From assembly GCA_017560095.1 (NCBI GenBank), contig JAFYOU010000027.1, forward strand, positions 124,001-188,000: 64,000 nt of DNA, read 5' to 3'. Below the pieces are notes generated by a model. It did no database searches. It was given only the letters and a program-made list of their open reading frames with translations, and had not been told where the DNA came from. The position numbers were made by a program, and so were the translations under genes. Positions 1 through 64,000 of this stretch are shown piece by piece. Within the stretch, counting starts at the first letter, position 1. Each line of letters starts with the position of its first letter. This stretch comes from Candidatus Gastranaerophilales bacterium (lineage in GTDB: Bacteria > Cyanobacteriota > Vampirovibrionia > Gastranaerophilales > Gastranaerophilaceae).

Positions 1-1
1 T

Positions 2-694
2 CATCCTAATAATGCAGTTTTGCATTCAAGCATTGCAAATTTATATTTCATGAAGGGTGAAGCAGAGCTTGCTATATCTCACTATCAAAGCGCAATTTCA
101 ATTAACCCAAAACCTGATTGGACAAGTATTGTAGCTCAAACATTGGGTTATATTCAGCAAAACGTTATTAAAAATACCGATTGTGCAATTGCTAATTATC
201 ATTTGGCTAATACTCTTTCACCTAAAGAAATTGATATCTATATTTCATTAGGTAGTGCGTTTTATGATAATGAAGACTATAAAAATGCTTTAATTGTTTA
301 TAGGCGCGCTCTTGAATTGGAACCAAATAATTCAAAGATTCATTGCAATCTCGGTTATTTGTATTGGGGCATGGGTGATTTGGATGAAGCTATCAAAGAA
401 TATAAATTATCGATTAAGTTTGATCCAAATTATGATATTGCTCACAATAATTTAGGTGTAATATATCTTGACGATTTGATTCAATTGCAAAATGCTATTG
501 ATTCCTTTAATACTGCAATTGATTGCAATCCTAATTATGCGCTTGCTTATTATAACCTTGGCAGATGCTATTCATTAAAAGGTGAAAATATTGAAGCTGC
601 AAAATATTTTCAACAGGCAATGGATGTAAATAATATTACAAATGAAATTGATCCAAAAGATATACAAGATAGATTAAATAGTTTATTTGATTAA
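2..694 (+). CDS. TPR-repeat protein, 5' end outside window
   Basis: The reading frame is open to the left edge and the residues before the first possible TTG start (position 20) continue a TPR helix (HPNNAVLHSSIAN), so the true start lies upstream. The protein is a run of tetratricopeptide repeats: helices with the A-x-x-x-Y-x-x-A-I and P-N/D pattern recur about every 34 residues (for example NALIVYRRALELEPNNSKIH, DEAIKEYKLSIKFDPNYDIA, NAIDSFNTAIDCNPNYALA). TPRs are protein-protein interaction scaffolds; no catalytic domain is visible in the part present. It ends 34 nt before the dppB-like gene on the same strand, so the two may be co-transcribed. The specific partner is unknown. Confidence 0.85.
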   Translation, partial: HPNNAVLHSSIANLYFMKGEAELAISHYQSAISINPKPDWTSIVAQTLGYIQQNVIKNTDCAIANYHLANTLSPKEIDIYISLGSAFYDNEDYKNALIVYRRALELEPNNSKIHCNLGYLYWGMGDLDEAIKEYKLSIKFDPNYDIAHNNLGVIYLDDLIQLQNAIDSFNTAIDCNPNYALAYYNLGRCYSLKGENIEAAKYFQQAMDVNNITNEIDPKDIQDRLNSLFD

Positions 695-728
695 TGTAAT
701 CTTTCTTTTTGTATTGTAGGATAATTAA

Positions 729-1694
729 ATGAATACTTGGGGATATATTTTAAAACGAGTAGCTAGCTCGATTCCGATTTTGTTTATAGTATCATTGGTA
801 AGCTTTTTTTTGATACGCTTTTCTCCTGTTGATCCTTTGGCTCAACTTAAATTAAATCCTGCAATTAGTCAAGAAACAATTGAATCTGAAACTAAAAGAC
901 TCGGGCTTGATAAGCCTGTTGTTGTACAGTATTTTTTGTGGGCTAAAAACTTTATGATGGGAGATATGGGCTATTGCACTGATAATACAAAAGTTTCTAC
1001 AAAGATTAAAACTCGGATATTAAATACTTTATTGTTATCTTCTTGTGTAATATTTTTTAGTTGGATTATTGCTATACCACTTGGTATTTTAGCTGCTGTA
1101 TATTATAATTCATGGTTTGATAAGTTTTTAACAATCCTATCTAGTATTGGAATGGCTATTCCCTCCTTTTTCTTTGCAATTTTAATGCTTTTGTTTGCAC
1201 AAAAAACAGGTTGGTTCCCGATTGGTGGCTTAACAAGTATTGATTTTTCTCAAATGAATTTATTTCGTAAAATTCTTGATGTTTCTCATCATTTAATTAT
1301 GCCTGTTTTTGTTTTAACGACAATTTCTCTTTGTTCGCTAGCACGCCAAATGCGAGCCAATTTGTTAGATATTTTAAATTCTGAATATGTCAAGTTTGCT
1401 TATGCAAAAGGTTTATCTAAAAATAAAGTTGTTCTTAAACACGCGCTAAGAAATGCAATTAATCCCATTATTACTCTTTTAGGGTTTGAATTTGCAGGGT
1501 TGCTTTCTGGTGCTGCGTTAACTGAATATGTCTTTCAATATCCTGGTTTAGGAAAATTAATTTTGGAAGCCGTAATGCAGTCAGATATTAATCTTGTTAT
1601 GGCTAGTTTGATGATTGGTGCACTAATGCTTGTGGTTGGTAATTTGATTTCTGATATATTGTTAAAATTAACTGATCCTAGAGTGAGGGTTTAA
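729..1694 (+). CDS. Dipeptide/oligopeptide ABC transporter permease, DppB-like
   Basis: 321-residue inner-membrane permease of the DppB/OppB type, the family's usual length. It opens with the typical YILKRVASSIPILFIVSLVSF first membrane helix followed by a periplasmic segment ending GLDKPVVVQYF, then the core of five further helices. The cytoplasmic EAA loop that contacts the ATPase is present near residues 220-245 (SEYVKFAYAKGLSKNKVVLK...N). Its stop codon is immediately followed by the ATG of the DppC-like gene (0 nt spacing), so the two form a heterodimeric channel made from one message. No ATPase or substrate-binding protein is encoded nearby, so these must come from elsewhere. The substrate is inferred only from family (di- or oligopeptides, possibly nickel). 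Confidence 0.9.
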   Translation: MNTWGYILKRVASSIPILFIVSLVSFFLIRFSPVDPLAQLKLNPAISQETIESETKRLGLDKPVVVQYFLWAKNFMMGDMGYCTDNTKVSTKIKTRILNTLLLSSCVIFFSWIIAIPLGILAAVYYNSWFDKFLTILSSIGMAIPSFFFAILMLLFAQKTGWFPIGGLTSIDFSQMNLFRKILDVSHHLIMPVFVLTTISLCSLARQMRANLLDILNSEYVKFAYAKGLSKNKVVLKHALRNAINPIITLLGFEFAGLLSGAALTEYVFQYPGLGKLILEAVMQSDINLVMASLMIGALMLVVGNLISDILLKLTDPRVRV

Positions 1695-2756
1695 ATGAAG
1701 AATTTTTTTCTTAAATTAAAAAAAGATAAAGTTCCTTATTTTGCCTTTTGTGTGCTTATATTTCTTTATTTTTTAATAATTTTTGCAGATTTTTTTGCTA
1801 TTTATCCTTCGACTTATTCAAACAGAAAGCTTGCATATCAGCCACCAAATAATATTTATATAATTACTCCTGAAAACAAATTATCAAGACCGTATACCTA
1901 TAATTATATTAAAACATTTAATAAAGACACTTTGCTTATTGAATATAAACAAGATAGAAGTAAAAAATGCTATCTAAAATTTTTTTCAAGAGGATTTGAA
2001 TATAAAGTATTAGGATTGATTAAATGTAATTTCCATTTAATAAGTGTTGAAAATGATTGCAATTTGCATCTTTTAGGAACAGATATTAATGGATGTGATA
2101 TATTTTCAAGACTTTTTTATGGTGGCCAGATATCTTTAACGATCGGTTTTTTAGCGCTATTAATTTCTTTTCCTATTGGTGCTTTATATGGAGGTGTTTC
2201 TGGTTATATCGGTGGCAAAACTGATAAAATTCTTATGAGAATATCTGAAGGCATAATGTCGATTCCAAGCTTTTATTTATTGATTATTTTAGCTTCAATT
2301 TTGCCTTCAAATATGACATCAAAACAAAGATTTGCCTTAATTACGGCAATTTTAGCATTAATTGGATGGGCTGGTTTTTCTCGTGTAATTAGAGGTATGG
2401 TTTTGTCAATTAAAAACCAAGAGTATGTTAAAGCTATAGAAACTATTGGCGCAAGTAAAAAACGAGTAATTTTAAGGCATATATTACCTCAAACTTCTAG
2501 TTATATTGTTATTGCTATTACTTTATCTGTGCCATCTTATATTCTCGCTGAATCAGGGCTTAGTTTTTTAGGTCTAGGTATACAATTGCCCGATGCTAGT
2601 TGGGGAAACATGCTGCGTGAGGCACAAGAGTTTGCCAATATTTTATATCGACCTTGGCTTTTAACTCCTGGAGTTTTAATTTTTATTGCAGTTTTGTCTT
2701 TTAATGTCTTAGGCGATAAAATAAGAGATATATTGGATCCAAAAACTTTAAAATAA
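1695..2756 (+). CDS. Dipeptide/oligopeptide ABC transporter permease, DppC-like, with long periplasmic insert
   Basis: 353-residue partner of the preceding permease. TM1 lies at about residues 13-35. The family-typical LLGTDINGCDIFSRLFYG motif preceding TM2 is around residue 130, and the EAA loop (YVKAIETIGASKKRVILRHI) is near residue 245. The segment between TM1 and the GTD motif is about 90 residues of charged, non-membrane sequence, longer than in E. coli DppC; extended loops of this kind are known from YejE-like members. The C-terminus (VLGDKIRDILDPK) is canonical. The gene is followed after 10 nt by an mgtC-like gene on the same strand. Confidence 0.9.
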   Translation: MKNFFLKLKKDKVPYFAFCVLIFLYFLIIFADFFAIYPSTYSNRKLAYQPPNNIYIITPENKLSRPYTYNYIKTFNKDTLLIEYKQDRSKKCYLKFFSRGFEYKVLGLIKCNFHLISVENDCNLHLLGTDINGCDIFSRLFYGGQISLTIGFLALLISFPIGALYGGVSGYIGGKTDKILMRISEGIMSIPSFYLLIILASILPSNMTSKQRFALITAILALIGWAGFSRVIRGMVLSIKNQEYVKAIETIGASKKRVILRHILPQTSSYIVIAITLSVPSYILAESGLSFLGLGIQLPDASWGNMLREAQEFANILYRPWLLTPGVLIFIAVLSFNVLGDKIRDILDPKTLK

Positions 2757-2766
2757 GGAAAAAATA

Positions 2767-3498
2767 ATGCTAGATATTTCAATCAATATTAATGAAACAC
2801 TAATAATACTTTTTAGAATTGGTTTAGCTGTTGTGCTAGCTTTTATTCCTGGGATTGAACGCGAGTTGACAGGAAAATTTGCAGGTCTTCGTACTCATAT
2901 TTTGGTATGCCTTGGCGCATGTGTTTTCACAATTTTATCTGTGTATGGGTTTGAGATGCGCTCCAGTCAAGAGTATGCGGAATTAAATGGTTTATCTCGA
3001 CCTTTTATTCAGAATGATCCTGCACGTATCGCAGCACAAGTAATTACTGGTATCGGTTTTATTGGTGCTGGTACTGTTATGCGCCATGGAAGCAATGTTT
3101 TTGGAATCACAACCGCGGCTACTTTGTGGATGTGTGCTGCAATTGGTATGTCATGTGGTTGTGGTGAATATATGACTGCAATAATAGCATCTTTTGCAAC
3201 GTTAGTTGTGTTGATTTCAATTCGTAGATTAGAGAAAAAAGTTTTATCTAAAAGAAAAGTATCATATAAGGATTTTGAAATTTCTATTGTTGCTTCAATT
3301 GAAGCTTGTGATGGTATTGAGTTGGTTTTTGAAAACAGTTTTAAGAAAATTTATAAACTTAATAAAAAATTAATTAATCATTCAGAATTAAGGTATAGTG
3401 CTGTCGTTACAACCAAGAAAACTTTAAAAGAAATAAATGACTACTTTAAAAATCTAAATTGTATTGAATCAATTGAAATCAGAGAACATTATGAATAA
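2767..3498 (+). CDS. MgtC/SapB-family inner-membrane protein
   Basis: 243 residues with about four or five membrane helices in the first 150, carrying the MgtC/SapB hallmarks: IPGIERELTGKFAGLRTHIL near residue 25, DPARIAAQVITGIGFIGAGT around residues 80-100, and GITTAATLWMCAAIGMSCG just after. The C-terminal ~90 residues are soluble and ACT-like in length. MgtC proteins influence Mg2+ homeostasis and the F1Fo ATPase in Salmonella, but most bacterial members have no proven role. The stop codon overlaps the ATG of the next gene (ATGAATAA), indicating translational coupling. Confidence 0.85.
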   Translation: MLDISININETLIILFRIGLAVVLAFIPGIERELTGKFAGLRTHILVCLGACVFTILSVYGFEMRSSQEYAELNGLSRPFIQNDPARIAAQVITGIGFIGAGTVMRHGSNVFGITTAATLWMCAAIGMSCGCGEYMTAIIASFATLVVLISIRRLEKKVLSKRKVSYKDFEISIVASIEACDGIELVFENSFKKIYKLNKKLINHSELRYSAVVTTKKTLKEINDYFKNLNCIESIEIREHYE

Positions 3499-4753
3499 AA
3501 TCAAGTTAAGTAACTTAAAAGAATTTTTTATCACACTCATAGTTTCTTTTTTAATTATACTAGCTATAGCATTTGTAGTTGAATTAGAGCTATTATTTCG
3601 CTTAGAAAAGCAAGTAAATTTTGAAGAGCTTAATGTAGAAAATTTAGCCAAGTTCTGCACTATTGAAGAATTGGAAAAACAGCTTTTAAAAACTCCTGAT
3701 GATATTATTTTAAACATACGTTTGGCTAAGGCATATGAAGGCATTGATAAATTAGATAAGGCAAATGATTTTTATAAAAATGCACTTAAACTTTCATCTC
3801 GTTCAAATTTTTCTCTTTATTCATATGCCATGTTTTGTGCCAAAAACAATATGTATGTTTTTGCTGCAACCTTAGCCGAAGAATTAAATGGTAATTCCAG
3901 GAAAGTTAATTTCTATAAAGCAAAAATATATGAAACTATAGCAGATAGTTTTAGCAAAAGTAAAGATTATCCAGCATCAGTAAAAAGTTATCAAATTTCA
4001 TATAAGTATGCCAATAGTATTTCTGATTCAAAGTATTTTGCACAAATTAGAAAAAAATATTCTGATGAGTATGTAAAACTTGCTGATTTTAATATGCACA
4101 TCAATGAGACTAAAGAAGCTATTTCTAATTTAGAAAATTCAATAAAAATCAATAAGAACGCCTTGGCAAATTATAAACTTGGACTTATATATCTTCATAG
4201 TAAGCCTAGATTGGCAGAGAAGTATATTAATGAAGCTTTTTTTGATGATCCTTATATTGTAAATCCATACGTATATAATTCTTTATTACAGGATATATTA
4301 CTTGAAACAAAGGTTTTAAAGCAAGAAAATTTGGCTAATTACTATAATTCTCGTCTTTCTAGATTTAAGAAGAAAATTTTACAGACATATCTTTATAAAG
4401 ATGAGTTAATAATCGAGAATTCGGCACTTGTGAATAAAAAAACATATTTTGGCGATAGCTTTAGATATTTAGTTTTTGATTTAAAAAATAATACATCTGA
4501 AGATATAGATAGTCTTTATATAAAAGCAGAGTTATATATAAATGGTGAAAAATATCCTTTTGAAAAAAAGATTATAAATACGCAACATAAATTGGGAGCA
4601 TACGATACACTTTCATATCAGGATTGGAAGTTACCAAACGACTTAAAGTTTAATAATCTTGCGCAAAATAATGATATATTTGTTAGATATTTTGCCAAAA
4701 AAAGACCTCAAGCACCTTGGATATTGGTTAAAATTGATTTTTTAAAGATTTAG
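3491..4753 (+). CDS. Membrane-anchored TPR protein of unknown function
   Basis: 420 residues from the ATG that overlaps the mgtC-like stop codon. A single strong membrane helix (residues ~12-34, FFITLIVSFLIILAIAFVVE) anchors the protein, followed by TPR-like helical repeats (about residues 60-290; for example IRLAKAYEGIDKLDKANDFY and ALANYKLGLIYLHSKPRLAE). A C-terminal beta-rich region of about 120 residues resembles extracytoplasmic beta-sandwich domains (FRYLVFDLKNNTSEDIDSLY). I do not recognise the family. The arrangement suggests a periplasm-facing scaffold. It lies directly upstream of infB. Confidence 0.75.
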   Translation: MNKIKLSNLKEFFITLIVSFLIILAIAFVVELELLFRLEKQVNFEELNVENLAKFCTIEELEKQLLKTPDDIILNIRLAKAYEGIDKLDKANDFYKNALKLSSRSNFSLYSYAMFCAKNNMYVFAATLAEELNGNSRKVNFYKAKIYETIADSFSKSKDYPASVKSYQISYKYANSISDSKYFAQIRKKYSDEYVKLADFNMHINETKEAISNLENSIKINKNALANYKLGLIYLHSKPRLAEKYINEAFFDDPYIVNPYVYNSLLQDILLETKVLKQENLANYYNSRLSRFKKKILQTYLYKDELIIENSALVNKKTYFGDSFRYLVFDLKNNTSEDIDSLYIKAELYINGEKYPFEKKIINTQHKLGAYDTLSYQDWKLPNDLKFNNLAQNNDIFVRYFAKKRPQAPWILVKIDFLKI

Positions 4754-4820
4754 ACTATACAACTTGGTATGCTTGTGTTATTTTAAAATTATTATAGGTA
4801 TTCAAAATAAATGGAGAAAC

Positions 4821-7316
4821 ATGAGAGTACACGAACTTGCTAAAGAATTAAATATATCATCAAAAGAGTTGATTGAAAAAGCTAATGAAACTTTAGGACT
4901 TTCATTAAAATCACATAGTTCAACAATAAGTGATGGTTCAATAGATAAAATAAAAGCTTTATACGTTAAATCAGATAAGCCAACATCTAAACCTAAAGCT
5001 TTTATTGTTAAAAAGCAAAAACCAACAGAAGTTGAAGAAAAAGCTCCTGAAAAAAAAGAAGAACCTGTAATTAAAACTGTTTCTCGACTTGAAATTGTTA
5101 GAAGTGCTAAAGATGCTGCACCTAAAAAAGAGATTCATAAGCCGAAGGTAGAACATAAAGTTGAAAAAAGACCTGAAGTTCCAGTTAAACCAGCGCAAAA
5201 GCCTCAAATAGAAAATTCAACTGATAAGCTAGCTAGTTTACCTTCGATGACAAGAAAGAATTTTTCTCGTCAAAATGATGAGAAGCCTGCTGAAAAGCAA
5301 GAAAAGAAACAAAAACAGGATAATAAATCACAGCAAAATGCGCCACAAGCTCCTATTAAAAGGCATATCATTTCTCAAGACATGTATAATAATCAAGGTC
5401 GTGGCGGAAAGAAGAAGAAAAAAGAGCACGGCTATAATAATAAGCAAGAGGAACAAGAAAGAATTAGTTTAGAAAAAGCTGTTCAGAATAAACATAAAAA
5501 ACATACACAAGAAGTTGCAAAAGCCGAGGAAGTTACTTCTGTTGTAATTAATAAACCTATGACAGTTGGTGAATTATCAGACAAAATTAAAAAGACGCCT
5601 GCTGAAATTATTAAGTTTTTGATGCTTGAAGGTATTATGGTGACTGTAAATACCCCAATTGATACCGAAACAAGCAAAAAAGTTGCAATCAATTTTGAGC
5701 TTGAAGTTTTAGATGAAGATATTGAAGAATTTATTGCTCAAGAAGAAGAAAAAGAAGGCGTTAATAAGTATCTTAAAGACGCTAAAGAAGAAGATATTGT
5801 TAAACGCGCACCTGTTGTTACAGTTATGGGGCACGTTGATCATGGTAAAACTACAACGCTTGATTCTATAAGAGCTTCTAAGCATAAAATTGTGCACACT
5901 GAAGTTGGCGGTATTACACAAAGCATTGGTGCCTATACAGTTTGGCTTGATAAGAAGAAAATTGTATTTATTGACACCCCTGGGCACGAAGCTTTTACGC
6001 AAATGCGTTTACGTGGTGCACAATCAACTGACATTGCTGTTTTAGTAGTTGCTGCTGATGATGGTGTAATGCCTCAAACCGTAGAATCTATTTCGCATGC
6101 AAAATCTGCAGGAGTACCTATTATTGTTGCAGTTAATAAATGTGATAAACCTGATGCTAATCCAGATAAAGTATTACAAGAACTTATTGAACATGGTTTG
6201 ATTGCAGAAAAGTGGGGCGGGGATACAATTGCTGTAGAAATTTCTGCTTTACAAAAAACAGGTATAGATGAATTATTGGAATATATCTTGTTGGTTGCTG
6301 AAATGCAAGAGTTGAAAGCTGTTGAAAAATGTCCAGCAACTGGCGTAATTATTGAGGCTAATCTTGATAAAGGTAAAGGCCCTGTTGCTACGATGCTTGT
6401 TCAAAATGGTACACTAAAAGTTGGTGATTCAATTGTAGTTGGTACTGTTGGTGGTAAAGTAAGAGCATTGTTAGATGACTCTGGAAAACGTGTTAGAACT
6501 GCTGGTCCATCTACTCCTGTTGAAATACTTGGTTTGAATGAGGTTCCTCAAGCTGGTGATATATTTGAGGTTGTTGCAAGCGATAAAGTGATGAAACAAA
6601 TGGTTGCTGAAAGAAAACAACTTGAACGCTCCTCAAGGCTTGAAGCGATGACCGCAGCTCATGTACAAAAAGAAGCTATTGCAGGAGATAATCAAATTAC
6701 TAATCTTAATTTAATTATTAAAGCAAATACAAATGGTTCTGCTGAAGCGGTTTCAAATGCTATTCAAAATGTTAAATCGCTTAAGGTTGTCCCAAAAATT
6801 GTACATGCTGGAGTTGGAGATATTTCTGAAGCAGATGTTATGTTAGCGAGTGCTTCAAATGCAATAATTCTTGGTTTTACTGTAAAAGAAGATATGAATG
6901 CATTATTAGCGGCTCAAAAACAAGGCGTTAAAATTAAAAAATACGATATCATATATCAAGTTTTAGAAGATATCGAAAAAACGATGCTTTCTTTATTATC
7001 TCCAGAAATTGAAGATGTTGAGCTTGGTAAAGCTGAAGTTAGAGCTGTATTTACTGTTGGTAAAACAACTAGAATTGCAGGATGTTATGTCCTTGAAGGT
7101 AAAATTGTTCGTTCTAAAACAGCTCGCTTAATCAGAAATGGTGAAGAAATATTCAAGGGTGAAATTGATCAATTAAAACGCTTTAAAGATGATGTTAAAG
7201 AAGTTAAAGAAGGGTTTGAATGTGGTATTTCATTTTCTCGATTTAACGACATACAAGAAGGCGATATAATTGAAGTTTCAACTACAAAAGAAGTTGAAGT
7301 TCAAACATTGGTATAG
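4821..7316 (+). CDS. infB: Translation initiation factor IF-2
   Basis: 831 residues from the ATG preceded by GGAG at a good distance. Longer readings upstream lack both a Shine-Dalgarno and family similarity. The N-terminus [20 protein letters not shown] is the IF2-N subdomain. A Lys/Glu/Pro-rich low-complexity linker follows, and a second IF2-N domain ([20 protein letters not shown]) lies near residue 245. The GTPase domain has G1 GHVDHGKT (~337-343), DTPGHE (~384) and NKCD (~438). The C-terminal domains that bind fMet-tRNA complete the protein. It delivers initiator tRNA to the 30S subunit. It leads a compact infB-rbfA-truB unit, a common bacterial order. Confidence 0.97.
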
Positions 7317-7325
7317 GAATAATTT

Positions 7326-7676
7326 ATGTCATTAAGAAACGAACGTGTTAGAAAAGCCTTGATGAGAGAAATCTCTGACATTATTTTTAGGGAAATTAAA
7401 GATCCTCAAATTTGCGGGATGGTATCTATAACTGATGTTGATGTTTCGCCAGATAATTCTGCTGCAAGAGTGTTTTACAGTGTGTATGGAAATGAAGAAG
7501 TTAAAGAAAAAACATCTAAAGCACTTGAGCGCCATGTGGGTCAAATTAGACATGAAGTTGGCAAAAGAATTCGCTTAAGAAAAACACCATCTTTATTGTT
7601 CATACTTGATGAATCAATGGAGAGGGGTGCAAAAATGATCGAATTAATAAATAAAATTGAACGTGGCGAAGTTTAA
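7326..7676 (+). CDS. rbfA: Ribosome-binding factor A
   Basis: 116 residues, the normal size for RbfA, a KH-like cold-shock factor that matures 16S rRNA at the 5' end in late 30S assembly. The start region (RNERVRKALMREISDIIFRE) and the central VSITDVDVSPDNSAARVFYSV strand are typical, as is the C-terminal RLRKTPSLLFILDESMERG. It begins 9 nt after infB, and its stop codon is followed directly by truB. Confidence 0.95.
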   Translation: MSLRNERVRKALMREISDIIFREIKDPQICGMVSITDVDVSPDNSAARVFYSVYGNEEVKEKTSKALERHVGQIRHEVGKRIRLRKTPSLLFILDESMERGAKMIELINKIERGEV

Positions 7677-8519
7677 ATGTATTTTTTAAATATTAAAAAG
7701 CCTAAAGGTATAAGCTCTTTTGATGTTATAAAAGAGCTTAGAAAGAAATTGAAAATTAAACAAATAGGACATAGTGGAACGCTCGACCCACTGGCGAGCG
7801 GAGTATTGCAGGTTGCGGTTGGAAAGGCAACTAAATTATTGGATTATTTGGAATCTGATAAAGAATATGTAGCTGATTTAATTTTTGGATATGTTACTGA
7901 AACATTCGATTCCGAAGCTGAGCCCAAGTTTATTAATGAGCCAAATTTTTCAAAAGAAGATTTGCTGAATGTTTTAAATTCATTTATTGGTAAAAGCAAA
8001 CAAATTCCGCCCAAATATAGTGCAATAAAGCAAAATGGAAAAAAATTATGTGATTTAGCTCGTGACAATAAAGAAATTGATATTAATTCTTTTCAAAGAG
8101 ACATTGAAATTTATACAATCGATTTAATTAATTTTGATAAGAACACTGCAAGGATAAAGGTTTTTTGTAAAAAAGGTACATATATTCGCTCTCTTGTTAA
8201 TGATATAGGTCAAAAACTTGGTTGTGGTGCATATATGAGTGATCTAATCAGAACGAAGGCGGGTAATTTTGATATTAAAGACTCTTGTGAAATAAATTCT
8301 GAATTAAAACCACTTAGCCCTCTTGATGTTTTAATGCTTAATAAATTAGAGTTAAATGATGAACAGTACTCAAAAATTAAAAATGGAAATTTTATTGAAA
8401 ATGATAAACTGTATCAATGTAGCAAGATATTATTAACAAAAAATAACAAACTTGTATCAATTGCTCGTTTGTCTGATAATTTAATTAAACCTAAAAAAAT
8501 TTTTAAGGAGGATAAATGA
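7677..8519 (+). CDS. truB: tRNA pseudouridine(55) synthase TruB
   Basis: 280 residues. The catalytic motif GHSGTLDPLASGVL lies at residues 31-44 with the nucleophilic Asp at 37, and the KPKGISSFDVI start and the RIKVFCKKGTYIRSL strand are family signatures. The enzyme isomerises U55 in the T-loop of tRNAs. The ATG follows the rbfA stop directly, and the end overlaps the next start by 4 nt (ATGA), so translation is coupled on both sides. Confidence 0.96.
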   Translation: MYFLNIKKPKGISSFDVIKELRKKLKIKQIGHSGTLDPLASGVLQVAVGKATKLLDYLESDKEYVADLIFGYVTETFDSEAEPKFINEPNFSKEDLLNVLNSFIGKSKQIPPKYSAIKQNGKKLCDLARDNKEIDINSFQRDIEIYTIDLINFDKNTARIKVFCKKGTYIRSLVNDIGQKLGCGAYMSDLIRTKAGNFDIKDSCEINSELKPLSPLDVLMLNKLELNDEQYSKIKNGNFIENDKLYQCSKILLTKNNKLVSIARLSDNLIKPKKIFKEDK

Positions 8520-9124
8520 ATACTTTCTTTAAGACTTTTTTTGCTTGCTTGATTTTAACACTTGGTTTTTTAGCATATAAATTAGTTGGAGTTGATAGCT
8601 ATTCTTCTGATTTAGAGGTGTCAAAAAATAATCCTATTTTTGGAATTCATAATGATTTTTCTGAACCCATGCCTGTAAAAAATGATATTAAAACTCAAAA
8701 TAACAATGCAACCATGGAACAAAAGGTTGCGCAAAAATCAATTCATAGTTGCTATTTTTATTCAAAAAATGGAGAATTGCTTAAAGTTAATCGCGAGTTG
8801 TCATTTAAACAATCTTTGGAGAATGCAATAATGGTTTTATTAAAAGGCCCTACTATTGCAGAGTCTAAAATGGGTATTTATACAGAAATCCCCCCAAATG
8901 TTGATTTGATTTCTGTAAGGCAAATTAATAAAGATATTATTGTAGACTTAAGTTCAAATTTTGGTAATGGTGGTGGTACAAATAGTGTTACAAATAGAAT
9001 TAAGCAATTGTCATCAACCATTAAGCTTTACGAACCGCATAAAAACGTATATTTATATATTGATGGAAAAGAAGTTGAATATTTAGGTGGGGACGGGGTT
9101 TATATTAAGCAACCGCTTGATTAA
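8516..9124 (+). CDS. GerMN-domain protein with N-terminal membrane anchor
   Basis: 202 residues. An N-terminal hydrophobic segment (FFACLILTLGFLAYKLVGV) serves as signal or anchor and is followed by a low-complexity linker. A GerMN (sporulation/spore germination) domain spans about residues 75-190, with the conserved pattern LLKGPT..ESKMGIYTEIPPN, IIVDLSSNFG and VYLYIDGKEVEYLGG. GerMN domains occur in many non-sporulating bacteria and are thought to act at the cell envelope, so sporulation need not be implied. It is the last gene of the infB run; its stop overlaps the stop of the opposing gene by 4 nt. Confidence 0.75.
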   Translation: MNTFFKTFFACLILTLGFLAYKLVGVDSYSSDLEVSKNNPIFGIHNDFSEPMPVKNDIKTQNNNATMEQKVAQKSIHSCYFYSKNGELLKVNRELSFKQSLENAIMVLLKGPTIAESKMGIYTEIPPNVDLISVRQINKDIIVDLSSNFGNGGGTNSVTNRIKQLSSTIKLYEPHKNVYLYIDGKEVEYLGGDGVYIKQPLD

Positions 9125-9855
9125 ATTGCGATCCAATTATGTTTTTTGTTTTTCAGTTTAATTTTTTTGCTATAAATTACATAGCAATAGTCTTTTTGAT
9201 TCAAAAATGATGCCCAAAAACCTTGGGAATGAGAATTTGTATCAGTGTATATTATTTTATGGTTACATGAATATAACATATAAAATTCTTCTTTTGGATT
9301 ATCTATGTCAATAATTTTGTATTTAATGTCTAAATTAAGTTTAGATATATAATTATTTTTTGTAAAAATATATAAGATTGGCTGTTTTAGATATTTATTT
9401 AGTCTTTTGGTAGCATCTTGAATAAAATTTTCATCTATGTATGAGTGCTCATGTATATATAAGCCAATTGAATTATCAGTTATTATTGATTCAAGTAAAT
9501 CATGATTAAATATAAAATTTGTATTTTTAAATTGAAATTGAGAAATTAGCTCGTTTGATATATTAAACATATTGTTTAAATCAAAACATTTATCATTTAT
9601 ATAATAATTTTTATTTATTTTATTTTTGTTTAAAGGTATTTTTTCATTTATTTCACTTGCCCTATTTTGTGAAATATAGCGACATTTTAGGTTAAAACAG
9701 TCCATTTGTTGCTCAAAATGATTTCTTGCATCCGATATATTTTCATAGCAACATTTTAAATTGTGCTTATCAGCTGTTATTTGAGCATTTGCATATATGC
9801 TTAAATTATCTGCAAGTTGGTCTTGATATTTAACTAAAAGTAATTTTTCTTCCAT
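9121..9855 (-). CDS. Divergent GT11-like (alpha-1,2-fucosyltransferase family) protein
   Basis: 244 residues from the ATG at 9855; a TTG two codons earlier is less likely. The layout matches family 11 glycosyltransferases. The N-terminal strand-helix aligns with the QGGLGNQxFQYA region but reads KYQDQLADNLSIYANA. The segment IGLYIHEHSYID (~130-141) occupies the place of HVRRGDY. PILYIFTKNN follows, then MLYSCNHKIIYTDTNSHSQG (192-211) and FWASFLN (213-219), where GT11 enzymes have MSxCKHNIIANSTFSWWGAWLN. The Arg of HVRRGDY and the Gly-rich N-terminal motif are lost, so donor binding may be altered or absent. The gene is a lone minus-strand gene between plus-strand units and has no sugar-metabolism neighbours. 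Confidence 0.55.
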   Translation of the reverse strand: MEEKLLLVKYQDQLADNLSIYANAQITADKHNLKCCYENISDARNHFEQQMDCFNLKCRYISQNRASEINEKIPLNKNKINKNYYINDKCFDLNNMFNISNELISQFQFKNTNFIFNHDLLESIITDNSIGLYIHEHSYIDENFIQDATKRLNKYLKQPILYIFTKNNYISKLNLDIKYKIIDIDNPKEEFYMLYSCNHKIIYTDTNSHSQGFWASFLNQKDYCYVIYSKKIKLKNKKHNWIAI

Positions 9856-9937
9856 AAACAAAAACTAACCATTTGAATGATTTACATTTAACTTTATCAT
9901 AAATATTCTTATATCTATAGAATATATTGAGGATTGT

Positions 9938-10510
9938 ATGTTAAAATTACTTAAATTTTTATTTGTTTTGTTTTTAGGAGTTATCTCGTGTGCTTGCGTA
10001 AATATGGTTGCAGTACATGAACTAAATTCTAAAGCAAGTGATTATCTTGAAGAAGGTGATATTAATTCTGCAATTTCTAGGCTGGAAGCTTCTATTGATT
10101 TAGATGGTAAAGTATATGAATCACGATATAATCTTGCATCGGCATATTTGCAAATTGGGAAAAATAAAGAGGCTCTTGAGCACATTAAAGTAGCCATGGA
10201 ATTACAGAAGAATGAGCCAATTGTTTTTTATACATATGCAGTAGCTGCAATGAAGGTGGCTGATGAAATTTATGAAAAGAAAAACAAAGACGGACAAATT
10301 GTACCAGTTGAATTTAAAACCGATTTGGCTTTGCAAAAAGCAGCTGAGCAGTATGTTGACCTGTTAACAAAGGCAAACTCAGCTTTTAATGAATATCTTG
10401 AGCTTGCACCTAATGCAGAAGATACTCAGCAAATTTTTGATGCAGTAAATGATAATGAGCAAAAAATTAAAGAAAAAGCTGAGCAATATGGTATAGCTTT
10501 GGAAGAATAA
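9938..10510 (+). CDS. TPR lipoprotein
   Basis: 190 residues. A signal peptide (residues 1-17) ends in a lipobox (VISC, lipidated Cys18), followed by two or three TPR units (ASDYLEEGDINSAISRLEAS, YNLASAYLQIGKNKEALEHI) and a helical C-terminus. It is probably attached to a membrane facing outward and may be a scaffold. It overlaps the start of lgt by 1 nt, fitting since Lgt is the enzyme that lipidates such proteins, though the adjacency may be coincidental. Confidence 0.75.
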   Translation: MLKLLKFLFVLFLGVISCACVNMVAVHELNSKASDYLEEGDINSAISRLEASIDLDGKVYESRYNLASAYLQIGKNKEALEHIKVAMELQKNEPIVFYTYAVAAMKVADEIYEKKNKDGQIVPVEFKTDLALQKAAEQYVDLLTKANSAFNEYLELAPNAEDTQQIFDAVNDNEQKIKEKAEQYGIALEE

Positions 10511-11304
10511 TGGAATTAATTATAACACCTCCAATATCACCTATTTTTATATCTTTTAATCATTTTGCTATTAGATGGTATGGCCTAATTATGGGATTCT
10601 CATTCATAATTGGAATTATATTTGCATATTTTTTGTTTAAATATAAATTAAATAAATATAATGCAAATCTTTTTTTAGACTACTCGCCATTAGTAATTTT
10701 TTGTGCAATCGTTGGTGCAAGGTTATTTTATGTTTTAGCGCTTTTTGAATATTATTTCAAAAATCCAATTGAAATAATAATGATTAACCATGGCGGACTA
10801 TCTATTTTTGGCGCAATATTTTTTGGTATTTTATCTATATATTTATTGTCGAAAATTAAAAAGTTTAACTTTTTAAAGCATTTAGATGTAATTGCTGTCA
10901 TATTTCCGCTTTGTCAAGCTGTTGGAAGATTTGGAAACTATTTTAATCAGGAGGCGTATGGTGCTCCAACAAATGGATTTTTAAAGCTATTTGTTTCGAA
11001 AGAATTCAGAAAACCTCAATTTCTTGATATTGAATATTACCATCCTACTTTTTTATATGAAAGTATCCTTGATTTGCTTATTTTTATAGCATTGCTCATT
11101 TTATTTAAAGGTAAAACTAAAAATGGCACCATTGCTTGTTGCTATCTAATTTTGTATTCAATTGTTCGTTTTATTGTTGAAGGAATTAGAATAGATAGTG
11201 TGTTGAATATTCAAAATGTGCCAATAGTTAAAATCATTTGTATTTTTACATTTATTTTTTCATTAACAGGTATGATATTTTTAACTAAAAAGCGTACCAC
11301 CTAG
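10510..11304 (+). CDS. lgt: Prolipoprotein diacylglyceryl transferase
   Basis: 264 residues with about seven membrane helices. The Lgt signatures are visible: FNHFAIRWYGLIMG near the N-terminus, INHGGLSIFGA around residue 95, and the diagnostic GRFGNYFNQEAYG at ~138-150. RFIVEGIRID closes the family pattern. Lgt transfers diacylglycerol from phosphatidylglycerol to the lipobox cysteine of prolipoproteins at the inner membrane. Its last codons form part of a terminator hairpin. Confidence 0.96.
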   Translation: MELIITPPISPIFISFNHFAIRWYGLIMGFSFIIGIIFAYFLFKYKLNKYNANLFLDYSPLVIFCAIVGARLFYVLALFEYYFKNPIEIIMINHGGLSIFGAIFFGILSIYLLSKIKKFNFLKHLDVIAVIFPLCQAVGRFGNYFNQEAYGAPTNGFLKLFVSKEFRKPQFLDIEYYHPTFLYESILDLLIFIALLILFKGKTKNGTIACCYLILYSIVRFIVEGIRIDSVLNIQNVPIVKIICIFTFIFSLTGMIFLTKKRTT

Positions 11305-11320
11305 GTACGCTTTAGTCAAT
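11289..11320. terminator. Bidirectional terminator between lgt and gpmI
   Basis: Perfect 10-bp stem (AAAGCGTACC / GGTACGCTTT, 11289-11298 with 11304-11313) and 5-nt loop that overlaps the lgt stop codon. The minus-strand side has a TTTT tract and serves the convergent gpmI; the plus-strand side has a shorter T tract. Confidence 0.75.
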
Positions 11321-11333
11321 GTTAAAATGATAT

Positions 11334-12872
11334 TTATTTTCTTGCCATAGCTTTAATCATAGATTTCCCAGTCATTTCGGCTGGTTTTTTGATTTCTAAC
11401 ATATCAAGAATTGATGGAGCTATATCGCATAATGCGCCATCTTTATTTAATTCATAGCTATCATTAGAAACCATGATGAATGGGACAACATTGGTTGTGT
11501 GAGCTGTTTGAGGAGCTTGAGTTTCTTCGTTAAACATCCACTCTGCATTGCCATGGTCAGCTGTTATAATCATATCAACATTATTTTCTAAAGCTTTTTG
11601 AGCAATTTTTCCGACGCATTCATCAACTGCTTCACATGCTTTAATTGCTGCTTCCATAACACCTGTATGGCCGACCATATCAGGATTTGCAAAGTTTACT
11701 AAAATAAAACCATATTCTTCATCATCTAGTGCTTTTAAAACATTGTCACATACTTCATATGCGCTCATTTCGGGTTTTAGGTCGTATGTTGCAACTTTTG
11801 GCGAGTTAACTAAAGCTCTTGTTTCCAGTTTGCCTTCTTTTTCAACTCCACCATTAAAGAAAAATGTAATGTGAGCATATTTTTCTGTTTCTGCTGTTCT
11901 AAATTGTTTAATATTGTTCTCATCTAAAACATCGCCTAGGATGTTAACTAAAGTTTGAGGTTTGAATGCAACAGGAGTATCCATTGTTTCATCGTATTGT
12001 GTCATGCAAACGTAATATAAATTGTTAATTACTTTTTTGCGATTAAATCCATCAAAGTCTTTATCTGCAAATGTTCTTGTGATTTCACGTGCTCTATCTG
12101 GCCTATAATTAAAGAAAATGACTGCATCATTATCTTCTATTCTGCGTTCAGATATTACAGTTGGTTCAACAAATTCATCGGTTTTTTCATTATTGTAAGA
12201 ATTTTGAATTGCAATTTCGGAATTTTCTTCTTTAATGCCACTACCTATAGTTAAGCAATCATAAGCACGCTCAACTCTTTCCCATCTCTTATCTCTATCC
12301 ATAGCCCAATAGCGACCAATTATGGAGGCAATTTTTGGAAGATTGTATTTTGCTAATTCTTCTTCAATTTCAGCTAAATAAATATTTGCGGATTTTGGAG
12401 GAGTATCTCTTCCATCTAGAAAAGCATGGATATATACATCTTTAAGTCCATTTTCTGCCATCATTTTAATTAAAGCTTTTAAATGCTTCATAGAACTATG
12501 TACCCCACCTGGTGAAACTAATCCATAAATGTGCATAGCGGAATTGTTTTCTTTAACATGATTAATCGCATTTAAAAATTCTGTATTTTTAAAGAAATCA
12601 CCATCATCAATTGATTTATTAATTCTTGTTAATTCTTGATATACAATTCTTCCTGCACCAATATTTAAGTGGCCAACTTCGCTGTTACCCATTTGCCCCT
12701 CAGGAAGTCCAACAGATAAACCATCTGCATGGATTAGAGTATTTGGCATTTCTCTCATAAATTTATCAAAATTTGGCGTGTTTGCACTATAAACAGCATT
12801 ATGTTTTATGTTGTTTGAAACTCCCCATCCATCTAATATACAAAGTAAAGCTCTTTTTTTAGAATTTGTCAT
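11334..12872 (-). CDS. gpmI: 2,3-bisphosphoglycerate-independent phosphoglycerate mutase
   Basis: 512 residues, the full family length. The metal-binding Asp14 lies in CILDGWG, and the phosphorylated Ser64 in MGNSEVGHLNIGAG. Other signatures are FLDGRDTPP, GRYWAMDRDKRWER, NYRPDRAREITR and the C-terminal ITADHGNAE metal ligands. This Mn2+-dependent alkaline-phosphatase-superfamily enzyme interconverts 3- and 2-phosphoglycerate in glycolysis. It is monocistronic, facing lgt and divergent from nadB. Confidence 0.97.
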   Translation of the reverse strand: MTNSKKRALLCILDGWGVSNNIKHNAVYSANTPNFDKFMREMPNTLIHADGLSVGLPEGQMGNSEVGHLNIGAGRIVYQELTRINKSIDDGDFFKNTEFLNAINHVKENNSAMHIYGLVSPGGVHSSMKHLKALIKMMAENGLKDVYIHAFLDGRDTPPKSANIYLAEIEEELAKYNLPKIASIIGRYWAMDRDKRWERVERAYDCLTIGSGIKEENSEIAIQNSYNNEKTDEFVEPTVISERRIEDNDAVIFFNYRPDRAREITRTFADKDFDGFNRKKVINNLYYVCMTQYDETMDTPVAFKPQTLVNILGDVLDENNIKQFRTAETEKYAHITFFFNGGVEKEGKLETRALVNSPKVATYDLKPEMSAYEVCDNVLKALDDEEYGFILVNFANPDMVGHTGVMEAAIKACEAVDECVGKIAQKALENNVDMIITADHGNAEWMFNEETQAPQTAHTTNVVPFIMVSNDSYELNKDGALCDIAPSILDMLEIKKPAEMTGKSMIKAMARK

Positions 12873-12989
12873 AACTTACCTCATTAACTTTAAATACGAA
12901 TCAATTTTAACACAAAAAATCATTCATAAAGATTAGTTTTAAATTAGTATGTTTTTATATTATGATATTGATTACTTAAGGTATAAATA

Positions 12990-14603
12990 ATGAAATATTC
13001 AAAATATAGTGCAGTAATTATTGGAAGTGGCATTAGTGGTTTATTTTTAGCTAATAAGTTGGCTGAAGAAAATAAATTTACTGATGGCATTTTGTTAGTT
13101 ACTAAAGAAAAATTGTATTCAGGTTCATCAGCTCTTGCACAAGGGGGAATTGTAAGTGTTATTCCCGAGATTAACCCTAGTGATAGTGTTGAATCACATG
13201 TTAAAGATACTATTAAAGCAGGTTGCGGAATAAATGATTTAAATGTAGTTAAGCATGTTTCTCAAAATTCAGCACTTGCCGCACAAGAGCTAATGCGTTA
13301 TGGGGTTGAATTTGATAAAAACAATAAAAATACTTTAAATTTTACACTTGAAGGCGCACATAGTTGTCCTCGGATTTTACATTCAAAAGGTGATTCTACA
13401 GGTAGCGTAATTGAACATACGTTGTGTGAAAAATTAAATAATTTTGATAACATTGAAATTTATGAAAATTCTATTGCAATTGAGCTTTTGGTTGACAAAA
13501 AGAATGAATGCAAGGGCTTGATTTTGTTTAATCAAGTTAATGAAACTTTTGAAGCTGTTTATACTTTAAATGTCGTTATTGCAACAGGTGGAATTGGTCA
13601 AATTTATAAATCAACAACAAATCCTTCATCTTCAACAGGAGATGGTATTGCACTTGCATATCATGCAGGAGCTGAAGTTGCAGATATGGAATTTGTGCAA
13701 TTCCATCCAACGGCTTTATATTGCAAAAACAAAAAAACAATGCCTTTAATATCGGAATCAGCACGTGGAGAAGGAGCTAAATTAGTTGATTTAAAAGGTG
13801 ACTATTTTGCAAAAAATTATCATCATCTAGCAGACCTTGCACCAAGAGATGTTGTTGCACGTTCCATTAAGCAGCAAATGCAAGATACTGATGCTGAATT
13901 TGTCAATTTAGATATTTCTCAAATTGGAATTGAAAAATTTAAATTAAGGTTTCCAACAATAACATCATTGTGCGAAGAAAATAATGTCGATTTGTCAAAT
14001 GGTTTAATTCCTGTTATTCCTGCCGAACATTATTTTATGGGCGGAATTAAGGTTGACATAAATTCAAATACAACAATTAAAAATCTTTATGCAATCGGAG
14101 AATGCGCTTCTACTGGATTGCATGGTGCTAATCGTTTAGCTTCAAATTCATTACTAGAATGCGTTGTTTTTGCAAACAGTTTAGCGGAAAAAATAATAAA
14201 GAATAATCTTGAAGCACCTAAAAAAACAGATGAAAAAATTCAATCTATAATAGAAAGATATTCTGACATAGATTTAAATAATAATAATCAGGAATTAATA
14301 GAAACGTTGTTTAATAATCTTAAAAGTACAATGAGCGAAAATGTCGCAATTTTAAGGGATAATGCATCTTTAAATAAAGCATTATTTGATATTAAGCAAA
14401 TACAATTTAAAATTAATGCGTTAGATTACGGATTTAATTTGCGCAAATTTGAATTAGGAAACGCTCTTTGTGTTGCGCAATTAATCACTACTGCTGCATT
14501 GAAAAGGCAAGAATCAATTGGAGCTCATTATAGAATTGATTCAATAAAAAATAAAAAAGAATTAAAGGAACAAGTTGATTATGACAAAATATTGGTTAAA
14601 TAA
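12990..14603 (+). CDS. nadB: L-aspartate oxidase
   Basis: 537 residues. The FAD-binding N-terminus is VIIGSGISGLFLANKL. The succinate dehydrogenase/fumarate reductase superfamily signatures SSALAQGG, HPTALY, SARGEGAKL, PAEHYFMGGI and GLHGANRLASNSLLE follow in order. The enzyme oxidises aspartate to iminoaspartate, the first step of de novo NAD synthesis; in anaerobes fumarate can be the acceptor. It is translationally coupled to nadC, which starts inside its 3' end. No nadA is present in the window. Confidence 0.95.
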   Translation: MKYSKYSAVIIGSGISGLFLANKLAEENKFTDGILLVTKEKLYSGSSALAQGGIVSVIPEINPSDSVESHVKDTIKAGCGINDLNVVKHVSQNSALAAQELMRYGVEFDKNNKNTLNFTLEGAHSCPRILHSKGDSTGSVIEHTLCEKLNNFDNIEIYENSIAIELLVDKKNECKGLILFNQVNETFEAVYTLNVVIATGGIGQIYKSTTNPSSSTGDGIALAYHAGAEVADMEFVQFHPTALYCKNKKTMPLISESARGEGAKLVDLKGDYFAKNYHHLADLAPRDVVARSIKQQMQDTDAEFVNLDISQIGIEKFKLRFPTITSLCEENNVDLSNGLIPVIPAEHYFMGGIKVDINSNTTIKNLYAIGECASTGLHGANRLASNSLLECVVFANSLAEKIIKNNLEAPKKTDEKIQSIIERYSDIDLNNNNQELIETLFNNLKSTMSENVAILRDNASLNKALFDIKQIQFKINALDYGFNLRKFELGNALCVAQLITTAALKRQESIGAHYRIDSIKNKKELKEQVDYDKILVK

Positions 14604-15447
14604 CTTTGCTATTGACGATTTTATTGTATCTGCATTGAAAGAAGATATGTACTACGGAGATATAACAACTGACGCAATTTGCGCTAATTTAGAGTGTAGC
14701 GAATTTAATATAGCTTTAAAAACTAGAACTGATGGTGTTTTGTGTGGTGCTAGTGTATTTAAAAGAGTTTTTGAATTACTTTGTAATGACAAAGTTAAAA
14801 TACAATTTTATTTCGAAGATGGAGACATTATAAAAAAAGGCGATAAAATTGCTTCAATAAAAGGTGATGCACACTCAATTCTTACTGGCGAGAGATTGGC
14901 CTTAAATTTTGTTCAAAAAATGTCCGGTATTGCTACCTATACAAGAAAATTTCAAGATTTAATTTCTAAATATAACGTATCAATTGTAGATACAAGAAAA
15001 AACACTCCAAATTTTAGGTTATTTGAAAAGTATTCTGTAAAAGTTGGCGGAAATAAATTACATAGATTTAATTTATCCGATTGCGTAATGTTGAAAGACA
15101 ATCATATTGCCCTTTATGGAGGTTCAATCACACGTGCAGTTAAAGAAGTTAGAAAACACTTGTCGCACGCTCATAAAATAGAAATTGAATGTGATACTTT
15201 AGAACAAGTACGCGAAGCATTGGATAATAATGTAGATATAATTATGTTGGATAATATGACTTGCGAGCAGATGAAAGAAGCTTGCCTTCTCATTAATAAA
15301 AAGGCTATTGTTGAGGCTTCTGGCTGTGTTACATTTGATAACGTTGAAGCTATTGCGCAAACTGGAGTTGATGTCATTTCAACAAGTGCAATAGTTATGA
15401 AAGCTCCAACTTTGGATTTGGCCTTTGACTATAATGCTGAAGGTTAG
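14581..15447 (+). CDS. nadC: Nicotinate-nucleotide pyrophosphorylase (quinolinate phosphoribosyltransferase)
   Basis: 288 residues from ATG 14581; a TTG six bases earlier is an alternative, and AAGGA at 14565-14569 could serve either. Signatures are KEDMYYGDITTDAI, GERLALNFVQKMSGIAT, DTRKNTPNFR (~137; usually DTRKTTPGLR), GGNKLHRFNLSD, LKDNHI and IMLDNM. It converts quinolinate and PRPP to nicotinate mononucleotide. It overlaps nadB by 23 nt. Confidence 0.95.
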   Translation: MTKYWLNNFAIDDFIVSALKEDMYYGDITTDAICANLECSEFNIALKTRTDGVLCGASVFKRVFELLCNDKVKIQFYFEDGDIIKKGDKIASIKGDAHSILTGERLALNFVQKMSGIATYTRKFQDLISKYNVSIVDTRKNTPNFRLFEKYSVKVGGNKLHRFNLSDCVMLKDNHIALYGGSITRAVKEVRKHLSHAHKIEIECDTLEQVREALDNNVDIIMLDNMTCEQMKEACLLINKKAIVEASGCVTFDNVEAIAQTGVDVISTSAIVMKAPTLDLAFDYNAEG

Positions 15448-15463
15448 TCAATTTAGCTAAAGT

Positions 15464-16333
15464 TTAACTATAATGAATTAATTTAAAATTTTTAATTGTT
15501 TCAAGCATTCCATCCAAAACATTAGTTTGACATTCAAATTGGTTATGTGTATTTGGTGCAAAAGATGGCTGCACTTGCATTAATGACTTAAGATCAATAT
15601 TTGATTTAGATTTAGTATATGCAATTATCAATTTGATTATGTCGGATTTAAGATATAAATTTTTATTTATTAAATCAATTACAGGTTTTGGATAATATTC
15701 ATTCATTAGCTTTTCAAGATTACGAACAACATCTTTTATATATGTAAAATAGCAACATTTATCAGTCTCAATCATAAAATCTTCATTCAATAATGCTTGA
15801 TTTATTGCTGTTGGAATCATTCTTAAATCATTTTTTGACATATTTTCACCATATATATCGCATAACCGTACAATTAAACAATTTAATTTATTTGAATTAA
15901 TTAGCTCCAAAAGCAATGTCTCAATTAATTTTAAACAATCAAAATATTCAAAAAAATCTTTGTTTTCTTCCTGATAATCTTGATACTGTATTGGAAAATA
16001 CAATTTTGAACCCGAGATTTGTGCATATTTTATAATGTTTTTAGCAATTTCAATTTTATTTATTATGAAATCATATTTATTATTGAAATACGAATCAAAA
16101 TCACCATTTCCTGCAAAATGAAAAACATAATCAACAGTTAATGGAATATCACCTTTTAAATCATGTTCAATAAATTCAAAACGTTCATTTTTAAGTAATG
16201 GATATAGATTTGACATAGTTGAATGCGAAAAATTATCTATTCCATATACAAAATTATTTTCTTTTGAAAGCAAATAATTTGCTAAATTAGAACCTATAAA
16301 ACCCGCAACGCCTGTAATTAAAATTTTATCCAT
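15464..16333 (-). CDS. NAD-dependent epimerase/dehydratase-like protein with degenerate active site
   Basis: 289 residues of the extended short-chain dehydrogenase family. The Rossmann motif GVAGFIG is at residues 8-14, with HDLKGD and FHFAGNGD following as in sugar-nucleotide epimerases. The usual catalytic Tyr-x-x-x-Lys is not intact: the only matching Lys (135, in EYFDCLKLIE) has Phe131 four residues before it, and the preceding Ser/Thr-rich strand reads KLYFPIQYQDY. It may bind NAD without normal catalysis, or use a shifted Tyr130. It lies 9 nt downstream of the TOPRIM gene, probably in one transcript. Confidence 0.7.
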   Translation of the reverse strand: MDKILITGVAGFIGSNLANYLLSKENNFVYGIDNFSHSTMSNLYPLLKNERFEFIEHDLKGDIPLTVDYVFHFAGNGDFDSYFNNKYDFIINKIEIAKNIIKYAQISGSKLYFPIQYQDYQEENKDFFEYFDCLKLIETLLLELINSNKLNCLIVRLCDIYGENMSKNDLRMIPTAINQALLNEDFMIETDKCCYFTYIKDVVRNLEKLMNEYYPKPVIDLINKNLYLKSDIIKLIIAYTKSKSNIDLKSLMQVQPSFAPNTHNQFECQTNVLDGMLETIKNFKLIHYS

Positions 16334-16342
16334 AAGATAATT

Positions 16343-17302
16343 TTAATTTAAAGCTTTAATTATTTCAATTATTTCGGAGTTTTTAAAATCATCCTTGACG
16401 CAATTTGTTTTAATATATTCTTTTAATTCAAGTGCAAATTTTGCTTTTTTAAATTCGCCAAATCCATACTTTTTATAAATGTCTTCTATGTTTTGAACCA
16501 TAGAATTTCTATCATCAAAATCATCAAAAATACAATTAAAGTCGCTTGAATGTGCTGAATTGATGGCGTTTTGAAGTATATTTTTTGGAATCAAATCTTC
16601 AAATTCACCACTATTTATAAGATATAATTTATCTTGAGGACGCATTTTTGGCTCAATTAATTCTTTTATAGAGATTGCATCTTTATCTAAAAGTATAAAA
16701 AATGGTAATTTTGTATACTCTAGCATTTCATAATATTTTCTAGCAACTTGATTTTTGCCACCGGCAGCAATTGGCATAATGCCAAGTTTATTAAGGTCTA
16801 TGCCAAATAGTCTAAAAATAGTTTCTAAGAGCGTATATTCGGTCTGCCCTTCGCATAGTATAATTTTTTCAATTGGATAGAGAAGCGATTTTTCTTCTCT
16901 TAGTTTTAAAATATCAATTTTAGTTTTTGAAATTTCTTTCAACCAAGCAACATTTTTTGGCAAATCTTCTTTTTGTTCTATTTTATCTAAAATAGATAAA
17001 ATATTCAATCGAGCAGATAGGTATTGATAAGATTCTTTGTTAAAATTAAAATACTTATCCTCTAGCTCCATTAAAATATCATTAATAAAAAAGTCCCTGT
17101 TTTCAATAATAGAAGCATTTATTATATTTGTTGCAAGTTCAATTTTTTCTTCATTTAATAAATCTTTTGCTTTAATGTCAATAGAAAATTTGTTTATTAC
17201 ATCATCAAAGACGCGATTATAACGCTTATAAGCTGGTTCAAACCTAGTTAATCTATCTAAAATAGTTACAAAATAATCATTAGGAATTTGTTTAAATTTC
17301 AT
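16343..17302 (-). CDS. Stand-alone TOPRIM-domain protein (OLD-type)
   Basis: 319 residues from the ATG at 17302; upstream ATGs would add only hydrophobic residues without similarity. The N-terminal ~140 residues are helical and unrecognised. The C-terminal half carries an OLD-family-like TOPRIM domain: the Glu motif ILCEGQTEYTLLE (Glu151), then AAGGKNQVARKYYEML, then the DxD motif FILLDKDA (Asp206/208), followed by SGEFEDLIP. TOPRIM folds cleave or ligate nucleic acids with Mg2+. There is no ABC-type ATPase domain as in true OLD or Gabija GajA proteins, and no defence neighbour. A defence or repair role is possible but unproven. Confidence 0.65.
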   Translation of the reverse strand: MKFKQIPNDYFVTILDRLTRFEPAYKRYNRVFDDVINKFSIDIKAKDLLNEEKIELATNIINASIIENRDFFINDILMELEDKYFNFNKESYQYLSARLNILSILDKIEQKEDLPKNVAWLKEISKTKIDILKLREEKSLLYPIEKIILCEGQTEYTLLETIFRLFGIDLNKLGIMPIAAGGKNQVARKYYEMLEYTKLPFFILLDKDAISIKELIEPKMRPQDKLYLINSGEFEDLIPKNILQNAINSAHSSDFNCIFDDFDDRNSMVQNIEDIYKKYGFGEFKKAKFALELKEYIKTNCVKDDFKNSEIIEIIKALN

Positions 17303-17349
17303 AAAATTAAAATACATCAAATAATAAAAAAAGTATATTAAGTGTTTGA

Positions 17350-17377
17350 TTGACAATTCTTGATTATATAGTACAAT
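17350..17377 (+). promoter_or_regulatory. Sigma-70 promoter of adhE with overlapping partial dyad (possible Rex site)
   Basis: TTGACA (17350-17355), 16-nt spacer, TACAAT (17372-17377), about 40 nt ahead of adhE. The stretch TTGATTATATAGTACAA (17360-17376) has TTG/CAA ends like the Rex operator but is 17 rather than 18 nt long and poorly symmetrical inside. Since rex lies just downstream of adhE, regulation by Rex is plausible. Confidence 0.55.
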
Positions 17378-17417
17378 TTAAATAGAGATTTTTGTCACGA
17401 AAAGGAGATATACAAAA

Positions 17418-20069
17418 ATGACAGCTACTGAAGAAATCAAAACCAGTTTGATTAGCTCTGCTGAACAATTAGACGAGTTAATTGACAGAGTTGTAGCAGC
17501 ACAAAAAGAATTTGCTACTTATTCTCAAGAACAAGTAGATAAAATTTTTAAAGCAGCAGCAACTGCAGCAGACAAAGCACGTATTCCTCTAGCGAAAATG
17601 GCTAGAAAAGAAACAGGTATGGGCGTAGTTGAAGATAAATTCATTAAAAATCACTACGCTGCAGAATACATTTACAATAAACACAAAAATACTAAAACTT
17701 GTGGCGTTGTTGATAATGACAAAGCAAATGGTGTTAAAATCGTTGCTGAGCCTTTAGGTGTTTTAGCTGGTGTTATTCCAACTACTAACCCAACATCAAC
17801 AGCAATTTTTAAATCATTAATTTCATTAAAAACAAGAAATGGTATCGTTTTTTCTCCACACCCTAGAGCTAAAAACTGTACTATTGAAGCAGCAAGAATC
17901 GTTTTAGAAGCTGCCGTAAAAGCTGGTGCTCCAAAAGATATTATTGGTTGGATTGAAATGGATCCTGAAGCTGAAGCGGAAAATCCAAAATTAGGTATGG
18001 AATTATCTGGCCAATTAATGAAACATAAAAAAATATCTTGTATTTTAGCTACAGGTGGCCCAGGTATGGTTACCGCAGCATATTCTTCAGGAAACCCTGC
18101 ATTAGGCGTTGGTCCTGGTAATACTGCAGTTGTAATCGATGAAACAGCAGATATTAAAATGGCGGTTTCTTCAATTTTAATGTCAAAAACATTTGATAAT
18201 GGTATGATTTGCGCTTCCGAACAATCAGTAATTATTGTTGATTCTGTTTATGAAGAAGTTAAAAAAGAATTTGCATATCGTGGTGCATATTTAGTAAATC
18301 AAGCTGAGCAACAAAAACTTATTGACCTTCCATTTATTGATCCTGCTCGCGGAACAGCTCATCCACAAATTGTAGGCCAACCAGCTCATGAAATTGCTAA
18401 ATTGGCAGGTTTCGAAACTCCTGTTGATGCAAAAGTTTTATTAGCTGAAAGAGCAGAAGTCAAATGGGAAGACCCATTCTCAAGAGAAAAATTATCACCA
18501 ATTTTAACTATGTATAAAGCTGAATCTTTCGAAGATGCAACTGAAAAAGCTTACTATTTAGTTTCAAGAGGTGGCGCAGGTCACACTGCAGTTCTTTATA
18601 CAGATGAACGCAAAAAAGATAGAATTGATGCATATGCTCAAAAAATGCCAGCATGTCGTGTATTAATCAATCAACCTTCTTCTCAAGGTGGTATCGGTGA
18701 TTTATACAACTTCAGAATGGAACCATCTTTAACACTTGGTTGCGGTTCTTGGGGTAAAAACTCAGTATCTGGAAACGTTGGTGTTAGAGACTTATTAAAC
18801 TATAAGAGAGTTGCTGAAAGGAGAGAAAACATGCTTTGGTTTAAAGTTCCACAAAAAGTTTACTTCAAACGTGGTGCGACTGATTTAGCTTTACGTGAAT
18901 TAGAAGGCAGAAAAAAAGCATTTATCGTTACTGATAGATTCTTATTTAACTCAGGTGCTTGCGAACAAGTTACCAAAGTTTTAGATGAAATCGGTATTGA
19001 TCATGAAGTGTTCTTTGATGTTAAACCAGATCCAACTTTATCAACAATTGAAGAAGCTTATGCAATTATGAAACCATTTGAGCCAGACGTAATCATCGCT
19101 CTTGGTGGTGGTTCTCCAATGGATGCTGCTAAAATCTTATGGTTAAGATATGAACAACCAGATACAGTATTTGAAGATATTGCTATGAGATTCATGGATA
19201 TCAGAAAAAGAATTTGCCAATTACCTGAACTTGGTAAAAAAGCTCTTATGGTGGCAATTCCTACAACTTCTGGTACAGGTTCTGAAGTTACACCATTCTC
19301 TATCATCACTGATGATAAGTCAGGTGTTAAATATGCAATCGCGGATTATGCGTTAACTCCTAATATGGCTATTGTTGATCCTAACTTTGTTGACGGTATG
19401 CCAAAAGGCCTAACAAGTGCTTCTGGCATTGATGCTTTAGTTCACGCTATTGAAGCTTATGTATCTTGTATGGCAACAAACTTTACTAATTCCAACGCTT
19501 TAGAAGCTATTAAATTAGTATTCAAATACTTACCAAGATCATACAAAGAAGGTGCAAACGATCCAATCGCAAGAGAAAAAATGCACTATGCTGCAACAAT
19601 TGCTGCTATGGCATTTGCTAACTCTTTCTTAGGATTATGCCACTCAATGGCTCACAAATTAGGTGCAATGTTCCACATTCCACACGGCGTAGCTAACGCA
19701 TTATTAATCAGACAAGTTATGAAATATAATGCTACTGACTGCCCTAAAAAACAAGCTACATTCCCTCAATATAAATTCCCATGTGCAGTTGAAAGATATG
19801 CTCAAATTGCAGATGAATTAAAATTGGGCGGCTCTTCTAATGAAGAAAAAATGCAGTTATTATTAAATGCAGTTGATGCCTTAATGAAAGAAATTGAACT
19901 TCCAAATTCTATCAGAGACTTTGGTGTATCTGAGGAAGATTTCTATGCAAAATTAGATGAAATGGTTGAATTAGCATTTGATGACCAATGTACAGGTGCT
20001 AACCCAGTTTATCCAATTATGGAAGATATGAAACAACTTTACATTGATGCATTTAACGGTAATGTATAA
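17418..20069 (+). CDS. adhE: Bifunctional acetaldehyde-CoA/alcohol dehydrogenase
   Basis: 883 residues, the full bifunctional length. The N-terminal ALDH domain (~1-450) has IPTTNPTSTAIFKSL and the catalytic Cys265 in GMICASEQS. The C-terminal iron-dependent alcohol dehydrogenase domain has GGGSPMDAAKILW (~560) and the metal-ligand region LCHSMAHKLGAMFHIPHG (~742-759). AdhE reduces acetyl-CoA to ethanol using two NADH and assembles into spirosomes, so it is the fermentative electron sink. A strong AAAGGAG ribosome site and promoter precede it and a good terminator follows; codon use looks biased to high expression. Confidence 0.98.
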   Translation: MTATEEIKTSLISSAEQLDELIDRVVAAQKEFATYSQEQVDKIFKAAATAADKARIPLAKMARKETGMGVVEDKFIKNHYAAEYIYNKHKNTKTCGVVDNDKANGVKIVAEPLGVLAGVIPTTNPTSTAIFKSLISLKTRNGIVFSPHPRAKNCTIEAARIVLEAAVKAGAPKDIIGWIEMDPEAEAENPKLGMELSGQLMKHKKISCILATGGPGMVTAAYSSGNPALGVGPGNTAVVIDETADIKMAVSSILMSKTFDNGMICASEQSVIIVDSVYEEVKKEFAYRGAYLVNQAEQQKLIDLPFIDPARGTAHPQIVGQPAHEIAKLAGFETPVDAKVLLAERAEVKWEDPFSREKLSPILTMYKAESFEDATEKAYYLVSRGGAGHTAVLYTDERKKDRIDAYAQKMPACRVLINQPSSQGGIGDLYNFRMEPSLTLGCGSWGKNSVSGNVGVRDLLNYKRVAERRENMLWFKVPQKVYFKRGATDLALRELEGRKKAFIVTDRFLFNSGACEQVTKVLDEIGIDHEVFFDVKPDPTLSTIEEAYAIMKPFEPDVIIALGGGSPMDAAKILWLRYEQPDTVFEDIAMRFMDIRKRICQLPELGKKALMVAIPTTSGTGSEVTPFSIITDDKSGVKYAIADYALTPNMAIVDPNFVDGMPKGLTSASGIDALVHAIEAYVSCMATNFTNSNALEAIKLVFKYLPRSYKEGANDPIAREKMHYAATIAAMAFANSFLGLCHSMAHKLGAMFHIPHGVANALLIRQVMKYNATDCPKKQATFPQYKFPCAVERYAQIADELKLGGSSNEEKMQLLLNAVDALMKEIELPNSIRDFGVSEEDFYAKLDEMVELAFDDQCTGANPVYPIMEDMKQLYIDAFNGNV

Positions 20070-20083
20070 TTAAATTAAATCTA

Positions 20084-20117
20084 AGAGGGTTACAATTAAT
20101 TTGTAGCCCTCTTTTTT
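20084..20117 (+). terminator. Rho-independent terminator of adhE
   Basis: 11-bp stem with one G-U pair (AGAGGGTTACA / TGTAGCCCTCT), 7-nt loop, then a T tract; 15 nt after the adhE stop. Confidence 0.9.
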
Positions 20118-20130
20118 ATAGGATAGTGTT

Positions 20131-20754
20131 ATGAAGCATGAATTATCTCAACGTACAATAAATCGCCTCACACAATATCATACAGTTTTAAGAGAATTTT
20201 CAAAAAAAGAAATTGAAAACATTACTTCTGCTCAAATTTCTTCTTTTTTGAAAATTGACGAAACTCAAGTAAGAAAAGATATTAAAAGTGTAAATTGCAA
20301 AGGCAAATGTAAGGTTGGTTACAGCGTTTCCGAGCTAAAAGAAGCAATCGAAACAATCCTTGATTATAAAACCATAAAAAAAGCATTTGTAATTGGAGCT
20401 GGAAATTTAGGTATTGCTTTATCTAAATATTCTAAATTCTCTGAATTTGGACTCGAGATAAAAGGATTGTTTGATATTAATTCTAAAATAATTGGACAAA
20501 AATTTGACAATAAAGAAATATATCACCTTTCAGATATCAAAAAAATGGTAGCTGAAACCGGTGTTAGTATAGCTATTTTGACTTTGCCAAACAAAGTAGC
20601 ACAAGAGGTAACTGATAAATTAGTTGAAGCGGGAATTAAATATATTTGGAACTTTGCACCAAGTATTCTTTCGGTTCCAGATGACGTCAAAGTTTGGAAT
20701 GAAAATTTAATTGGTAGTTTTTTACAATTCTGCGCTATTGAAAGTGTTAAATAA
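20131..20754 (+). CDS. rex: Redox-sensing transcriptional repressor Rex
   Basis: 207 residues. The N-terminal winged helix (LSQRTINRLTQYHTVLREFS, and SSFLKIDETQVRKDIKSV) and the C-terminal Rossmann domain (AFVIGAGNLGIALSKYS) are typical of Rex, as are GLFDINSKIIGQ and WNFAPSILSVPDDV. Rex senses the NADH/NAD+ ratio and represses fermentation and respiration genes when NADH is low. Its position directly after adhE, a classic target, fits. The 3' end overlaps the convergent calpain-like gene by 33 nt, so the two messages are mutually antisense at their ends. Confidence 0.93.
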   Translation: MKHELSQRTINRLTQYHTVLREFSKKEIENITSAQISSFLKIDETQVRKDIKSVNCKGKCKVGYSVSELKEAIETILDYKTIKKAFVIGAGNLGIALSKYSKFSEFGLEIKGLFDINSKIIGQKFDNKEIYHLSDIKKMVAETGVSIAILTLPNKVAQEVTDKLVEAGIKYIWNFAPSILSVPDDVKVWNENLIGSFLQFCAIESVK

Positions 20755-21768
20755 ACCTTTTAAGAGCTTTTTAGCTAAATTAAATCCGCTTTTAATTTGT
20801 GATATAAAACTTGGCTTAATGTGATCAGAATCTAAAGATTTATCATTAGCAATTATTTCATGACCATAATATACTAACTCTAGGCAATTTGAACAAAAAT
20901 CATCTAAGCTAATATTTATATCTTTAGAAGAATCCCATGGATCAACAATTGTTACGGATTCACTTGTTACGTTTTTTACACAATAAGAATGATCTGAATT
21001 TAACAATACTTCATTCCCATTTATATCTTGAACTACAACATTTTCATAAAAACCAGTAGTTAAAAATGATTTCTCAGGATTATTATTAAAATTATTTAAA
21101 ATATCTACTTTGTCGCTATTGCTTATTGCTGATTTTGTAATATATCCTGCAAGATAAAATAATACTTCTGACTCGTGTCTATAATTTAATACATCATCAT
21201 TTGAATTTATTGATATCTTCCGTGTTTGACTATTGTTGTATGGTTCTAAATCTTCTTCTGAGATTACCCCATTTTTTATATCCAATAGTAGTTTTTGTAT
21301 ACCTAGCTCAATTACCAGCATATCATCATCGCCAATTGAGTATTTAGGTGCAGTCTTGCCATTTTTTTCAACAATTTCATTTTTTGCTTGAACTATTTCA
21401 TTATAAGATATATTATAATCACCAAAATATGTGTGTAATATTGCACCATCATTGTTGTATTCTAGAGAATCTTTTATTATTTTTTTTCCAAAATCAGTTT
21501 CTTTTAATGAATTAACACTTGATAAAAGCCAGCAATCACCAGTACCCTGTTGTTTTGTATTGCCAATTTCTTCATCTACAATGATAGAATTAATTATATC
21601 AACTTCTTCTTGGTGTTCATTTAAATATTCATACGTTAAAGGATCTTTGCTTATATTTGATAAATTATCATCAAAATCGTTTATGCGATTGTTTTTTATG
21701 TTACTTTCAGCGTTAATTCTGCAATTTACATTAACGCTTGTAATTTGCATAACAACATCAGTTGACAT
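20722..21768 (-). CDS. Calpain-like cysteine protease (C2-type catalytic motifs)
   Basis: 348 residues, starting at an ATG with GGGAG upstream. The calpain catalytic-cysteine motif is clear: KQQGTGDCWLLSSVNSL with Cys79 (calpains: Q-x4-D-C-W-x3-A). The helix MLVIELGIQKLL (150-161) matches the family's second signature, SDHSYCV supplies His260 (GHAYSV in calpains), and IVDPWD (274-279) stands where NPWG carries the third catalytic residue, here Asp for Asn. No signal peptide is visible. Residues 1-60 are unrecognised and the C-terminal ~40 are basic. Bacterial calpain-like proteins are uncommon and their substrates mostly unknown. The neighbours give no hint. Confidence 0.75.
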   Translation of the reverse strand: MSTDVVMQITSVNVNCRINAESNIKNNRINDFDDNLSNISKDPLTYEYLNEHQEEVDIINSIIVDEEIGNTKQQGTGDCWLLSSVNSLKETDFGKKIIKDSLEYNNDGAILHTYFGDYNISYNEIVQAKNEIVEKNGKTAPKYSIGDDDMLVIELGIQKLLLDIKNGVISEEDLEPYNNSQTRKISINSNDDVLNYRHESEVLFYLAGYITKSAISNSDKVDILNNFNNNPEKSFLTTGFYENVVVQDINGNEVLLNSDHSYCVKNVTSESVTIVDPWDSSKDINISLDDFCSNCLELVYYGHEIIANDKSLDSDHIKPSFISQIKSGFNLAKKLLKGLFNTFNSAEL

Positions 21769-21908
21769 GGCATCTCCCGTTGATTTTATATATATTATAT
21801 ATAAAGTTTATATAATTACTTCATTTGATCAAAAATTGATTTATTTTACATAAATTTACATATTTAAACTTAAATTCATTAACTAATGTAAATATTTAAA
21901 ACACTATA

Positions 21909-21936
21909 TTGCAATTTTATCTTTTTTAGATATTAT
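21909..21936 (+). promoter_or_regulatory. Promoter of the candidate small RNA
   Basis: TTGCAA (21909-21914), 16-nt T-rich spacer, TATTAT (21931-21936) in a gap that has no plus-strand gene but ends in a good plus-strand terminator. Confidence 0.5.
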
Positions 21937-21942
21937 TGTAAA

Positions 21943-22064
21943 TGCGCCTGAAATTAATAGAGTTTAGGCAAAAAGAAAACCGAATTTGATAGATTTCAAA
22001 AACGGTTAAATAATGAGTCTTGTATCGTTAGTAAATCTTAAAGCTCCAATTGGGGCTTTTTTTT
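21943..22064 (+). ncRNA. Candidate small RNA (~120 nt)
   Basis: The 372-nt gap between two minus-strand genes holds no credible ORF. On the plus strand it has a promoter-like pair (21909-21936) and, about 105 nt later, a terminator hairpin with T tract (22040-22064). Between them lie two further possible stems: GCCTGAA/TTTAGGC around 21945-21969 and AACCG/CGGTT around 21979-22006. No gene on this strand lies upstream within 1 kb or downstream within 1.5 kb that would explain a terminator. The start is an estimate from the -10 box. Confidence 0.5.
22040..22064 (+). terminator. Terminator of the candidate small RNA
   Basis: Stem AAAGCTCC / GGGGCTTT (one G-U pair) with AATT loop followed by a run of T; the opposite strand lacks a T tract, so it acts in the plus direction. 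Confidence 0.75.
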
Positions 22065-22140
22065 ATGCTTGTAAAACAGCATTTAAATAATTCTACTACA
22101 TTTATCAAGATTTTAAATACATCTTTTGTACTAGTTTTCT

Positions 22141-22530
22141 TTATGTACTAGTTTTTATGGTATCAAAGCCGATTTCTTCCCATATTTTATAACCTCCACA
22201 TAATGTCATTACCGGATATCCTTTTTCTGCTATAGCCAAGGCAACATAAGTGGCATTTTTGCAATATGGGCAATAACTATATACAATATTAACTTTATCT
22301 TTATCAAACATAACCAAGTGTTCTTCGAGTGTATCTAAAGGCACATGAATTGCAAATGGAATATGTCCAGCAATATAATCATCATAATTTCTAACATCAA
22401 CAATATTAAAATCTTCTATGTTTTCTTTGATGTGTTTCTCAAGTTCTCTTGGAGAAATTTCAAAAGATATCTTTTCAAGAAAAAAATCTTTTGCCTTTGA
22501 TGAGTTGAAAGTAAAATTTTTAGTTTTCAT
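22141..22530 (-). CDS. Rhodanese-domain protein with CPYC active-site loop
   Basis: 129 residues, a single rhodanese domain: NIVDVRNYDDYIAGHIPFAI then the active-site strand VYSYCPYCKNATYVALAIAE and LCGGYKIWEEIGF. The loop starting with the presumed catalytic Cys87 reads CPYCKN rather than the common C-R-x-G-x-R; a CPYC pair (Cys87, Cys90) is the redox motif of glutaredoxins. It may handle persulfide sulfur with a second thiol nearby. A copy of the motif shared with the response-regulator promoter lies 60-75 nt upstream (22591-22600). Confidence 0.85.
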   Translation of the reverse strand: MKTKNFTFNSSKAKDFFLEKISFEISPRELEKHIKENIEDFNIVDVRNYDDYIAGHIPFAIHVPLDTLEEHLVMFDKDKVNIVYSYCPYCKNATYVALAIAEKGYPVMTLCGGYKIWEEIGFDTIKTST

Positions 22531-22590
22531 TTTTCCTCCTAATTTTCTATCTAAACGATTGGTAATTATAATATTAATCGAAGATTATCG

Positions 22591-22600
22591 ATACGATAGG
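22591..22600 (-). promoter_or_regulatory. Copy 1 of ATACCTATCG motif, upstream of the rhodanese gene
   Basis: Minus-strand ATACCTATCGTAT (22591-22603) between the response regulator stop and the rhodanese start. The same 10-mer occurs in the divergent promoter region at 23491-23500. Confidence 0.4.
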
Positions 22601-22613
22601 TATAGATAATATA

Positions 22614-23306
22614 CTAAACTATTCCTTCTCGTATTGCTTTAACAGCGGCTTGAGTTCTATCATCTACAACGAGTTTTTGAATAATATTGCATACATGTGC
22701 TTTTGAAGTATGTTCTGATATGTTTAATTCATTTGCAATCTGCAAATTAGATTTGCCATCAACGACTAATTTTAATACTTCATATTCACGTGCAGTTAAA
22801 TTTGCGTGTGTAGATTTAAAATTTGAACGAGAAATTTGCGTATTTGGAATTACATTTGGGTTTAATTCTCTTAAAATCTGAACGACTTTTTTATCTATCC
22901 ACATTGCACCATTTGAAACAGAACGAACAATCATATCTAAAAATTCAGAGTTAATATCTTTTAAAATATAACCATATATACCCATTTTCATAGCTTTGCT
23001 TATAACGTGTTCATTAATATGAGATGTTAATATGATGAATTTTACACCAGGTTTTGTATTCATAACTTTTTCTATTAAATCAAGTCCATTAATATCCTCT
23101 AATTCTAAATCCAATAGAACAACATCAGGATTTTGTGCAAGTATTTTTGCAATTCCTTCTTTGCCATTTGCTGCCTCTGCAACGACGCAAATGCCATCTT
23201 TATTTTCAAATAATGATTTTATGCCACATCTAAATAGTTTATGATCATCAATTAATATTAATCTAACTGTTTGTTGAATATTTTTATTGCATATATTATT
23301 TTGCAT
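22614..23306 (-). CDS. NarL/LuxR-family response regulator
   Basis: 230 residues. The receiver domain has the acidic pair Asp20/Asp21 (LILIDDHKLF), phospho-acceptor Asp66 (VVLLDLELED), switch Thr94 and Lys116 (YILKDIN). The C-terminal LuxR-type helix-turn-helix is LTAREYEVLKLVVDGKSNLQ and ISEHTSKAHVCNII (~165-215). No histidine kinase lies nearby, so it is an orphan. The gene is divergent from an FAD oxidoreductase and upstream of the rhodanese gene, and repeated 10-bp motifs flank it, consistent with autoregulation. Confidence 0.93.
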   Translation of the reverse strand: MQNNICNKNIQQTVRLILIDDHKLFRCGIKSLFENKDGICVVAEAANGKEGIAKILAQNPDVVLLDLELEDINGLDLIEKVMNTKPGVKFIILTSHINEHVISKAMKMGIYGYILKDINSEFLDMIVRSVSNGAMWIDKKVVQILRELNPNVIPNTQISRSNFKSTHANLTAREYEVLKLVVDGKSNLQIANELNISEHTSKAHVCNIIQKLVVDDRTQAAVKAIREGIV

Positions 23307-23490
23307 ATTTTCTCCTTAATTTTGTTTTAAATTATCAGTTACATTTTTGCATTTCATTAGCATATTTTTTAAAATAAAGATGTATTCTTATACTAATTTA
23401 AACTTGAATTATCATTTAAATTGGAATTAAATGGTACCTAAATGTCATTTTTGTTTTTAAATAGCCCTTGTTACATAATATACATTATCA

Positions 23491-23534
23491 ATACCTATCG
23501 ATATGCATGCATTTAATATTTAACGTATCGTATT
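23491..23534. promoter_or_regulatory. Candidate response-regulator operator region (motif copy 2 plus related half)
   Basis: ATACCTATCGATAT (23491-23504) repeats the 10-mer found upstream of the rhodanese gene, and AACGTATCGTATT (23522-23534) is a related inverted variant. Both lie in the 272-nt divergent region between the response regulator and the FAD oxidoreductase; the rest of that region is AT-rich with no other recognisable structure. Confidence 0.4.
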
Positions 23535-23578
23535 TGTGCATTTTTTACTTTTTTTATTAAATAACATATAATTAACTT

Positions 23579-24850
23579 ATGGATGAAAAACAAAAGTATG
23601 ATGTCGTTATTATTGGTGGTGGCACTTCGGGATGTGCTTGTGCATACAATTGCGCAAAAAATGGATTAAAAACTCTGTTGGTTGAGAAAAATAATTTTTT
23701 GGGTGGATTAATGACAGGGGGTCTCGTTGTTCCAATTATGAAATCCTCAATCAATGATATCAATTGTGATTATTATAAAAAACTTATTCAAGTTTCAAAA
23801 AAATACAATGCACAAATTACATATAAAGATGGTAATGATGGCTGGTTAAATCCTGAGTTATTAAAAATTATTTTAGAAGATGTCTTATCATTTGATAATT
23901 TAGATATTCTTTTTGAAACATCAACCGAATCAATTATATATGAAGGTAGCATTATAAAAAGTATAATTTTAAACTCTAACTTATTATCATTACCAATCGA
24001 AGCGCAATATTATGTAGATGCCACAGGCACTGCGGAATTTTCAATTCTAGCTAATTGCGATATTTTGGATTCACACGATAAAAAACAACAAAATTCACTT
24101 CGTTTTATTTTAGGAAACGTTAATCTTGAAGAATTTTGCAGTTTTATAAAAAAAATAGATAATAATGAAGATATTACCAATACCTATCGAGACGAAATAA
24201 ATACTAATACTGAATTACATTTTACTACAGCAAGTACTTGGGATACATTAACACACTGGGCACTTGATAAGTATCTTCAACAAGGGGTTAAGGACGGAAT
24301 TCTACAAGAATCCGATAGGGCATATTTTCAAGTTTTTTCAATTGCTGGTGGCCTTGGCCAAGTTGCTTTTAATTGTCCAAGAATAGATAATTATAAAAAC
24401 AACCCTTACATGTCTTCCAAAGAATTAATTAACGCTAGAAAAGCAATATATAGATTGTATAATTTCGTCAAACAATATTTTCCAGGTTTTCAGAATGCTA
24501 TTATAACTAATATTGCAACTCAAACAGGAGTTAGAGAACAAAATAGAGTAAAAACTAAATACGTTTTCACAAAAGATGATTTAATAAGCTCAAAAACTTT
24601 TAATAACCCAGTTTTGATGGCTAATTATTCCATAGATATTCATTCTGATAAAAAAAATGGTTCTATTTTGCAAAAAACTTCAAATTATATGTTGCCTATA
24701 GAGTCGCTTATTAGCGCAAATTATGAAAATTTATTTGCAATAGGAAAAATTTTAGGTGCAGATTTTGAAGCTCATAGCGCGCTTCGTGTACAAAAGAGCT
24801 GTATGTCAATGGGCGAAGCAGTTGCAAAACATATAACAAAAATGAATTAA
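23579..24850 (+). CDS. FAD-dependent oxidoreductase (FAD_oxidored family)
   Basis: 423 residues. The dinucleotide-binding start is VVIIGGGTSGCACAYNCAKN with VEKNNFLGGLMTGGLV next, the arrangement of the PF12831 FAD-dependent oxidoreductase family. YYVDATGTAEFSILANC, TQTGVREQNR and the C-terminal NLFAIGKILGADFEAHSALR and CMSMGEAVAKH also fit. The substrate cannot be told. It is divergent from the response regulator and shares its motif-containing promoter region; a third copy of the 13-mer CAATACCTATCGA lies inside its coding sequence at 24178-24190. Confidence 0.85.
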   Translation: MDEKQKYDVVIIGGGTSGCACAYNCAKNGLKTLLVEKNNFLGGLMTGGLVVPIMKSSINDINCDYYKKLIQVSKKYNAQITYKDGNDGWLNPELLKIILEDVLSFDNLDILFETSTESIIYEGSIIKSIILNSNLLSLPIEAQYYVDATGTAEFSILANCDILDSHDKKQQNSLRFILGNVNLEEFCSFIKKIDNNEDITNTYRDEINTNTELHFTTASTWDTLTHWALDKYLQQGVKDGILQESDRAYFQVFSIAGGLGQVAFNCPRIDNYKNNPYMSSKELINARKAIYRLYNFVKQYFPGFQNAIITNIATQTGVREQNRVKTKYVFTKDDLISSKTFNNPVLMANYSIDIHSDKKNGSILQKTSNYMLPIESLISANYENLFAIGKILGADFEAHSALRVQKSCMSMGEAVAKHITKMN

Positions 24851-26173
24851 CTACTTTCCAATACAAAAATTATCAAATATATTATCTAAAATTGTATCAG
24901 TCAATACTTCACCCGTTATTTCATCAAGCGCCAGAATAGATTGTTTTAAATCCATTGCATACAAATCGGCATCATCCTCGAATTCACTTGTTTTAATTAC
25001 ATTTTCTAGTGCTTCTTTAGCTCTTAAAAGGCAAGTTTGCTGGCGCTTATTAGTTGTGTAATTAAAATCATTTGGAATTAAATTTCTGATAATTTCTACA
25101 ATTTTATCTTTCAATTTATCAATACCAAATCCTGTTTTAGAGCTAACCTCAAGAGCCTCACTGCACGCTAAACACGAAATATCACATTTTGTCTTAATAA
25201 ATAAAATTTGCTTATTTTGTGCTCTTTTTAAAAGTTCATCATCTATTTCATTGGCTGAATTTTCGAATAAAAATAATACTATTTCACTATTATCAATTGC
25301 TTCAAGAGAATTATCAATTCCAATTTGCTCAACCAAATCAGCCTTATTTTTATCACGAATGCCAGCAGTATCAATAAAATTTATTAAATATCCATTTAAA
25401 TTTATCGATTCTTTAATAGTATCTCTTGTGGTGCCTTCAATTGGAGTTACAATGGCCCTTGTATAATTTAAAAGTGCATTAAATAAAGAACTTTTTCCGA
25501 CATTTGGCCTACCAATTAAACAAGCATTGAGACCATCTCTTATAAAATCATGGCTTCTTGAATTATTTAGGATTTCATTTAAAACAAGAATATTATCATT
25601 ACATTTCGAAACGATGTAATTTTTATCAACTTCTTGCACATCTTCTGGAAAATCAACTGAGGCAATTACCCTAGAATAAATTTCAATTAAATTATTTTTA
25701 ATTTCAAAAGTTTTGTTTTTTAAATATCCACCAAGGTTTGACAGTGCATTTTGTGCAGATTTTGAACTTGTTGAATGAATAACATCTAATACCGCTTCTG
25801 CTTGCGACAAATCAATTCTATGATTCAAAAAAGCACGTTTTGTAAATTCGCCCCTTGCGGCAAGTCTAGCACCTTTAGCTAAAATCAGCTCTAATATTGA
25901 ATTTATTATAACTGGACTTCCATGGGTTTGAATCTCAATAACATCTTCTCCTGTGTAGCTATGGGGAGCCAAAAAAGGTAGTACTATAACTTCATCTAAA
26001 AAAGTATTTTTATCGATAATGTGGCCATAATTTATCATTTTTGGCTTAATTTTTTTATCAAAAATTTGTTCTATTATTTCAAACGATTTATCTCCAGAAA
26101 GCCTTATAATGCCGACCGCACCGGTAGCCAGCGGAGTAATTATTGCACAAATTGTATCAAAATTATTTTCCAT
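24851..26173 (-). CDS. mnmE: tRNA modification GTPase MnmE
   Basis: 440 residues. N-terminal folate-binding domain (ICAIITPLATGAVGIIRLSG, PHSYTGEDVIEIQTHGS), central GTPase with P-loop GRPNVGKSSL (221-230) and switch GTTRDTIKE, and the invariant C-terminal cysteine motif CIGK (Cys437). With MnmG it makes the cmnm5/nm5 modification at wobble uridine 34. It is divergent from yidC, with which it is often clustered in bacteria. Confidence 0.97.
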   Translation of the reverse strand: MENNFDTICAIITPLATGAVGIIRLSGDKSFEIIEQIFDKKIKPKMINYGHIIDKNTFLDEVIVLPFLAPHSYTGEDVIEIQTHGSPVIINSILELILAKGARLAARGEFTKRAFLNHRIDLSQAEAVLDVIHSTSSKSAQNALSNLGGYLKNKTFEIKNNLIEIYSRVIASVDFPEDVQEVDKNYIVSKCNDNILVLNEILNNSRSHDFIRDGLNACLIGRPNVGKSSLFNALLNYTRAIVTPIEGTTRDTIKESINLNGYLINFIDTAGIRDKNKADLVEQIGIDNSLEAIDNSEIVLFLFENSANEIDDELLKRAQNKQILFIKTKCDISCLACSEALEVSSKTGFGIDKLKDKIVEIIRNLIPNDFNYTTNKRQQTCLLRAKEALENVIKTSEFEDDADLYAMDLKQSILALDEITGEVLTDTILDNIFDNFCIGK

Positions 26174-26177
26174 ATGG

Positions 26178-26207
26178 TCAATTTTACCATGTTCATAGTA
26201 AAATTGA
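26178..26207. promoter_or_regulatory. Perfect 10-bp inverted repeat in mnmE-yidC spacer
   Basis: TCAATTTTAC (26178-26187) and GTAAAATTGA (26198-26207) separated by 10 nt, just upstream of a TATAAT box (26211-26216) facing yidC. It could be an operator or an RNA hairpin. Confidence 0.4.
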
Positions 26208-26245
26208 AGATATAATTATGACTTTTTAATTTTGAGGAGAAAATA

Positions 26246-27346
26246 ATGGATTTTGTAGCATTAACTATACAATTTTTAGATGTGTTAAAAAGCTTTTTAG
26301 GCTCATACGGTATGGCTATTATTGCTTTTACAATACTAATGAGACTTTGCTTGTGGCATGTAAATATTTCGCAACAACGTTCAATGAAAAATATGCAAAA
26401 TTTAACACCTAAAATGAAGATGATTCAAGAGAAATACAAGAATAATCCTCAATTAATGCAACAAAAAATGATGGAATTTTATAAAGAAAACAATTTTAAT
26501 CCAACAGCTGGTTGCTTACCTATGTTAATACAAATTCCAGTATTCATTATGCTTTATAGTGCCTTAATGAGTCCACAATTTATACAAATGGCTGGTGATA
26601 CAGGGTTTTTGTTTATTAACAGACTTGACTCAACCATCAAATCAACAGCAGGAGTTTCGCTAGACGGCAAATTCTCTGTATCAAAACACGCGCAATTTCA
26701 AGCTGGAAAATCTGCAATTGTATATATAGATGGAGAAAAATTAGAAAATATTAAAATTCAAAAACCTCAAAAAGCTATAGAAATTCAAGGAGAAATTCAA
26801 AAAGACCAACCAATTGAACTTAAAATGGCTTTAGACAATCTTAATCTTAATTTTTCACAGTTAAATAAAGTTCAAAAAGCTGATGTTTCTATTATGAATA
26901 TAATGACAAAAGAAACAGAAAATGTAGAATTTAAAAGAATGGGTGATATTCTTGTAGCTTCTATTCCAACCATACAAGCGGAAAATGCTATACATTACGA
27001 TGTTATTTTCTTGGTTGCTTTATTTGGTTTAACAATTTGGCTATCTCAAAAAGTTATGATGGCTACAACTCAAAATAAAAATCAAGACCCACAACAAGCC
27101 GCTATTCAAAAATCAATGGGCACTATTATGCCTGTAATGATTATTTTAACTTTTGTATTTATTCCAATTCCTGCGGGAGCTTTGCTATACCTTGTTACAA
27201 GCAATATTTTCCAAATCTTCCAAACAATTATCATAAATAAACAACTTGAACTAGAAGAAGCTAAGAAAAATGAACAAAAAAACGAAAAAAATGGCGTTAT
27301 TGATGCTAAAGTAATTGATGCAAAAGTTGTAGATGATAAAAAATAG
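26246..27346 (+). CDS. yidC: Membrane protein insertase YidC
   Basis: 366 residues. The N-terminal helix, MRLCLWHVNISQQRSMKNMQ cytoplasmic hairpin and GCLPMLIQIPVFIMLYSALM helix are YidC/Oxa1 signatures. A soluble ~100-residue region follows (about 125-250) between the conserved helices, then IWLSQKVMMATT and IPAGALLYLVTSNIFQI. The tail ends in a small near-repeat (VIDAKVIDAKVVDDK). It inserts proteins into the inner membrane alone or with SecYEG. A GAGGAGA ribosome site precedes the ATG. Confidence 0.93.
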   Translation: MDFVALTIQFLDVLKSFLGSYGMAIIAFTILMRLCLWHVNISQQRSMKNMQNLTPKMKMIQEKYKNNPQLMQQKMMEFYKENNFNPTAGCLPMLIQIPVFIMLYSALMSPQFIQMAGDTGFLFINRLDSTIKSTAGVSLDGKFSVSKHAQFQAGKSAIVYIDGEKLENIKIQKPQKAIEIQGEIQKDQPIELKMALDNLNLNFSQLNKVQKADVSIMNIMTKETENVEFKRMGDILVASIPTIQAENAIHYDVIFLVALFGLTIWLSQKVMMATTQNKNQDPQQAAIQKSMGTIMPVMIILTFVFIPIPAGALLYLVTSNIFQIFQTIIINKQLELEEAKKNEQKNEKNGVIDAKVIDAKVVDDKK

Positions 27347-27437
27347 TTCACAATCTCATACAAAAATTTTATTTTTAGCCTATAAACTTTCAAAACATTG
27401 AAATTTATAATAAAATCAGTTAGAAAAGGTAAATATT

Positions 27438-28748
27438 GTGAGCGAAAAATTAATAATAAAAGGGCAAAACCCAACTAAAGGCGAAGTTACTATAAGCGGA
27501 GCAAAGAATTCTGTTTTAAAGCTTATGGCAGCTTCTCTTTTGTGCTCAGATACAAGTGTCATTTATAATGTTCCTAATTTATCTGATGTTGATATAATGC
27601 TTGAAGTTTTAGCTGAATTAGGGGCAAAAACCAAATATGATAAAATACATAAAAAAATCGAAATTAATTGCACAAATATAACAGGTTGCACTGCTTCTAA
27701 AGAATTTGTTTCTAAAATGCGTGCTAGTTTTTGCGTTCTAGGTTCTCTTGTTGGAAGACAAAAAGAGGCAATCGTAGCACTCCCTGGTGGTTGCAAAATT
27801 GGCGAAAGAAGAGTTAACTTCCATATAAAAGGTCTTGAAGCACTTGGTTGTGAGTGTAAAATTGAAGATGGATATGTGATAGCAAAAGCAGCAAAACTTA
27901 CTGGTTCAATAGTTTGTTTTGATATTCCATCGGTTGGAGCAACGGAAAATGTTATGATGGCATCTGTAACAGCTGATGGTGTTACAGTTATCCAAAATGC
28001 CGCACAAGAACCCGAAATTGTTGATTTAGCAAACTTCTTAAAATCCATGGGGGCAAAAATTGAGGGTGCTGGTACAAATCAAATTACTATTACAGGCGTA
28101 AAGCAAAATGAACTAAGGGGTTGCGAGTATACTACATTACCCGATAGAATTGAAGCTGGAACATATATGAGTATAATTATTGCCTCGCAAGGTAGCGGCA
28201 TAATTCGAAATATATTTCCAAACCATTTAACTTTATTTACCGGAAAACTTCTTGAAATGGGAGCAAATATCAAACTAATTGACCCAAACACAATGGAGGT
28301 ATCCAACAATAAGCGCTTAAAAGCAATGAATTTCATTACACAACCATATCCAGGCTTCCCTACAGATTTACAAGCATTAGCAATGGCATTATTATGTTGT
28401 GCTGATGGGATTTCAGTGGTAACTGAAAGCTTGTATGAAAATCGCTTCATGCATGTTAATGAATTATGGAAAATGGGTGCAAATATTATTATTAATAAAA
28501 AACATGCCATTATAAAAGGTGTTGAATATATGGTAGGAACAAACGTATCTTCAACTGACTTGCGAGCAGGTGCAGCTCTAGTCACAGCAGCCGTTGCAGC
28601 TCGCGGTGAAACAGAAATAGGAGCATTAAATCATATTGACAGAGGATATGAAAACTTTGTTGAAAAATTACGTGGATTAAACATAAATGCACAAAGAATA
28701 TCAGAAAAAGATTTAAAACCAGAGGTAGCTAATGAAGCAAGAATATAA
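27438..28748 (+). CDS. murA: UDP-N-acetylglucosamine 1-carboxyvinyltransferase
   Basis: 436 residues from a GTG start preceded by AAAAGGT. ISGAKNSVLKLMAASLL at the N-terminus, the catalytic loop LPGGCKIGERRVNFHI with Cys119 (the fosfomycin target), TLPDRIEAGTYM and FPTDLQALAMALLC mark MurA. It transfers enolpyruvate to UDP-GlcNAc, the first committed step of peptidoglycan synthesis. The next gene starts inside its 3' end (17-nt overlap). Confidence 0.97.
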   Translation: MSEKLIIKGQNPTKGEVTISGAKNSVLKLMAASLLCSDTSVIYNVPNLSDVDIMLEVLAELGAKTKYDKIHKKIEINCTNITGCTASKEFVSKMRASFCVLGSLVGRQKEAIVALPGGCKIGERRVNFHIKGLEALGCECKIEDGYVIAKAAKLTGSIVCFDIPSVGATENVMMASVTADGVTVIQNAAQEPEIVDLANFLKSMGAKIEGAGTNQITITGVKQNELRGCEYTTLPDRIEAGTYMSIIIASQGSGIIRNIFPNHLTLFTGKLLEMGANIKLIDPNTMEVSNNKRLKAMNFITQPYPGFPTDLQALAMALLCCADGISVVTESLYENRFMHVNELWKMGANIIINKKHAIIKGVEYMVGTNVSSTDLRAGAALVTAAVAARGETEIGALNHIDRGYENFVEKLRGLNINAQRISEKDLKPEVANEARI

Positions 28749-29052
28749 AAGATGGTATGACCATGACCCAAGTCTTTTAAAAGTAATTAATATCCTAAAA
28801 GATTACCAAGATGAATTAAAAGAACAGGCCGAGATATTTTTAAATAATTTAGAAAAAAAAGTTTCAAAAGAAGCCATAGATAAGTATTATCATATGGTTA
28901 AGCCTATAAATGGTGGTTCTAGATGGTATGATAAAGACCCAATTATTTCAAAAACGGTAGAATTATTAAGGGTTGTACCTCAAGATGTGCAACAAAAAGT
29001 TGCTCAGAATTTTATTAATACACTCAAAGACAATGGCATTAATATAGAATAA
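28732..29052 (+). CDS. Small protein made of two tandem homologous repeats
   Basis: 106 residues, overlapping murA by 17 nt and so translated with it. The protein is an internal duplication: KRWYDHDPSLLKVINILKDY (residues ~6-25) and SRWYDKDPIISKTVELLRVV (~63-82), each followed by a helix with matching spacing (QAEIFLNNLEKK; VAQNFINTLKDNG). I do not recognise a named domain. The conserved RWYDxDP may be a helix cap or binding surface. It is convergent with the sigma factor gene. Confidence 0.75.
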   Translation: MKQEYKRWYDHDPSLLKVINILKDYQDELKEQAEIFLNNLEKKVSKEAIDKYYHMVKPINGGSRWYDKDPIISKTVELLRVVPQDVQQKVAQNFINTLKDNGINIE

Positions 29053-29619
29053 TCAAGTTTGTGAATATTTTTTTATAGCGTCTTTGATTTTTGTTCTAGC
29101 TCTAGAAATTCTTGATTTTACAGTACCTATAGAAGTTTTTGTGATAGCAGATATTTCATCATAACTTAAGCCTTGAAACTCCCTTAAGGCGATCGGTATT
29201 TTATATTGTAAAGGCAGGTTGTTAATCGAAGCTTTGATAATAAAATTTAATTCAGAATTCAACAGCGCATTTTGCGGATTTTCTGTATTATCTGCTATAT
29301 TTAAAATTTCATTATCATTGTTTTTCATAAAAGAAAATTCTTTTAAATCTCTTTTGTTTTTTCTTAAATAATCATAATAAGAATTAAGCATAATCTTATT
29401 AAGCCAAATTTTAAAATACTCTACTTTTTTTAATTGGTGTATTTTATTAGCAACCTTCAACATAATTTCTTGAGAAATATCATGAATATCTGCATGGTCT
29501 ACTTTTAGATATGTTAATGTTGCATATATATTTGGTTGAACCTTTTTTACAAGTTTTTCCAATGCTTTTTTATCGCTATTTTTTGCAGCAGCAATAAGGA
29601 TAATATCATTTTTATTCAT
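29053..29619 (-). CDS. ECF-type RNA polymerase sigma factor
   Basis: 188 residues. Region 2 (ADIHDISQEIMLKVANKIHQ, FKIWLNKIMLNSYYDYLRKN) and region 4 (LPLQYKIPIALREFQGLSYD, EISAITKTSIGTVKSRISRA) are clear, with no sigma region 3 between, as in group 4 (ECF) sigma factors. No anti-sigma gene is adjacent: the upstream neighbour is divergent and the downstream one convergent. Its stimulus is unknown. Confidence 0.92.
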   Translation of the reverse strand: MNKNDIILIAAAKNSDKKALEKLVKKVQPNIYATLTYLKVDHADIHDISQEIMLKVANKIHQLKKVEYFKIWLNKIMLNSYYDYLRKNKRDLKEFSFMKNNDNEILNIADNTENPQNALLNSELNFIIKASINNLPLQYKIPIALREFQGLSYDEISAITKTSIGTVKSRISRARTKIKDAIKKYSQT

Positions 29620-29685
29620 ACAAATAGGCTATTTAAATTTATAAAAATTAGCTATAATCAAAAATGTATAACTAATTGGATAATT

Positions 29686-30174
29686 ATGAACATTAAAGAT
29701 GCCCAATTAAAAAACAAAAATAAAGCCATTTGGATTGATTCACAAAATTTTTGCCAAGACCTCATATTAAATACGGCGGGTGAAGTCTTAAATAATGGTA
29801 TTAAAATTATTCAATACAATTTCAAAACTGCACCAGACAAACAAAATATTGAGGTTGGAATCAAATTACGTCAACTTTGTTCTATATTTGAAGCGCTTTT
29901 ATTTATCAATTCCAGAGCCGATATTGCACAAATAATTGAAGCTGATGGCTTATGCTTATTTGATGATGATATGTCTTTGAATCAGGCAAGAAAAATTTTT
30001 CATAACGATATAATTTTAGCTAAATATATTGAAACGCAAGAGAATATTACAGAGGCCATTCAAAATAATACGGATATTATTTGTATCAATTCGGCTCATA
30101 AAGCAGCATTAATGAACAATATGGGAACATTAAACAAAGTTAAAATAGTTGAAGTTGATAGGAAATTTATATGA
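29686..30174 (+). CDS. Truncated TenI/ThiE-like (thiamine phosphate synthase family) protein
   Basis: 162 residues from ATG 29686; an upstream reading is not supported by a ribosome site or similarity. The middle matches thiamine phosphate synthase/TenI: KLRQLCSIFEALLFINSRAD then IIEADGLCLFDDDMSLNQAR then IFHNDIILAKYIETQENI, aligning with L-c-x-x-y-x-v-p-l-i-I-N-D-r-v-d, a-D-G-v-H-l-g-q-e-D and i-i-G-v-S-t-h. Key positions differ: the IND aspartate is Ser and GVHLGQ is GLCLFD. The C-terminal phosphate-binding third of the barrel is missing; full enzymes are about 210 residues. It is coupled to a Nudix gene (4-nt overlap). Confidence 0.6.
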   Translation: MNIKDAQLKNKNKAIWIDSQNFCQDLILNTAGEVLNNGIKIIQYNFKTAPDKQNIEVGIKLRQLCSIFEALLFINSRADIAQIIEADGLCLFDDDMSLNQARKIFHNDIILAKYIETQENITEAIQNNTDIICINSAHKAALMNNMGTLNKVKIVEVDRKFI

Positions 30175-30749
30175 CAATAATTTCAAAAACAAAATTTCTT
30201 GAATTTAAATCTGCGAAATCACCGTCTGGCAAAGATTGGTATTATGTTCGAAGAACAAATGATACAAATATGCATGATAGCGCAGTTGTCATCACAACAT
30301 TAGTCAAAAAAGATAATGAATACAACTTTTTACTTTTTAAAACAATACGTCCTCCAATTTCTGCAGAAAAAAAAGCAACTTATTGTCTTGAGTCTGCCGC
30401 AGGATTAATAGGAGACAATGATTGCAATGAAAGCATGCTAGATTGCGCAAAAAAAGAATTACTAGAAGAAACAGGATTAGTGGCAGATAAATTTTACATA
30501 GAGTTAGAAAACTGCTGTACAAGCGCAGGGCTTTCTTCTGAAACACTTTCATATGTAACAGCAATAGTCAATAACTACCAAATAATTCAAAATCCAATCG
30601 ATGACGGTGGAATTATTGTTGATCGTTACCTTGTTCCGGTAACTAAAATTTTAGAACATCTTCAAGAAATTAACAAAAATGAAACATCTGTTGCTGCTGC
30701 AACTGTATGCGGAATATATTATGCAATCAATAGAATAACTAAGCTATAA
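30171..30749 (+). CDS. Nudix hydrolase, ADP-ribose pyrophosphatase-like
   Basis: 192 residues. The Nudix box G-x5-E-x7-R-E-U-x-E-E-x-G-U runs from Gly81 to Leu103 (Glu87, then KELLEETGL at 95-103), with Lys in place of the box Arg. The preceding LESAAGLI and the following CTSAGLSSETLSYVTAIV resemble ADP-ribose pyrophosphatases. It hydrolyses a nucleoside-diphosphate-linked compound; the true substrate is unproven. Start overlaps the TenI-like gene (ATGA), and lepA converges on it with the stop codons adjacent. Confidence 0.88.
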   Translation: MTIISKTKFLEFKSAKSPSGKDWYYVRRTNDTNMHDSAVVITTLVKKDNEYNFLLFKTIRPPISAEKKATYCLESAAGLIGDNDCNESMLDCAKKELLEETGLVADKFYIELENCCTSAGLSSETLSYVTAIVNNYQIIQNPIDDGGIIVDRYLVPVTKILEHLQEINKNETSVAAATVCGIYYAINRITKL

Positions 30750-32552
30750 TTATTCTTCATTTAATGATAATACTGCCATAAATGCTTCTTGTGGGATTTC
30801 AACTCTTCCAACAGCCTTCATACGTTTTTTACCACGTTTTTGCTTTTCAAGAAGTTTGCGTTTGCGAGAAATATCACCACCATAACATTTATCTAGAACT
30901 GATTTTCTAAGTGCCTTAATATTTGTTCTGGCAATGACTCTTCCACCAATAGCAGCTTGAATAGCCACTTCAAACATTTGCCTTGGAATAATTTCTCTTA
31001 ATTTATTGGTTAATTTTTGCCCTATTCCATAAGCTGAATCTTTATGGCAAATAACAGACAATGCATCTACAATTTCACCTGATAATAAAATATCCATTTT
31101 GACTAAATCCGATTTTTTATAATCATGAAATTCGTAATCAAGTGATGCATAGCCTTTTGAACGAGATTTTAATTGATCATAAAAATCTGTGATTACTTCA
31201 GATAACGGCACATGATATTCGATATTCACTCTAATATCATCAATGTAATGCATATTTATAAAAATACCACGTTTATCTTGGCATAATTCCATTAAAGTTC
31301 CAACATAATCATTTGGAGTAAAGATATTTACTTTCACATAAGGCTCTTCAATATAATCTCTATATTGTGGTGCGGGAAGTTCTGCAGGATTATCGATTTC
31401 AACCATTGAACCATCTGTTTTATATACTCTGTAAATTACAGAAGGAGCTGTAGTGATTAATGACAAATCATATTCGCGCTCTAATCGCTCCTGAGCGATT
31501 TCCATATGAAGCATGCCTAAAAAACCACAACGGAAACCAAATCCCAATGCATTTGAAGTTTCTGGTTCATATGTAATTGAGCTATCAGATAATTTTAATT
31601 TTTCTAAAGCTTCTTTTAATTCATGGTAATCTTCATTATTTACAGGATACAAACCAGAAAACACCATTGGTTTGGCTTCTTTATATCCGTCAAGAGCAAC
31701 AGGTGCCGGGTTGTTAACATGAGTAATTGTATCACCTACAAAACGAGTAATTTCCTTAATAGAACCTGCAAAATATCCAACTTCCCCCGTGTTTAACACA
31801 GGTACTTGATTTCTATTTGGATTTAAAAATCCAAGCTCAATAACTTCAAATTCGCGCCCAGTTGCCATAAATTTAATTTTATCACCCAATTTAATTGTGC
31901 CATCAACAACTTTAAAGAAACAAATTGTTCCCAAATAAGCGTCATATGCGCTATCAAAAACAAGAGCTCTAAGTGGCTTATCTGTTGTATCAACTGGGGC
32001 AGGAACATATTGAACAATAGCTTCTAGTACATCTTCAATACCTTGTCCGGTTTTGGCACTTACTGGAATTGCCATAAATGCATCGATTCCTAATACATCC
32101 TCAATTTCCTTTTTAACTCTTTCAACATCTGCGGATGGAAGGTCAATTTTATTTATAATTGGAATAATTTCTAGATTTTGCTCCATTGCTAAATAAACAT
32201 TAGCTAATGTTTGAGCTTCTACACCTTGTGTCGCATCAACGATTAAAAGTGCACCTTCACAAGCTGCGAGTGAGCGAGAAACTTCATATGAAAAATCAAC
32301 GTGACCAGGAGTATCAATTAAATTTAAGATGTAATCTTTGCCATCACGAGATTTGTAGTTCATTTTTGCAGCATTTAATTTAATTGTAATGCCACGTTCA
32401 CGCTCAATGTCCATTGTATCAAGCAACTGATCTTGCATTTCACGCTTTGAAATTGTTCCAGTTGCTTCCAATAATCTATCAGCCAAAGTAGATTTGCCGT
32501 GGTCGATATGAGCTATTATGCTAAAGTTCCTAATATGATCTAGTTTTTTCAT
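30750..32552 (-). CDS. lepA: Elongation factor 4 (LepA)
   Basis: 600 residues, the family's usual length. GTPase motifs [30 protein letters not shown] and [14 protein letters not shown], and the LepA-specific C-terminal domain ([60 protein letters not shown]). LepA is a ribosome-associated GTPase that remodels or back-translocates ribosomes and affects initiation. Confidence 0.98.
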
Positions 32553-32601
32553 AAAATAAATTATACTATAAACAAAATATTAAGGAAATTTTTTTATATG
32601 C

Positions 32602-32630
32602 TTGAAAATAATTTTTTAGCAACGTAAAAT
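32602..32630 (+). promoter_or_regulatory. Promoter of rpmE
   Basis: TTGAAA (32602-32607), 17-nt spacer, TAAAAT (32625-32630), 37 nt ahead of the rpmE ATG. Confidence 0.6.
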
Positions 32631-32667
32631 AATTAACATAAGTTACTATCACTAAAAAGGGAAAAAA

Positions 32668-32865
32668 ATGAAAAAAGATATTCACCCAGATTACCAAAAA
32701 ACAACTATAAAATGTGTATGTGGAAATGAAATTGAAACAGGTTCTGTTGAAGAAAATATTACAGTTGAAATCTGTAATGCTTGTCACCCATTCTACACAG
32801 GTAACCAAAAAATTCTTGACTCTGAAGGTAGAGTTGAAAGATTTAAAAAACGTTATCAAAAATAG
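32668..32865 (+). CDS. rpmE: 50S ribosomal protein L31 (zinc-binding type)
   Basis: 65 residues: [16 protein letters not shown], then Cys16, Cys18, Cys36 and Cys39 (CVCGN and [10 protein letters not shown]). The four cysteines mark the zinc-containing (C+) form. It is part of the central protuberance of the large subunit. A strong AAAGGG precedes the ATG. Confidence 0.97.
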
Positions 32866-32881
32866 TTGTAAAAGAAAAACA

Positions 32882-32920
32882 TACATTACAGGCAGGTTAA
32901 TAACCTGCCATAAATGTATT
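32882..32920 (+). terminator. Long hairpin between rpmE and thyX
   Basis: Two-part stem: TACATT/AATGTA outside and GGCAGGTT/AACCTGCC inside, separated by a symmetric 3-nt internal loop, with an AAT tip. Only TTT follows, so it may be a weak terminator or an mRNA processing/stability element for rpmE. Confidence 0.55.
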
Positions 32921-32930
32921 TAGAGAATGG

Positions 32931-33632
32931 ATGTTGAAAATGGGAAATAAGAGTTTAGAAGTAAGTTTAATAGGGATTCCAAGCAATTTGCTTGATGTAA
33001 TTTACACAGCTTGTAGAACTTGCTACAGCGCAGATGGTGCGGTTGATATATTTAACAATGTAACAGATGATAAAGAAAAAAAATTAAGCCTAATTAAACG
33101 TATTATTTCATCTGGGCATTACTCTACAATTGAACATATTCAACTTACTTTTGCAATAAACAATATTTCACGAGCTGCAACTCACCAATTAGTTCGCCAT
33201 AGACACATGAGCTTTTCTCAAAAATCTCAAAGATATGTAAAAGAGGCTGATTTTGATTATATAGTTCCTGTGGCAATTGAAAAAAGCTCAGAATTACTCA
33301 AAAAATTCAATGCACATATGGAAGCGACATCAAAATTATATACTGAATTAGTTGAAGCAGGAATTAAAAAAGAAGATGCACGTTCAATTTTACCTAACGC
33401 AACAGCAAGTTCAATTGTATGCAGTTTAAATTTAAGAGAATTGATACATTTAGCTAATTTGAGACTTTGTACAAGGGCTCAACTAGAAATTAGAATGGCC
33501 ATTGCTAAAATGTGTGCTTTAGTTATAGAACAAGAACCTTGGCTTACTGAGCATTTAGTTCCAAAATGTGAACGCTTGGGGTATTGCGACGAAGATAATT
33601 CATGTGGAAGGAAACCAACTAAAAATGGATAA
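32931..33632 (+). CDS. thyX: Flavin-dependent thymidylate synthase
   Basis: 233 residues. The ThyX signature RHR-x7-S is present as [11 protein letters not shown] (Arg89-His90-Arg91) followed by QRYV, with [14 protein letters not shown] upstream and RTKARN-equivalent [12 protein letters not shown] downstream. It makes dTMP from dUMP with FADH2 and methylene-THF without forming dihydrofolate, common in organisms lacking ThyA/DHFR coupling. An alternative ATG lies at 32940. It overlaps prfA by 8 nt. Confidence 0.95.
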
Positions 33633-34716
33633 TTCAATATTTGAAAAAGTAGAACAAATTGAAAAAAAATATCAAGAATTAGGCGTGACATTATCTGATC
33701 CTAATGTAATTCAAGATTATGAAAAATTCCGCGATCTTTCAAAGCAAAGAAAGACAATGGAAGAAACTGTAGAAATTTATTATAAATATAAAGAAGCAAT
33801 GGAAACAATTAAAGATTCAAAAGAAATGCTTCATGTTGAAAAAGATGCTTCTATGAAAGAGTTTTTAAATGCTGAAATTGCAAACGCTGAAGAAAATATA
33901 GAAAAATATGAACATAGATTAAAAGTTCTTTTATTGCCACGTGACCCAATGGATGATAAAGACATCATGCTTGAAATTAGAGGTTCTGCTGGCGGGGATG
34001 AAGCAAATATTTTTGCAGGCGATTTAATGAGAATGTATTTAAGATATGCCACAAACAAAGGTTGGCAAACAAAAATACTTTCAATAAACGAATGCGAAGC
34101 AGGTGGCGTATCCGAGGTTGTAATTTCGGTTAAAGGCGGAGATAATATATACTCTCAGCTTAAATACGAATCAGGTGTACATAGGGTTCAAAGGGTTCCT
34201 CAAACAGAATCTCAAGGAAGAGTTCATACTTCAACTGCAACAGTTGCTGTTATGCCTGAAGTTGATGATGTTGAAATCGAACTAAATATGAATGATATTG
34301 AAATTACAACTGCCCGTTCTGGTGGTGCTGGTGGTCAAAATGTTAACAAGGTAGAAACTGCTGCTAGGGTTTTTCATAAACCTACAGGAATAATGATTTT
34401 CTGTACCGAAGAGCGTTCACAGCTTCAAAATAAAGAAAGAGCATTACAAATTTTAAAAGCAAAACTTTACGATATAGAAGTTCAAAAACAAATGCAAGAA
34501 GTTACAGATTTACGACGCTCCCAAGTAGGAACTGGTGATAGATCTGAAAGAATTAGAACCTACAATTTCCCTCAAGGCCGTTTAACTGACCATCGAATTG
34601 GCCAAAACCTTGATGTAAGAGAAATTATTGAAGGCGAACTAGATAAACTTATCAATATGCTTATTGAGTACGATCAAAAATTAAAGATGGAAAAACTAGC
34701 TCAAACCGAAGTTTAA
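33625..34716 (+). CDS. prfA: Peptide chain release factor 1
   Basis: 363 residues from ATG 33625, preceded by GGAAGGA. The GGQ loop ([11 protein letters not shown], Gly236-Gln238) triggers peptide release. The codon-recognition tripeptide is PQT in [10 protein letters not shown] (PxT, the RF1 type, against SPF in RF2), so it reads UAA and UAG. The [20 protein letters not shown] segment is also RF1-like. Confidence 0.96.
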
Positions 34717-34722
34717 ACACTA

Positions 34723-34750
34723 AAAACCTCCTTTATTGGAGGCTTTTTTA
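34723..34750. terminator. Bidirectional terminator between prfA and the SNF2 gene
   Basis: CCTCC (34727-34731) / GGAGG (34738-34742) stem with 6-nt loop flanked by A5 on one side and T6 on the other, so it can serve both convergent genes. Confidence 0.75.
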
Positions 34751-34758
34751 ATTTATAA

Positions 34759-37700
34759 CTAAATTGAAAAGATATCTTTAATATCTTGATATGTAAGCGA
34801 CTTAACAATATTTCTGTCTATTGAAATTACGCTATCAACAAGTGAACGTTTCTTAGATTTAAGCGCTTGAATTTTTTCTTCGACAGTTCCTTTAGTAATC
34901 AAACGATAAACAAATACCTTTTTGGTTTGACCAATACGATAAGCCCTATCAGTTGCTTGATCTTCAACTGCAGGATTCCACCAAGGATCGTAATGAATAA
35001 CATAATCAGCGCCAGTTAAATTCAAACCAGTACCACCAGCTTTTAAAGATACTAAGAATATTGGAATAGTTGGATCGTTGTTAAATCTTTCAACTACGGC
35101 TTGACGGTCTTTTGTTTTGCCTGATAAGTATTCATTCTTAATACCTTTTGCATCAAGCCAAGATTTTATTATATCTAGCATACCAACAAATTGAGAGAAT
35201 AATAACACTCTATGTTTTTCAGCTATAACTTGCTCAAGCATGTTTTGAAGCTGTTCAAATTTACCTGATTCATTTATGCCAAGCTGGCCTTCTTTATCAT
35301 ATAATCTTGGATGACAACAAATTTGCCTTAAGCGCAACAATGCCGAAAAAATAGACATTCTGGATTTTTCAAGTCCAACCGTTTCAATAGATTTAAACAA
35401 CTCTTCTTTAGTTGAATCAAGAACTTGTAAATACAAGTCTTTTTGATCAGAAGTGAGCTCGCAATATGCAACTGATTCGATTTTATCAGGCAAATCTTTT
35501 GCAACATCTCGCTTCATACGACGTAAGATAAATGGGAAGATTTGCGATTTTAAACGTTTTTGAACTTCAGTATCTTCACCATCAACAATTGGAACAACGA
35601 ATCTATTATTAAATTCTTTAGCATCAAACAAAAATCCTGGCATCAAAAAGTCAAATACGGACCATAATTCTTCAAGCTTGTTTTCAATAGGAGTACCTGA
35701 TAAAGCTAAACGATGACTCGCATTAAGCATTTTACATGCGCGTGCTGTTTGAGAAGATGAATTTTTAATATTTTGTGATTCGTCTAAAATTGCATACCTA
35801 AATTTAATGTCTTTCAAATCTTCAATGTCACGTCTTATTAAGGCATAGCTCGTAATTACAACGTCATAATCTTGAATCTTATCAAAATTATTTTTTCTAT
35901 CAACACCAGCTAAAGTTAGAAATTTTAAATTTGGGGCAAATTTTTCTATTTCTTTTTCCCAGTTGAACACAACAGATGTTGGGCAAATAACCAAACTTGG
36001 CTCACGACCGTCTTTTTCTTTAGCCTTTTGGAGCAAAGTCAATGTTTGAAGAGTTTTACCAAGACCCATGTCATCAGCTAAAACACCGTTTAAACCATAC
36101 TTATATAAAAACCATAGCCATGAATATCCTTTGAGTTGATATTCTCTTAAATCTGCTTTGGTAGCTTTTGGAAGAGCAGTAGTATCCATAGTTGAAAATG
36201 TTGATATTTCTTTCCAAAATTTAGAAAAACTTCGGCTCATTTTAAGGGTTATGCCCATCTTTTCCATTTCAGAGACAACACCGGCACGATAGGTTTTAAC
36301 TATGTATTTATCTTCATTATTTTTATAAACATCATAAGTATTAAATGATTTTAAAAGTGATAAAACATCATCTGTAGGTATGGAAACTTGGCCACCAGAT
36401 GGAACATTATAATATTTTGCACCTTCATAAGTTAAATCAATAACTTTTTCAAAATCAACTTCTCTGTCATCAGCCATTCCTTTTAGTTGAATTTCGAAAA
36501 TATCTGTCCCGTCTTGCGAAAAATCTATATCAGCTATTAATTTTAATCCTTTTTTGTTTAATTTATAGAATGATAAATCATCTTTTTCGATAAACTGCCA
36601 CCCGTCACCAGCTTTAGAAATATAATAATTATAAAAATCAATCGCATATTCTTTATCAAGAGCTAAATTATTAGATTGAACAGGTGCAAATCGACAGGCT
36701 AACAACATTTGATATGCAGCTTGTTCAAACTGCATGTCTCTTTTAACCCAGTATAATAAGTCTTTTTTAGGGTCTTTTATCGTAACATATGGGCTTTTAA
36801 ATTGCTTTTGATATGGAACTCTAACTCCATCATACTCAAAATCCAATGATGCCTTTAGGCTTTGGTCATAATCAACTCCAAGCTCAACAACGCATTTTGG
36901 GGGTCGTTTTTCAAATGTTAATTTTTCCATTTCTTCCGACATATTAACAGTCATTGCTTCTTTGATTTTTGGTAAATCTTCATACACAAATTTACCTCCA
37001 TCAGCATCTTTAATGTCAGAAAAACTTGCTTTAGTTAAATTTTGCGGAACAACACTAACTGACGCATCAACCGGGAATATAATATCTTTATATCTACCCC
37101 ATTTTAATTGACGAGAAAAATACCTAACTTCTTCAAATGGATAAATTTCATCAACATCATTTCGTTTCCAATATAAACTCAATAAAACATTTCCAACATA
37201 TGAAACATTTACATCTAAACACAAATTCCAAATTGATTCAGAAAATTTAATTTTTTTATGTGTCTTAGCATCGATTACGTCTTCCTGTTTAGAAAGCATT
37301 TTGAAAAATTCATCAAATTTATTAATCTGAACATCATACCAACCAGATTTTTTATCTAATCTTGATTGACTCAAAAGCATTTTAAACATGACTACTTCAA
37401 GTTTTTGTGCGTTATTTAATTCAAAATCCTCTTCTTCTTTTTGACGAGCTATAATTTGCTTAAATACAGCTTCTAAATCTCGAATAACTTTTTTAGTATG
37501 ACGATTCATAACCAAAATTGAGAAAAAATTTTGACGCCTTTTAGGATTAAAATGAAATATAAAATCACCTTTAGGATCTTCACACATTGGCAAATCTTCA
37601 TCAGTTAAAACTGGTTCAATATTCATTTTTTCATAAAGAAATTCTTCAAAAAAATGATTCTTCAATGAAGCAAATCCCAAAGCAATTGCATGTTTACACC

Positions 37701-37926
37701 AAGGTTCCTCAAGAGGGCAATTACAAGTTGGTTTAACGCCTGCTTTAGTAAACTTAATCCCAGTTTCATAATGAGATTTAAAATTACCCTTAACTTTTGC
37801 TCTTACAATATTTTCATTAAATTTGAGCTCCGTAACCATATCTTTTTGAAAGGTTTCATAACCTCTTCGATATGATCCAGGCTTCGAATTATCCTTAAGA
37901 AATTTATTATTAAAAGTGTACTTCAC
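34759..37926 (-). CDS. SNF2-family helicase with N-terminal SWIM zinc finger
   Basis: 1055 residues. An N-terminal SWIM zinc finger C-x-C-xn-C-x-H (Cys68, Cys70, Cys77, His79; CNCPLEEPWCKH) is followed by a long bacterial-specific region. The SNF2 ATPase starts near residue 600: ADDMGLGKTLQTLTLL (Walker A), DESQNIKNSSSQTARA (DExx box, here DESQ), ALSGTPIENKLEELWSVFDF. The helicase C domain has FSQFVGMLDII, SLKAGGTGLNLT and the final DRAYRIGQTKKVFVYRL. Such proteins are double-stranded DNA translocases; bacterial SWIM-SNF2 proteins are of uncertain function, perhaps in transcription recycling or DNA maintenance. Monocistronic. Confidence 0.93.
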   Translation of the reverse strand: MKYTFNNKFLKDNSKPGSYRRGYETFQKDMVTELKFNENIVRAKVKGNFKSHYETGIKFTKAGVKPTCNCPLEEPWCKHAIALGFASLKNHFFEEFLYEKMNIEPVLTDEDLPMCEDPKGDFIFHFNPKRRQNFFSILVMNRHTKKVIRDLEAVFKQIIARQKEEEDFELNNAQKLEVVMFKMLLSQSRLDKKSGWYDVQINKFDEFFKMLSKQEDVIDAKTHKKIKFSESIWNLCLDVNVSYVGNVLLSLYWKRNDVDEIYPFEEVRYFSRQLKWGRYKDIIFPVDASVSVVPQNLTKASFSDIKDADGGKFVYEDLPKIKEAMTVNMSEEMEKLTFEKRPPKCVVELGVDYDQSLKASLDFEYDGVRVPYQKQFKSPYVTIKDPKKDLLYWVKRDMQFEQAAYQMLLACRFAPVQSNNLALDKEYAIDFYNYYISKAGDGWQFIEKDDLSFYKLNKKGLKLIADIDFSQDGTDIFEIQLKGMADDREVDFEKVIDLTYEGAKYYNVPSGGQVSIPTDDVLSLLKSFNTYDVYKNNEDKYIVKTYRAGVVSEMEKMGITLKMSRSFSKFWKEISTFSTMDTTALPKATKADLREYQLKGYSWLWFLYKYGLNGVLADDMGLGKTLQTLTLLQKAKEKDGREPSLVICPTSVVFNWEKEIEKFAPNLKFLTLAGVDRKNNFDKIQDYDVVITSYALIRRDIEDLKDIKFRYAILDESQNIKNSSSQTARACKMLNASHRLALSGTPIENKLEELWSVFDFLMPGFLFDAKEFNNRFVVPIVDGEDTEVQKRLKSQIFPFILRRMKRDVAKDLPDKIESVAYCELTSDQKDLYLQVLDSTKEELFKSIETVGLEKSRMSIFSALLRLRQICCHPRLYDKEGQLGINESGKFEQLQNMLEQVIAEKHRVLLFSQFVGMLDIIKSWLDAKGIKNEYLSGKTKDRQAVVERFNNDPTIPIFLVSLKAGGTGLNLTGADYVIHYDPWWNPAVEDQATDRAYRIGQTKKVFVYRLITKGTVEEKIQALKSKKRSLVDSVISIDRNIVKSLTYQDIKDIFSI

Positions 37927-38053
37927 AAGTTTCCTAAATGACCTAATACAATATAAAAAGCACGAAAATATTAAAACCTAAAAGGTTACTCCATCCAGTG
38001 CCAATATCTATATAATACCATCTGCAAATTAAAACGCAAGCCCTTTAAAAGGA

Positions 38054-40814
<2,761 letters not shown>

Positions 40815-40816
40815 TT

Positions 40817-42142
40817 ATGAGTATAATCAAATTATTAAGCAAAAAACAAGATAAATTATTATTTACAACTCCATCACACAATCAAAAAGCACTATTTAAT
40901 AAAAAATACAATTCTTTTTATTTAGACGACTTTTCTGAAATAGATGGCTTTGATAATCTTTCTAATCCAAAGGGTGCTATATTGATAGCTCAAGGCAGAG
41001 CATCAGAAATTTTAAATACAAAACATACATTTTTTGTAACGCAAGGCGCAACAACTGCAATTTTAGCAGCAATGAAAGCAACAATTAATCCATATGACAA
41101 AGTATTAGTTGCAAGAAATTGCCATAAATCTGTATTTAGTGGATTAATATTAACACTAGCTCAAGTTGATTGGTTTTTGCCAGAAAATGACGAAAATTGG
41201 GGAATTTATACTCAAATTGATACAGAAAAACTTGAAGCTACTTTTAAAATAAACCAATATAAAGCCTTTATAATGACTTCACCAACATACGAAGGAATAA
41301 ATTCCGATATTGAAAAAATTTCTCAACTTTGTAAAAAATACAACGTTTGTCTAATAGTTGATGAAGCACATGGATTCTTAAATAATTTTTGTGATGATTT
41401 GCCCAAAAGCGCAATTGAACAAGGTGCAGATATAGTAATCAATTCGCTCCACAAAACATCGGGTGCACTTAATCAATGTGCCATTTTAAATATCAATAAA
41501 GATATTCAAAATTTTGAATGCGAAACATTTCAAAAAGCTCTAAACTTATTTCATACTTCTTCGCCATCTTATCCACTACTGGCTAACATTGAAGCTTGTA
41601 TAAATTTTTTAAATTCAACTAAAGGTAAAAAATATATTAAAAATCTTTTAAATGAAATTGAAAATTTAAAATCCGAATTATCCCAATTTGGCGTTAAATT
41701 CTATAGTAATACAAACCAAGATCCAACAAAAATATTACTTCAAAAACAAGGAATATCTGGTTTTGAATTATCTCATATTATATCAAACAAATATAATATA
41801 GAAGATGAAATGTGCAATGCAAATTCATGTTTATACTTAACTGGAATTGGAACAACTAAAGGCAAATTAAATAAACTAAAAAATGCTCTTAAAAAAGCAG
41901 AAATAAAATCTTCTTATGAATTTACCAAATTAGATTTTCAACCTTTTCCATTAGTTAAATTGCAACCATATGAAACATTTAATAAAGATTATACATATGT
42001 CAATAAAAATGATTCGGTTTTAAAAATTTCAAATCAAATGATTTTACCCTATCCGCCAGGAATAGGATTATTATATCCTGGTGAAGCCATCCAGGAATGG
42101 CACTTAAAATATTTAAATAATGATGTAGAAATAATGGTGTAA
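40817..42142 (+). CDS. Orn/Lys/Arg decarboxylase-family PLP protein
   Basis: 441 residues of fold-type I PLP enzyme. FFVTQGATTAILAAMKAT, VDEAHGFL (Asp182-His185) and NSLHKTSGALNQCAIL with the PLP-binding Lys213 belong to the Orn/Lys/Arg decarboxylase major domain. LPYPPGIGLLYPGEAI near the end is the family's C-terminal motif. It lacks the N-terminal wing domain of inducible E. coli decarboxylases and is close in size to the biosynthetic arginine/lysine decarboxylases of Firmicutes and cyanobacterial relatives. Arginine to agmatine for polyamine synthesis is likely but the substrate is not certain. deoB follows after 2 nt. Confidence 0.85.
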   Translation: MSIIKLLSKKQDKLLFTTPSHNQKALFNKKYNSFYLDDFSEIDGFDNLSNPKGAILIAQGRASEILNTKHTFFVTQGATTAILAAMKATINPYDKVLVARNCHKSVFSGLILTLAQVDWFLPENDENWGIYTQIDTEKLEATFKINQYKAFIMTSPTYEGINSDIEKISQLCKKYNVCLIVDEAHGFLNNFCDDLPKSAIEQGADIVINSLHKTSGALNQCAILNINKDIQNFECETFQKALNLFHTSSPSYPLLANIEACINFLNSTKGKKYIKNLLNEIENLKSELSQFGVKFYSNTNQDPTKILLQKQGISGFELSHIISNKYNIEDEMCNANSCLYLTGIGTTKGKLNKLKNALKKAEIKSSYEFTKLDFQPFPLVKLQPYETFNKDYTYVNKNDSVLKISNQMILPYPPGIGLLYPGEAIQEWHLKYLNNDVEIMV

Positions 42143-42144
42143 CT

Positions 42145-43275
42145 ATGAAAAGAGCAATTGTTGTAGTTGTTGATTCAATGGGTTGTGGCGCATTATCAGA
42201 TGCAATAGAATACAATGATGAACCCACATGTAATACTTTGGCAAACCTTGCTAATATTACAGGCGGATTAAATGTTCCAAATTTAGAAGCAATGGGTTTT
42301 GGAAACATTATTGATATTAAAGGTGTATCAAAAACAGAAACACCTACTGCTGATTATGGCATATTAAAAATGAAATCCAAAGGGAAAGATACTACAACAG
42401 GTCATTGGGAGTTGATGGGCTTAATATTGGATAACCCATTTAAAACATATACTAAATTTGATGATGTTATAATTAATGAATTCATAAAAAGAACAAATTG
42501 TGGCGGCATTTTGGGCAACAAACCGGCTTCAGGGACTGCTATTATAGAAGAATTAAATGAAGTACATCAGAAAACAAAATTTCCAATAATCTACACTTCA
42601 GCAGACAGCGTATTTCAAATTGCACTTGATATTGATTTAATTCCGGTTGAAACTCTTTATGACTGGTGTAAAATCGCAAGAGAGTTATTAGATAAAATGA
42701 ATTATGGAATTTCAAGGGTGATTGCTCGACCATATCAAATTATTGACGGAAAGCCAACAAGAATTGGGGGGCTTCGCCATGATTATTCTGTTGTGCCACC
42801 AAGTGATACTTTGTTAAATATATTACAAAAACAAGATAAAAAAACTCTTGGAATTGGTAAAATTTACGATATTTTCGTTGGTTCTGGAGTAGATGAAAAA
42901 ATACTTACAAAAGGCAATACTGATGGCCTAAACAAAACACTCAATGCAATTCAAAATTCAAAAGCCGATTTAATTTTTACTAACTTAGTTGATACAGATA
43001 TGCTCTATGGTCATAGACGCGATTCAATGGGCTACAAAAAGGCTATTGAAGAAATTGATTCATATATTCCAAAATTTATTGAAGCAATGCATGATGATGA
43101 TATTTTGATAATTACTGCTGACCATGGTTGCGACCCGACGTATAAAGGAACAGATCACACTAGAGAACAAGTTCCTTATTTAATGTTTAAAAAAGGTTTA
43201 AAGGGACAATATATAGGTATTAAAGACTCATTTATTTATGTAAGTCAAGTTATAAATAATCATCTAAATACTTAA
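42145..43275 (+). CDS. deoB: Phosphopentomutase
   Basis: 376 residues of the alkaline phosphatase superfamily. VVVDSMGCGALSDA at the N-terminus, GKDTTTGHWELMG with the phosphorylated Thr, YTSADSVFQIA, NLVDTDMLYGHRRDSMGY and ITADHGCDPTYKGTDHTREQ follow the phosphopentomutase pattern exactly. It converts (deoxy)ribose 1-phosphate to 5-phosphate in nucleoside salvage. Confidence 0.97.
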   Translation: MKRAIVVVVDSMGCGALSDAIEYNDEPTCNTLANLANITGGLNVPNLEAMGFGNIIDIKGVSKTETPTADYGILKMKSKGKDTTTGHWELMGLILDNPFKTYTKFDDVIINEFIKRTNCGGILGNKPASGTAIIEELNEVHQKTKFPIIYTSADSVFQIALDIDLIPVETLYDWCKIARELLDKMNYGISRVIARPYQIIDGKPTRIGGLRHDYSVVPPSDTLLNILQKQDKKTLGIGKIYDIFVGSGVDEKILTKGNTDGLNKTLNAIQNSKADLIFTNLVDTDMLYGHRRDSMGYKKAIEEIDSYIPKFIEAMHDDDILIITADHGCDPTYKGTDHTREQVPYLMFKKGLKGQYIGIKDSFIYVSQVINNHLNT

Positions 43276-43283
43276 ACACAATA

Positions 43284-44303
43284 TCAATTCAAAAATTGTG
43301 GTAATTTATAGTCAAAAAATTTACATCTAGGATTGCATTTTTTAATAAATTTACCACTTGAATTTTTATATATAGCTTCTTGTGCCTCAATAGCGGATGC
43401 TACGTCTAGAGGTTTAGTACCTTTTTTAATTAAGGAATGAAAAGAGTCTTTCTCATAACTATAACATTCTTCCCAAGAAATATTGCTTGATTTTTGAGAA
43501 GAATAATTTTTAAAATAATGAATTAAGCCTTGTTTGTAATCAAAGGTATATCTGTCTTCTGAACTACTCACATTGTTATCATTTAATTTAACTTTAAATT
43601 CAACACTTTTTATGTTGCCTTCAAGATTTCTTAATATAATTCTTTTTTCAAATTCAGAAGAATCGGTTTCAGGAACAGAATTCAATAATATCATTGAATC
43701 AGCATCTGACTTTAAAACATATACACCATCACAATCTTCTGTCATATCAGAATTAAGTTGCACATTTTTTGTTACAACAAATTCGCTTTGATTACCAAAA
43801 AAATCAAACACATCAATCTGTTCGTCAGTAATTTTAAGTGTCCTTACTGGATTATTTCCACTCAACATCATTTGCTTAATCAACTTACCTTCGGCATCGA
43901 ACTCTTCAATTAAAACAGCACTGCTTTTTTCGTCAGCATGAATAGTCTTTTGTAGACGTGTTCCCCAAGGCGTTTGAGCAAAAATTTTAAAACAACTATC
44001 TTTCAAACAAGTAAGGCAATCAAATACATGTTTTTTTTCATCAGATGCTTCTTTATAAATAGCGCTAGCGTTATTAATTACAAGACTGCCTTCATTAAGC
44101 AAAAAATCGTCTATTCTTTTTTTTGCTTCTAGCGCAGTTTTTTTAATTTCAAACAATTCAGGATGTGAAACCTGAGAAGAAGTGAAGCTTACAACATCAG
44201 AAGAAAAGGCAAAGCTTTTTAACGATGTGTTTTTAACACCATTTCTATTTTTTAAATTAGGAACATTATTTTTGTATGATTTATTAATTAAATTTATTTG
44301 CAT
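43284..44303 (-). CDS. Unknown protein, paralog A of a local family
   Basis: 339 residues with no domain that I recognise. The N-terminus is Asn/Lys/Ser-rich, then SSDVVSFTSSQVSHPELFEI and a Lys-rich helix (KTALEAKKRIDDFLL). The rest is predicted beta-rich, with repeated strands such as EEFDAEGKLIKQMMLSG and GVYVLKSDADSMILLNS, reminiscent of YD/RHS-like or toast-rack repeats without their consensus. It shares the N-terminal VSFTS motif and overall plan with the gene at 44652-45641 and the short one at 44294-44548, whose end overlaps its start by 10 nt. GAGAGGG precedes the ATG. Confidence 0.65.
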   Translation of the reverse strand: MQINLINKSYKNNVPNLKNRNGVKNTSLKSFAFSSDVVSFTSSQVSHPELFEIKKTALEAKKRIDDFLLNEGSLVINNASAIYKEASDEKKHVFDCLTCLKDSCFKIFAQTPWGTRLQKTIHADEKSSAVLIEEFDAEGKLIKQMMLSGNNPVRTLKITDEQIDVFDFFGNQSEFVVTKNVQLNSDMTEDCDGVYVLKSDADSMILLNSVPETDSSEFEKRIILRNLEGNIKSVEFKVKLNDNNVSSSEDRYTFDYKQGLIHYFKNYSSQKSSNISWEECYSYEKDSFHSLIKKGTKPLDVASAIEAQEAIYKNSSGKFIKKCNPRCKFFDYKLPQFLN

Positions 44304-44548
44304 TTATACCCTCTCATAATTATTGCAAAAAACTTATAATACCTATTGGCTTCATTTAAAACTTCAATAGATTTTTCTTTAACAGCTCTAGACTCTTTTC
44401 TTATTTTAAAAGATTCACTATTATTTAGCTCATTTGATTTAAAAGAGACCAAATCACTCGGCGATGCAGTAATATTATTTTTAAATATACTTGAATAATT
44501 ATTACCGTATTTACATTTATTAAAAGATATTAAACTACTGATTCTCAT
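44294..44548 (-). CDS. Short truncated paralog of the neighbouring unknown family
   Basis: 84 residues with a good AGAGGA ribosome site. SPSDLVSFKSNELNNSESFK, then a charged helix (KESRAVKEKSIEVLNEAN), matches the N-terminal ~70 residues of the genes on both sides and then stops. It could be a remnant of a third full-length paralog or a small protein in its own right. It overlaps the following paralog by 10 nt, so the pair is translationally coupled. Confidence 0.6.
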   Translation of the reverse strand: MRISSLISFNKCKYGNNYSSIFKNNITASPSDLVSFKSNELNNSESFKIRKESRAVKEKSIEVLNEANRYYKFFAIIMRGYKCK

Positions 44549-44582
44549 TTAATCCTCTTATCGATTATACAAAGCACGAAAA

Positions 44583-44596
44583 GCGCAAAATTTGCG
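44583..44596 (-). promoter_or_regulatory. GCGCAAA-type hairpin upstream of the 84-residue paralog
   Basis: Minus strand reads CGCAAATTTTGCGC followed by TTTTCGTGC, 35 nt before the ATG. A near-identical element precedes the paralog at 45641. It could be an attenuator hairpin or a palindromic operator; TATAAT follows closely downstream. Confidence 0.4.
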
Positions 44597-44651
44597 TTTT
44601 TAAGATAAACTTATTCAACTTCATCACCCCTGATTATGCATTCTAAATATT

Positions 44652-45641
44652 TCATGAAAGAATAGGTAACCTTCCATCTGTCATTGCTGAAATATTGCTA
44701 TCTCTTTTAATTTCAAATTTTCCAGCTTTTGTTTTTAAAAATGCTTCCTCAAATAAAATGACTGACGATTCACTAAGATTTTCTCCACTTTTAATGTAAC
44801 CAGAAAGCCTATTATCATCAAAATAATAACCAAGATCCCATGAACTTTTACCTGCCAAATCAACTTGAAAACCAGACTTTTTGGAAACTAATTCATTATC
44901 ATCGAAATCAAATTTCTCTTTTGACTTAAAACAATCTTCTTGTTCAATACAACCATTATATCGAGTCACCAAATTACCAGAAGAATAAATTGCAAGATAA
45001 TTAGATTTAGTTGAATTTGAATTCACCTCAACATTATCTTGTACCTCTGCGAGCATACCATCCTTAAAAGAATATATCTTGGCAATTTCGTCACTTGGAC
45101 TTGGCAATAATGATTTACAAGAATAATAATCAAAATTATCACAATCATCAAAAGCAAAAAAACTTATACAAAAAGATCCATATTTTCGAACTTCCTTAGG
45201 TTCTAAACCAACAGCAACAAAAGTTCTATTCATTACATTACGTTCGTTGAATTCATCTATAAAAAGTCTTAAAACACGATCTTTTCCAAGAATAAAACGA
45301 AATTTTATACTTTTACCATCATCAAGATCTATACATCCGTAATGTGGATTTTTGTATATTTTGTCTATATAAGTCATGCAATCATCGTAAGCTTTTTTGG
45401 ATTGTTTAAGAATTTCATCAGAATCATTCAAATCTTGTTTAGCAACTTTAAGAACGCTACTTGCTTCTTGAAGAGTACTTTTAGACTCATTACATAAATT
45501 TTCCATAACTGTTTGAGATATATAATTTGATGTAAAAGAAACAATATCTAAAGAATCAAAAGCAGGAGAATAATCCTCTTTTTTACTAACAGGTAAGGTT
45601 TTAAGATTAGGTGTATTAAATGATAAATTTAAAATTTTCAT
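44652..45641 (-). CDS. Unknown protein, paralog B of a local family
   Basis: 329 residues, not recognised. The leader is MKILNLSFNTPNLKTLP, then DSLDIVSFTSNYISQT (the shared VSFTS motif) and a coiled helix (SKSTLQEASSVLKVAKQDLN). A beta-rich, Asp/Ser-rich region follows with several short strand-turn units (KIYSFKDGMLAEVQDNVEV, YLAIYSSGNLVTRYNG), the same plan as paralog A. No hydrophobic signal peptide is evident. N-terminal Phe/Ser/Asn motifs like this recur on otherwise unrelated proteins in this window (61668), so it may be a lineage-specific targeting tag. Confidence 0.65.
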   Translation of the reverse strand: MKILNLSFNTPNLKTLPVSKKEDYSPAFDSLDIVSFTSNYISQTVMENLCNESKSTLQEASSVLKVAKQDLNDSDEILKQSKKAYDDCMTYIDKIYKNPHYGCIDLDDGKSIKFRFILGKDRVLRLFIDEFNERNVMNRTFVAVGLEPKEVRKYGSFCISFFAFDDCDNFDYYSCKSLLPSPSDEIAKIYSFKDGMLAEVQDNVEVNSNSTKSNYLAIYSSGNLVTRYNGCIEQEDCFKSKEKFDFDDNELVSKKSGFQVDLAGKSSWDLGYYFDDNRLSGYIKSGENLSESSVILFEEAFLKTKAGKFEIKRDSNISAMTDGRLPILS

Positions 45642-45680
45642 ATTTAATCCATGTAATTACAAATATTAAATGCTCAAAAA

Positions 45681-45695
45681 GCGCAAATTTTGCGC
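45681..45695 (-). promoter_or_regulatory. GCGCAAA-type hairpin upstream of paralog B
   Basis: Minus strand GCGCAAAATTTGCGC followed by TTTTTGAGC, 40 nt before the ATG of paralog B; counterpart of the element at 44583-44596. The flanking 45642-45866 holds no convincing gene. Confidence 0.4.
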
Positions 45696-45866
45696 ATTTA
45701 AATATAAATTATAAAATATCAGTACAGAAGTTCATTTAGATTTACAAAAAATTAATAAAAAAATAAGATTTTGATAATTAGGCAATTTAATATCAAAGCA
45801 AATAAAAGATTAAGAGCAATTGAAGAAGTATACAACAGTTTACCTAAAATAATTGAAGCAGCATAA

Positions 45867-45900
45867 AAAAAGAGACGCAATAATTGCGCCTCTTTTTTTT
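45867..45900. terminator. Terminator downstream of leuS
   Basis: Long interrupted stem: AAAAAGAG / CTCTTTTT outside and CGCAA / TTGCG inside with an A-C mismatch, flanked by A- and T-tracts, so active in both directions. It lies 12 nt beyond the leuS stop. Confidence 0.8.
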
Positions 45901-45911
45901 ATTTATATACG

Positions 45912-48377
45912 TTATTTAGCAACAATATTCACTAATTTATTTGGAACAACAATTACTTTTACAACTTGTTTATCTCCAATAAATTCTTTAGCTTTAGGAG
46001 CAACAAGTGCCATTTTTTCAAGTTCGCTATTAGGTAAACCTTGAGGAACTTCAAGTTTATCTCTTAATTTACCATTAACTTGAACAATTAAAGTAATTGC
46101 ACTTGTTTTTGCAAGAGATTCGTCAAATTTTGGCCAATCAAGCTCATGAATTGATTTATTTGCACCAAGTTCACTATAAATTTCTTCAGACATAAATACA
46201 CAAACTGGAGAAATTAATTTTAACAATGTTAATAAGCCAAAGCTTAAAACATCAAAATTAATTTCATTTTCATTTTTAATGTATTCATAAATCGTATTTG
46301 TAAGTTCTCTATAGCTAGATATTACTGTATTAAATTGAAACTCATTTTCAATATCATGAGTAATCTTTTTAATTGCAATATGGACTTCACGAACAAAATC
46401 GTCATCTTTTTTAGAAAGATTATTAATATCAAAGTTATAATCCAATTTAACTTTATCTTGGAATTTAGAATAAAGGCGATAAACCCTTGAAATAAATTTA
46501 TAGCAACCTTCTACACCAGCGTCCGTCCAATCAAAATCACGAGCTGGAGGAGAATCAGATAAAATAAATAAACGGGCGGTATCTGCACCATAATTAGCAT
46601 AAATCTCATCAGGATCAACTGTATTTCCTTTAGATTTAGACATTTTTGAACCGTCTTTTAAAACCATACCTTGCGTTAAAAGATTAGCAAAAGGCTCATC
46701 AAAATCTAATAAACCGCAATCTCTTAGTGCTTTTGTAAAAAAGCGAGAATATAATAAGTGCAAAATCGCATGCTCAATACCACCAATATATTGATCTACT
46801 GGCAACCATTTATTTACCAAATCTTTATCAAAACATTTATCGTGATTATTTGCATCAGCATATCTTAAATAATACCAGCTAGAGCATACAAATGTATCCA
46901 TTGTGTCTGTATCTCTTATAGCTTTAGCGCCACATTTTGGACAAATTGTTTCTTTAAAAGTCTTACTTGTTTCAATTGGAGATTTTCCTTTAACCGAAAA
47001 ATCAACATCTTCTGGAAGTAACACCGGCAAAGATGATTCATCAACGGGAACTTCTCCGCAATGTTCGCAATAAACAATTGGGATTGGAGCACCCCAATAT
47101 CTTTGACGTGAAATTAACCAATCACGAAGTCTATATTGCGTTTTAAATTCACCAAAACCTTGCTCTAGTGCAAATTGTGTAATTTTATCTCTAGCTGAAA
47201 CCGCATCAATTCCATCGAATTGCTTAGAATTAATCAATGTTCCTTTTTCTATATAGCATTCACCTTCCCTAAAATCTTCGCCCGTGATTACTTGAATCAT
47301 TGGTAAATCATATTTTTTAGCAAAAGCAAAATCTCTTTCATCATGATATGGAACCGCCATAACGGCACCTGTTCCATAATCAACTAAAGCATAGTCTGCA
47401 ACCCAAATAGGGCACTCGCGACCAGTAAATGGGTTTATGATATGAGTTCCTAAAGGAACACCTGTCTTAACTCTATCCGTAGAAAGACGTTCAATTTCGG
47501 TCATTTTTTTAGCATTTTCACGATATTCTTGAACGGCTTTCAAGTTTTCAGGAGTTGTTAATTTTTCTATATCTTTATATTCTGGAGCAACAACCAAATA
47601 AGTTACACCATAAACAGTATCTGCTCTTGTTGTATAAACAGGAATTTCAACATCATTAAGTTCTTTAACTTTAAATTTTAAAATTGCTCCGGTTGATTTT
47701 CCTATCCAATTTTCTTGCATAGTTTTAACGTTATCACCCCAACCAGTTAATTTATCAAGGTCAGCTAATAATTGCTCTGAATATTCGGTAATTTTAAAGA
47801 ACCATTGAGAAAGATTTTTTTTGGTAACCTCGCTATCGCATCTCCAGCATTTACCATCAATTACTTGTTCATTAGCTAAAACCGTAGCGCATTTTTCACA
47901 CCAATTAACAGGTGCATTTTTTTTATATGCCAAACCTTTTTTATAAAGTTGCAAGAAAAGCCATTGAGTCCATTTATAATAATCTGGCATGCAAGTTGTA
48001 ACTTCTCTATCCCAATCAATGGACAAACCAAGCATTTTAAGCTGTTTTGTCATATAAGCAATGTTTTCTAAAGTCCAAGTTTTTGGGTTTGCACCCTTTT
48101 GAATAGCTGCATTTTCAGCGGGAAGCCCAAAACTATCCCAACCCATTGGATGTAAAACATTAAAACCTTGAGCTTTTTTAAAACGGGCAACAACATCAGT
48201 AATCGTATAGTTTCTAACATGTCCCATATGAAGCTTTCCAGATGGATACGGAAACATTGATAATGCAAAATATTTTGGTTTATCACTATTTTCATCTACC
48301 TTGAATGGTTTTGTTTCTTCCCAATTATCAAACCATTTTTTTTCAATTTGTTGAGGATAGTATTCTTTTTCTAACAT
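45912..48377 (-). CDS. leuS: Leucyl-tRNA synthetase
   Basis: 821 residues. The class I HIGH motif appears as PYPSGKLHMGHVRNYT, and KMSKS as DGSKMSKSKGNTVDP. Zinc-ribbon cysteines (CEKCATVLANEQVIDGKCWR) and the editing domain CP1 (YTTRADTVYGVTYLVVAP, the T-rich editing site) are present. It charges tRNA-Leu. thrC ends 9 nt upstream on the same strand, so leuS may be the last gene of a hom-thrC-leuS transcript. Confidence 0.98.
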   Translation of the reverse strand: MLEKEYYPQQIEKKWFDNWEETKPFKVDENSDKPKYFALSMFPYPSGKLHMGHVRNYTITDVVARFKKAQGFNVLHPMGWDSFGLPAENAAIQKGANPKTWTLENIAYMTKQLKMLGLSIDWDREVTTCMPDYYKWTQWLFLQLYKKGLAYKKNAPVNWCEKCATVLANEQVIDGKCWRCDSEVTKKNLSQWFFKITEYSEQLLADLDKLTGWGDNVKTMQENWIGKSTGAILKFKVKELNDVEIPVYTTRADTVYGVTYLVVAPEYKDIEKLTTPENLKAVQEYRENAKKMTEIERLSTDRVKTGVPLGTHIINPFTGRECPIWVADYALVDYGTGAVMAVPYHDERDFAFAKKYDLPMIQVITGEDFREGECYIEKGTLINSKQFDGIDAVSARDKITQFALEQGFGEFKTQYRLRDWLISRQRYWGAPIPIVYCEHCGEVPVDESSLPVLLPEDVDFSVKGKSPIETSKTFKETICPKCGAKAIRDTDTMDTFVCSSWYYLRYADANNHDKCFDKDLVNKWLPVDQYIGGIEHAILHLLYSRFFTKALRDCGLLDFDEPFANLLTQGMVLKDGSKMSKSKGNTVDPDEIYANYGADTARLFILSDSPPARDFDWTDAGVEGCYKFISRVYRLYSKFQDKVKLDYNFDINNLSKKDDDFVREVHIAIKKITHDIENEFQFNTVISSYRELTNTIYEYIKNENEINFDVLSFGLLTLLKLISPVCVFMSEEIYSELGANKSIHELDWPKFDESLAKTSAITLIVQVNGKLRDKLEVPQGLPNSELEKMALVAPKAKEFIGDKQVVKVIVVPNKLVNIVAK

Positions 48378-48386
48378 TTTATTTAC

Positions 48387-49439
48387 CTATTCGTTAATTA
48401 CTTTTACAATATCTTCAATTTTAGCACTTGTATGATGAACAGTTGCCTGCGAATGATCAATTGCCGTTGTTGGGTCTTTTAAGCCATTTCCAGTTAAAAT
48501 GCAAACAACGCGCGAACCAGCTTTAACTTTATCTTTTAGTTTAATAAGTCCAGCAATAGAAGCAATTGAACCAGGTTCAGCAAACACGCCTTCAGTTCTT
48601 GCTAGAAGTCTATAAGCACTCAAGATTTCTTCATCGGTTACACAATCAATAACGCCATTTGATTCATCTCTAGCTGCTTGCGCAAACTTCCAGCTAGCCG
48701 GGTTACCTATTCTAATAGCAGTGGCTATAGTTTCTGGGTTATCAATTTTATGACCTTTAACAATTGGGGCGGCACCTTCTGCCTGAATACCCATCATTAT
48801 AGGCAATTTTGTTGAATTACCAGCTTCAAGATATTCTTTATAACCTTTCCAGTAAGCTGTAATATTACCTGCATTGCCGACAGGAATAAAGTGATAATCA
48901 GGAGCATCACCTAAAGCATCTACTATTTCAAAAGAACCTGTTTTTTGTCCTTCTATTCTATAAGGATTAACAGAATTTACTAATGTTATCGGATACTTTG
49001 AAGCAATTTCCCTAACTGCATCCAACGCTTCATCAAAATTACCCTGAATAGCAATAACTTTAGCTCCATACATCATTGCTTGAGAAAGTTTACCCATTGC
49101 GATATGGCCATCTGGAATCAATACATAACATTTAATTTTCGCTTTAGCAGCATATGCTGCAGCTGCTGCTGATGTATTACCAGTTGAAGCACAAATGATG
49201 GCTTTCGAACCATCTTCAACAGCTTTCGTAACCGCCATTGTCATGCCTCTATCTTTAAAGCTTACAGTAGGGTTTAATCCTTCATATTTTAAATAAATTT
49301 CAGCATTTAATCCAATAGCACTAGCCAAATTATCAGCTTTAATTAAAGGGGTATTCCCTTCACAAAGGGAAATTACAGGGGTTGAATCTGTAACAGGTAA
49401 AAATTTTCTATATTTTTCAATTAATCCTTTGTATCTCAT
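48387..49439 (-). CDS. thrC: Threonine synthase
   Basis: 350 residues, the short PLP fold-type II class. VSFKDRGM carries the PLP Lys62, [19 protein letters not shown] binds the cofactor phosphate, and [14 protein letters not shown] and LTGNGLKDP complete the pattern. It converts O-phosphohomoserine to threonine. It begins 1 nt after hom, an expected operon pair; a homoserine kinase is not seen here. Confidence 0.96.
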
Positions 49440-49440
49440 T

Positions 49441-50697
49441 TTATAAAACCCTTATTTTATTTGTTATTTGAATATTATTTTCACTTTGTAATTTCTGAAT
49501 CATTTGATTCATGTCTTTTTCAAGACTTTCTTCGGTTATTACAATAATTGTAGCACTGCCATCGCCATTATCACCTTTTTGAATAACGCAAGAAATATTT
49601 ACATTTGATTCGGCGCAAGCACATCCAATTGCGCCAATTACACCTTTAACATTTTTAGCAACAATTGATAGATAATAACAATTTTTTGTTTCATCAATGT
49701 TAATTTGATTAGCGTATTCACTATGATGACAAACTGTCATAGGAAGAGCGTTTTCACCCTTTTCAATTTCTGCCTTCAAACATAAGATGTCTCCTACAAC
49801 AGAGCTTGCTGTAGGAAATTGCCCTGCTCCAGGGCCTACAAACATTACTTTATCAACAGGAAATCCATGTAATAAAACTGCGTTTGTTGCATTTTTGATA
49901 TCAGAAATCGGATTAGCTTTAGCAACTAACATTGGATGAACTCTAACATCTATTCCATTTAAAACCTTTTTAGCTTGGGCAATTAACTTAATTTTATATC
50001 CAAGTTCATCTGCAATCTTGATATCTTGTGCAGTAATTTTAGTGATGCCTTCTTTATAAATTTTGTTTACATCAATTCTTTTTCCAAAAACAATGTTAGC
50101 TAAAATTGCTATTTTGTACATAGCATCAAACCCTTCAACATCACCTGTGGGATCAGTTTCTGCATATCCTAGGGCTTGAGCTTTAGCTAGACATTCATCG
50201 TATGAAAGATTTTCTTCTTCCATCTTTGTTAAAATATAATTTGTTGTACCGTTTAAAATACCGGCAACTGAACTAAAATCATTAGCCGTCAAGCTTGTTT
50301 TTATAGGAAGAATTAAAGGAATACCACCCGCAACAGCTGCTTCATATAGAATTATTACTCCATTTTCACGAGCTAAATCAAATAATTCTGCCCCATGGCG
50401 AGCCAATAATTCTTTATTTGCAGTTACAATATGTTTTTTATTTTGAATTGCAGTTTTTAAAACATCTAAAATCCCGCAACCACCTGCAACTTCAACAACC
50501 ACATCAATATTAGGGTTAGTTGCAATTTCCATAGAATCAGTTGTTAATGATTTAACTTCGACATCTCTTTTTTTGTTTAAATTTTTTACAGATGCGCTAA
50601 CAATTTCAATGTCGTCATACTTTGCTAATACTTTAACTACTCCGCATCCAACGGTACCAAGACCGATAATCCCGATTTTTAATTTCTTATTTTCCAT
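49441..50697 (-). CDS. hom: Homoserine dehydrogenase
   Basis: 418 residues from the ATG at 50697; an upstream start six codons earlier would add only hydrophobic residues. [19 protein letters not shown] binds NAD(P), [12 protein letters not shown] and [20 protein letters not shown] with LNGTTNYIL mark the catalytic domain, and [20 protein letters not shown] is a signature. The C-terminal ~85 residues form an ACT domain for threonine feedback control. First gene of hom-thrC, divergent from gltX. Confidence 0.96.
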
Positions 50698-50706
50698 AGA
50701 AAAATA

Positions 50707-50751
50707 ATAACACAAATTTTTTTTTGATGTACTATTGTGTTATCAAAACAA
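50707..50751. promoter_or_regulatory. Inverted repeats in the hom-gltX divergent promoter region
   Basis: ATAACACAA (50707-50715) is the exact reverse complement of TTGTGTTAT (50735-50743), 19 nt apart; the second arm also begins the partial palindrome TTGTGTTATCAAAACAA (50735-50751). It may be an operator serving both genes. Confidence 0.35.
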
Positions 50752-50772
50752 TATTAAAAGAGGATTTTAAAA

Positions 50773-52209
50773 ATGTCAGAAAAAGTAAGAGTAAGAATAG
50801 CACCTTCTCCATCTGGAAATTTACATATTGGAACTGCTCGTACCGCATTATTTAATTTTTTGTTTGCAAAAAAAATGGGCGGTGAATACGTTTTAAGAAT
50901 CGAAGATACTGATTTAGATAGAAGCTCTGAAGCATTTAAACAAAACATTTTTGATAGCTTAAAAGCTCTAGGCTTAAACTGGGATGAAGGTCCAGATGTT
51001 GGCGGAGAATATGGCCCATACAAACAATCTGAAAGATTTGATATTTACCCAAAATTTGCTCAAATGCTTATTGATAAAGGTTATGCATACGAATGTTTTT
51101 GTTCTAACGAAGATTTAGATAAAGAACATGAAATTGCCGAAGCGCAAAAAATTCCATACAAATATTCAAGAAAATGCATGAATTTAACAGAAGAAGAGCG
51201 TGCTGAATTAAAAGCAAAAGGAATTGTTCCTTCAATTAGATTTAAAGTTGATTACAAAGAATTAATTTTTAACGATTTAGTTAAAGGTGAATTAAAATTT
51301 GATACATCATTAATTGGCGATTTTGCAATTATGAAATCAAACGGCACTCCAACATATAATTTTGCCGTTGTTGTTGATGATATGTTAATGAAAATAACTC
51401 ACGTTATTCGTGGCGAAGATCATATTTCAAATACACCAAAACAAATTTTAATTTATGAAGCACTAGGCGCTGATGTTCCACAATTTGGACATTTAGGTAT
51501 GATTTTAGCTCCAGACAGAAGCAAACTTTCAAAGCGCCATGGTGCAACTGCAGTTTCTGACTTTATTAAACAAGGTTATTTAACAGAAGCTCTATTAAAC
51601 TTTGTTGCATTACTTGGTTGGGCTCCATCAGATTCTCAAGAAATTAAAGACGTTGACGCTATTGCAGCAGATTTCAGAATCAACGAAGTTTCAAGTTCAA
51701 ATTCAATTTTTGAATATGAAAAATTAAACTGGATGAATGGTCAATATATCAAAAAAATGGATATCTCAAAATTAACAGATTTAGCACTACCATTCTTGTC
51801 TAAATATGACACATCAATTTATTCTAGAGAAAAATTAGAAAGAATAATTGAAGTTACAAGAGAACCAATTACATTGCTTTCTGACCTTGAAAACGACACT
51901 CAATATTTCTTTGAAAATCCAATTTATGATGAAGTAAAAGAAATTTTAGATGGTGAAGCAGCTTGTGTAGTTTTACCAAAATTCCTTGAAGAAGCAAAAA
52001 CTTGGGATTTTGAAAATCATGATGAAATCCATGAAAAATTAGGAGAATTAAGAACATTCTTCAAAGAAAATAATGGATTTAAACCAAAAGAAACAATGTG
52101 GGCAATTCGCTCTGCTCTAACAGGAAGAACCCACGGAGCTGATATGGTTGCAACTATTCAAATCTTAGGTAAAAACGAAGTTATCAAAAGGTTAGAAAAA
52201 TTAGTTTAG
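50773..52209 (+). CDS. gltX: Glutamyl-tRNA synthetase
   Basis: 478 residues. IAPSPSGNLHIGTARTALFN with HIG at 18-20, LRIEDTDLDRS, the KMSKS-type motif DRSKLSKRHGATAVSDF, and GEDHISNTPKQI. It is probably non-discriminating, also charging tRNA-Gln for GatCAB, because no glutaminyl-tRNA synthetase is seen and a tRNA-Gln lies nearby; this is inference. AGAGGA precedes the ATG and a strong terminator follows. Confidence 0.97.
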   Translation: MSEKVRVRIAPSPSGNLHIGTARTALFNFLFAKKMGGEYVLRIEDTDLDRSSEAFKQNIFDSLKALGLNWDEGPDVGGEYGPYKQSERFDIYPKFAQMLIDKGYAYECFCSNEDLDKEHEIAEAQKIPYKYSRKCMNLTEEERAELKAKGIVPSIRFKVDYKELIFNDLVKGELKFDTSLIGDFAIMKSNGTPTYNFAVVVDDMLMKITHVIRGEDHISNTPKQILIYEALGADVPQFGHLGMILAPDRSKLSKRHGATAVSDFIKQGYLTEALLNFVALLGWAPSDSQEIKDVDAIAADFRINEVSSSNSIFEYEKLNWMNGQYIKKMDISKLTDLALPFLSKYDTSIYSREKLERIIEVTREPITLLSDLENDTQYFFENPIYDEVKEILDGEAACVVLPKFLEEAKTWDFENHDEIHEKLGELRTFFKENNGFKPKETMWAIRSALTGRTHGADMVATIQILGKNEVIKRLEKLV

Positions 52210-52213
52210 TATT

Positions 52214-52239
52214 AAAAAAGCCCCGTTTGGGGCTTTTTT
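52214..52239. terminator. Terminator of gltX (bidirectional)
   Basis: AAAAAAGCCCC / GGGGCTTTTTT with GTTT loop, 5 nt after gltX; also reaches the 3' end of the convergent gene. Confidence 0.92.
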
Positions 52240-52966
52240 ATTGTAATTTATCAGCATGTTTTGCTTTTAATTCTCTTTTTAAATCCATTTGAGCTTTTTT
52301 AGCTTTTAATTCTGGTGTATCAAATCTTGCAACACGCTTACGCATTTCAGCTTGTTTTGGAGTATCTCCACCTTTCATAATTACCTCAGCACTTTCTTTA
52401 GCTGATTTATGGGATAAGCCTGGTTCAATCATTTCTTTAAAAGCAAACTGTGATTTCATCCATTCGGCACTATCTTGAGCAGATTTATAAGTTGGAGTCC
52501 AACTTCCTTTTGAGTCACCATAAAGTAAATTTTGCACACGACCCTCTGAAAATTCATAAGGAACATTCATACTATTTCTATTTGCCATTTCTTCCACAGA
52601 TGGAACAGTTGCTCTAAATTTTTCGGACAGGGAAGTATCTATTATGTATTTGCAATTTTGAGCAGGTCTTTCTCCATTATCTATTAATTCTTTCTTAGCT
52701 AATTCTACCGCTTTATCAACTTTTTGTTTATAAGTTTCCAGAGTATTTGGTTCAGAAAATGTATTAGTTACTTTTTTAGAAGGGGTTATATCAAGCCTAT
52801 TAACCATAGCTCTACCCTGAACAGCCATAGCAGCCAAAGCACCTTTTACGTTTTTGCCAGCAGTTTTAGCTTGTTCTATAACTTTAGCACCTACATTTCC
52901 TGTTTTTTTAGAAGATATTTCTTTAACAGTACCTGCTACAACTTGAGTTAGTTTTGATAATTGCAT
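52238..52966 (-). CDS. Unknown basic, helix-rich protein
   Basis: 242 residues; I do not recognise it. The N-terminus is Lys/Ala/Gly-rich and helical (KLTQVVAGTVKEISSKKTGN, TAGKNVKGALAAMAVQGRAM), the middle has VDKAVELAKKELIDNGERPA and a Ser/Trp-containing stretch (GDSKGSWTPTYKSAQDSAEW), and the C-terminus is a charged helix (ELKAKKAQMDLKRELKAKHA). No membrane helix or signal. AAGGAG precedes the ATG. A run of about 18 T lies 45-65 nt upstream of the start, inside the leader or promoter. Confidence 0.65.
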   Translation of the reverse strand: MQLSKLTQVVAGTVKEISSKKTGNVGAKVIEQAKTAGKNVKGALAAMAVQGRAMVNRLDITPSKKVTNTFSEPNTLETYKQKVDKAVELAKKELIDNGERPAQNCKYIIDTSLSEKFRATVPSVEEMANRNSMNVPYEFSEGRVQNLLYGDSKGSWTPTYKSAQDSAEWMKSQFAFKEMIEPGLSHKSAKESAEVIMKGGDTPKQAEMRKRVARFDTPELKAKKAQMDLKRELKAKHADKLQ

Positions 52967-53011
52967 TCTATATTCTCCTTATAAACTAATTGCATATATT
53001 TATCAAAACCG

Positions 53012-53029
53012 TTTTTTTTTTTTTTTTTT
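53012..53029. repeat. Long T homopolymer upstream of 52966
   Basis: About 18 consecutive T (A on the coding strand of the downstream gene), far longer than other runs in the window. Such tracts slip during replication and can vary promoter spacing or leader length. Confidence 0.75.
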
Positions 53030-53126
53030 GATATTTTCCCTTTTGTTTGTAACGAAAAATTTACAATTAAATAAAATGCATTATTTTATGTAAGTTCTAG
53101 TCCTAAACTTGAGATACGTTTCTGAA

Positions 53127-53159
53127 GTTGCCTACCAGATGAGAGTCATGGTTGGCAAC
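53127..53159. other. Strong hairpin in an otherwise gene-free spacer
   Basis: GTTGCCTACCA (53127-53137) pairs with TGGTTGGCAAC (53149-53159) at 10 of 11 positions around an 11-nt loop, in a locally less AT-rich block (about 53095-53230) with no ORF. It may be a structured 5' leader of the 52238-52966 gene (minus) or an independent RNA. The rest of the 52967-53329 gap shows nothing else definite. Confidence 0.45.
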
Positions 53160-53329
53160 AATTACTTCTTTGTGACCATAGTGATCTTAGTTAATAAAGT
53201 CAAAAGTGCCACATTATAATAGACCCCACCATACTTGATTAATCTACTTGTAAAATTAATTATATTTTTTCATTCTTTACTTTTATGCAATATAAAAACA
53301 TTTTGAATAATTTAGCATATTCAATATAA

Positions 53330-53473
53330 TTAAAGAATTTTATCAATATCAGTTTTTGCCAGGGCAGCAATTACATGCGCACAAGAAGTAGCGCTTCCAA
53401 TAATAAGTAAAGCAACGTAAAACCATAAACTACTTGCAACTAAATTTGTTTCCTTAATATTTAAAATACACAT
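53330..53473 (-). CDS. Candidate 47-residue membrane peptide
   Basis: ATG at 53473 to TAA at 53330. The peptide has a polar start (MCILNIKETNLVASS), one hydrophobic helix (LWFYVALLIIGSATSCAHVI) and a charged tail (AKTDIDKIL), the layout of a single-pass small membrane protein. No clear Shine-Dalgarno. It starts just downstream of the tRNA-Gln terminator. Support is only the composition and intact frame. Confidence 0.4.
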   Translation of the reverse strand: MCILNIKETNLVASSLWFYVALLIIGSATSCAHVIAALAKTDIDKIL

Positions 53474-53500
53474 TAAAAATTTTACTAAACTTAAAACATT

Positions 53501-53527
53501 AAAAAAGAGTCCATACGGACTCTTTTT
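53501..53527 (-). terminator. Terminator of tRNA-Gln
   Basis: Perfect 11-bp stem AAAAAGAGTCC / GGACTCTTTTT with ATAC loop, 4 nt beyond the tRNA 3' end on the minus strand. Confidence 0.9.
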
Positions 53528-53530
53528 AAT

Positions 53531-53605
53531 TGGCTGGGGTGAAAGGACTCGAACCTCTGAATGCCTGGACCAAAACCAGGTGCCTTACCACTTGGCGACA
53601 CCCCA
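53531..53605 (-). tRNA. tRNA-Gln (anticodon UUG), CCA encoded
   Basis: Minus strand folds as a full cloverleaf: acceptor TGGGGTG/CACCCCA, D arm with AAGTGGTAAGG, anticodon stem CCTGG/CCAGG around the loop TTTTGGT (anticodon TTG), variable region CATTC, T arm with TTCGAGT, discriminator G and genomically encoded CCA. It has its own terminator and lies 48 nt after the kinase-like gene of the ThiC-like operon. Confidence 0.95.
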
Positions 53606-53653
53606 TCGGGCAATTACTATAATAATATATAAAGTTTATTTGTCAAGAATTTT

Positions 53654-54505
53654 TTATAAACTACATGATTTATCTTTTAAGACAGAAACAATAGCGTCAA
53701 TAAGCTGCTGTACAATATCTTCTATATATGCCTGACTAGTCATGCCATTAATAACAACATCTGCAACATCCATTGAAGGACGAATATGACGAAAAGCAGT
53801 TTGATTAACATCGTGAAATTGCATTTGTGCAGCAAGTCCTGTTTTACCTCTGCTAGTTGCACGTGCAAACCATCTATCTTTAATAACTTCAAACGGAGTA
53901 TAAACATAAATTTTTACATCGGTAATATTTTCAAGTTTTTCATGAAGAACATACAAACCTTCATTTAAAATTAATTTTGCAGGCTTTTTTAAAACAACAT
54001 TCTCTTTACTTTCGCAAGTAACAAAATTATATAATGGAGAATAAATTTCTTCACCATTTTTAAGCTTAATCAAATGTTCGCGCATTAATTCCAAATTAAT
54101 TGCATCAGGGGTATCAAAAGAAAACCCTGATTCAAATAATTTTTCATAACTACCAGCTTCTGTTAATTCCCTTGATGCGTCTTTATAATAATCATCGCAA
54201 CACACAACAGTATATACATCATCAGTATCTGATTTAACACAAGCTTTAGTTGCATTTTTAACTAAAGTAGTTTTCCCGGAAGCGCTTTCACCAGCAATAG
54301 ACAAAATGAAAGTAGAATTTTTATCTTCAATTGCTTTTCTAGCAATATTAAAGATGAATCCCTCATTAATACGAAGTATCAATGGTTGTTTTTGCATTCT
54401 ATCGCTAGCGATGATTTTTCTTATGTTTTCAATAATTTGCGACATTTTAGACATTGAAACCAATCTCTGAGCTTGTCTAATTTGATTTTCACTTAAGTTA
54501 GTCAT
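53654..54505 (-). CDS. Uridine kinase/phosphoribulokinase-family P-loop kinase
   Basis: 283 residues. Walker A GESASGKT (72-79) lies after a ~65-residue N-terminal extension, with VVCCDDYYKDAS (substrate-binding DDYY), FDTPDAINLELMREHL and LILNEGLYVLHEKL following the uridine kinase/PRK pattern. RWFARATSRGKTG resembles the lid Arg motif. Usual uridine kinases are about 210 residues, so the extension is notable. It is the last gene of a minus-strand run (aldolase, ThiC-like, small protein, kinase), so a sugar or nucleoside-like alcohol is the likely phosphate acceptor; uridine itself is not certain. Confidence 0.75.
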   Translation of the reverse strand: MTNLSENQIRQAQRLVSMSKMSQIIENIRKIIASDRMQKQPLILRINEGFIFNIARKAIEDKNSTFILSIAGESASGKTTLVKNATKACVKSDTDDVYTVVCCDDYYKDASRELTEAGSYEKLFESGFSFDTPDAINLELMREHLIKLKNGEEIYSPLYNFVTCESKENVVLKKPAKLILNEGLYVLHEKLENITDVKIYVYTPFEVIKDRWFARATSRGKTGLAAQMQFHDVNQTAFRHIRPSMDVADVVINGMTSQAYIEDIVQQLIDAIVSVLKDKSCSL

Positions 54506-54531
54506 ACTTATAACACATTTCCAAATCTATT

Positions 54532-54783
54532 CTATTCTTCAGACAAAAAACTATCTTCATCATCATTTGCTTCGTTCTCCAAAAGTTTATAAGCCATATA
54601 TGCACCAGTTGCAAGCGCTTTTGGATCAAGCTGAGACTTTTGAGCTAACTCAATAATAGCTGTGTTTAATTCCGGGTTTTCTTCTTTTATATAATGTATC
54701 ATTTCCTTTCTCCAAGCAGGAATGTCGGAAATAATTTCATTAACGGTTTGTTCTACATTTTCTATTGAAATAAGTGGTTGCAT
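54532..54783 (-). CDS. Small acidic protein of unknown function
   Basis: 83 residues, helical and acidic: VEQTVNEIISDIPAWRKEMI, then IIELAQKSQLDPKALATGAY and an Asp/Glu-rich tail (NEANDDEDSFLSEE). Not recognised. It lies between the ThiC-like gene (37 nt away) and the kinase-like gene (26 nt), so it is most likely part of the same transcript. Confidence 0.65.
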   Translation of the reverse strand: MQPLISIENVEQTVNEIISDIPAWRKEMIHYIKEENPELNTAIIELAQKSQLDPKALATGAYMAYKLLENEANDDEDSFLSEE

Positions 54784-54820
54784 ATCTTAATTATATTAAA
54801 ATCCTAACTTATCGTCAATT

Positions 54821-56098
54821 TTATTTAGAAAAATATTTATCAAACAATAACGACATTGAATGATTAGCACACATATACCCCAAATTTCCTTTTGTTGCTA
54901 AATCAATTCCATCAAAAACGGTTTTATCTAAACTATTTTCAATTTGTTTTTGCCAATCATTATTTTTTCTAGCAAATGAAATTTTATAATTTTGAGAAAT
55001 TGCCCCTGAAATACCACGAGCTAAATCTGCACAATGTGCAGCTATTTTTGCACTCATGATTCCTTCTCTAATATGAGCTGGATGAGAAAATCCAATTCTA
55101 TCAACACTTGTTGTAGCTTTTAACATATCTGCTCCTTGATAAGCAGCCAAAGCACCACCAATTGCTGATGAGATATTATCATAACCAACTGCGCAATCAC
55201 AAGCGATTGCACCAGAAACATATAAAGGTGCAAAATCCGAAAGCTCTTTAATATTTTGAACCATCATTGGAATTTTATTTAAAGGTGCTTGTTCAATACC
55301 TTCTATCATAACTTGAACATCCAACTCACGAGCACGAGTTACCAATTCGCCCAAAACTATTGCTTCAGCAACCTCTAAACCATCTGAAGCATCGGTAGTT
55401 GAACCAGATTTAAATGCACTTTGTAATAATAAAGTAACATCATAAGGTTTTACTAAATCCAATAACTCATCGAAATATTCATACAAAGGATTTTCTTTAC
55501 CCGAAGCCTTCATCCAACAAGCCAACATTGTTGCAGCATGAGAAGAAATTGTTGAAAGTCTTTCTTGCTTTTGAAACCTTTTTAATAAATTTTGATTCAA
55601 AGCACAATGCAAGCATATAAAATCAGCTCCATCGCTGCAATGCTTCTCAATAACATTAAATATTTCTTCTTTTGTTAAATTTAAAATATCATTATTTTTA
55701 TTTAAAGCCTCAACACCAGCTTGCACAACAGGCATTGTTCCAACAGGAAGTTTTGAAGCAGATAAAATAGCCTGTCTTGTTTCATCAATCAACTTATTTG
55801 AAGAAAAATCCATTAAAACATGGGCTCCAGCTTGATTGATAACTCGAAGTTTATCTAACTCTGCATCAAGCGAAGTTCTTTTATTGGCAGTATTTATATT
55901 GGCATTAATTTTAACTTTAAGATTTTCGCCAACAGCAACGGGAATTGTATCAATTCGTTTATTGTTTTTCAAAATAACTATTCGTCCATTAGCAATGCCG
56001 TTTCTAATTACTTCGGGCGAAACACATTCTTGTTCGGCACAAAAGCGCATTTCATCTGTTATAATACCGCATTTTGCATCTTGCATTTGTGTTGTCAT
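54821..56098 (-). CDS. ThiC-fold protein lacking the iron-sulfur motif (ThiC paralog)
   Basis: 425 residues from the ATG at 56098, which has GGGAG eight bases upstream; a TTG at 56113 is the alternative. Overall similarity to HMP-P synthase ThiC is unmistakable: TTQMQDAKCGIITDEMRFCA, VKINANIN, VLMDFSSNKLIDETRQAILS, LPVGTMPVVQAGVEAL, VGYDNISSAIGGALAAYQGA, REGIMSAKIAAHCADLARG. However, the C-terminal CxxCxxxxC motif that holds the radical-SAM [4Fe-4S] cluster is absent (one Cys, 410, in GYMCANHSM), and ThiC's SRGGS, DGLRPGS and EGPGHVP are replaced by SSHAA (185-189), SAFKSGS (227-233) and EGIEQAP (266-272). It is unlikely to make HMP-P. Confidence 0.88.
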   Translation of the reverse strand: MTTQMQDAKCGIITDEMRFCAEQECVSPEVIRNGIANGRIVILKNNKRIDTIPVAVGENLKVKINANINTANKRTSLDAELDKLRVINQAGAHVLMDFSSNKLIDETRQAILSASKLPVGTMPVVQAGVEALNKNNDILNLTKEEIFNVIEKHCSDGADFICLHCALNQNLLKRFQKQERLSTISSHAATMLACWMKASGKENPLYEYFDELLDLVKPYDVTLLLQSAFKSGSTTDASDGLEVAEAIVLGELVTRARELDVQVMIEGIEQAPLNKIPMMVQNIKELSDFAPLYVSGAIACDCAVGYDNISSAIGGALAAYQGADMLKATTSVDRIGFSHPAHIREGIMSAKIAAHCADLARGISGAISQNYKISFARKNNDWQKQIENSLDKTVFDGIDLATKGNLGYMCANHSMSLLFDKYFSK

Positions 56099-56113
56099 TT
56101 CTCTTACTCCCAA

Positions 56114-56746
56114 CTACTTTCTATATAATTTCTTTATTTCATTAACATCTTTTTTTGAAATTGCACGAGCACCACCTAAAACCTCTGCTCCAAAATAAGC
56201 TTCAACATATGCCCTAATTAAATCAAGCTTATAATATGCATTCTGCAGACTTGTATCACCTAGGACAATTCCATGGTTTTTTAAAAGCGCAACATTATTT
56301 TGCTTAAAACATTCACCTACACTAGTTGCAAGATCAATGCTTGAAGGACAATGATAAGAAACCAATGGAATTTCATCCCAATAAAGCGCAAAATCAGGTA
56401 AAATTGGTTTTTTAATTGGAACCCCTGCAACGGCAAAAGCTGTAATCATGGGACAATGACAATGAATTATTGCATTAATATCATCTCTATGTGTATAAAT
56501 TTCACTGTGCATTATTTTTTCGCTAGAAGGCTTTTTAGTCCCTTCTTTTACATTTCCATCATAATCAATTAAAACAATGTCGTTTTCATCCATATCATTT
56601 AAGCAACAACCGCTTGCACTAATCATAATTCCATCTTTAGTCTTAATTGAAATATTTCCGCTGGTAGCCGGACTCATTCCACGCTGATATAAACGTTTCG
56701 ACCAATATAAAATACTTTTTTTTGCGTCGGTATCCAAAAATTCCAT
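56114..56746 (-). CDS. Class II aldolase/adducin-family protein
   Basis: 210 residues, the size of L-fuculose-1-phosphate aldolase. The zinc site is complete: Glu76 (SSEKIMHSEIY), His95 and His97 (AIIHCHCPMITAF) and His158 (LLKNHGIVLGD). ATSGNISIKTKDGIMISASG binds the substrate phosphate. It could be an aldolase, epimerase or dehydratase (MtnB-like) acting on a phosphorylated sugar. The next gene, ThiC-like, starts 15 nt after its stop. It is first in the run and divergent from ispH. Confidence 0.9.
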   Translation of the reverse strand: MEFLDTDAKKSILYWSKRLYQRGMSPATSGNISIKTKDGIMISASGCCLNDMDENDIVLIDYDGNVKEGTKKPSSEKIMHSEIYTHRDDINAIIHCHCPMITAFAVAGVPIKKPILPDFALYWDEIPLVSYHCPSSIDLATSVGECFKQNNVALLKNHGIVLGDTSLQNAYYKLDLIRAYVEAYFGAEVLGGARAISKKDVNEIKKLYRK

Positions 56747-56824
56747 TTCAACTCCAAATTTTAATAATTATATTGTACTAAAAAAATGTTTGTGTTTAAA
56801 TATTTGTAGCAATATTTAACAATA

Positions 56825-57733
56825 TTGACTCTCAAAGAAAGTTGGTTTAATACCATTAAAAAAACTATTAAGTTAGCTAAAAACGCAGGTTTTTGCTATG
56901 GCGTTAAAAGAGCCGTCGACACAACTAAAAAAATTAAACAAGACAATCCCTTGAAAACTATTTCCGTTTTAGGAGAATTAATACATAACTCACATGTAAC
57001 AAATGAGTTAGAAAATCTTGGCATAAATACTTTATCAACGTTGCCAGAAAAAGGCAATGGAATTTGCATTATAAGAAGCCATGGTGAAAGCGACGATACA
57101 TTTAATGAAATACAATCAAAAGGCTTTGAAATTGTAGATTTAACATGTCTTGATGTTAAAAAGGTTCAACAAAAAGCTGTCGAATTAGTTTGCAATGGAT
57201 ATTTTGTAATCATACTTGGAAAATATGACCATCCAGAAGTAAGTGCAATATACACAAATGCAAAAAATCAATCAAACGATGCAAACAATGTCTTTGTTGC
57301 ACAAAACCTAGAAGCCTTAAAAGGTATTGAACCAAGAATAAAAAAAGCAGCAAAAGTAGGTATTGTTCTTCAAACAACACAAACAAAAGAGTTTTTAATA
57401 GAAGTAGTAAACTATCTTTCGCAACTTTGCAAAATTCTCAAAGTGCAAAATACAATTTGCCCTTCAACCACACTTCGACAAGAAGAAGCAAAAAAATTAG
57501 GTAAAGAATCTGATTTAATGGTCGTTGTTGGTTCAAAAAAAAGTGCAAATACAACACATTTAGCACAAATTTTAGAATCAATAACAGACACAATTCATAT
57601 TGAACACCAAGACGAATTAAAGAATTTCGAAGACAAAATCAAAAAAGCACAACACATTGGCGTAACAGCTGGAGCTTCTACGCCAGATTCCATAATAAAT
57701 AAAGTTATTAATAAGCTAGAAAATATAAATTAG
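56825..57733 (+). CDS. ispH: 4-hydroxy-3-methylbut-2-enyl diphosphate reductase
   Basis: 302 residues. The three cluster cysteines are present: Cys24 (KNAGFCYGVKRAV), Cys108 (DLTCLDVKKV) and Cys212 (NTICPSTTLRQ). LIHNSHVTNEL, IIRSHGE, GKYDHPEVSAI and VTAGASTPDSII are also in place. It makes IPP and DMAPP in the last MEP-pathway step. The only usable start seems to be the TTG at 56825: an in-frame stop lies shortly before, no ATG follows before conserved sequence, and no Shine-Dalgarno is visible. Followed after 15 nt by the S1 gene. Confidence 0.96.
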   Translation: MTLKESWFNTIKKTIKLAKNAGFCYGVKRAVDTTKKIKQDNPLKTISVLGELIHNSHVTNELENLGINTLSTLPEKGNGICIIRSHGESDDTFNEIQSKGFEIVDLTCLDVKKVQQKAVELVCNGYFVIILGKYDHPEVSAIYTNAKNQSNDANNVFVAQNLEALKGIEPRIKKAAKVGIVLQTTQTKEFLIEVVNYLSQLCKILKVQNTICPSTTLRQEEAKKLGKESDLMVVVGSKKSANTTHLAQILESITDTIHIEHQDELKNFEDKIKKAQHIGVTAGASTPDSIINKVINKLENIN

Positions 57734-57748
57734 AAAGGGAACATAAAA

Positions 57749-58813
57749 ATGACAGAAACTATGTCAAATCAAGAATTTGAACAATTATTGTTAAATTCTT
57801 ACACTTACAAAATCAACGTTGCTGATGTTGTAAAGGGCGTTGTAGTAAAAAAAGAAAAAGATGGCTATTTAGTAGACATCGGAGCTAAAACAGAAGCTTT
57901 TCTTCCAAACCGTGAAATTTCTAACTTCCCAGACAAAGATATTGATGAAGTTATTAAACTATGGGATGAAAAAGAATTCTACATCATTAAAGATGAAGAA
58001 GATGATGAAGTAGCAATTCTTTCTCTTAAAAAAGTTTCTTGTGCTCAAGCTTGGCAAAAACTTGCTGACATTAAAAACAATAACGAAAATGCAATGGCAA
58101 GAGTTTTATCATCTGTTAAAGGTGGTTTAATTGCTGAAATCGAAGGCTTAAGAGGTTTTATTCCATCAAGCCAATTAAGAACAGGTGCTCCTTCTGAAGT
58201 ACAAGTTGACTCAGAAATCGAAGTTAAAATTCTTGAAGCAGATCCAAAAAGAAACAAACTTATCTTATCTCAAAGACAAGTTTACACTCAACAAAGAGAA
58301 ATGGTTGCTGACGAAATCATTTCTAAACTTGCTGTTGATCAAATTGTTACAGGCGAAGTTGTAAGAATTGCTGATTTCGGCGCATTTGTTGACATCGAAG
58401 GAATCGATGGCTTGCTTCCAATTTCTGAAATTTCTTGGGAAAGAATTAAACACCCATCTGATGTTATTCAATTAGGTCAAAAAATTGAAGTTAAAATTAT
58501 CAAAATTGATGAAGACTTAAAACGTATTTCTTTATCTTTAAAAAGAATGGGTGCTAACCCTTGGGAAGAAATTGTTGATAAATTTAAAGAAGGTGATGTA
58601 ATTAAAGGTACCATCAACAAAATCACTTCTTTTGGTGCATTTATCAACATTTACCCTGGCGTTGAAGCATTGCTTCCATCATCAGAAATTGCTGATGGTC
58701 AAGTAAATATCAACTCTATGTTTAACTTGGGTGACGAAGTTGATGTATTAATTAAAAAATTCACCCCTCAAGAACACAGAATTGGTTTATCAATGAAAGA
58801 TATTACTAAATAG
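57749..58813 (+). CDS. rpsA: 30S ribosomal protein S1 (four S1 domains)
   Basis: 354 residues, four S1/OB domains at about 22-86, 105-172, 190-257 and 275-345; the last two are closest to consensus (VVRIADFGAFVDIEGIDGLL, INKITSFGAFINIYPGVEAL). Length is well short of the six-domain E. coli protein and near the three-to-four-domain cyanobacterial and Firmicute forms. It binds mRNA for initiation. Codon use is biased as in highly expressed genes. Pairing with ispH is seen in several bacteria, where they can be fused. Confidence 0.92.
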   Translation: MTETMSNQEFEQLLLNSYTYKINVADVVKGVVVKKEKDGYLVDIGAKTEAFLPNREISNFPDKDIDEVIKLWDEKEFYIIKDEEDDEVAILSLKKVSCAQAWQKLADIKNNNENAMARVLSSVKGGLIAEIEGLRGFIPSSQLRTGAPSEVQVDSEIEVKILEADPKRNKLILSQRQVYTQQREMVADEIISKLAVDQIVTGEVVRIADFGAFVDIEGIDGLLPISEISWERIKHPSDVIQLGQKIEVKIIKIDEDLKRISLSLKRMGANPWEEIVDKFKEGDVIKGTINKITSFGAFINIYPGVEALLPSSEIADGQVNINSMFNLGDEVDVLIKKFTPQEHRIGLSMKDITK

Positions 58814-58828
58814 TTTTATCTAAATATT

Positions 58829-58859
58829 AAAAAAGGCAGACTATGCGCCTGCCTTTTTT
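58829..58859 (+). terminator. Terminator of rpsA
   Basis: AAAAAAGGCAG / CTGCCTTTTTT stem with 9-nt loop and T tract, 16 nt after the stop. Confidence 0.88.
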
Positions 58860-58966
58860 AATGCAAATTTTATTGGATTGTAAAATTCTTATAACATCTT
58901 TGATTATATTGAAAATAATTGATATATTTTAATATAAATGTGAATTAATAAATCATGGGGTTAACT

Positions 58967-60856
58967 ATGCTTTTTAAACGCAAATATCGCAATGGCTTTT
59001 CGCTTGTCGAAATGATGGTTTCATTTGTAATTATATGTGTAATCGCAACAGCACTTACTCCAATTATAACAAAAAAAATGAAAAGCGCTACAGTTGCAAT
59101 AGATACTGAAGGCGATTTTATTACAAACTGCACAGATAAATTTTCAAGTTCATGTGCATTATGCACAACAAATAAATGCGTCATTTGCAACAAAGAATGC
59201 CCAAATGATCAAACATTAGATTATGATTACTGTACATGTAGCTCTTGTGTGACATCTTTTGGAGCAAATTGTCTTGAATGCAGTGAAACAAATTGTACAA
59301 GATGTAAAAATGAATATTTTACAAATAATGGAACATGTGAAATTTGCCCTGTCGGGTATTACTGCGATGGAATTAACAAAACAATATGTCCAGAAGGTCA
59401 ATATAATGAAGAAACTGGTCAAACAACATGCCTAGATTGTCCAATTGGCTATTACTGCACCAATGGCGAAAAAAAAGCATGTGAAGCTGGAACATATTCA
59501 ACAGGAAAAGCGAGCGAATGTATAACGTGTCCAGTAGGACATAAATGCATTGGTGGCAGTGATAAAACGAAATGTACAGGTGCCGAATATCAAAGTGCAA
59601 CAGGACAATCAGCTTGTCAGTTATGTGCAGCAGGCAACTATGTTATTGATGCAAGAGTTATATGCGCGTCTTGCACAACAGGTAATAAGTGCACCGGGGA
59701 TGGAACACAAACTTTATGCTCAACAGGAGCCGAATATCAAAATGAATCAGGAAAATCAACATGTAAAACATGCGGTGCAGGCTATTATGTTTCAAGCGAT
59801 AGAAAATCATGTAACACTTGCACTGTAGGCAATAAATGTACTGGCAACGGGTTACAAACGGCTTGCAATAATTCATCGGGTACAGCAGGAAACCAATATC
59901 AAGATCAAGAAGGTCAATCCACATGCAAAACATGCACTACAGGAATTGTAGGTGCCAACGGTGCAACATGTCATGCATGTACGGATGGCACATATCTTTC
60001 AAGCGGCAACTGCGTGAATTGCCCTGGAGGATATTATTGCAACAATGGCACTCCAAAACAATGCTGGGCAAACTCATCACCAAATGCAAACAGTGGAGCA
60101 ACTAACTGTGTTTGTAATGCAGGATATTATCTAAGCGAAACAAAAACATGCTCAACTTGCTCATCAAAAACAGAACACTGCGCTACATGTAACGTAACGG
60201 ATGGAACCTGCTTATCTTGTGAAGATGGATACACCTTGTCAGATGAAAATGAATGCAAGTTGCCTTGTAAGGATTATGCAACAGTTATTGAAACAAACGG
60301 GACAAAACTATGCATGACGACATACAATATTGGAGATGCAAGCTCATTAACAATTCCTGCCTCGGTAAACAATGCCAATGTAGATATGGGTGACTATTGT
60401 GACCCAACAGAAGAGCTATGTTGTTGGAGTGGAACAACGGCAGATGAATGCGATGACGGAAGTGTTGATTACTCAGGATGCGAAAGAACAGTTTGCGACT
60501 ATAATGCCGCAGAAGAAATATGCTCTAGATTAACATATTTAGGAAGAAGTTGGAGATTACCTACTGTGGCCGAAATAAGTAGTCAGCCTACTAACACTAT
60601 TGGTTCAAGCTTAAATTTCTGTGACGAATACTCGGGTTATAGTTATCATACTGCACAATGTGCAATGTCATTTAATTGCTCGGGCGCAGACTCAGACGAA
60701 TGTCACCCAAACTACGTTTGGGGTCAGGGTTTTTACAGCGCAGGAGTATTATATGCTAATTATTTCCAATACAGCAACGGATCCCTATCACAAGTTCAAC
60801 ACGATATTTCAGGAGAAGCGCCAGCAGCAAGCGTGCGCTGTGTATCAGATTATTAA
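58967..60856 (+). CDS. Type IV pilin-like N-terminus fused to a Cys-rich stalk and Lcl-type C-terminal domain
   Basis: 629 residues from ATG 58967 (GGGG upstream; an ATG four codons earlier is possible). The leader MLFKRKYRNG is followed by FSLVEMMVSFVIICVIATAL, a class III prepilin signal with cleavage after Gly10 and Glu at +5. Residues ~45-440 are a string of cysteine-rich units (CPVGYYCDG, CPIGYYCTNG, CPGGYYCNNG, with C-x2-C and C-x5/6-C spacing) resembling furin/GCC2-GCC3/EGF-like receptor repeats. The C-terminus, CSRLTYLGRSWRLPTVAEI, matches the DUF1566/Lcl pattern. It is probably exported by type IV pilus or type II machinery and disulfide-rich outside the cell. No other pilus genes are nearby. 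Confidence 0.85.
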   Translation: MLFKRKYRNGFSLVEMMVSFVIICVIATALTPIITKKMKSATVAIDTEGDFITNCTDKFSSSCALCTTNKCVICNKECPNDQTLDYDYCTCSSCVTSFGANCLECSETNCTRCKNEYFTNNGTCEICPVGYYCDGINKTICPEGQYNEETGQTTCLDCPIGYYCTNGEKKACEAGTYSTGKASECITCPVGHKCIGGSDKTKCTGAEYQSATGQSACQLCAAGNYVIDARVICASCTTGNKCTGDGTQTLCSTGAEYQNESGKSTCKTCGAGYYVSSDRKSCNTCTVGNKCTGNGLQTACNNSSGTAGNQYQDQEGQSTCKTCTTGIVGANGATCHACTDGTYLSSGNCVNCPGGYYCNNGTPKQCWANSSPNANSGATNCVCNAGYYLSETKTCSTCSSKTEHCATCNVTDGTCLSCEDGYTLSDENECKLPCKDYATVIETNGTKLCMTTYNIGDASSLTIPASVNNANVDMGDYCDPTEELCCWSGTTADECDDGSVDYSGCERTVCDYNAAEEICSRLTYLGRSWRLPTVAEISSQPTNTIGSSLNFCDEYSGYSYHTAQCAMSFNCSGADSDECHPNYVWGQGFYSAGVLYANYFQYSNGSLSQVQHDISGEAPAASVRCVSDY

Positions 60857-60865
60857 AATTTAATT

Positions 60866-61063
60866 TTAACCTCTTCTTACAACAGTTGAAATTGGTTCAC
60901 CATAACTATCGAAATGACCTGAAGTTTCTTCGATTGTATAGCTAATTGTCTCATCTTTTTCTTTTAAACTTGTTGCAAGAGCTACTGCATCATTAATATT
61001 CGAAAATTCACCAACCATATCTGAGCTATATTGACCTTGTTTTTTAACAAACACGTTAAACAT
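60866..61063 (-). CDS. Small unknown protein
   Basis: 65 residues from an ATG with AAAGGAG upstream, a strong ribosome site that supports it being real. MFNVFVKKQGQYSSDMVGEF, then SNINDAVALATSLKEKDETI and ISYTIEETSG: an alpha/beta mini-fold in appearance. Not recognised. It converges on the pilin-like gene with a 9-nt gap. Confidence 0.65.
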   Translation of the reverse strand: MFNVFVKKQGQYSSDMVGEFSNINDAVALATSLKEKDETISYTIEETSGHFDSYGEPISTVVRRG

Positions 61064-61093
61064 AATTTCTCCTTTTTTAAAGTTATTATAGCG

Positions 61094-61119
61094 CAAAAAA
61101 ACGCCTCCAAAATGGAGGC
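61094..61119 (-). terminator. Terminator on the minus strand, downstream of acpS
   Basis: GCCTCCA / TGGAGGC stem with 3-nt loop followed by GTTTTTTT on the minus strand, 150 nt beyond the acpS stop and upstream of the 65-residue gene. Confidence 0.7.
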
Positions 61120-61266
61120 TTTGAAAATTTTTTTGAATTCTCGTGTAAAAAGGTTAGTGTGTGAATAGTTTAAAACTAACTAAGGGGAAGGGTATTTATG
61201 TCTTACTTATATATAAAGTATATAAAAAAATAATAATTACCCAACTCAATATTATTGTTACATTTC

Positions 61267-61623
61267 TTAACATTCAACCACAACAAAAGCAACAGCTTTA
61301 TCTTTTTCATGAGAAATTGAAAGAGAAAAATTATATTCTTTTAATTCATCAATAAGCATATTTACACATACAGAACCATTTTCATTTTTTAAAATTTCAA
61401 TATTAGAATAACCAATAGTTTTATTATAAAAATTTGATAACGCTTTTACTACTGCTTCTTTTGCACAATATCTAGCAGCCAAGTGCGGAGCAGGATTTGT
61501 ATTTTTAAAACAATACTCCAATTCTTTTAAAGTAAAAACGCGCTTTAAAAAATTTAAATCGTTTTCAAGAGTTTTGTTTTTAAAACGAGAAATATCTTCA
61601 ATATCTACACCAACTGAAATCAT
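61267..61623 (-). CDS. acpS: Holo-[acyl-carrier-protein] synthase
   Basis: 118 residues from the ATG at 61623; a longer reading lacks similarity. ISVGVDIEDISRF carries the Mg-binding Asp, then VFTLKELEYC, HLAARYCAKEAVVKAL with the conserved KEA, and FSLSISHEKDKAVAFVVV. It transfers 4'-phosphopantetheine from CoA to apo-ACP for fatty acid synthesis. No Shine-Dalgarno is obvious. Divergent from the next gene. Confidence 0.95.
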   Translation of the reverse strand: MISVGVDIEDISRFKNKTLENDLNFLKRVFTLKELEYCFKNTNPAPHLAARYCAKEAVVKALSNFYNKTIGYSNIEILKNENGSVCVNMLIDELKEYNFSLSISHEKDKAVAFVVVEC

Positions 61624-61667
61624 AAGAAAATAATAACATAAAAAATTTTTAGAGGTTTTATACATGT

Positions 61668-62861
61668 ATGAATATTTCATTTCTTAAATGTCATAATTTT
61701 ACTGGACATGCTGCAGGACGCATTAAAGCTTTATATATGCAAAATACAGGTAATTCTTCTCAGCTTAATTTGTATAATCAAGTTCGTCAAATAGGAATTA
61801 AAGAAGGATTTGATGTTATTATGCATGCGAAAGATGGGCTAAAAAACGAAAATTTATACGAAACCGATCTTAGTTACAATCCTTGGGGTGTTTGGTCACA
61901 AGATAATAAATTTTTTCTTTCAAGGAATGGAAAAACGACTATTTTTTATCCCCAAGCTTCATACGACTGGATGAAGGATGAGGTACAAAGTATAGCGCAA
62001 CAGCTTGATTACCCTTTGCAAGAAACTCAAACTTATATTGATGGTGGTGCGGTATTTTTTGGCAAAAAAAATAACGGTGAAAAATATGCACTTATAAGTG
62101 ACTGGAATATTGATTATTGTGCCGCTTATCAGTATATAAAATCTAAGAATTTACAAGATATCGACAATAAACTTTTGGATAATTTTTACAGAAGTAAATC
62201 TGTTTGTTTTGTTAAAGACATAGCGCTTCGCTGGGATGAATTTGAATCTAATATTGAATTATACAGATATAAAGCATTGGAAGTAATTTCTTCTGAATAT
62301 GATATTGAACTTTGCAATATAATCCCTCTTCCTGATTGTGAGTATCATTTAGATTTAATTATGCGCCCATTAGATTATCCTTATGTCCTTGTAAATGATG
62401 ATGAAAAAGTTGATGAACTTATTGAAAAATGTAGGGTAAAATTTTCAGATGATTTTGTTTTAAAAACTATGCTTGAAGAATTGGTAGCAAAAATTCAAAG
62501 AAATAGGAAAAAATTTTGTTCTTCTGATGAGTTATGCAAAAAACTACAACAAGAAGGTTTTATCCCAATTAAAATTGCCGGAACGTTCGGAAGGAGTTCT
62601 ATTAATTTTATGAATGCCATTGTTCATCAAGCTGATGATGGTTTGGTATATATTACAAATTCTGCTTATGTTGATAATCCTTTGTACCAATTTATACAGA
62701 ATGACTTTGAAGAAAATTTGCACAGGCTATGCCCTCAAATAAAAAGAATACATTATGTTTCAGGAAATAAGGCTGAAAAGGATTTAAACGACATAATGAT
62801 TTATCTTAAGGGATATAATGGTGGAATACACTGTCTTTGTTCTGAAGAAATGATGGAATAA
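61668..62861 (+). CDS. Guanidino-modifying-enzyme superfamily protein (arginine/peptidylarginine deiminase-like)
   Basis: 397 residues. The parts of the amidinotransferase/deiminase (pentein) active site are all visible: acidic motif YIDGGAVFFG (124-132; EGGN in relatives), CEYHLDLIMRPL with the catalytic His227-x-Asp229, NFMNAIV (313-319), and the nucleophile in NGGIHCLC (Cys389), as in G-G-x-I-H-C-x-T of agmatine and peptidylarginine deiminases. Asp replaces Glu in the first motif. The N-terminus MNISFLKCHNFTGHAAGRIK is the Asn/Phe/Ser tag style seen elsewhere in the window. The substrate (free arginine, agmatine or protein arginine) is unknown. AGAGG lies 12 nt before the ATG. Confidence 0.72.
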   Translation: MNISFLKCHNFTGHAAGRIKALYMQNTGNSSQLNLYNQVRQIGIKEGFDVIMHAKDGLKNENLYETDLSYNPWGVWSQDNKFFLSRNGKTTIFYPQASYDWMKDEVQSIAQQLDYPLQETQTYIDGGAVFFGKKNNGEKYALISDWNIDYCAAYQYIKSKNLQDIDNKLLDNFYRSKSVCFVKDIALRWDEFESNIELYRYKALEVISSEYDIELCNIIPLPDCEYHLDLIMRPLDYPYVLVNDDEKVDELIEKCRVKFSDDFVLKTMLEELVAKIQRNRKKFCSSDELCKKLQQEGFIPIKIAGTFGRSSINFMNAIVHQADDGLVYITNSAYVDNPLYQFIQNDFEENLHRLCPQIKRIHYVSGNKAEKDLNDIMIYLKGYNGGIHCLCSEEMME

Positions 62862-62868
62862 AAACATT

Positions 62869-62897
62869 AAAAAGCAAAGCTTGTCGCTTCGCTTTTT
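62869..62897 (+). terminator. Terminator of the deiminase-like gene
   Basis: AAAAAGC / GCTTTTT with inner AAGC / GCTT, 7 nt after the stop. A 19-nt sequence downstream of it (62903-62921) recurs after the next hairpin. Confidence 0.8.
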
Positions 62898-62902
62898 AGT
62901 TC

Positions 62903-63071
62903 TTCACTTTGGCTTCACATTCTTGCTCCTGTGGGTATCTCGCTTAAAATTTGCTATCGCTCACGCTGTCGCAAATCCGCTCGATTATCCTACGTCGCCT
63001 ATCAATAGTTACGCATAAAAAAACGAAGCTCATCACTTCGTTTTTTTAATGCTTCACTCTGGCATCACATT
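62903..63071. repeat. Direct repeat of TTCACTYTGGCWTCACATT flanking a GC-richer block
   Basis: Copies at 62903-62921 and 63053-63071 agree at 17 of 19 positions and each lies 5 nt after a terminator hairpin. Between them, 62925-63010 is visibly richer in G+C than the surroundings and has no ORF of note. Confidence 0.65.
63017..63047. terminator. Terminator of the rpsF-ssb-rpsR operon
   Basis: Perfect 12-bp stem AAAAAAACGAAG / CTTCGTTTTTTT with 7-nt loop, 24 nt past the rpsR stop; symmetric A/T tracts make it bidirectional. Confidence 0.88.
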
Positions 63072-63304
63072 TAGTTTTCAAACACATATGCCATTAAGCC
63101 AGATTCTCTAGCTTTTTTAACAGCGTTTGAAAGCATTCTTTGATGTTTAGCGCAAGTGCCTGTAATTCTTCTTGGAAGAATTTTACCTGCTTCTGATAAA
63201 AATCTTTTTAATTTTGCTGTATCTTTATAATCTAAGCATTCGATTTTATCATTACAAAAAGCGCAATTTTTTTTCTTTTTTACGTCTTTTAAATCTTTAG
63301 CCAT
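63071..63304 (-). CDS. rpsR: 30S ribosomal protein S18
   Basis: 77 residues: [20 protein letters not shown], then [20 protein letters not shown] and [19 protein letters not shown], the standard S18 pattern; the CxxC and later Cys could bind zinc. Last gene of the classic rpsF-ssb-rpsR order. Confidence 0.97.
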
Positions 63305-63356
63305 TTTTAAATTTTGTCCTTTTCTAGTTTATTTTTATTCGACCGAGATTCAATGT

Positions 63357-63758
63357 TTAAAATGGAATCTCATCTTCATCAATTAAATCTTGAGCGATTT
63401 CTTCTTGATTAAACGAAACAATACTTTCGCTTTGTGTTATTGCTGGGGTTGCACCAACTGAGCCACCACCAATATTTTCAACAGTGCTTGCTTGAATTTC
63501 GAACACTTTTTTATCTTTACCGTTTGGTAATTTATAGCTATTTACTTGCAATTTGCCTTCAACTGCAACATTGTCGCCAATATTTACAGTAGCACTTATA
63601 GTTTCAGCTAATTGACCAAACGCAACCACTCTAATAAGACCTTCGTTTGCAGGGTCAAAATTAACAGTAAAACCAGCAATAGCCATATCATTTTGAGTGA
63701 ATCTTTTTTCAGGAGCTTTAACAACTGCGCCTGTAATAAAAGCTTTTGCAAGTGTCAT
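63357..63758 (-). CDS. ssb: Single-stranded DNA-binding protein
   Basis: 133 residues. The OB fold is recognisable (KAFITGAVVKAPEKRFTQND, AIAGFTVNFD, VVAFGQLAETISATVNIGDN, VAVEGKLQVNSYKLPNGKDK), and the tail ends DLIDEDEIPF, the acidic hydrophobic tip that recruits partner proteins. It is shorter than E. coli SSB and begins right after the rpsF stop. Confidence 0.93.
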   Translation of the reverse strand: MTLAKAFITGAVVKAPEKRFTQNDMAIAGFTVNFDPANEGLIRVVAFGQLAETISATVNIGDNVAVEGKLQVNSYKLPNGKDKKVFEIQASTVENIGGGSVGATPAITQSESIVSFNQEEIAQDLIDEDEIPF

Positions 63759-64000
63759 TTATGCACATTCCTTAATTGTAAACATAACTCTGATAACAGA
63801 ATCGTTTAATTTTAATTGTCTTTTTAAATCAACGATCTTATCAGCAGGCACATTAACAACTTGATTAACCATGAATCCATCAGTAAAACCAGCTACTTCA
63901 AAAGCTAATTTTTTTCTACCCATTTTTTCGCATTCCAAAACTGCACCGCCTAAAGTTTTAACAATTTCTTCAACTTTAGCAACAACTTTGTCAGCTTCTT
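63759..64000 (-). CDS. rpsF: 30S ribosomal protein S6, 5' part outside window
   Basis: The last 79 or so codons are present, open to the right edge: VAKVEEIVKTLGGAVLECEK, then MGRKKLAFEVAGFTDGFMVN and LKLNDSVIRVMFTIKECA followed by TAA at 63759-63761. The KLAFEV (usually KLAYPI) strand and LKLNDSVIRVM are S6 signatures. S6 binds S18 on the 30S platform. The stop abuts the ssb start. Confidence 0.93.
   Translation of the reverse strand, partial: EADKVVAKVEEIVKTLGGAVLECEKMGRKKLAFEVAGFTDGFMVNQVVNVPADKIVDLKRQLKLNDSVIRVMFTIKECA

What the first reader, a model, noticed from the sequence alone, without database searches (positions are those of the whole stretch)
53654..56746. Four-gene operon built around a ThiC-fold protein without its iron-sulfur cluster
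The 425-residue protein at 54821-56098 keeps ThiC's backbone pattern over its whole length but lacks the C-terminal CxxCxxxxC cluster motif and the SRGG, DGLRPG and EGPGH motifs that ThiC uses for radical chemistry, substrate and metal. The frame is intact and well conserved elsewhere, which argues for a new function rather than decay. It sits between a class II aldolase with all metal ligands and an uncharacterised small protein plus a uridine-kinase/PRK-type kinase. Known ThiC relatives that changed function (BzaA/B/F for benzimidazole) keep the cluster, so this looks distinct. An aldolase, a barrel enzyme and a kinase suggest a small pathway on a phosphosugar or nucleotide.
Basis: partly seen in the sequence, partly recalled or inferred. 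Interest (0 to 1): 0.78.

Follow-up and report, generated by a model that had tools for sequence, protein, structure and literature searches.

The report
Dead vitamin-B1 enzyme kept by selection
In a group of gut bacteria that seem to have lost the ability to make vitamin B1, the gene for its pyrimidine-making enzyme has lost its catalytic parts yet is still kept intact by natural selection, which suggests that the protein now does another, unknown job.

Summary

It is the ortholog, in the same four-gene order, of intact ThiC in sister species. Of 29 genomes of the genus, 12 have intact ThiC, 11 a dead one, 6 none (in 2 of the 6 the locus is missing from the assembly). ThiG, PurM (makes ThiC's substrate AIR) and strong full-length ThiE were found in exactly those 12.

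It does not look like a pseudogene. All 11 frames are open. Two species sharing the dead state differ by 13, 3.5 and 35% at codon positions 1, 2, 3 (dN/dS 0.02, at most about 0.2). Pooled, active-site residues are lost more than other invariant ones (36 against 59% kept). A shortened ThiE also persists elsewhere in 8 of the 11 genomes.

Best reading: a ThiC pseudoenzyme kept for a non-radical, non-thiamine role that is not yet shown. The proposed aldolase-kinase pathway is not supported.

The parts
54821..56098 (-). Catalytically dead ThiC (pseudo-ThiC), 425 aa from ATG; an upstream TTG would extend it to 56113
56114..56746 (-). Class II aldolase, FucA/DrdA-like, directly upstream of thiC; His95, His97, His158 and Glu76 invariant (their roles recalled)
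   Evidence: PF00596 E 1.9e-41; alignment of 17; nearest solved structures 4c25, 4c24, 6btd; next to ThiC in 23 of 23 genus genomes with ThiC and in G030, in G300 and in 4 of 14 other family genomes read
54532..54783 (-). Small four-helix protein of unknown function, pairs with the kinase
   Evidence: No Pfam/NCBIfam match; before the kinase in 20 of 21 more distant loci without ThiC in the DNA held (L120-L140); AF2 pLDDT 90; no PDB fold match with E<=0.001
53654..54505 (-). Uridine-kinase/PRK-type P-loop kinase, very conserved
   Evidence: PF00485 E 2.8e-24; 74-90% identical to 15 genus copies; present with and without ThiC
29686..30174 (+). Shortened ThiE (162 aa): ThiD2 part and the last third of the TMP-synthase domain missing; stop overlaps the next start; second remnant of the lost thiamine pathway, 25 kb from thiC
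   Evidence: PF02581 E 4.5e-19 over profile 8-121 of 180; strong ThiE in the 12 canonical genomes
30171..30749 (+). NUDIX-like gene downstream of the ThiE remnant (Pfam match below cut-off), also next to ThiE in the canonical genomes read
   Evidence: PF00293 18.1 of 21.1 bits; neighbour in 6 of 6 canonical loci

Best explanation
The protein is a pseudoenzyme: the syntenic ortholog of a working ThiC. Lineages of this genus without PurM (hence, by inference, without AIR, the substrate of ThiC) and without ThiG no longer make thiamine by this route. Their ThiC lost AIR-binding residues, a metal ligand, mostly the catalytic cysteine and mostly the cluster tail, but the scaffold stayed under purifying selection. 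Shown by sequence: orthology, loss of active-site residues, the match with ThiG/PurM/ThiE presence, selection on the protein. Inferred: no radical-SAM activity. Inferred and weak (about 0.2): that it now acts through protein contact, as a structural or regulatory subunit, with the adjacent class II aldolase as first candidate partner.
Against: Four genomes have cleanly lost the gene, so the role is dispensable in some. Dead copies are less constrained than intact ones (dN/dS of intact pairs 0.003-0.012; G000-G018 only 62% identical). The window copy alone does not show active-site loss beyond chance (8 of 19 kept, p 0.08). Pockets differ between dead copies, so no single new function is evident. 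No partner, ligand or expression is shown. dS is saturated for most pairs; for dead ThiC only G003-G009 gives a usable estimate. All genomes are drafts.
Confidence: 0.75

Rival explanations
1. The protein is a new enzyme: the barrel pocket has been remodelled for non-radical chemistry on another small ligand.
For: Position 266 is acidic (E 9, D 3) in 12 of 12 dead copies, 293 aromatic in 12 of 12, 186 S/T in 11 of 12, and His270 kept in 8 of 12, so the pocket is not wholly abandoned; purifying selection.
Against: Other pocket residues differ between lineages; the only changes shared by most are Y209F (11 of 11 in the genus and G030) and G228A (9 of 12). Segments 226-250, 326-350 and 401-425, which hold catalytic motifs, are among the four least retained.
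Confidence: 0.2
2. It is a slowly decaying relic of thiamine synthesis with no function.
For: Catalytic segments and C terminus erode, ThiE is shortened in parallel, and 4 genomes lost thiC outright.
Against: No stop inside the 11 genus copies; second codon positions ten times less changed than third between two dead copies; neutral simulation fills with stops. In the order sample 295 of 383 genomes have no ThiC match at all rather than a relic.
Confidence: 0.12
3. Only the open frame matters: thiC and thiE remnants are kept as translated spacers so that downstream genes are translated.
For: Both remnants lie upstream of conserved genes with short or overlapping junctions.
Against: Predicts free amino-acid change, but dN/dS is far below 1; four genomes do without thiC in the same gene order.
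Confidence: 0.04
4. Origin differs: the dead form is an old allele or paralogue that split off before the intact ThiCs of the genus, rather than the product of several independent losses. (An alternative on origin; compatible with the best explanation.)
For: Intact genus ThiCs share states that most dead ones lack (e.g. Q153 in 12 of 12; H in 9 of 11 dead and 10 of 14 outgroup copies), and Y209F is in every dead copy. One group of the 12 intact genomes in the species tree is not rejected (p-AU 0.11, 1000 replicates, flagged as too few).
Against: Best species trees put intact genomes in three places, though backbone supports are low.
Confidence: 0.3

Closest known systems
ThiC (phosphomethylpyrimidine synthase), e.g. 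Arabidopsis 4s26, Caulobacter 3epm
   Same: Fold over the whole length, gene position, orthology to intact ThiC of sister species
   Different: AIR-binding, metal, catalytic Cys and [4Fe-4S] ligands lost; no ThiG, PurM or full-length ThiE found in the genome
BzaA/BzaB/BzaF (benzimidazole synthases of the ThiC family)
   Same: ThiC relatives with another role
   Different: Those keep radical chemistry (recalled; that BzaF converts AIR to hydroxybenzimidazole is in a passage of PMC11117688); here the residues are gone. BzaB model 409 bits, cut-off 700
DrdA / fuculose-1-phosphate aldolase (neighbour gene)
   Same: Class II aldolase; DrdA acts in salvage of 5-deoxyribose, a by-product of radical SAM enzymes (PMC6079011: start of abstract and passages seen)
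   Different: The kinase in the operon is of uridine-kinase type, not 5-methylthioribose-kinase type as in that paper's clusters; the aldolase persists without working ThiC
Nudix-ThiE model PRK08999 (NF006530)
   Same: A ThiE-like part associated with a NUDIX (that it is a fusion is recalled); matches the ThiE remnant weakly, E 3.5e-4
   Different: Separate genes here; ThiE shortened

Membership tests
ThiC family (PF01964), by descent | Full-length homology and fold | tested here: met
Functional ThiC | C-terminal cluster cysteines | tested here: not met
   G, C, S at the three places in the window protein
Functional ThiC | AIR-binding residues (positions recalled from annotation of E. coli ThiC, mapped by motif) | tested here: not met
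   7 of 14 kept; Tyr125, Arg187, Gly188, Asp227, Gly228, Leu229 and Arg230 changed in the window protein
Functional ThiC | Mononuclear metal histidines (positions recalled) and catalytic Cys474 of Caulobacter (PMC11117688, passages) | tested here: not met
   Q, R and K at these places in the window protein
Functional ThiC | HMP-P formation from AIR | not testable with these tools
   needs assay
BzaB | Score over the BzaB model cut-off | tested here: not met
   409.3 bits, cut-off 700
BzaA, BzaF | Match to models of these proteins and their gene clusters | not tested
   no such model appeared among the matches; clusters were not sought
Pseudogene | Frame disruption and dN/dS near 1 | tested here: not met
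Pseudoenzyme | Enzyme fold, lost catalytic residues, maintained by selection | tested here: met
Pseudoenzyme | Lack of the ancestral activity | not testable with these tools
   needs assay

The most novel reading that the evidence does not exclude
ThiC and ThiE of this family had a second, non-catalytic job all along. When purine and thiamine synthesis were lost, perhaps repeatedly, the two enzymes were stripped to that hidden function: a dead full-length ThiC and a shortened ThiE, both under selection, as a natural dissection of moonlighting in a core vitamin pathway.
Probability: 0.25. Interest if true: 0.82.

Novelty: new variant of a known kind. Interest (0 to 1): 0.6.

Why it matters
ThiC is a very conserved radical enzyme and, as far as I recall, its known derivatives keep the radical machinery. 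A selected ThiC without it, with intact orthologs at the same locus in sister species, gives matched pairs for asking what a vitamin enzyme does besides catalysis. It also warns annotation: by score the window protein passes PF01964 and one ThiC model (NF009895), so genome-based vitamin surveys could take these likely auxotrophs for makers of the thiamine pyrimidine.

Tried and rejected
Hidden frameshift or second ThiC: none. TPP riboswitch: none in the window at gathering score and 0 of 59 genomes, own included, with stricter filters. ThiD: PF08543 gives only weak hits (best E 1.4e-8) in 29 of 29 genomes, which I take for ribokinase-type proteins; ThiD2 is fused to ThiE in the one canonical copy scanned. 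Thiamine pyrophosphokinase PF04263: 0 of 29. Genome-contig scan with the ThiC protein gave nothing; the kinase alignment gave 46 named loci. Codon models in IQ-TREE printed no omega, so I wrote a pairwise codon likelihood; for most pairs dS ran to its limit and only the test against dN/dS=1 is used. Species trees and AU tests (1000 replicates, flagged as too few) do not settle one or several losses; in the thiC gene tree, grouping G010 with G028, sisters at 93% in the species tree, has p-AU 0.09. G064 and G381 are another ThiC-like kind that keeps CTMCGxFC. By-product salvage as the operon's meaning fits the intact ancestors only. Small protein: no PDB fold match with E<=0.001. Literature: searches showed, in the titles and abstract starts listed (13 of 13, 15 of 881, 2 of 2, 15 of 23, 12 of 93, 8 of 369, 0 of 0 papers), nothing on a dead ThiC or on thiamine synthesis in Gastranaerophilales; the library lacks most subscription journals, so this is weak.

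Full report
WHAT IS THERE. The open frame 54821-56113 (minus strand; ATG start at 56098 gives 425 residues) matches Pfam ThiC_Rad_SAM along its length with E 2.2e-127. It scores 418 bits with one ThiC model (cut-off 410) and misses three others, including BzaB (409 of 700). Its neighbours are a class II aldolase, an 83-residue protein without family match and a uridine-kinase/PRK type kinase. In the genome G000 (2.07 Mb draft, 58 contigs, 98.7% complete, 7% contamination) no other ThiC was found.

SAME LOCUS, INTACT AND DEAD. Within the genus (28 further genomes), ThiC scores fall in two groups, 586-605 and 288-514 bits, one copy per genome, no stops inside. I call the first intact (12 genomes: G001, 2, 4, 10, 14, 17, 19, 20, 21, 22, 24, 26) and the second dead (11 with the window: G000, 3, 7, 9, 11, 12, 13, 16, 18, 25, 28). 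Six have none. In 23 of 23 genomes with ThiC the order is aldolase-thiC-small protein-kinase. Intact copies keep 19 of 19 positions that I took as active site; the window copy keeps 8, the other ten and G030 of another genus keep 3 to 14. The positions come from recalled annotation, mapped by motif. Passages of PMC11117688 state the CX2CX4C cluster, a mononuclear iron site, Glu413 and Cys474 in Caulobacter ThiC; the Glu-Cys spacing of 61 agrees with my mapping. In these 12 dead copies Asp227 and metal ligand His334 are lost in 12, the catalytic cysteine in 10; two (G028, G016) still have the three cluster cysteines. So cluster loss is not universal.

WHY IT DIED. ThiG is found at E <= 2.9e-96 in exactly the 12 intact genomes and not in the other 17 of the genus. 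PurM, which makes AIR, is found at E <= 5.5e-68 in exactly the same 12; in the others only three weak hits at the places of ThiL. G010's PurM lies just under the curated cut-off. Strong ThiE (E <= 1.7e-64) is in the same 12, fused to ThiD2 in the copy scanned. Absence rests on draft genomes; 14 of the 17 are over 90% complete. ThiL is present in 29 of 29.

NOT A PSEUDOGENE. G003 and G009 carry nearly identical dead sites and the same truncated C terminus, so I take them to have diverged after the loss. Their ThiC is 86% identical; a NUDIX-like gene elsewhere in the genome is 83%, the aldolase and kinase 95%. Codon positions differ by 0.127, 0.035 and 0.352. Pairwise codon likelihood gives dN/dS 0.017 with dS about 4. 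With the lowest dS found for this pair (0.37, part of rpoB) it would be about 0.19. dN/dS of 1 is rejected (2dlnL 405). For G000-G018 (62% identity) dS is saturated and the test gives 391. Intact pairs have 0.003-0.012, so the dead form is less constrained. Random drift of an intact thiC leaves 3 of 200 stop-free copies at 0.05 substitutions per site and 0 of 200 at 0.1.

A SECOND REMNANT. In the window, 29686-30174 encodes a 162-residue piece of ThiE without ThiD2 and without the last third of the TMP-synthase domain. Residues that I recall as needed for catalysis (YREK, TPTK regions) are changed or gone. Shortened ThiE frames were aligned from 12 further genus genomes without ThiG; G023 keeps nearly the whole domain; the NUDIX-like gene follows in 11 of the 12 (not found in G013). 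G009 has a hit at a contig end and my script recovered no frame; G011 and G016 show no match, G027 only a marginal one. Of the 11 dead-ThiC genomes, 8 thus have an aligned shortened ThiE. Twelve columns are kept in at least 12 of 13 copies. dN/dS of 1 is rejected for G000-G018 (2dlnL 100) and G013-G015 (93), with dS saturated.

THE NEIGHBOURS. The small protein precedes the kinase in 20 of 21 more distant named loci, without ThiC in the DNA held (L120-L140). The aldolase-thiC pair occurs with high-scoring ThiC in 4 of 14 other family genomes read and with truncated ThiC in G030 and G300. So the operon seems to join two older pairs. In G005, G006, G008 and G023 the aldolase is followed directly by the small protein. 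For G015 and G027 the locus was not found. The aldolase resembles fuculose-phosphate aldolase and 6btd (DrdA by recall). Salvage of the deoxyribose by-product of ThiC could explain the old pairing, but not its persistence.

ORIGIN. Trees from 7 and 11 genes have weak backbones; intact genomes fall in three places, but a single group is not rejected (p-AU 0.11). In ThiC itself intact copies share states that most dead ones lack. Repeated loss and one old split both remain open.

HOW FAR IT GOES. In a sample of 383 genomes of the order, 88 have a ThiC match. Low-scoring copies of this kind were seen in this genus and in G030 and G300. Of the other low scorers, G064 and G381 are a different kind; G053, G291 and G308 are partial matches that I did not read.

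VERDICT. A selected pseudoenzyme derived from ThiC, with unknown present role.

Noticed in passing
29686-30174: Shortened ThiE before a NUDIX-like gene, under apparent purifying selection in relatives; a second remnant of the lost thiamine pathway.
   Followed up: partly
genus-wide (29 genomes): ThiL is found in 29 of 29 genomes, PF04263 thiamine pyrophosphokinase in none; 17 genomes also lack ThiG and strong full-length ThiE. Where they get thiamine monophosphate is unclear.
   Followed up: partly
58955-60856: 633-residue protein with a type IV pilin-like start (FSLVEMMVSFVIICVIATALTPII) followed by long cysteine-rich repeats; read by eye only.
   Followed up: no
L215, L216 (G381, G064): Another ThiC-like protein that keeps SRGG and CTMCGxFC but starts 33-47 positions into the ThiC profile; possibly of benzimidazole type.
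   Followed up: partly
54532-54783: Conserved 83-residue four-helix protein paired with the kinase, without family match or PDB fold match at E<=0.001.
   Followed up: partly
53534-53605: tRNA gene on the minus strand just downstream of the operon (Rfam RF00005).
   Followed up: no
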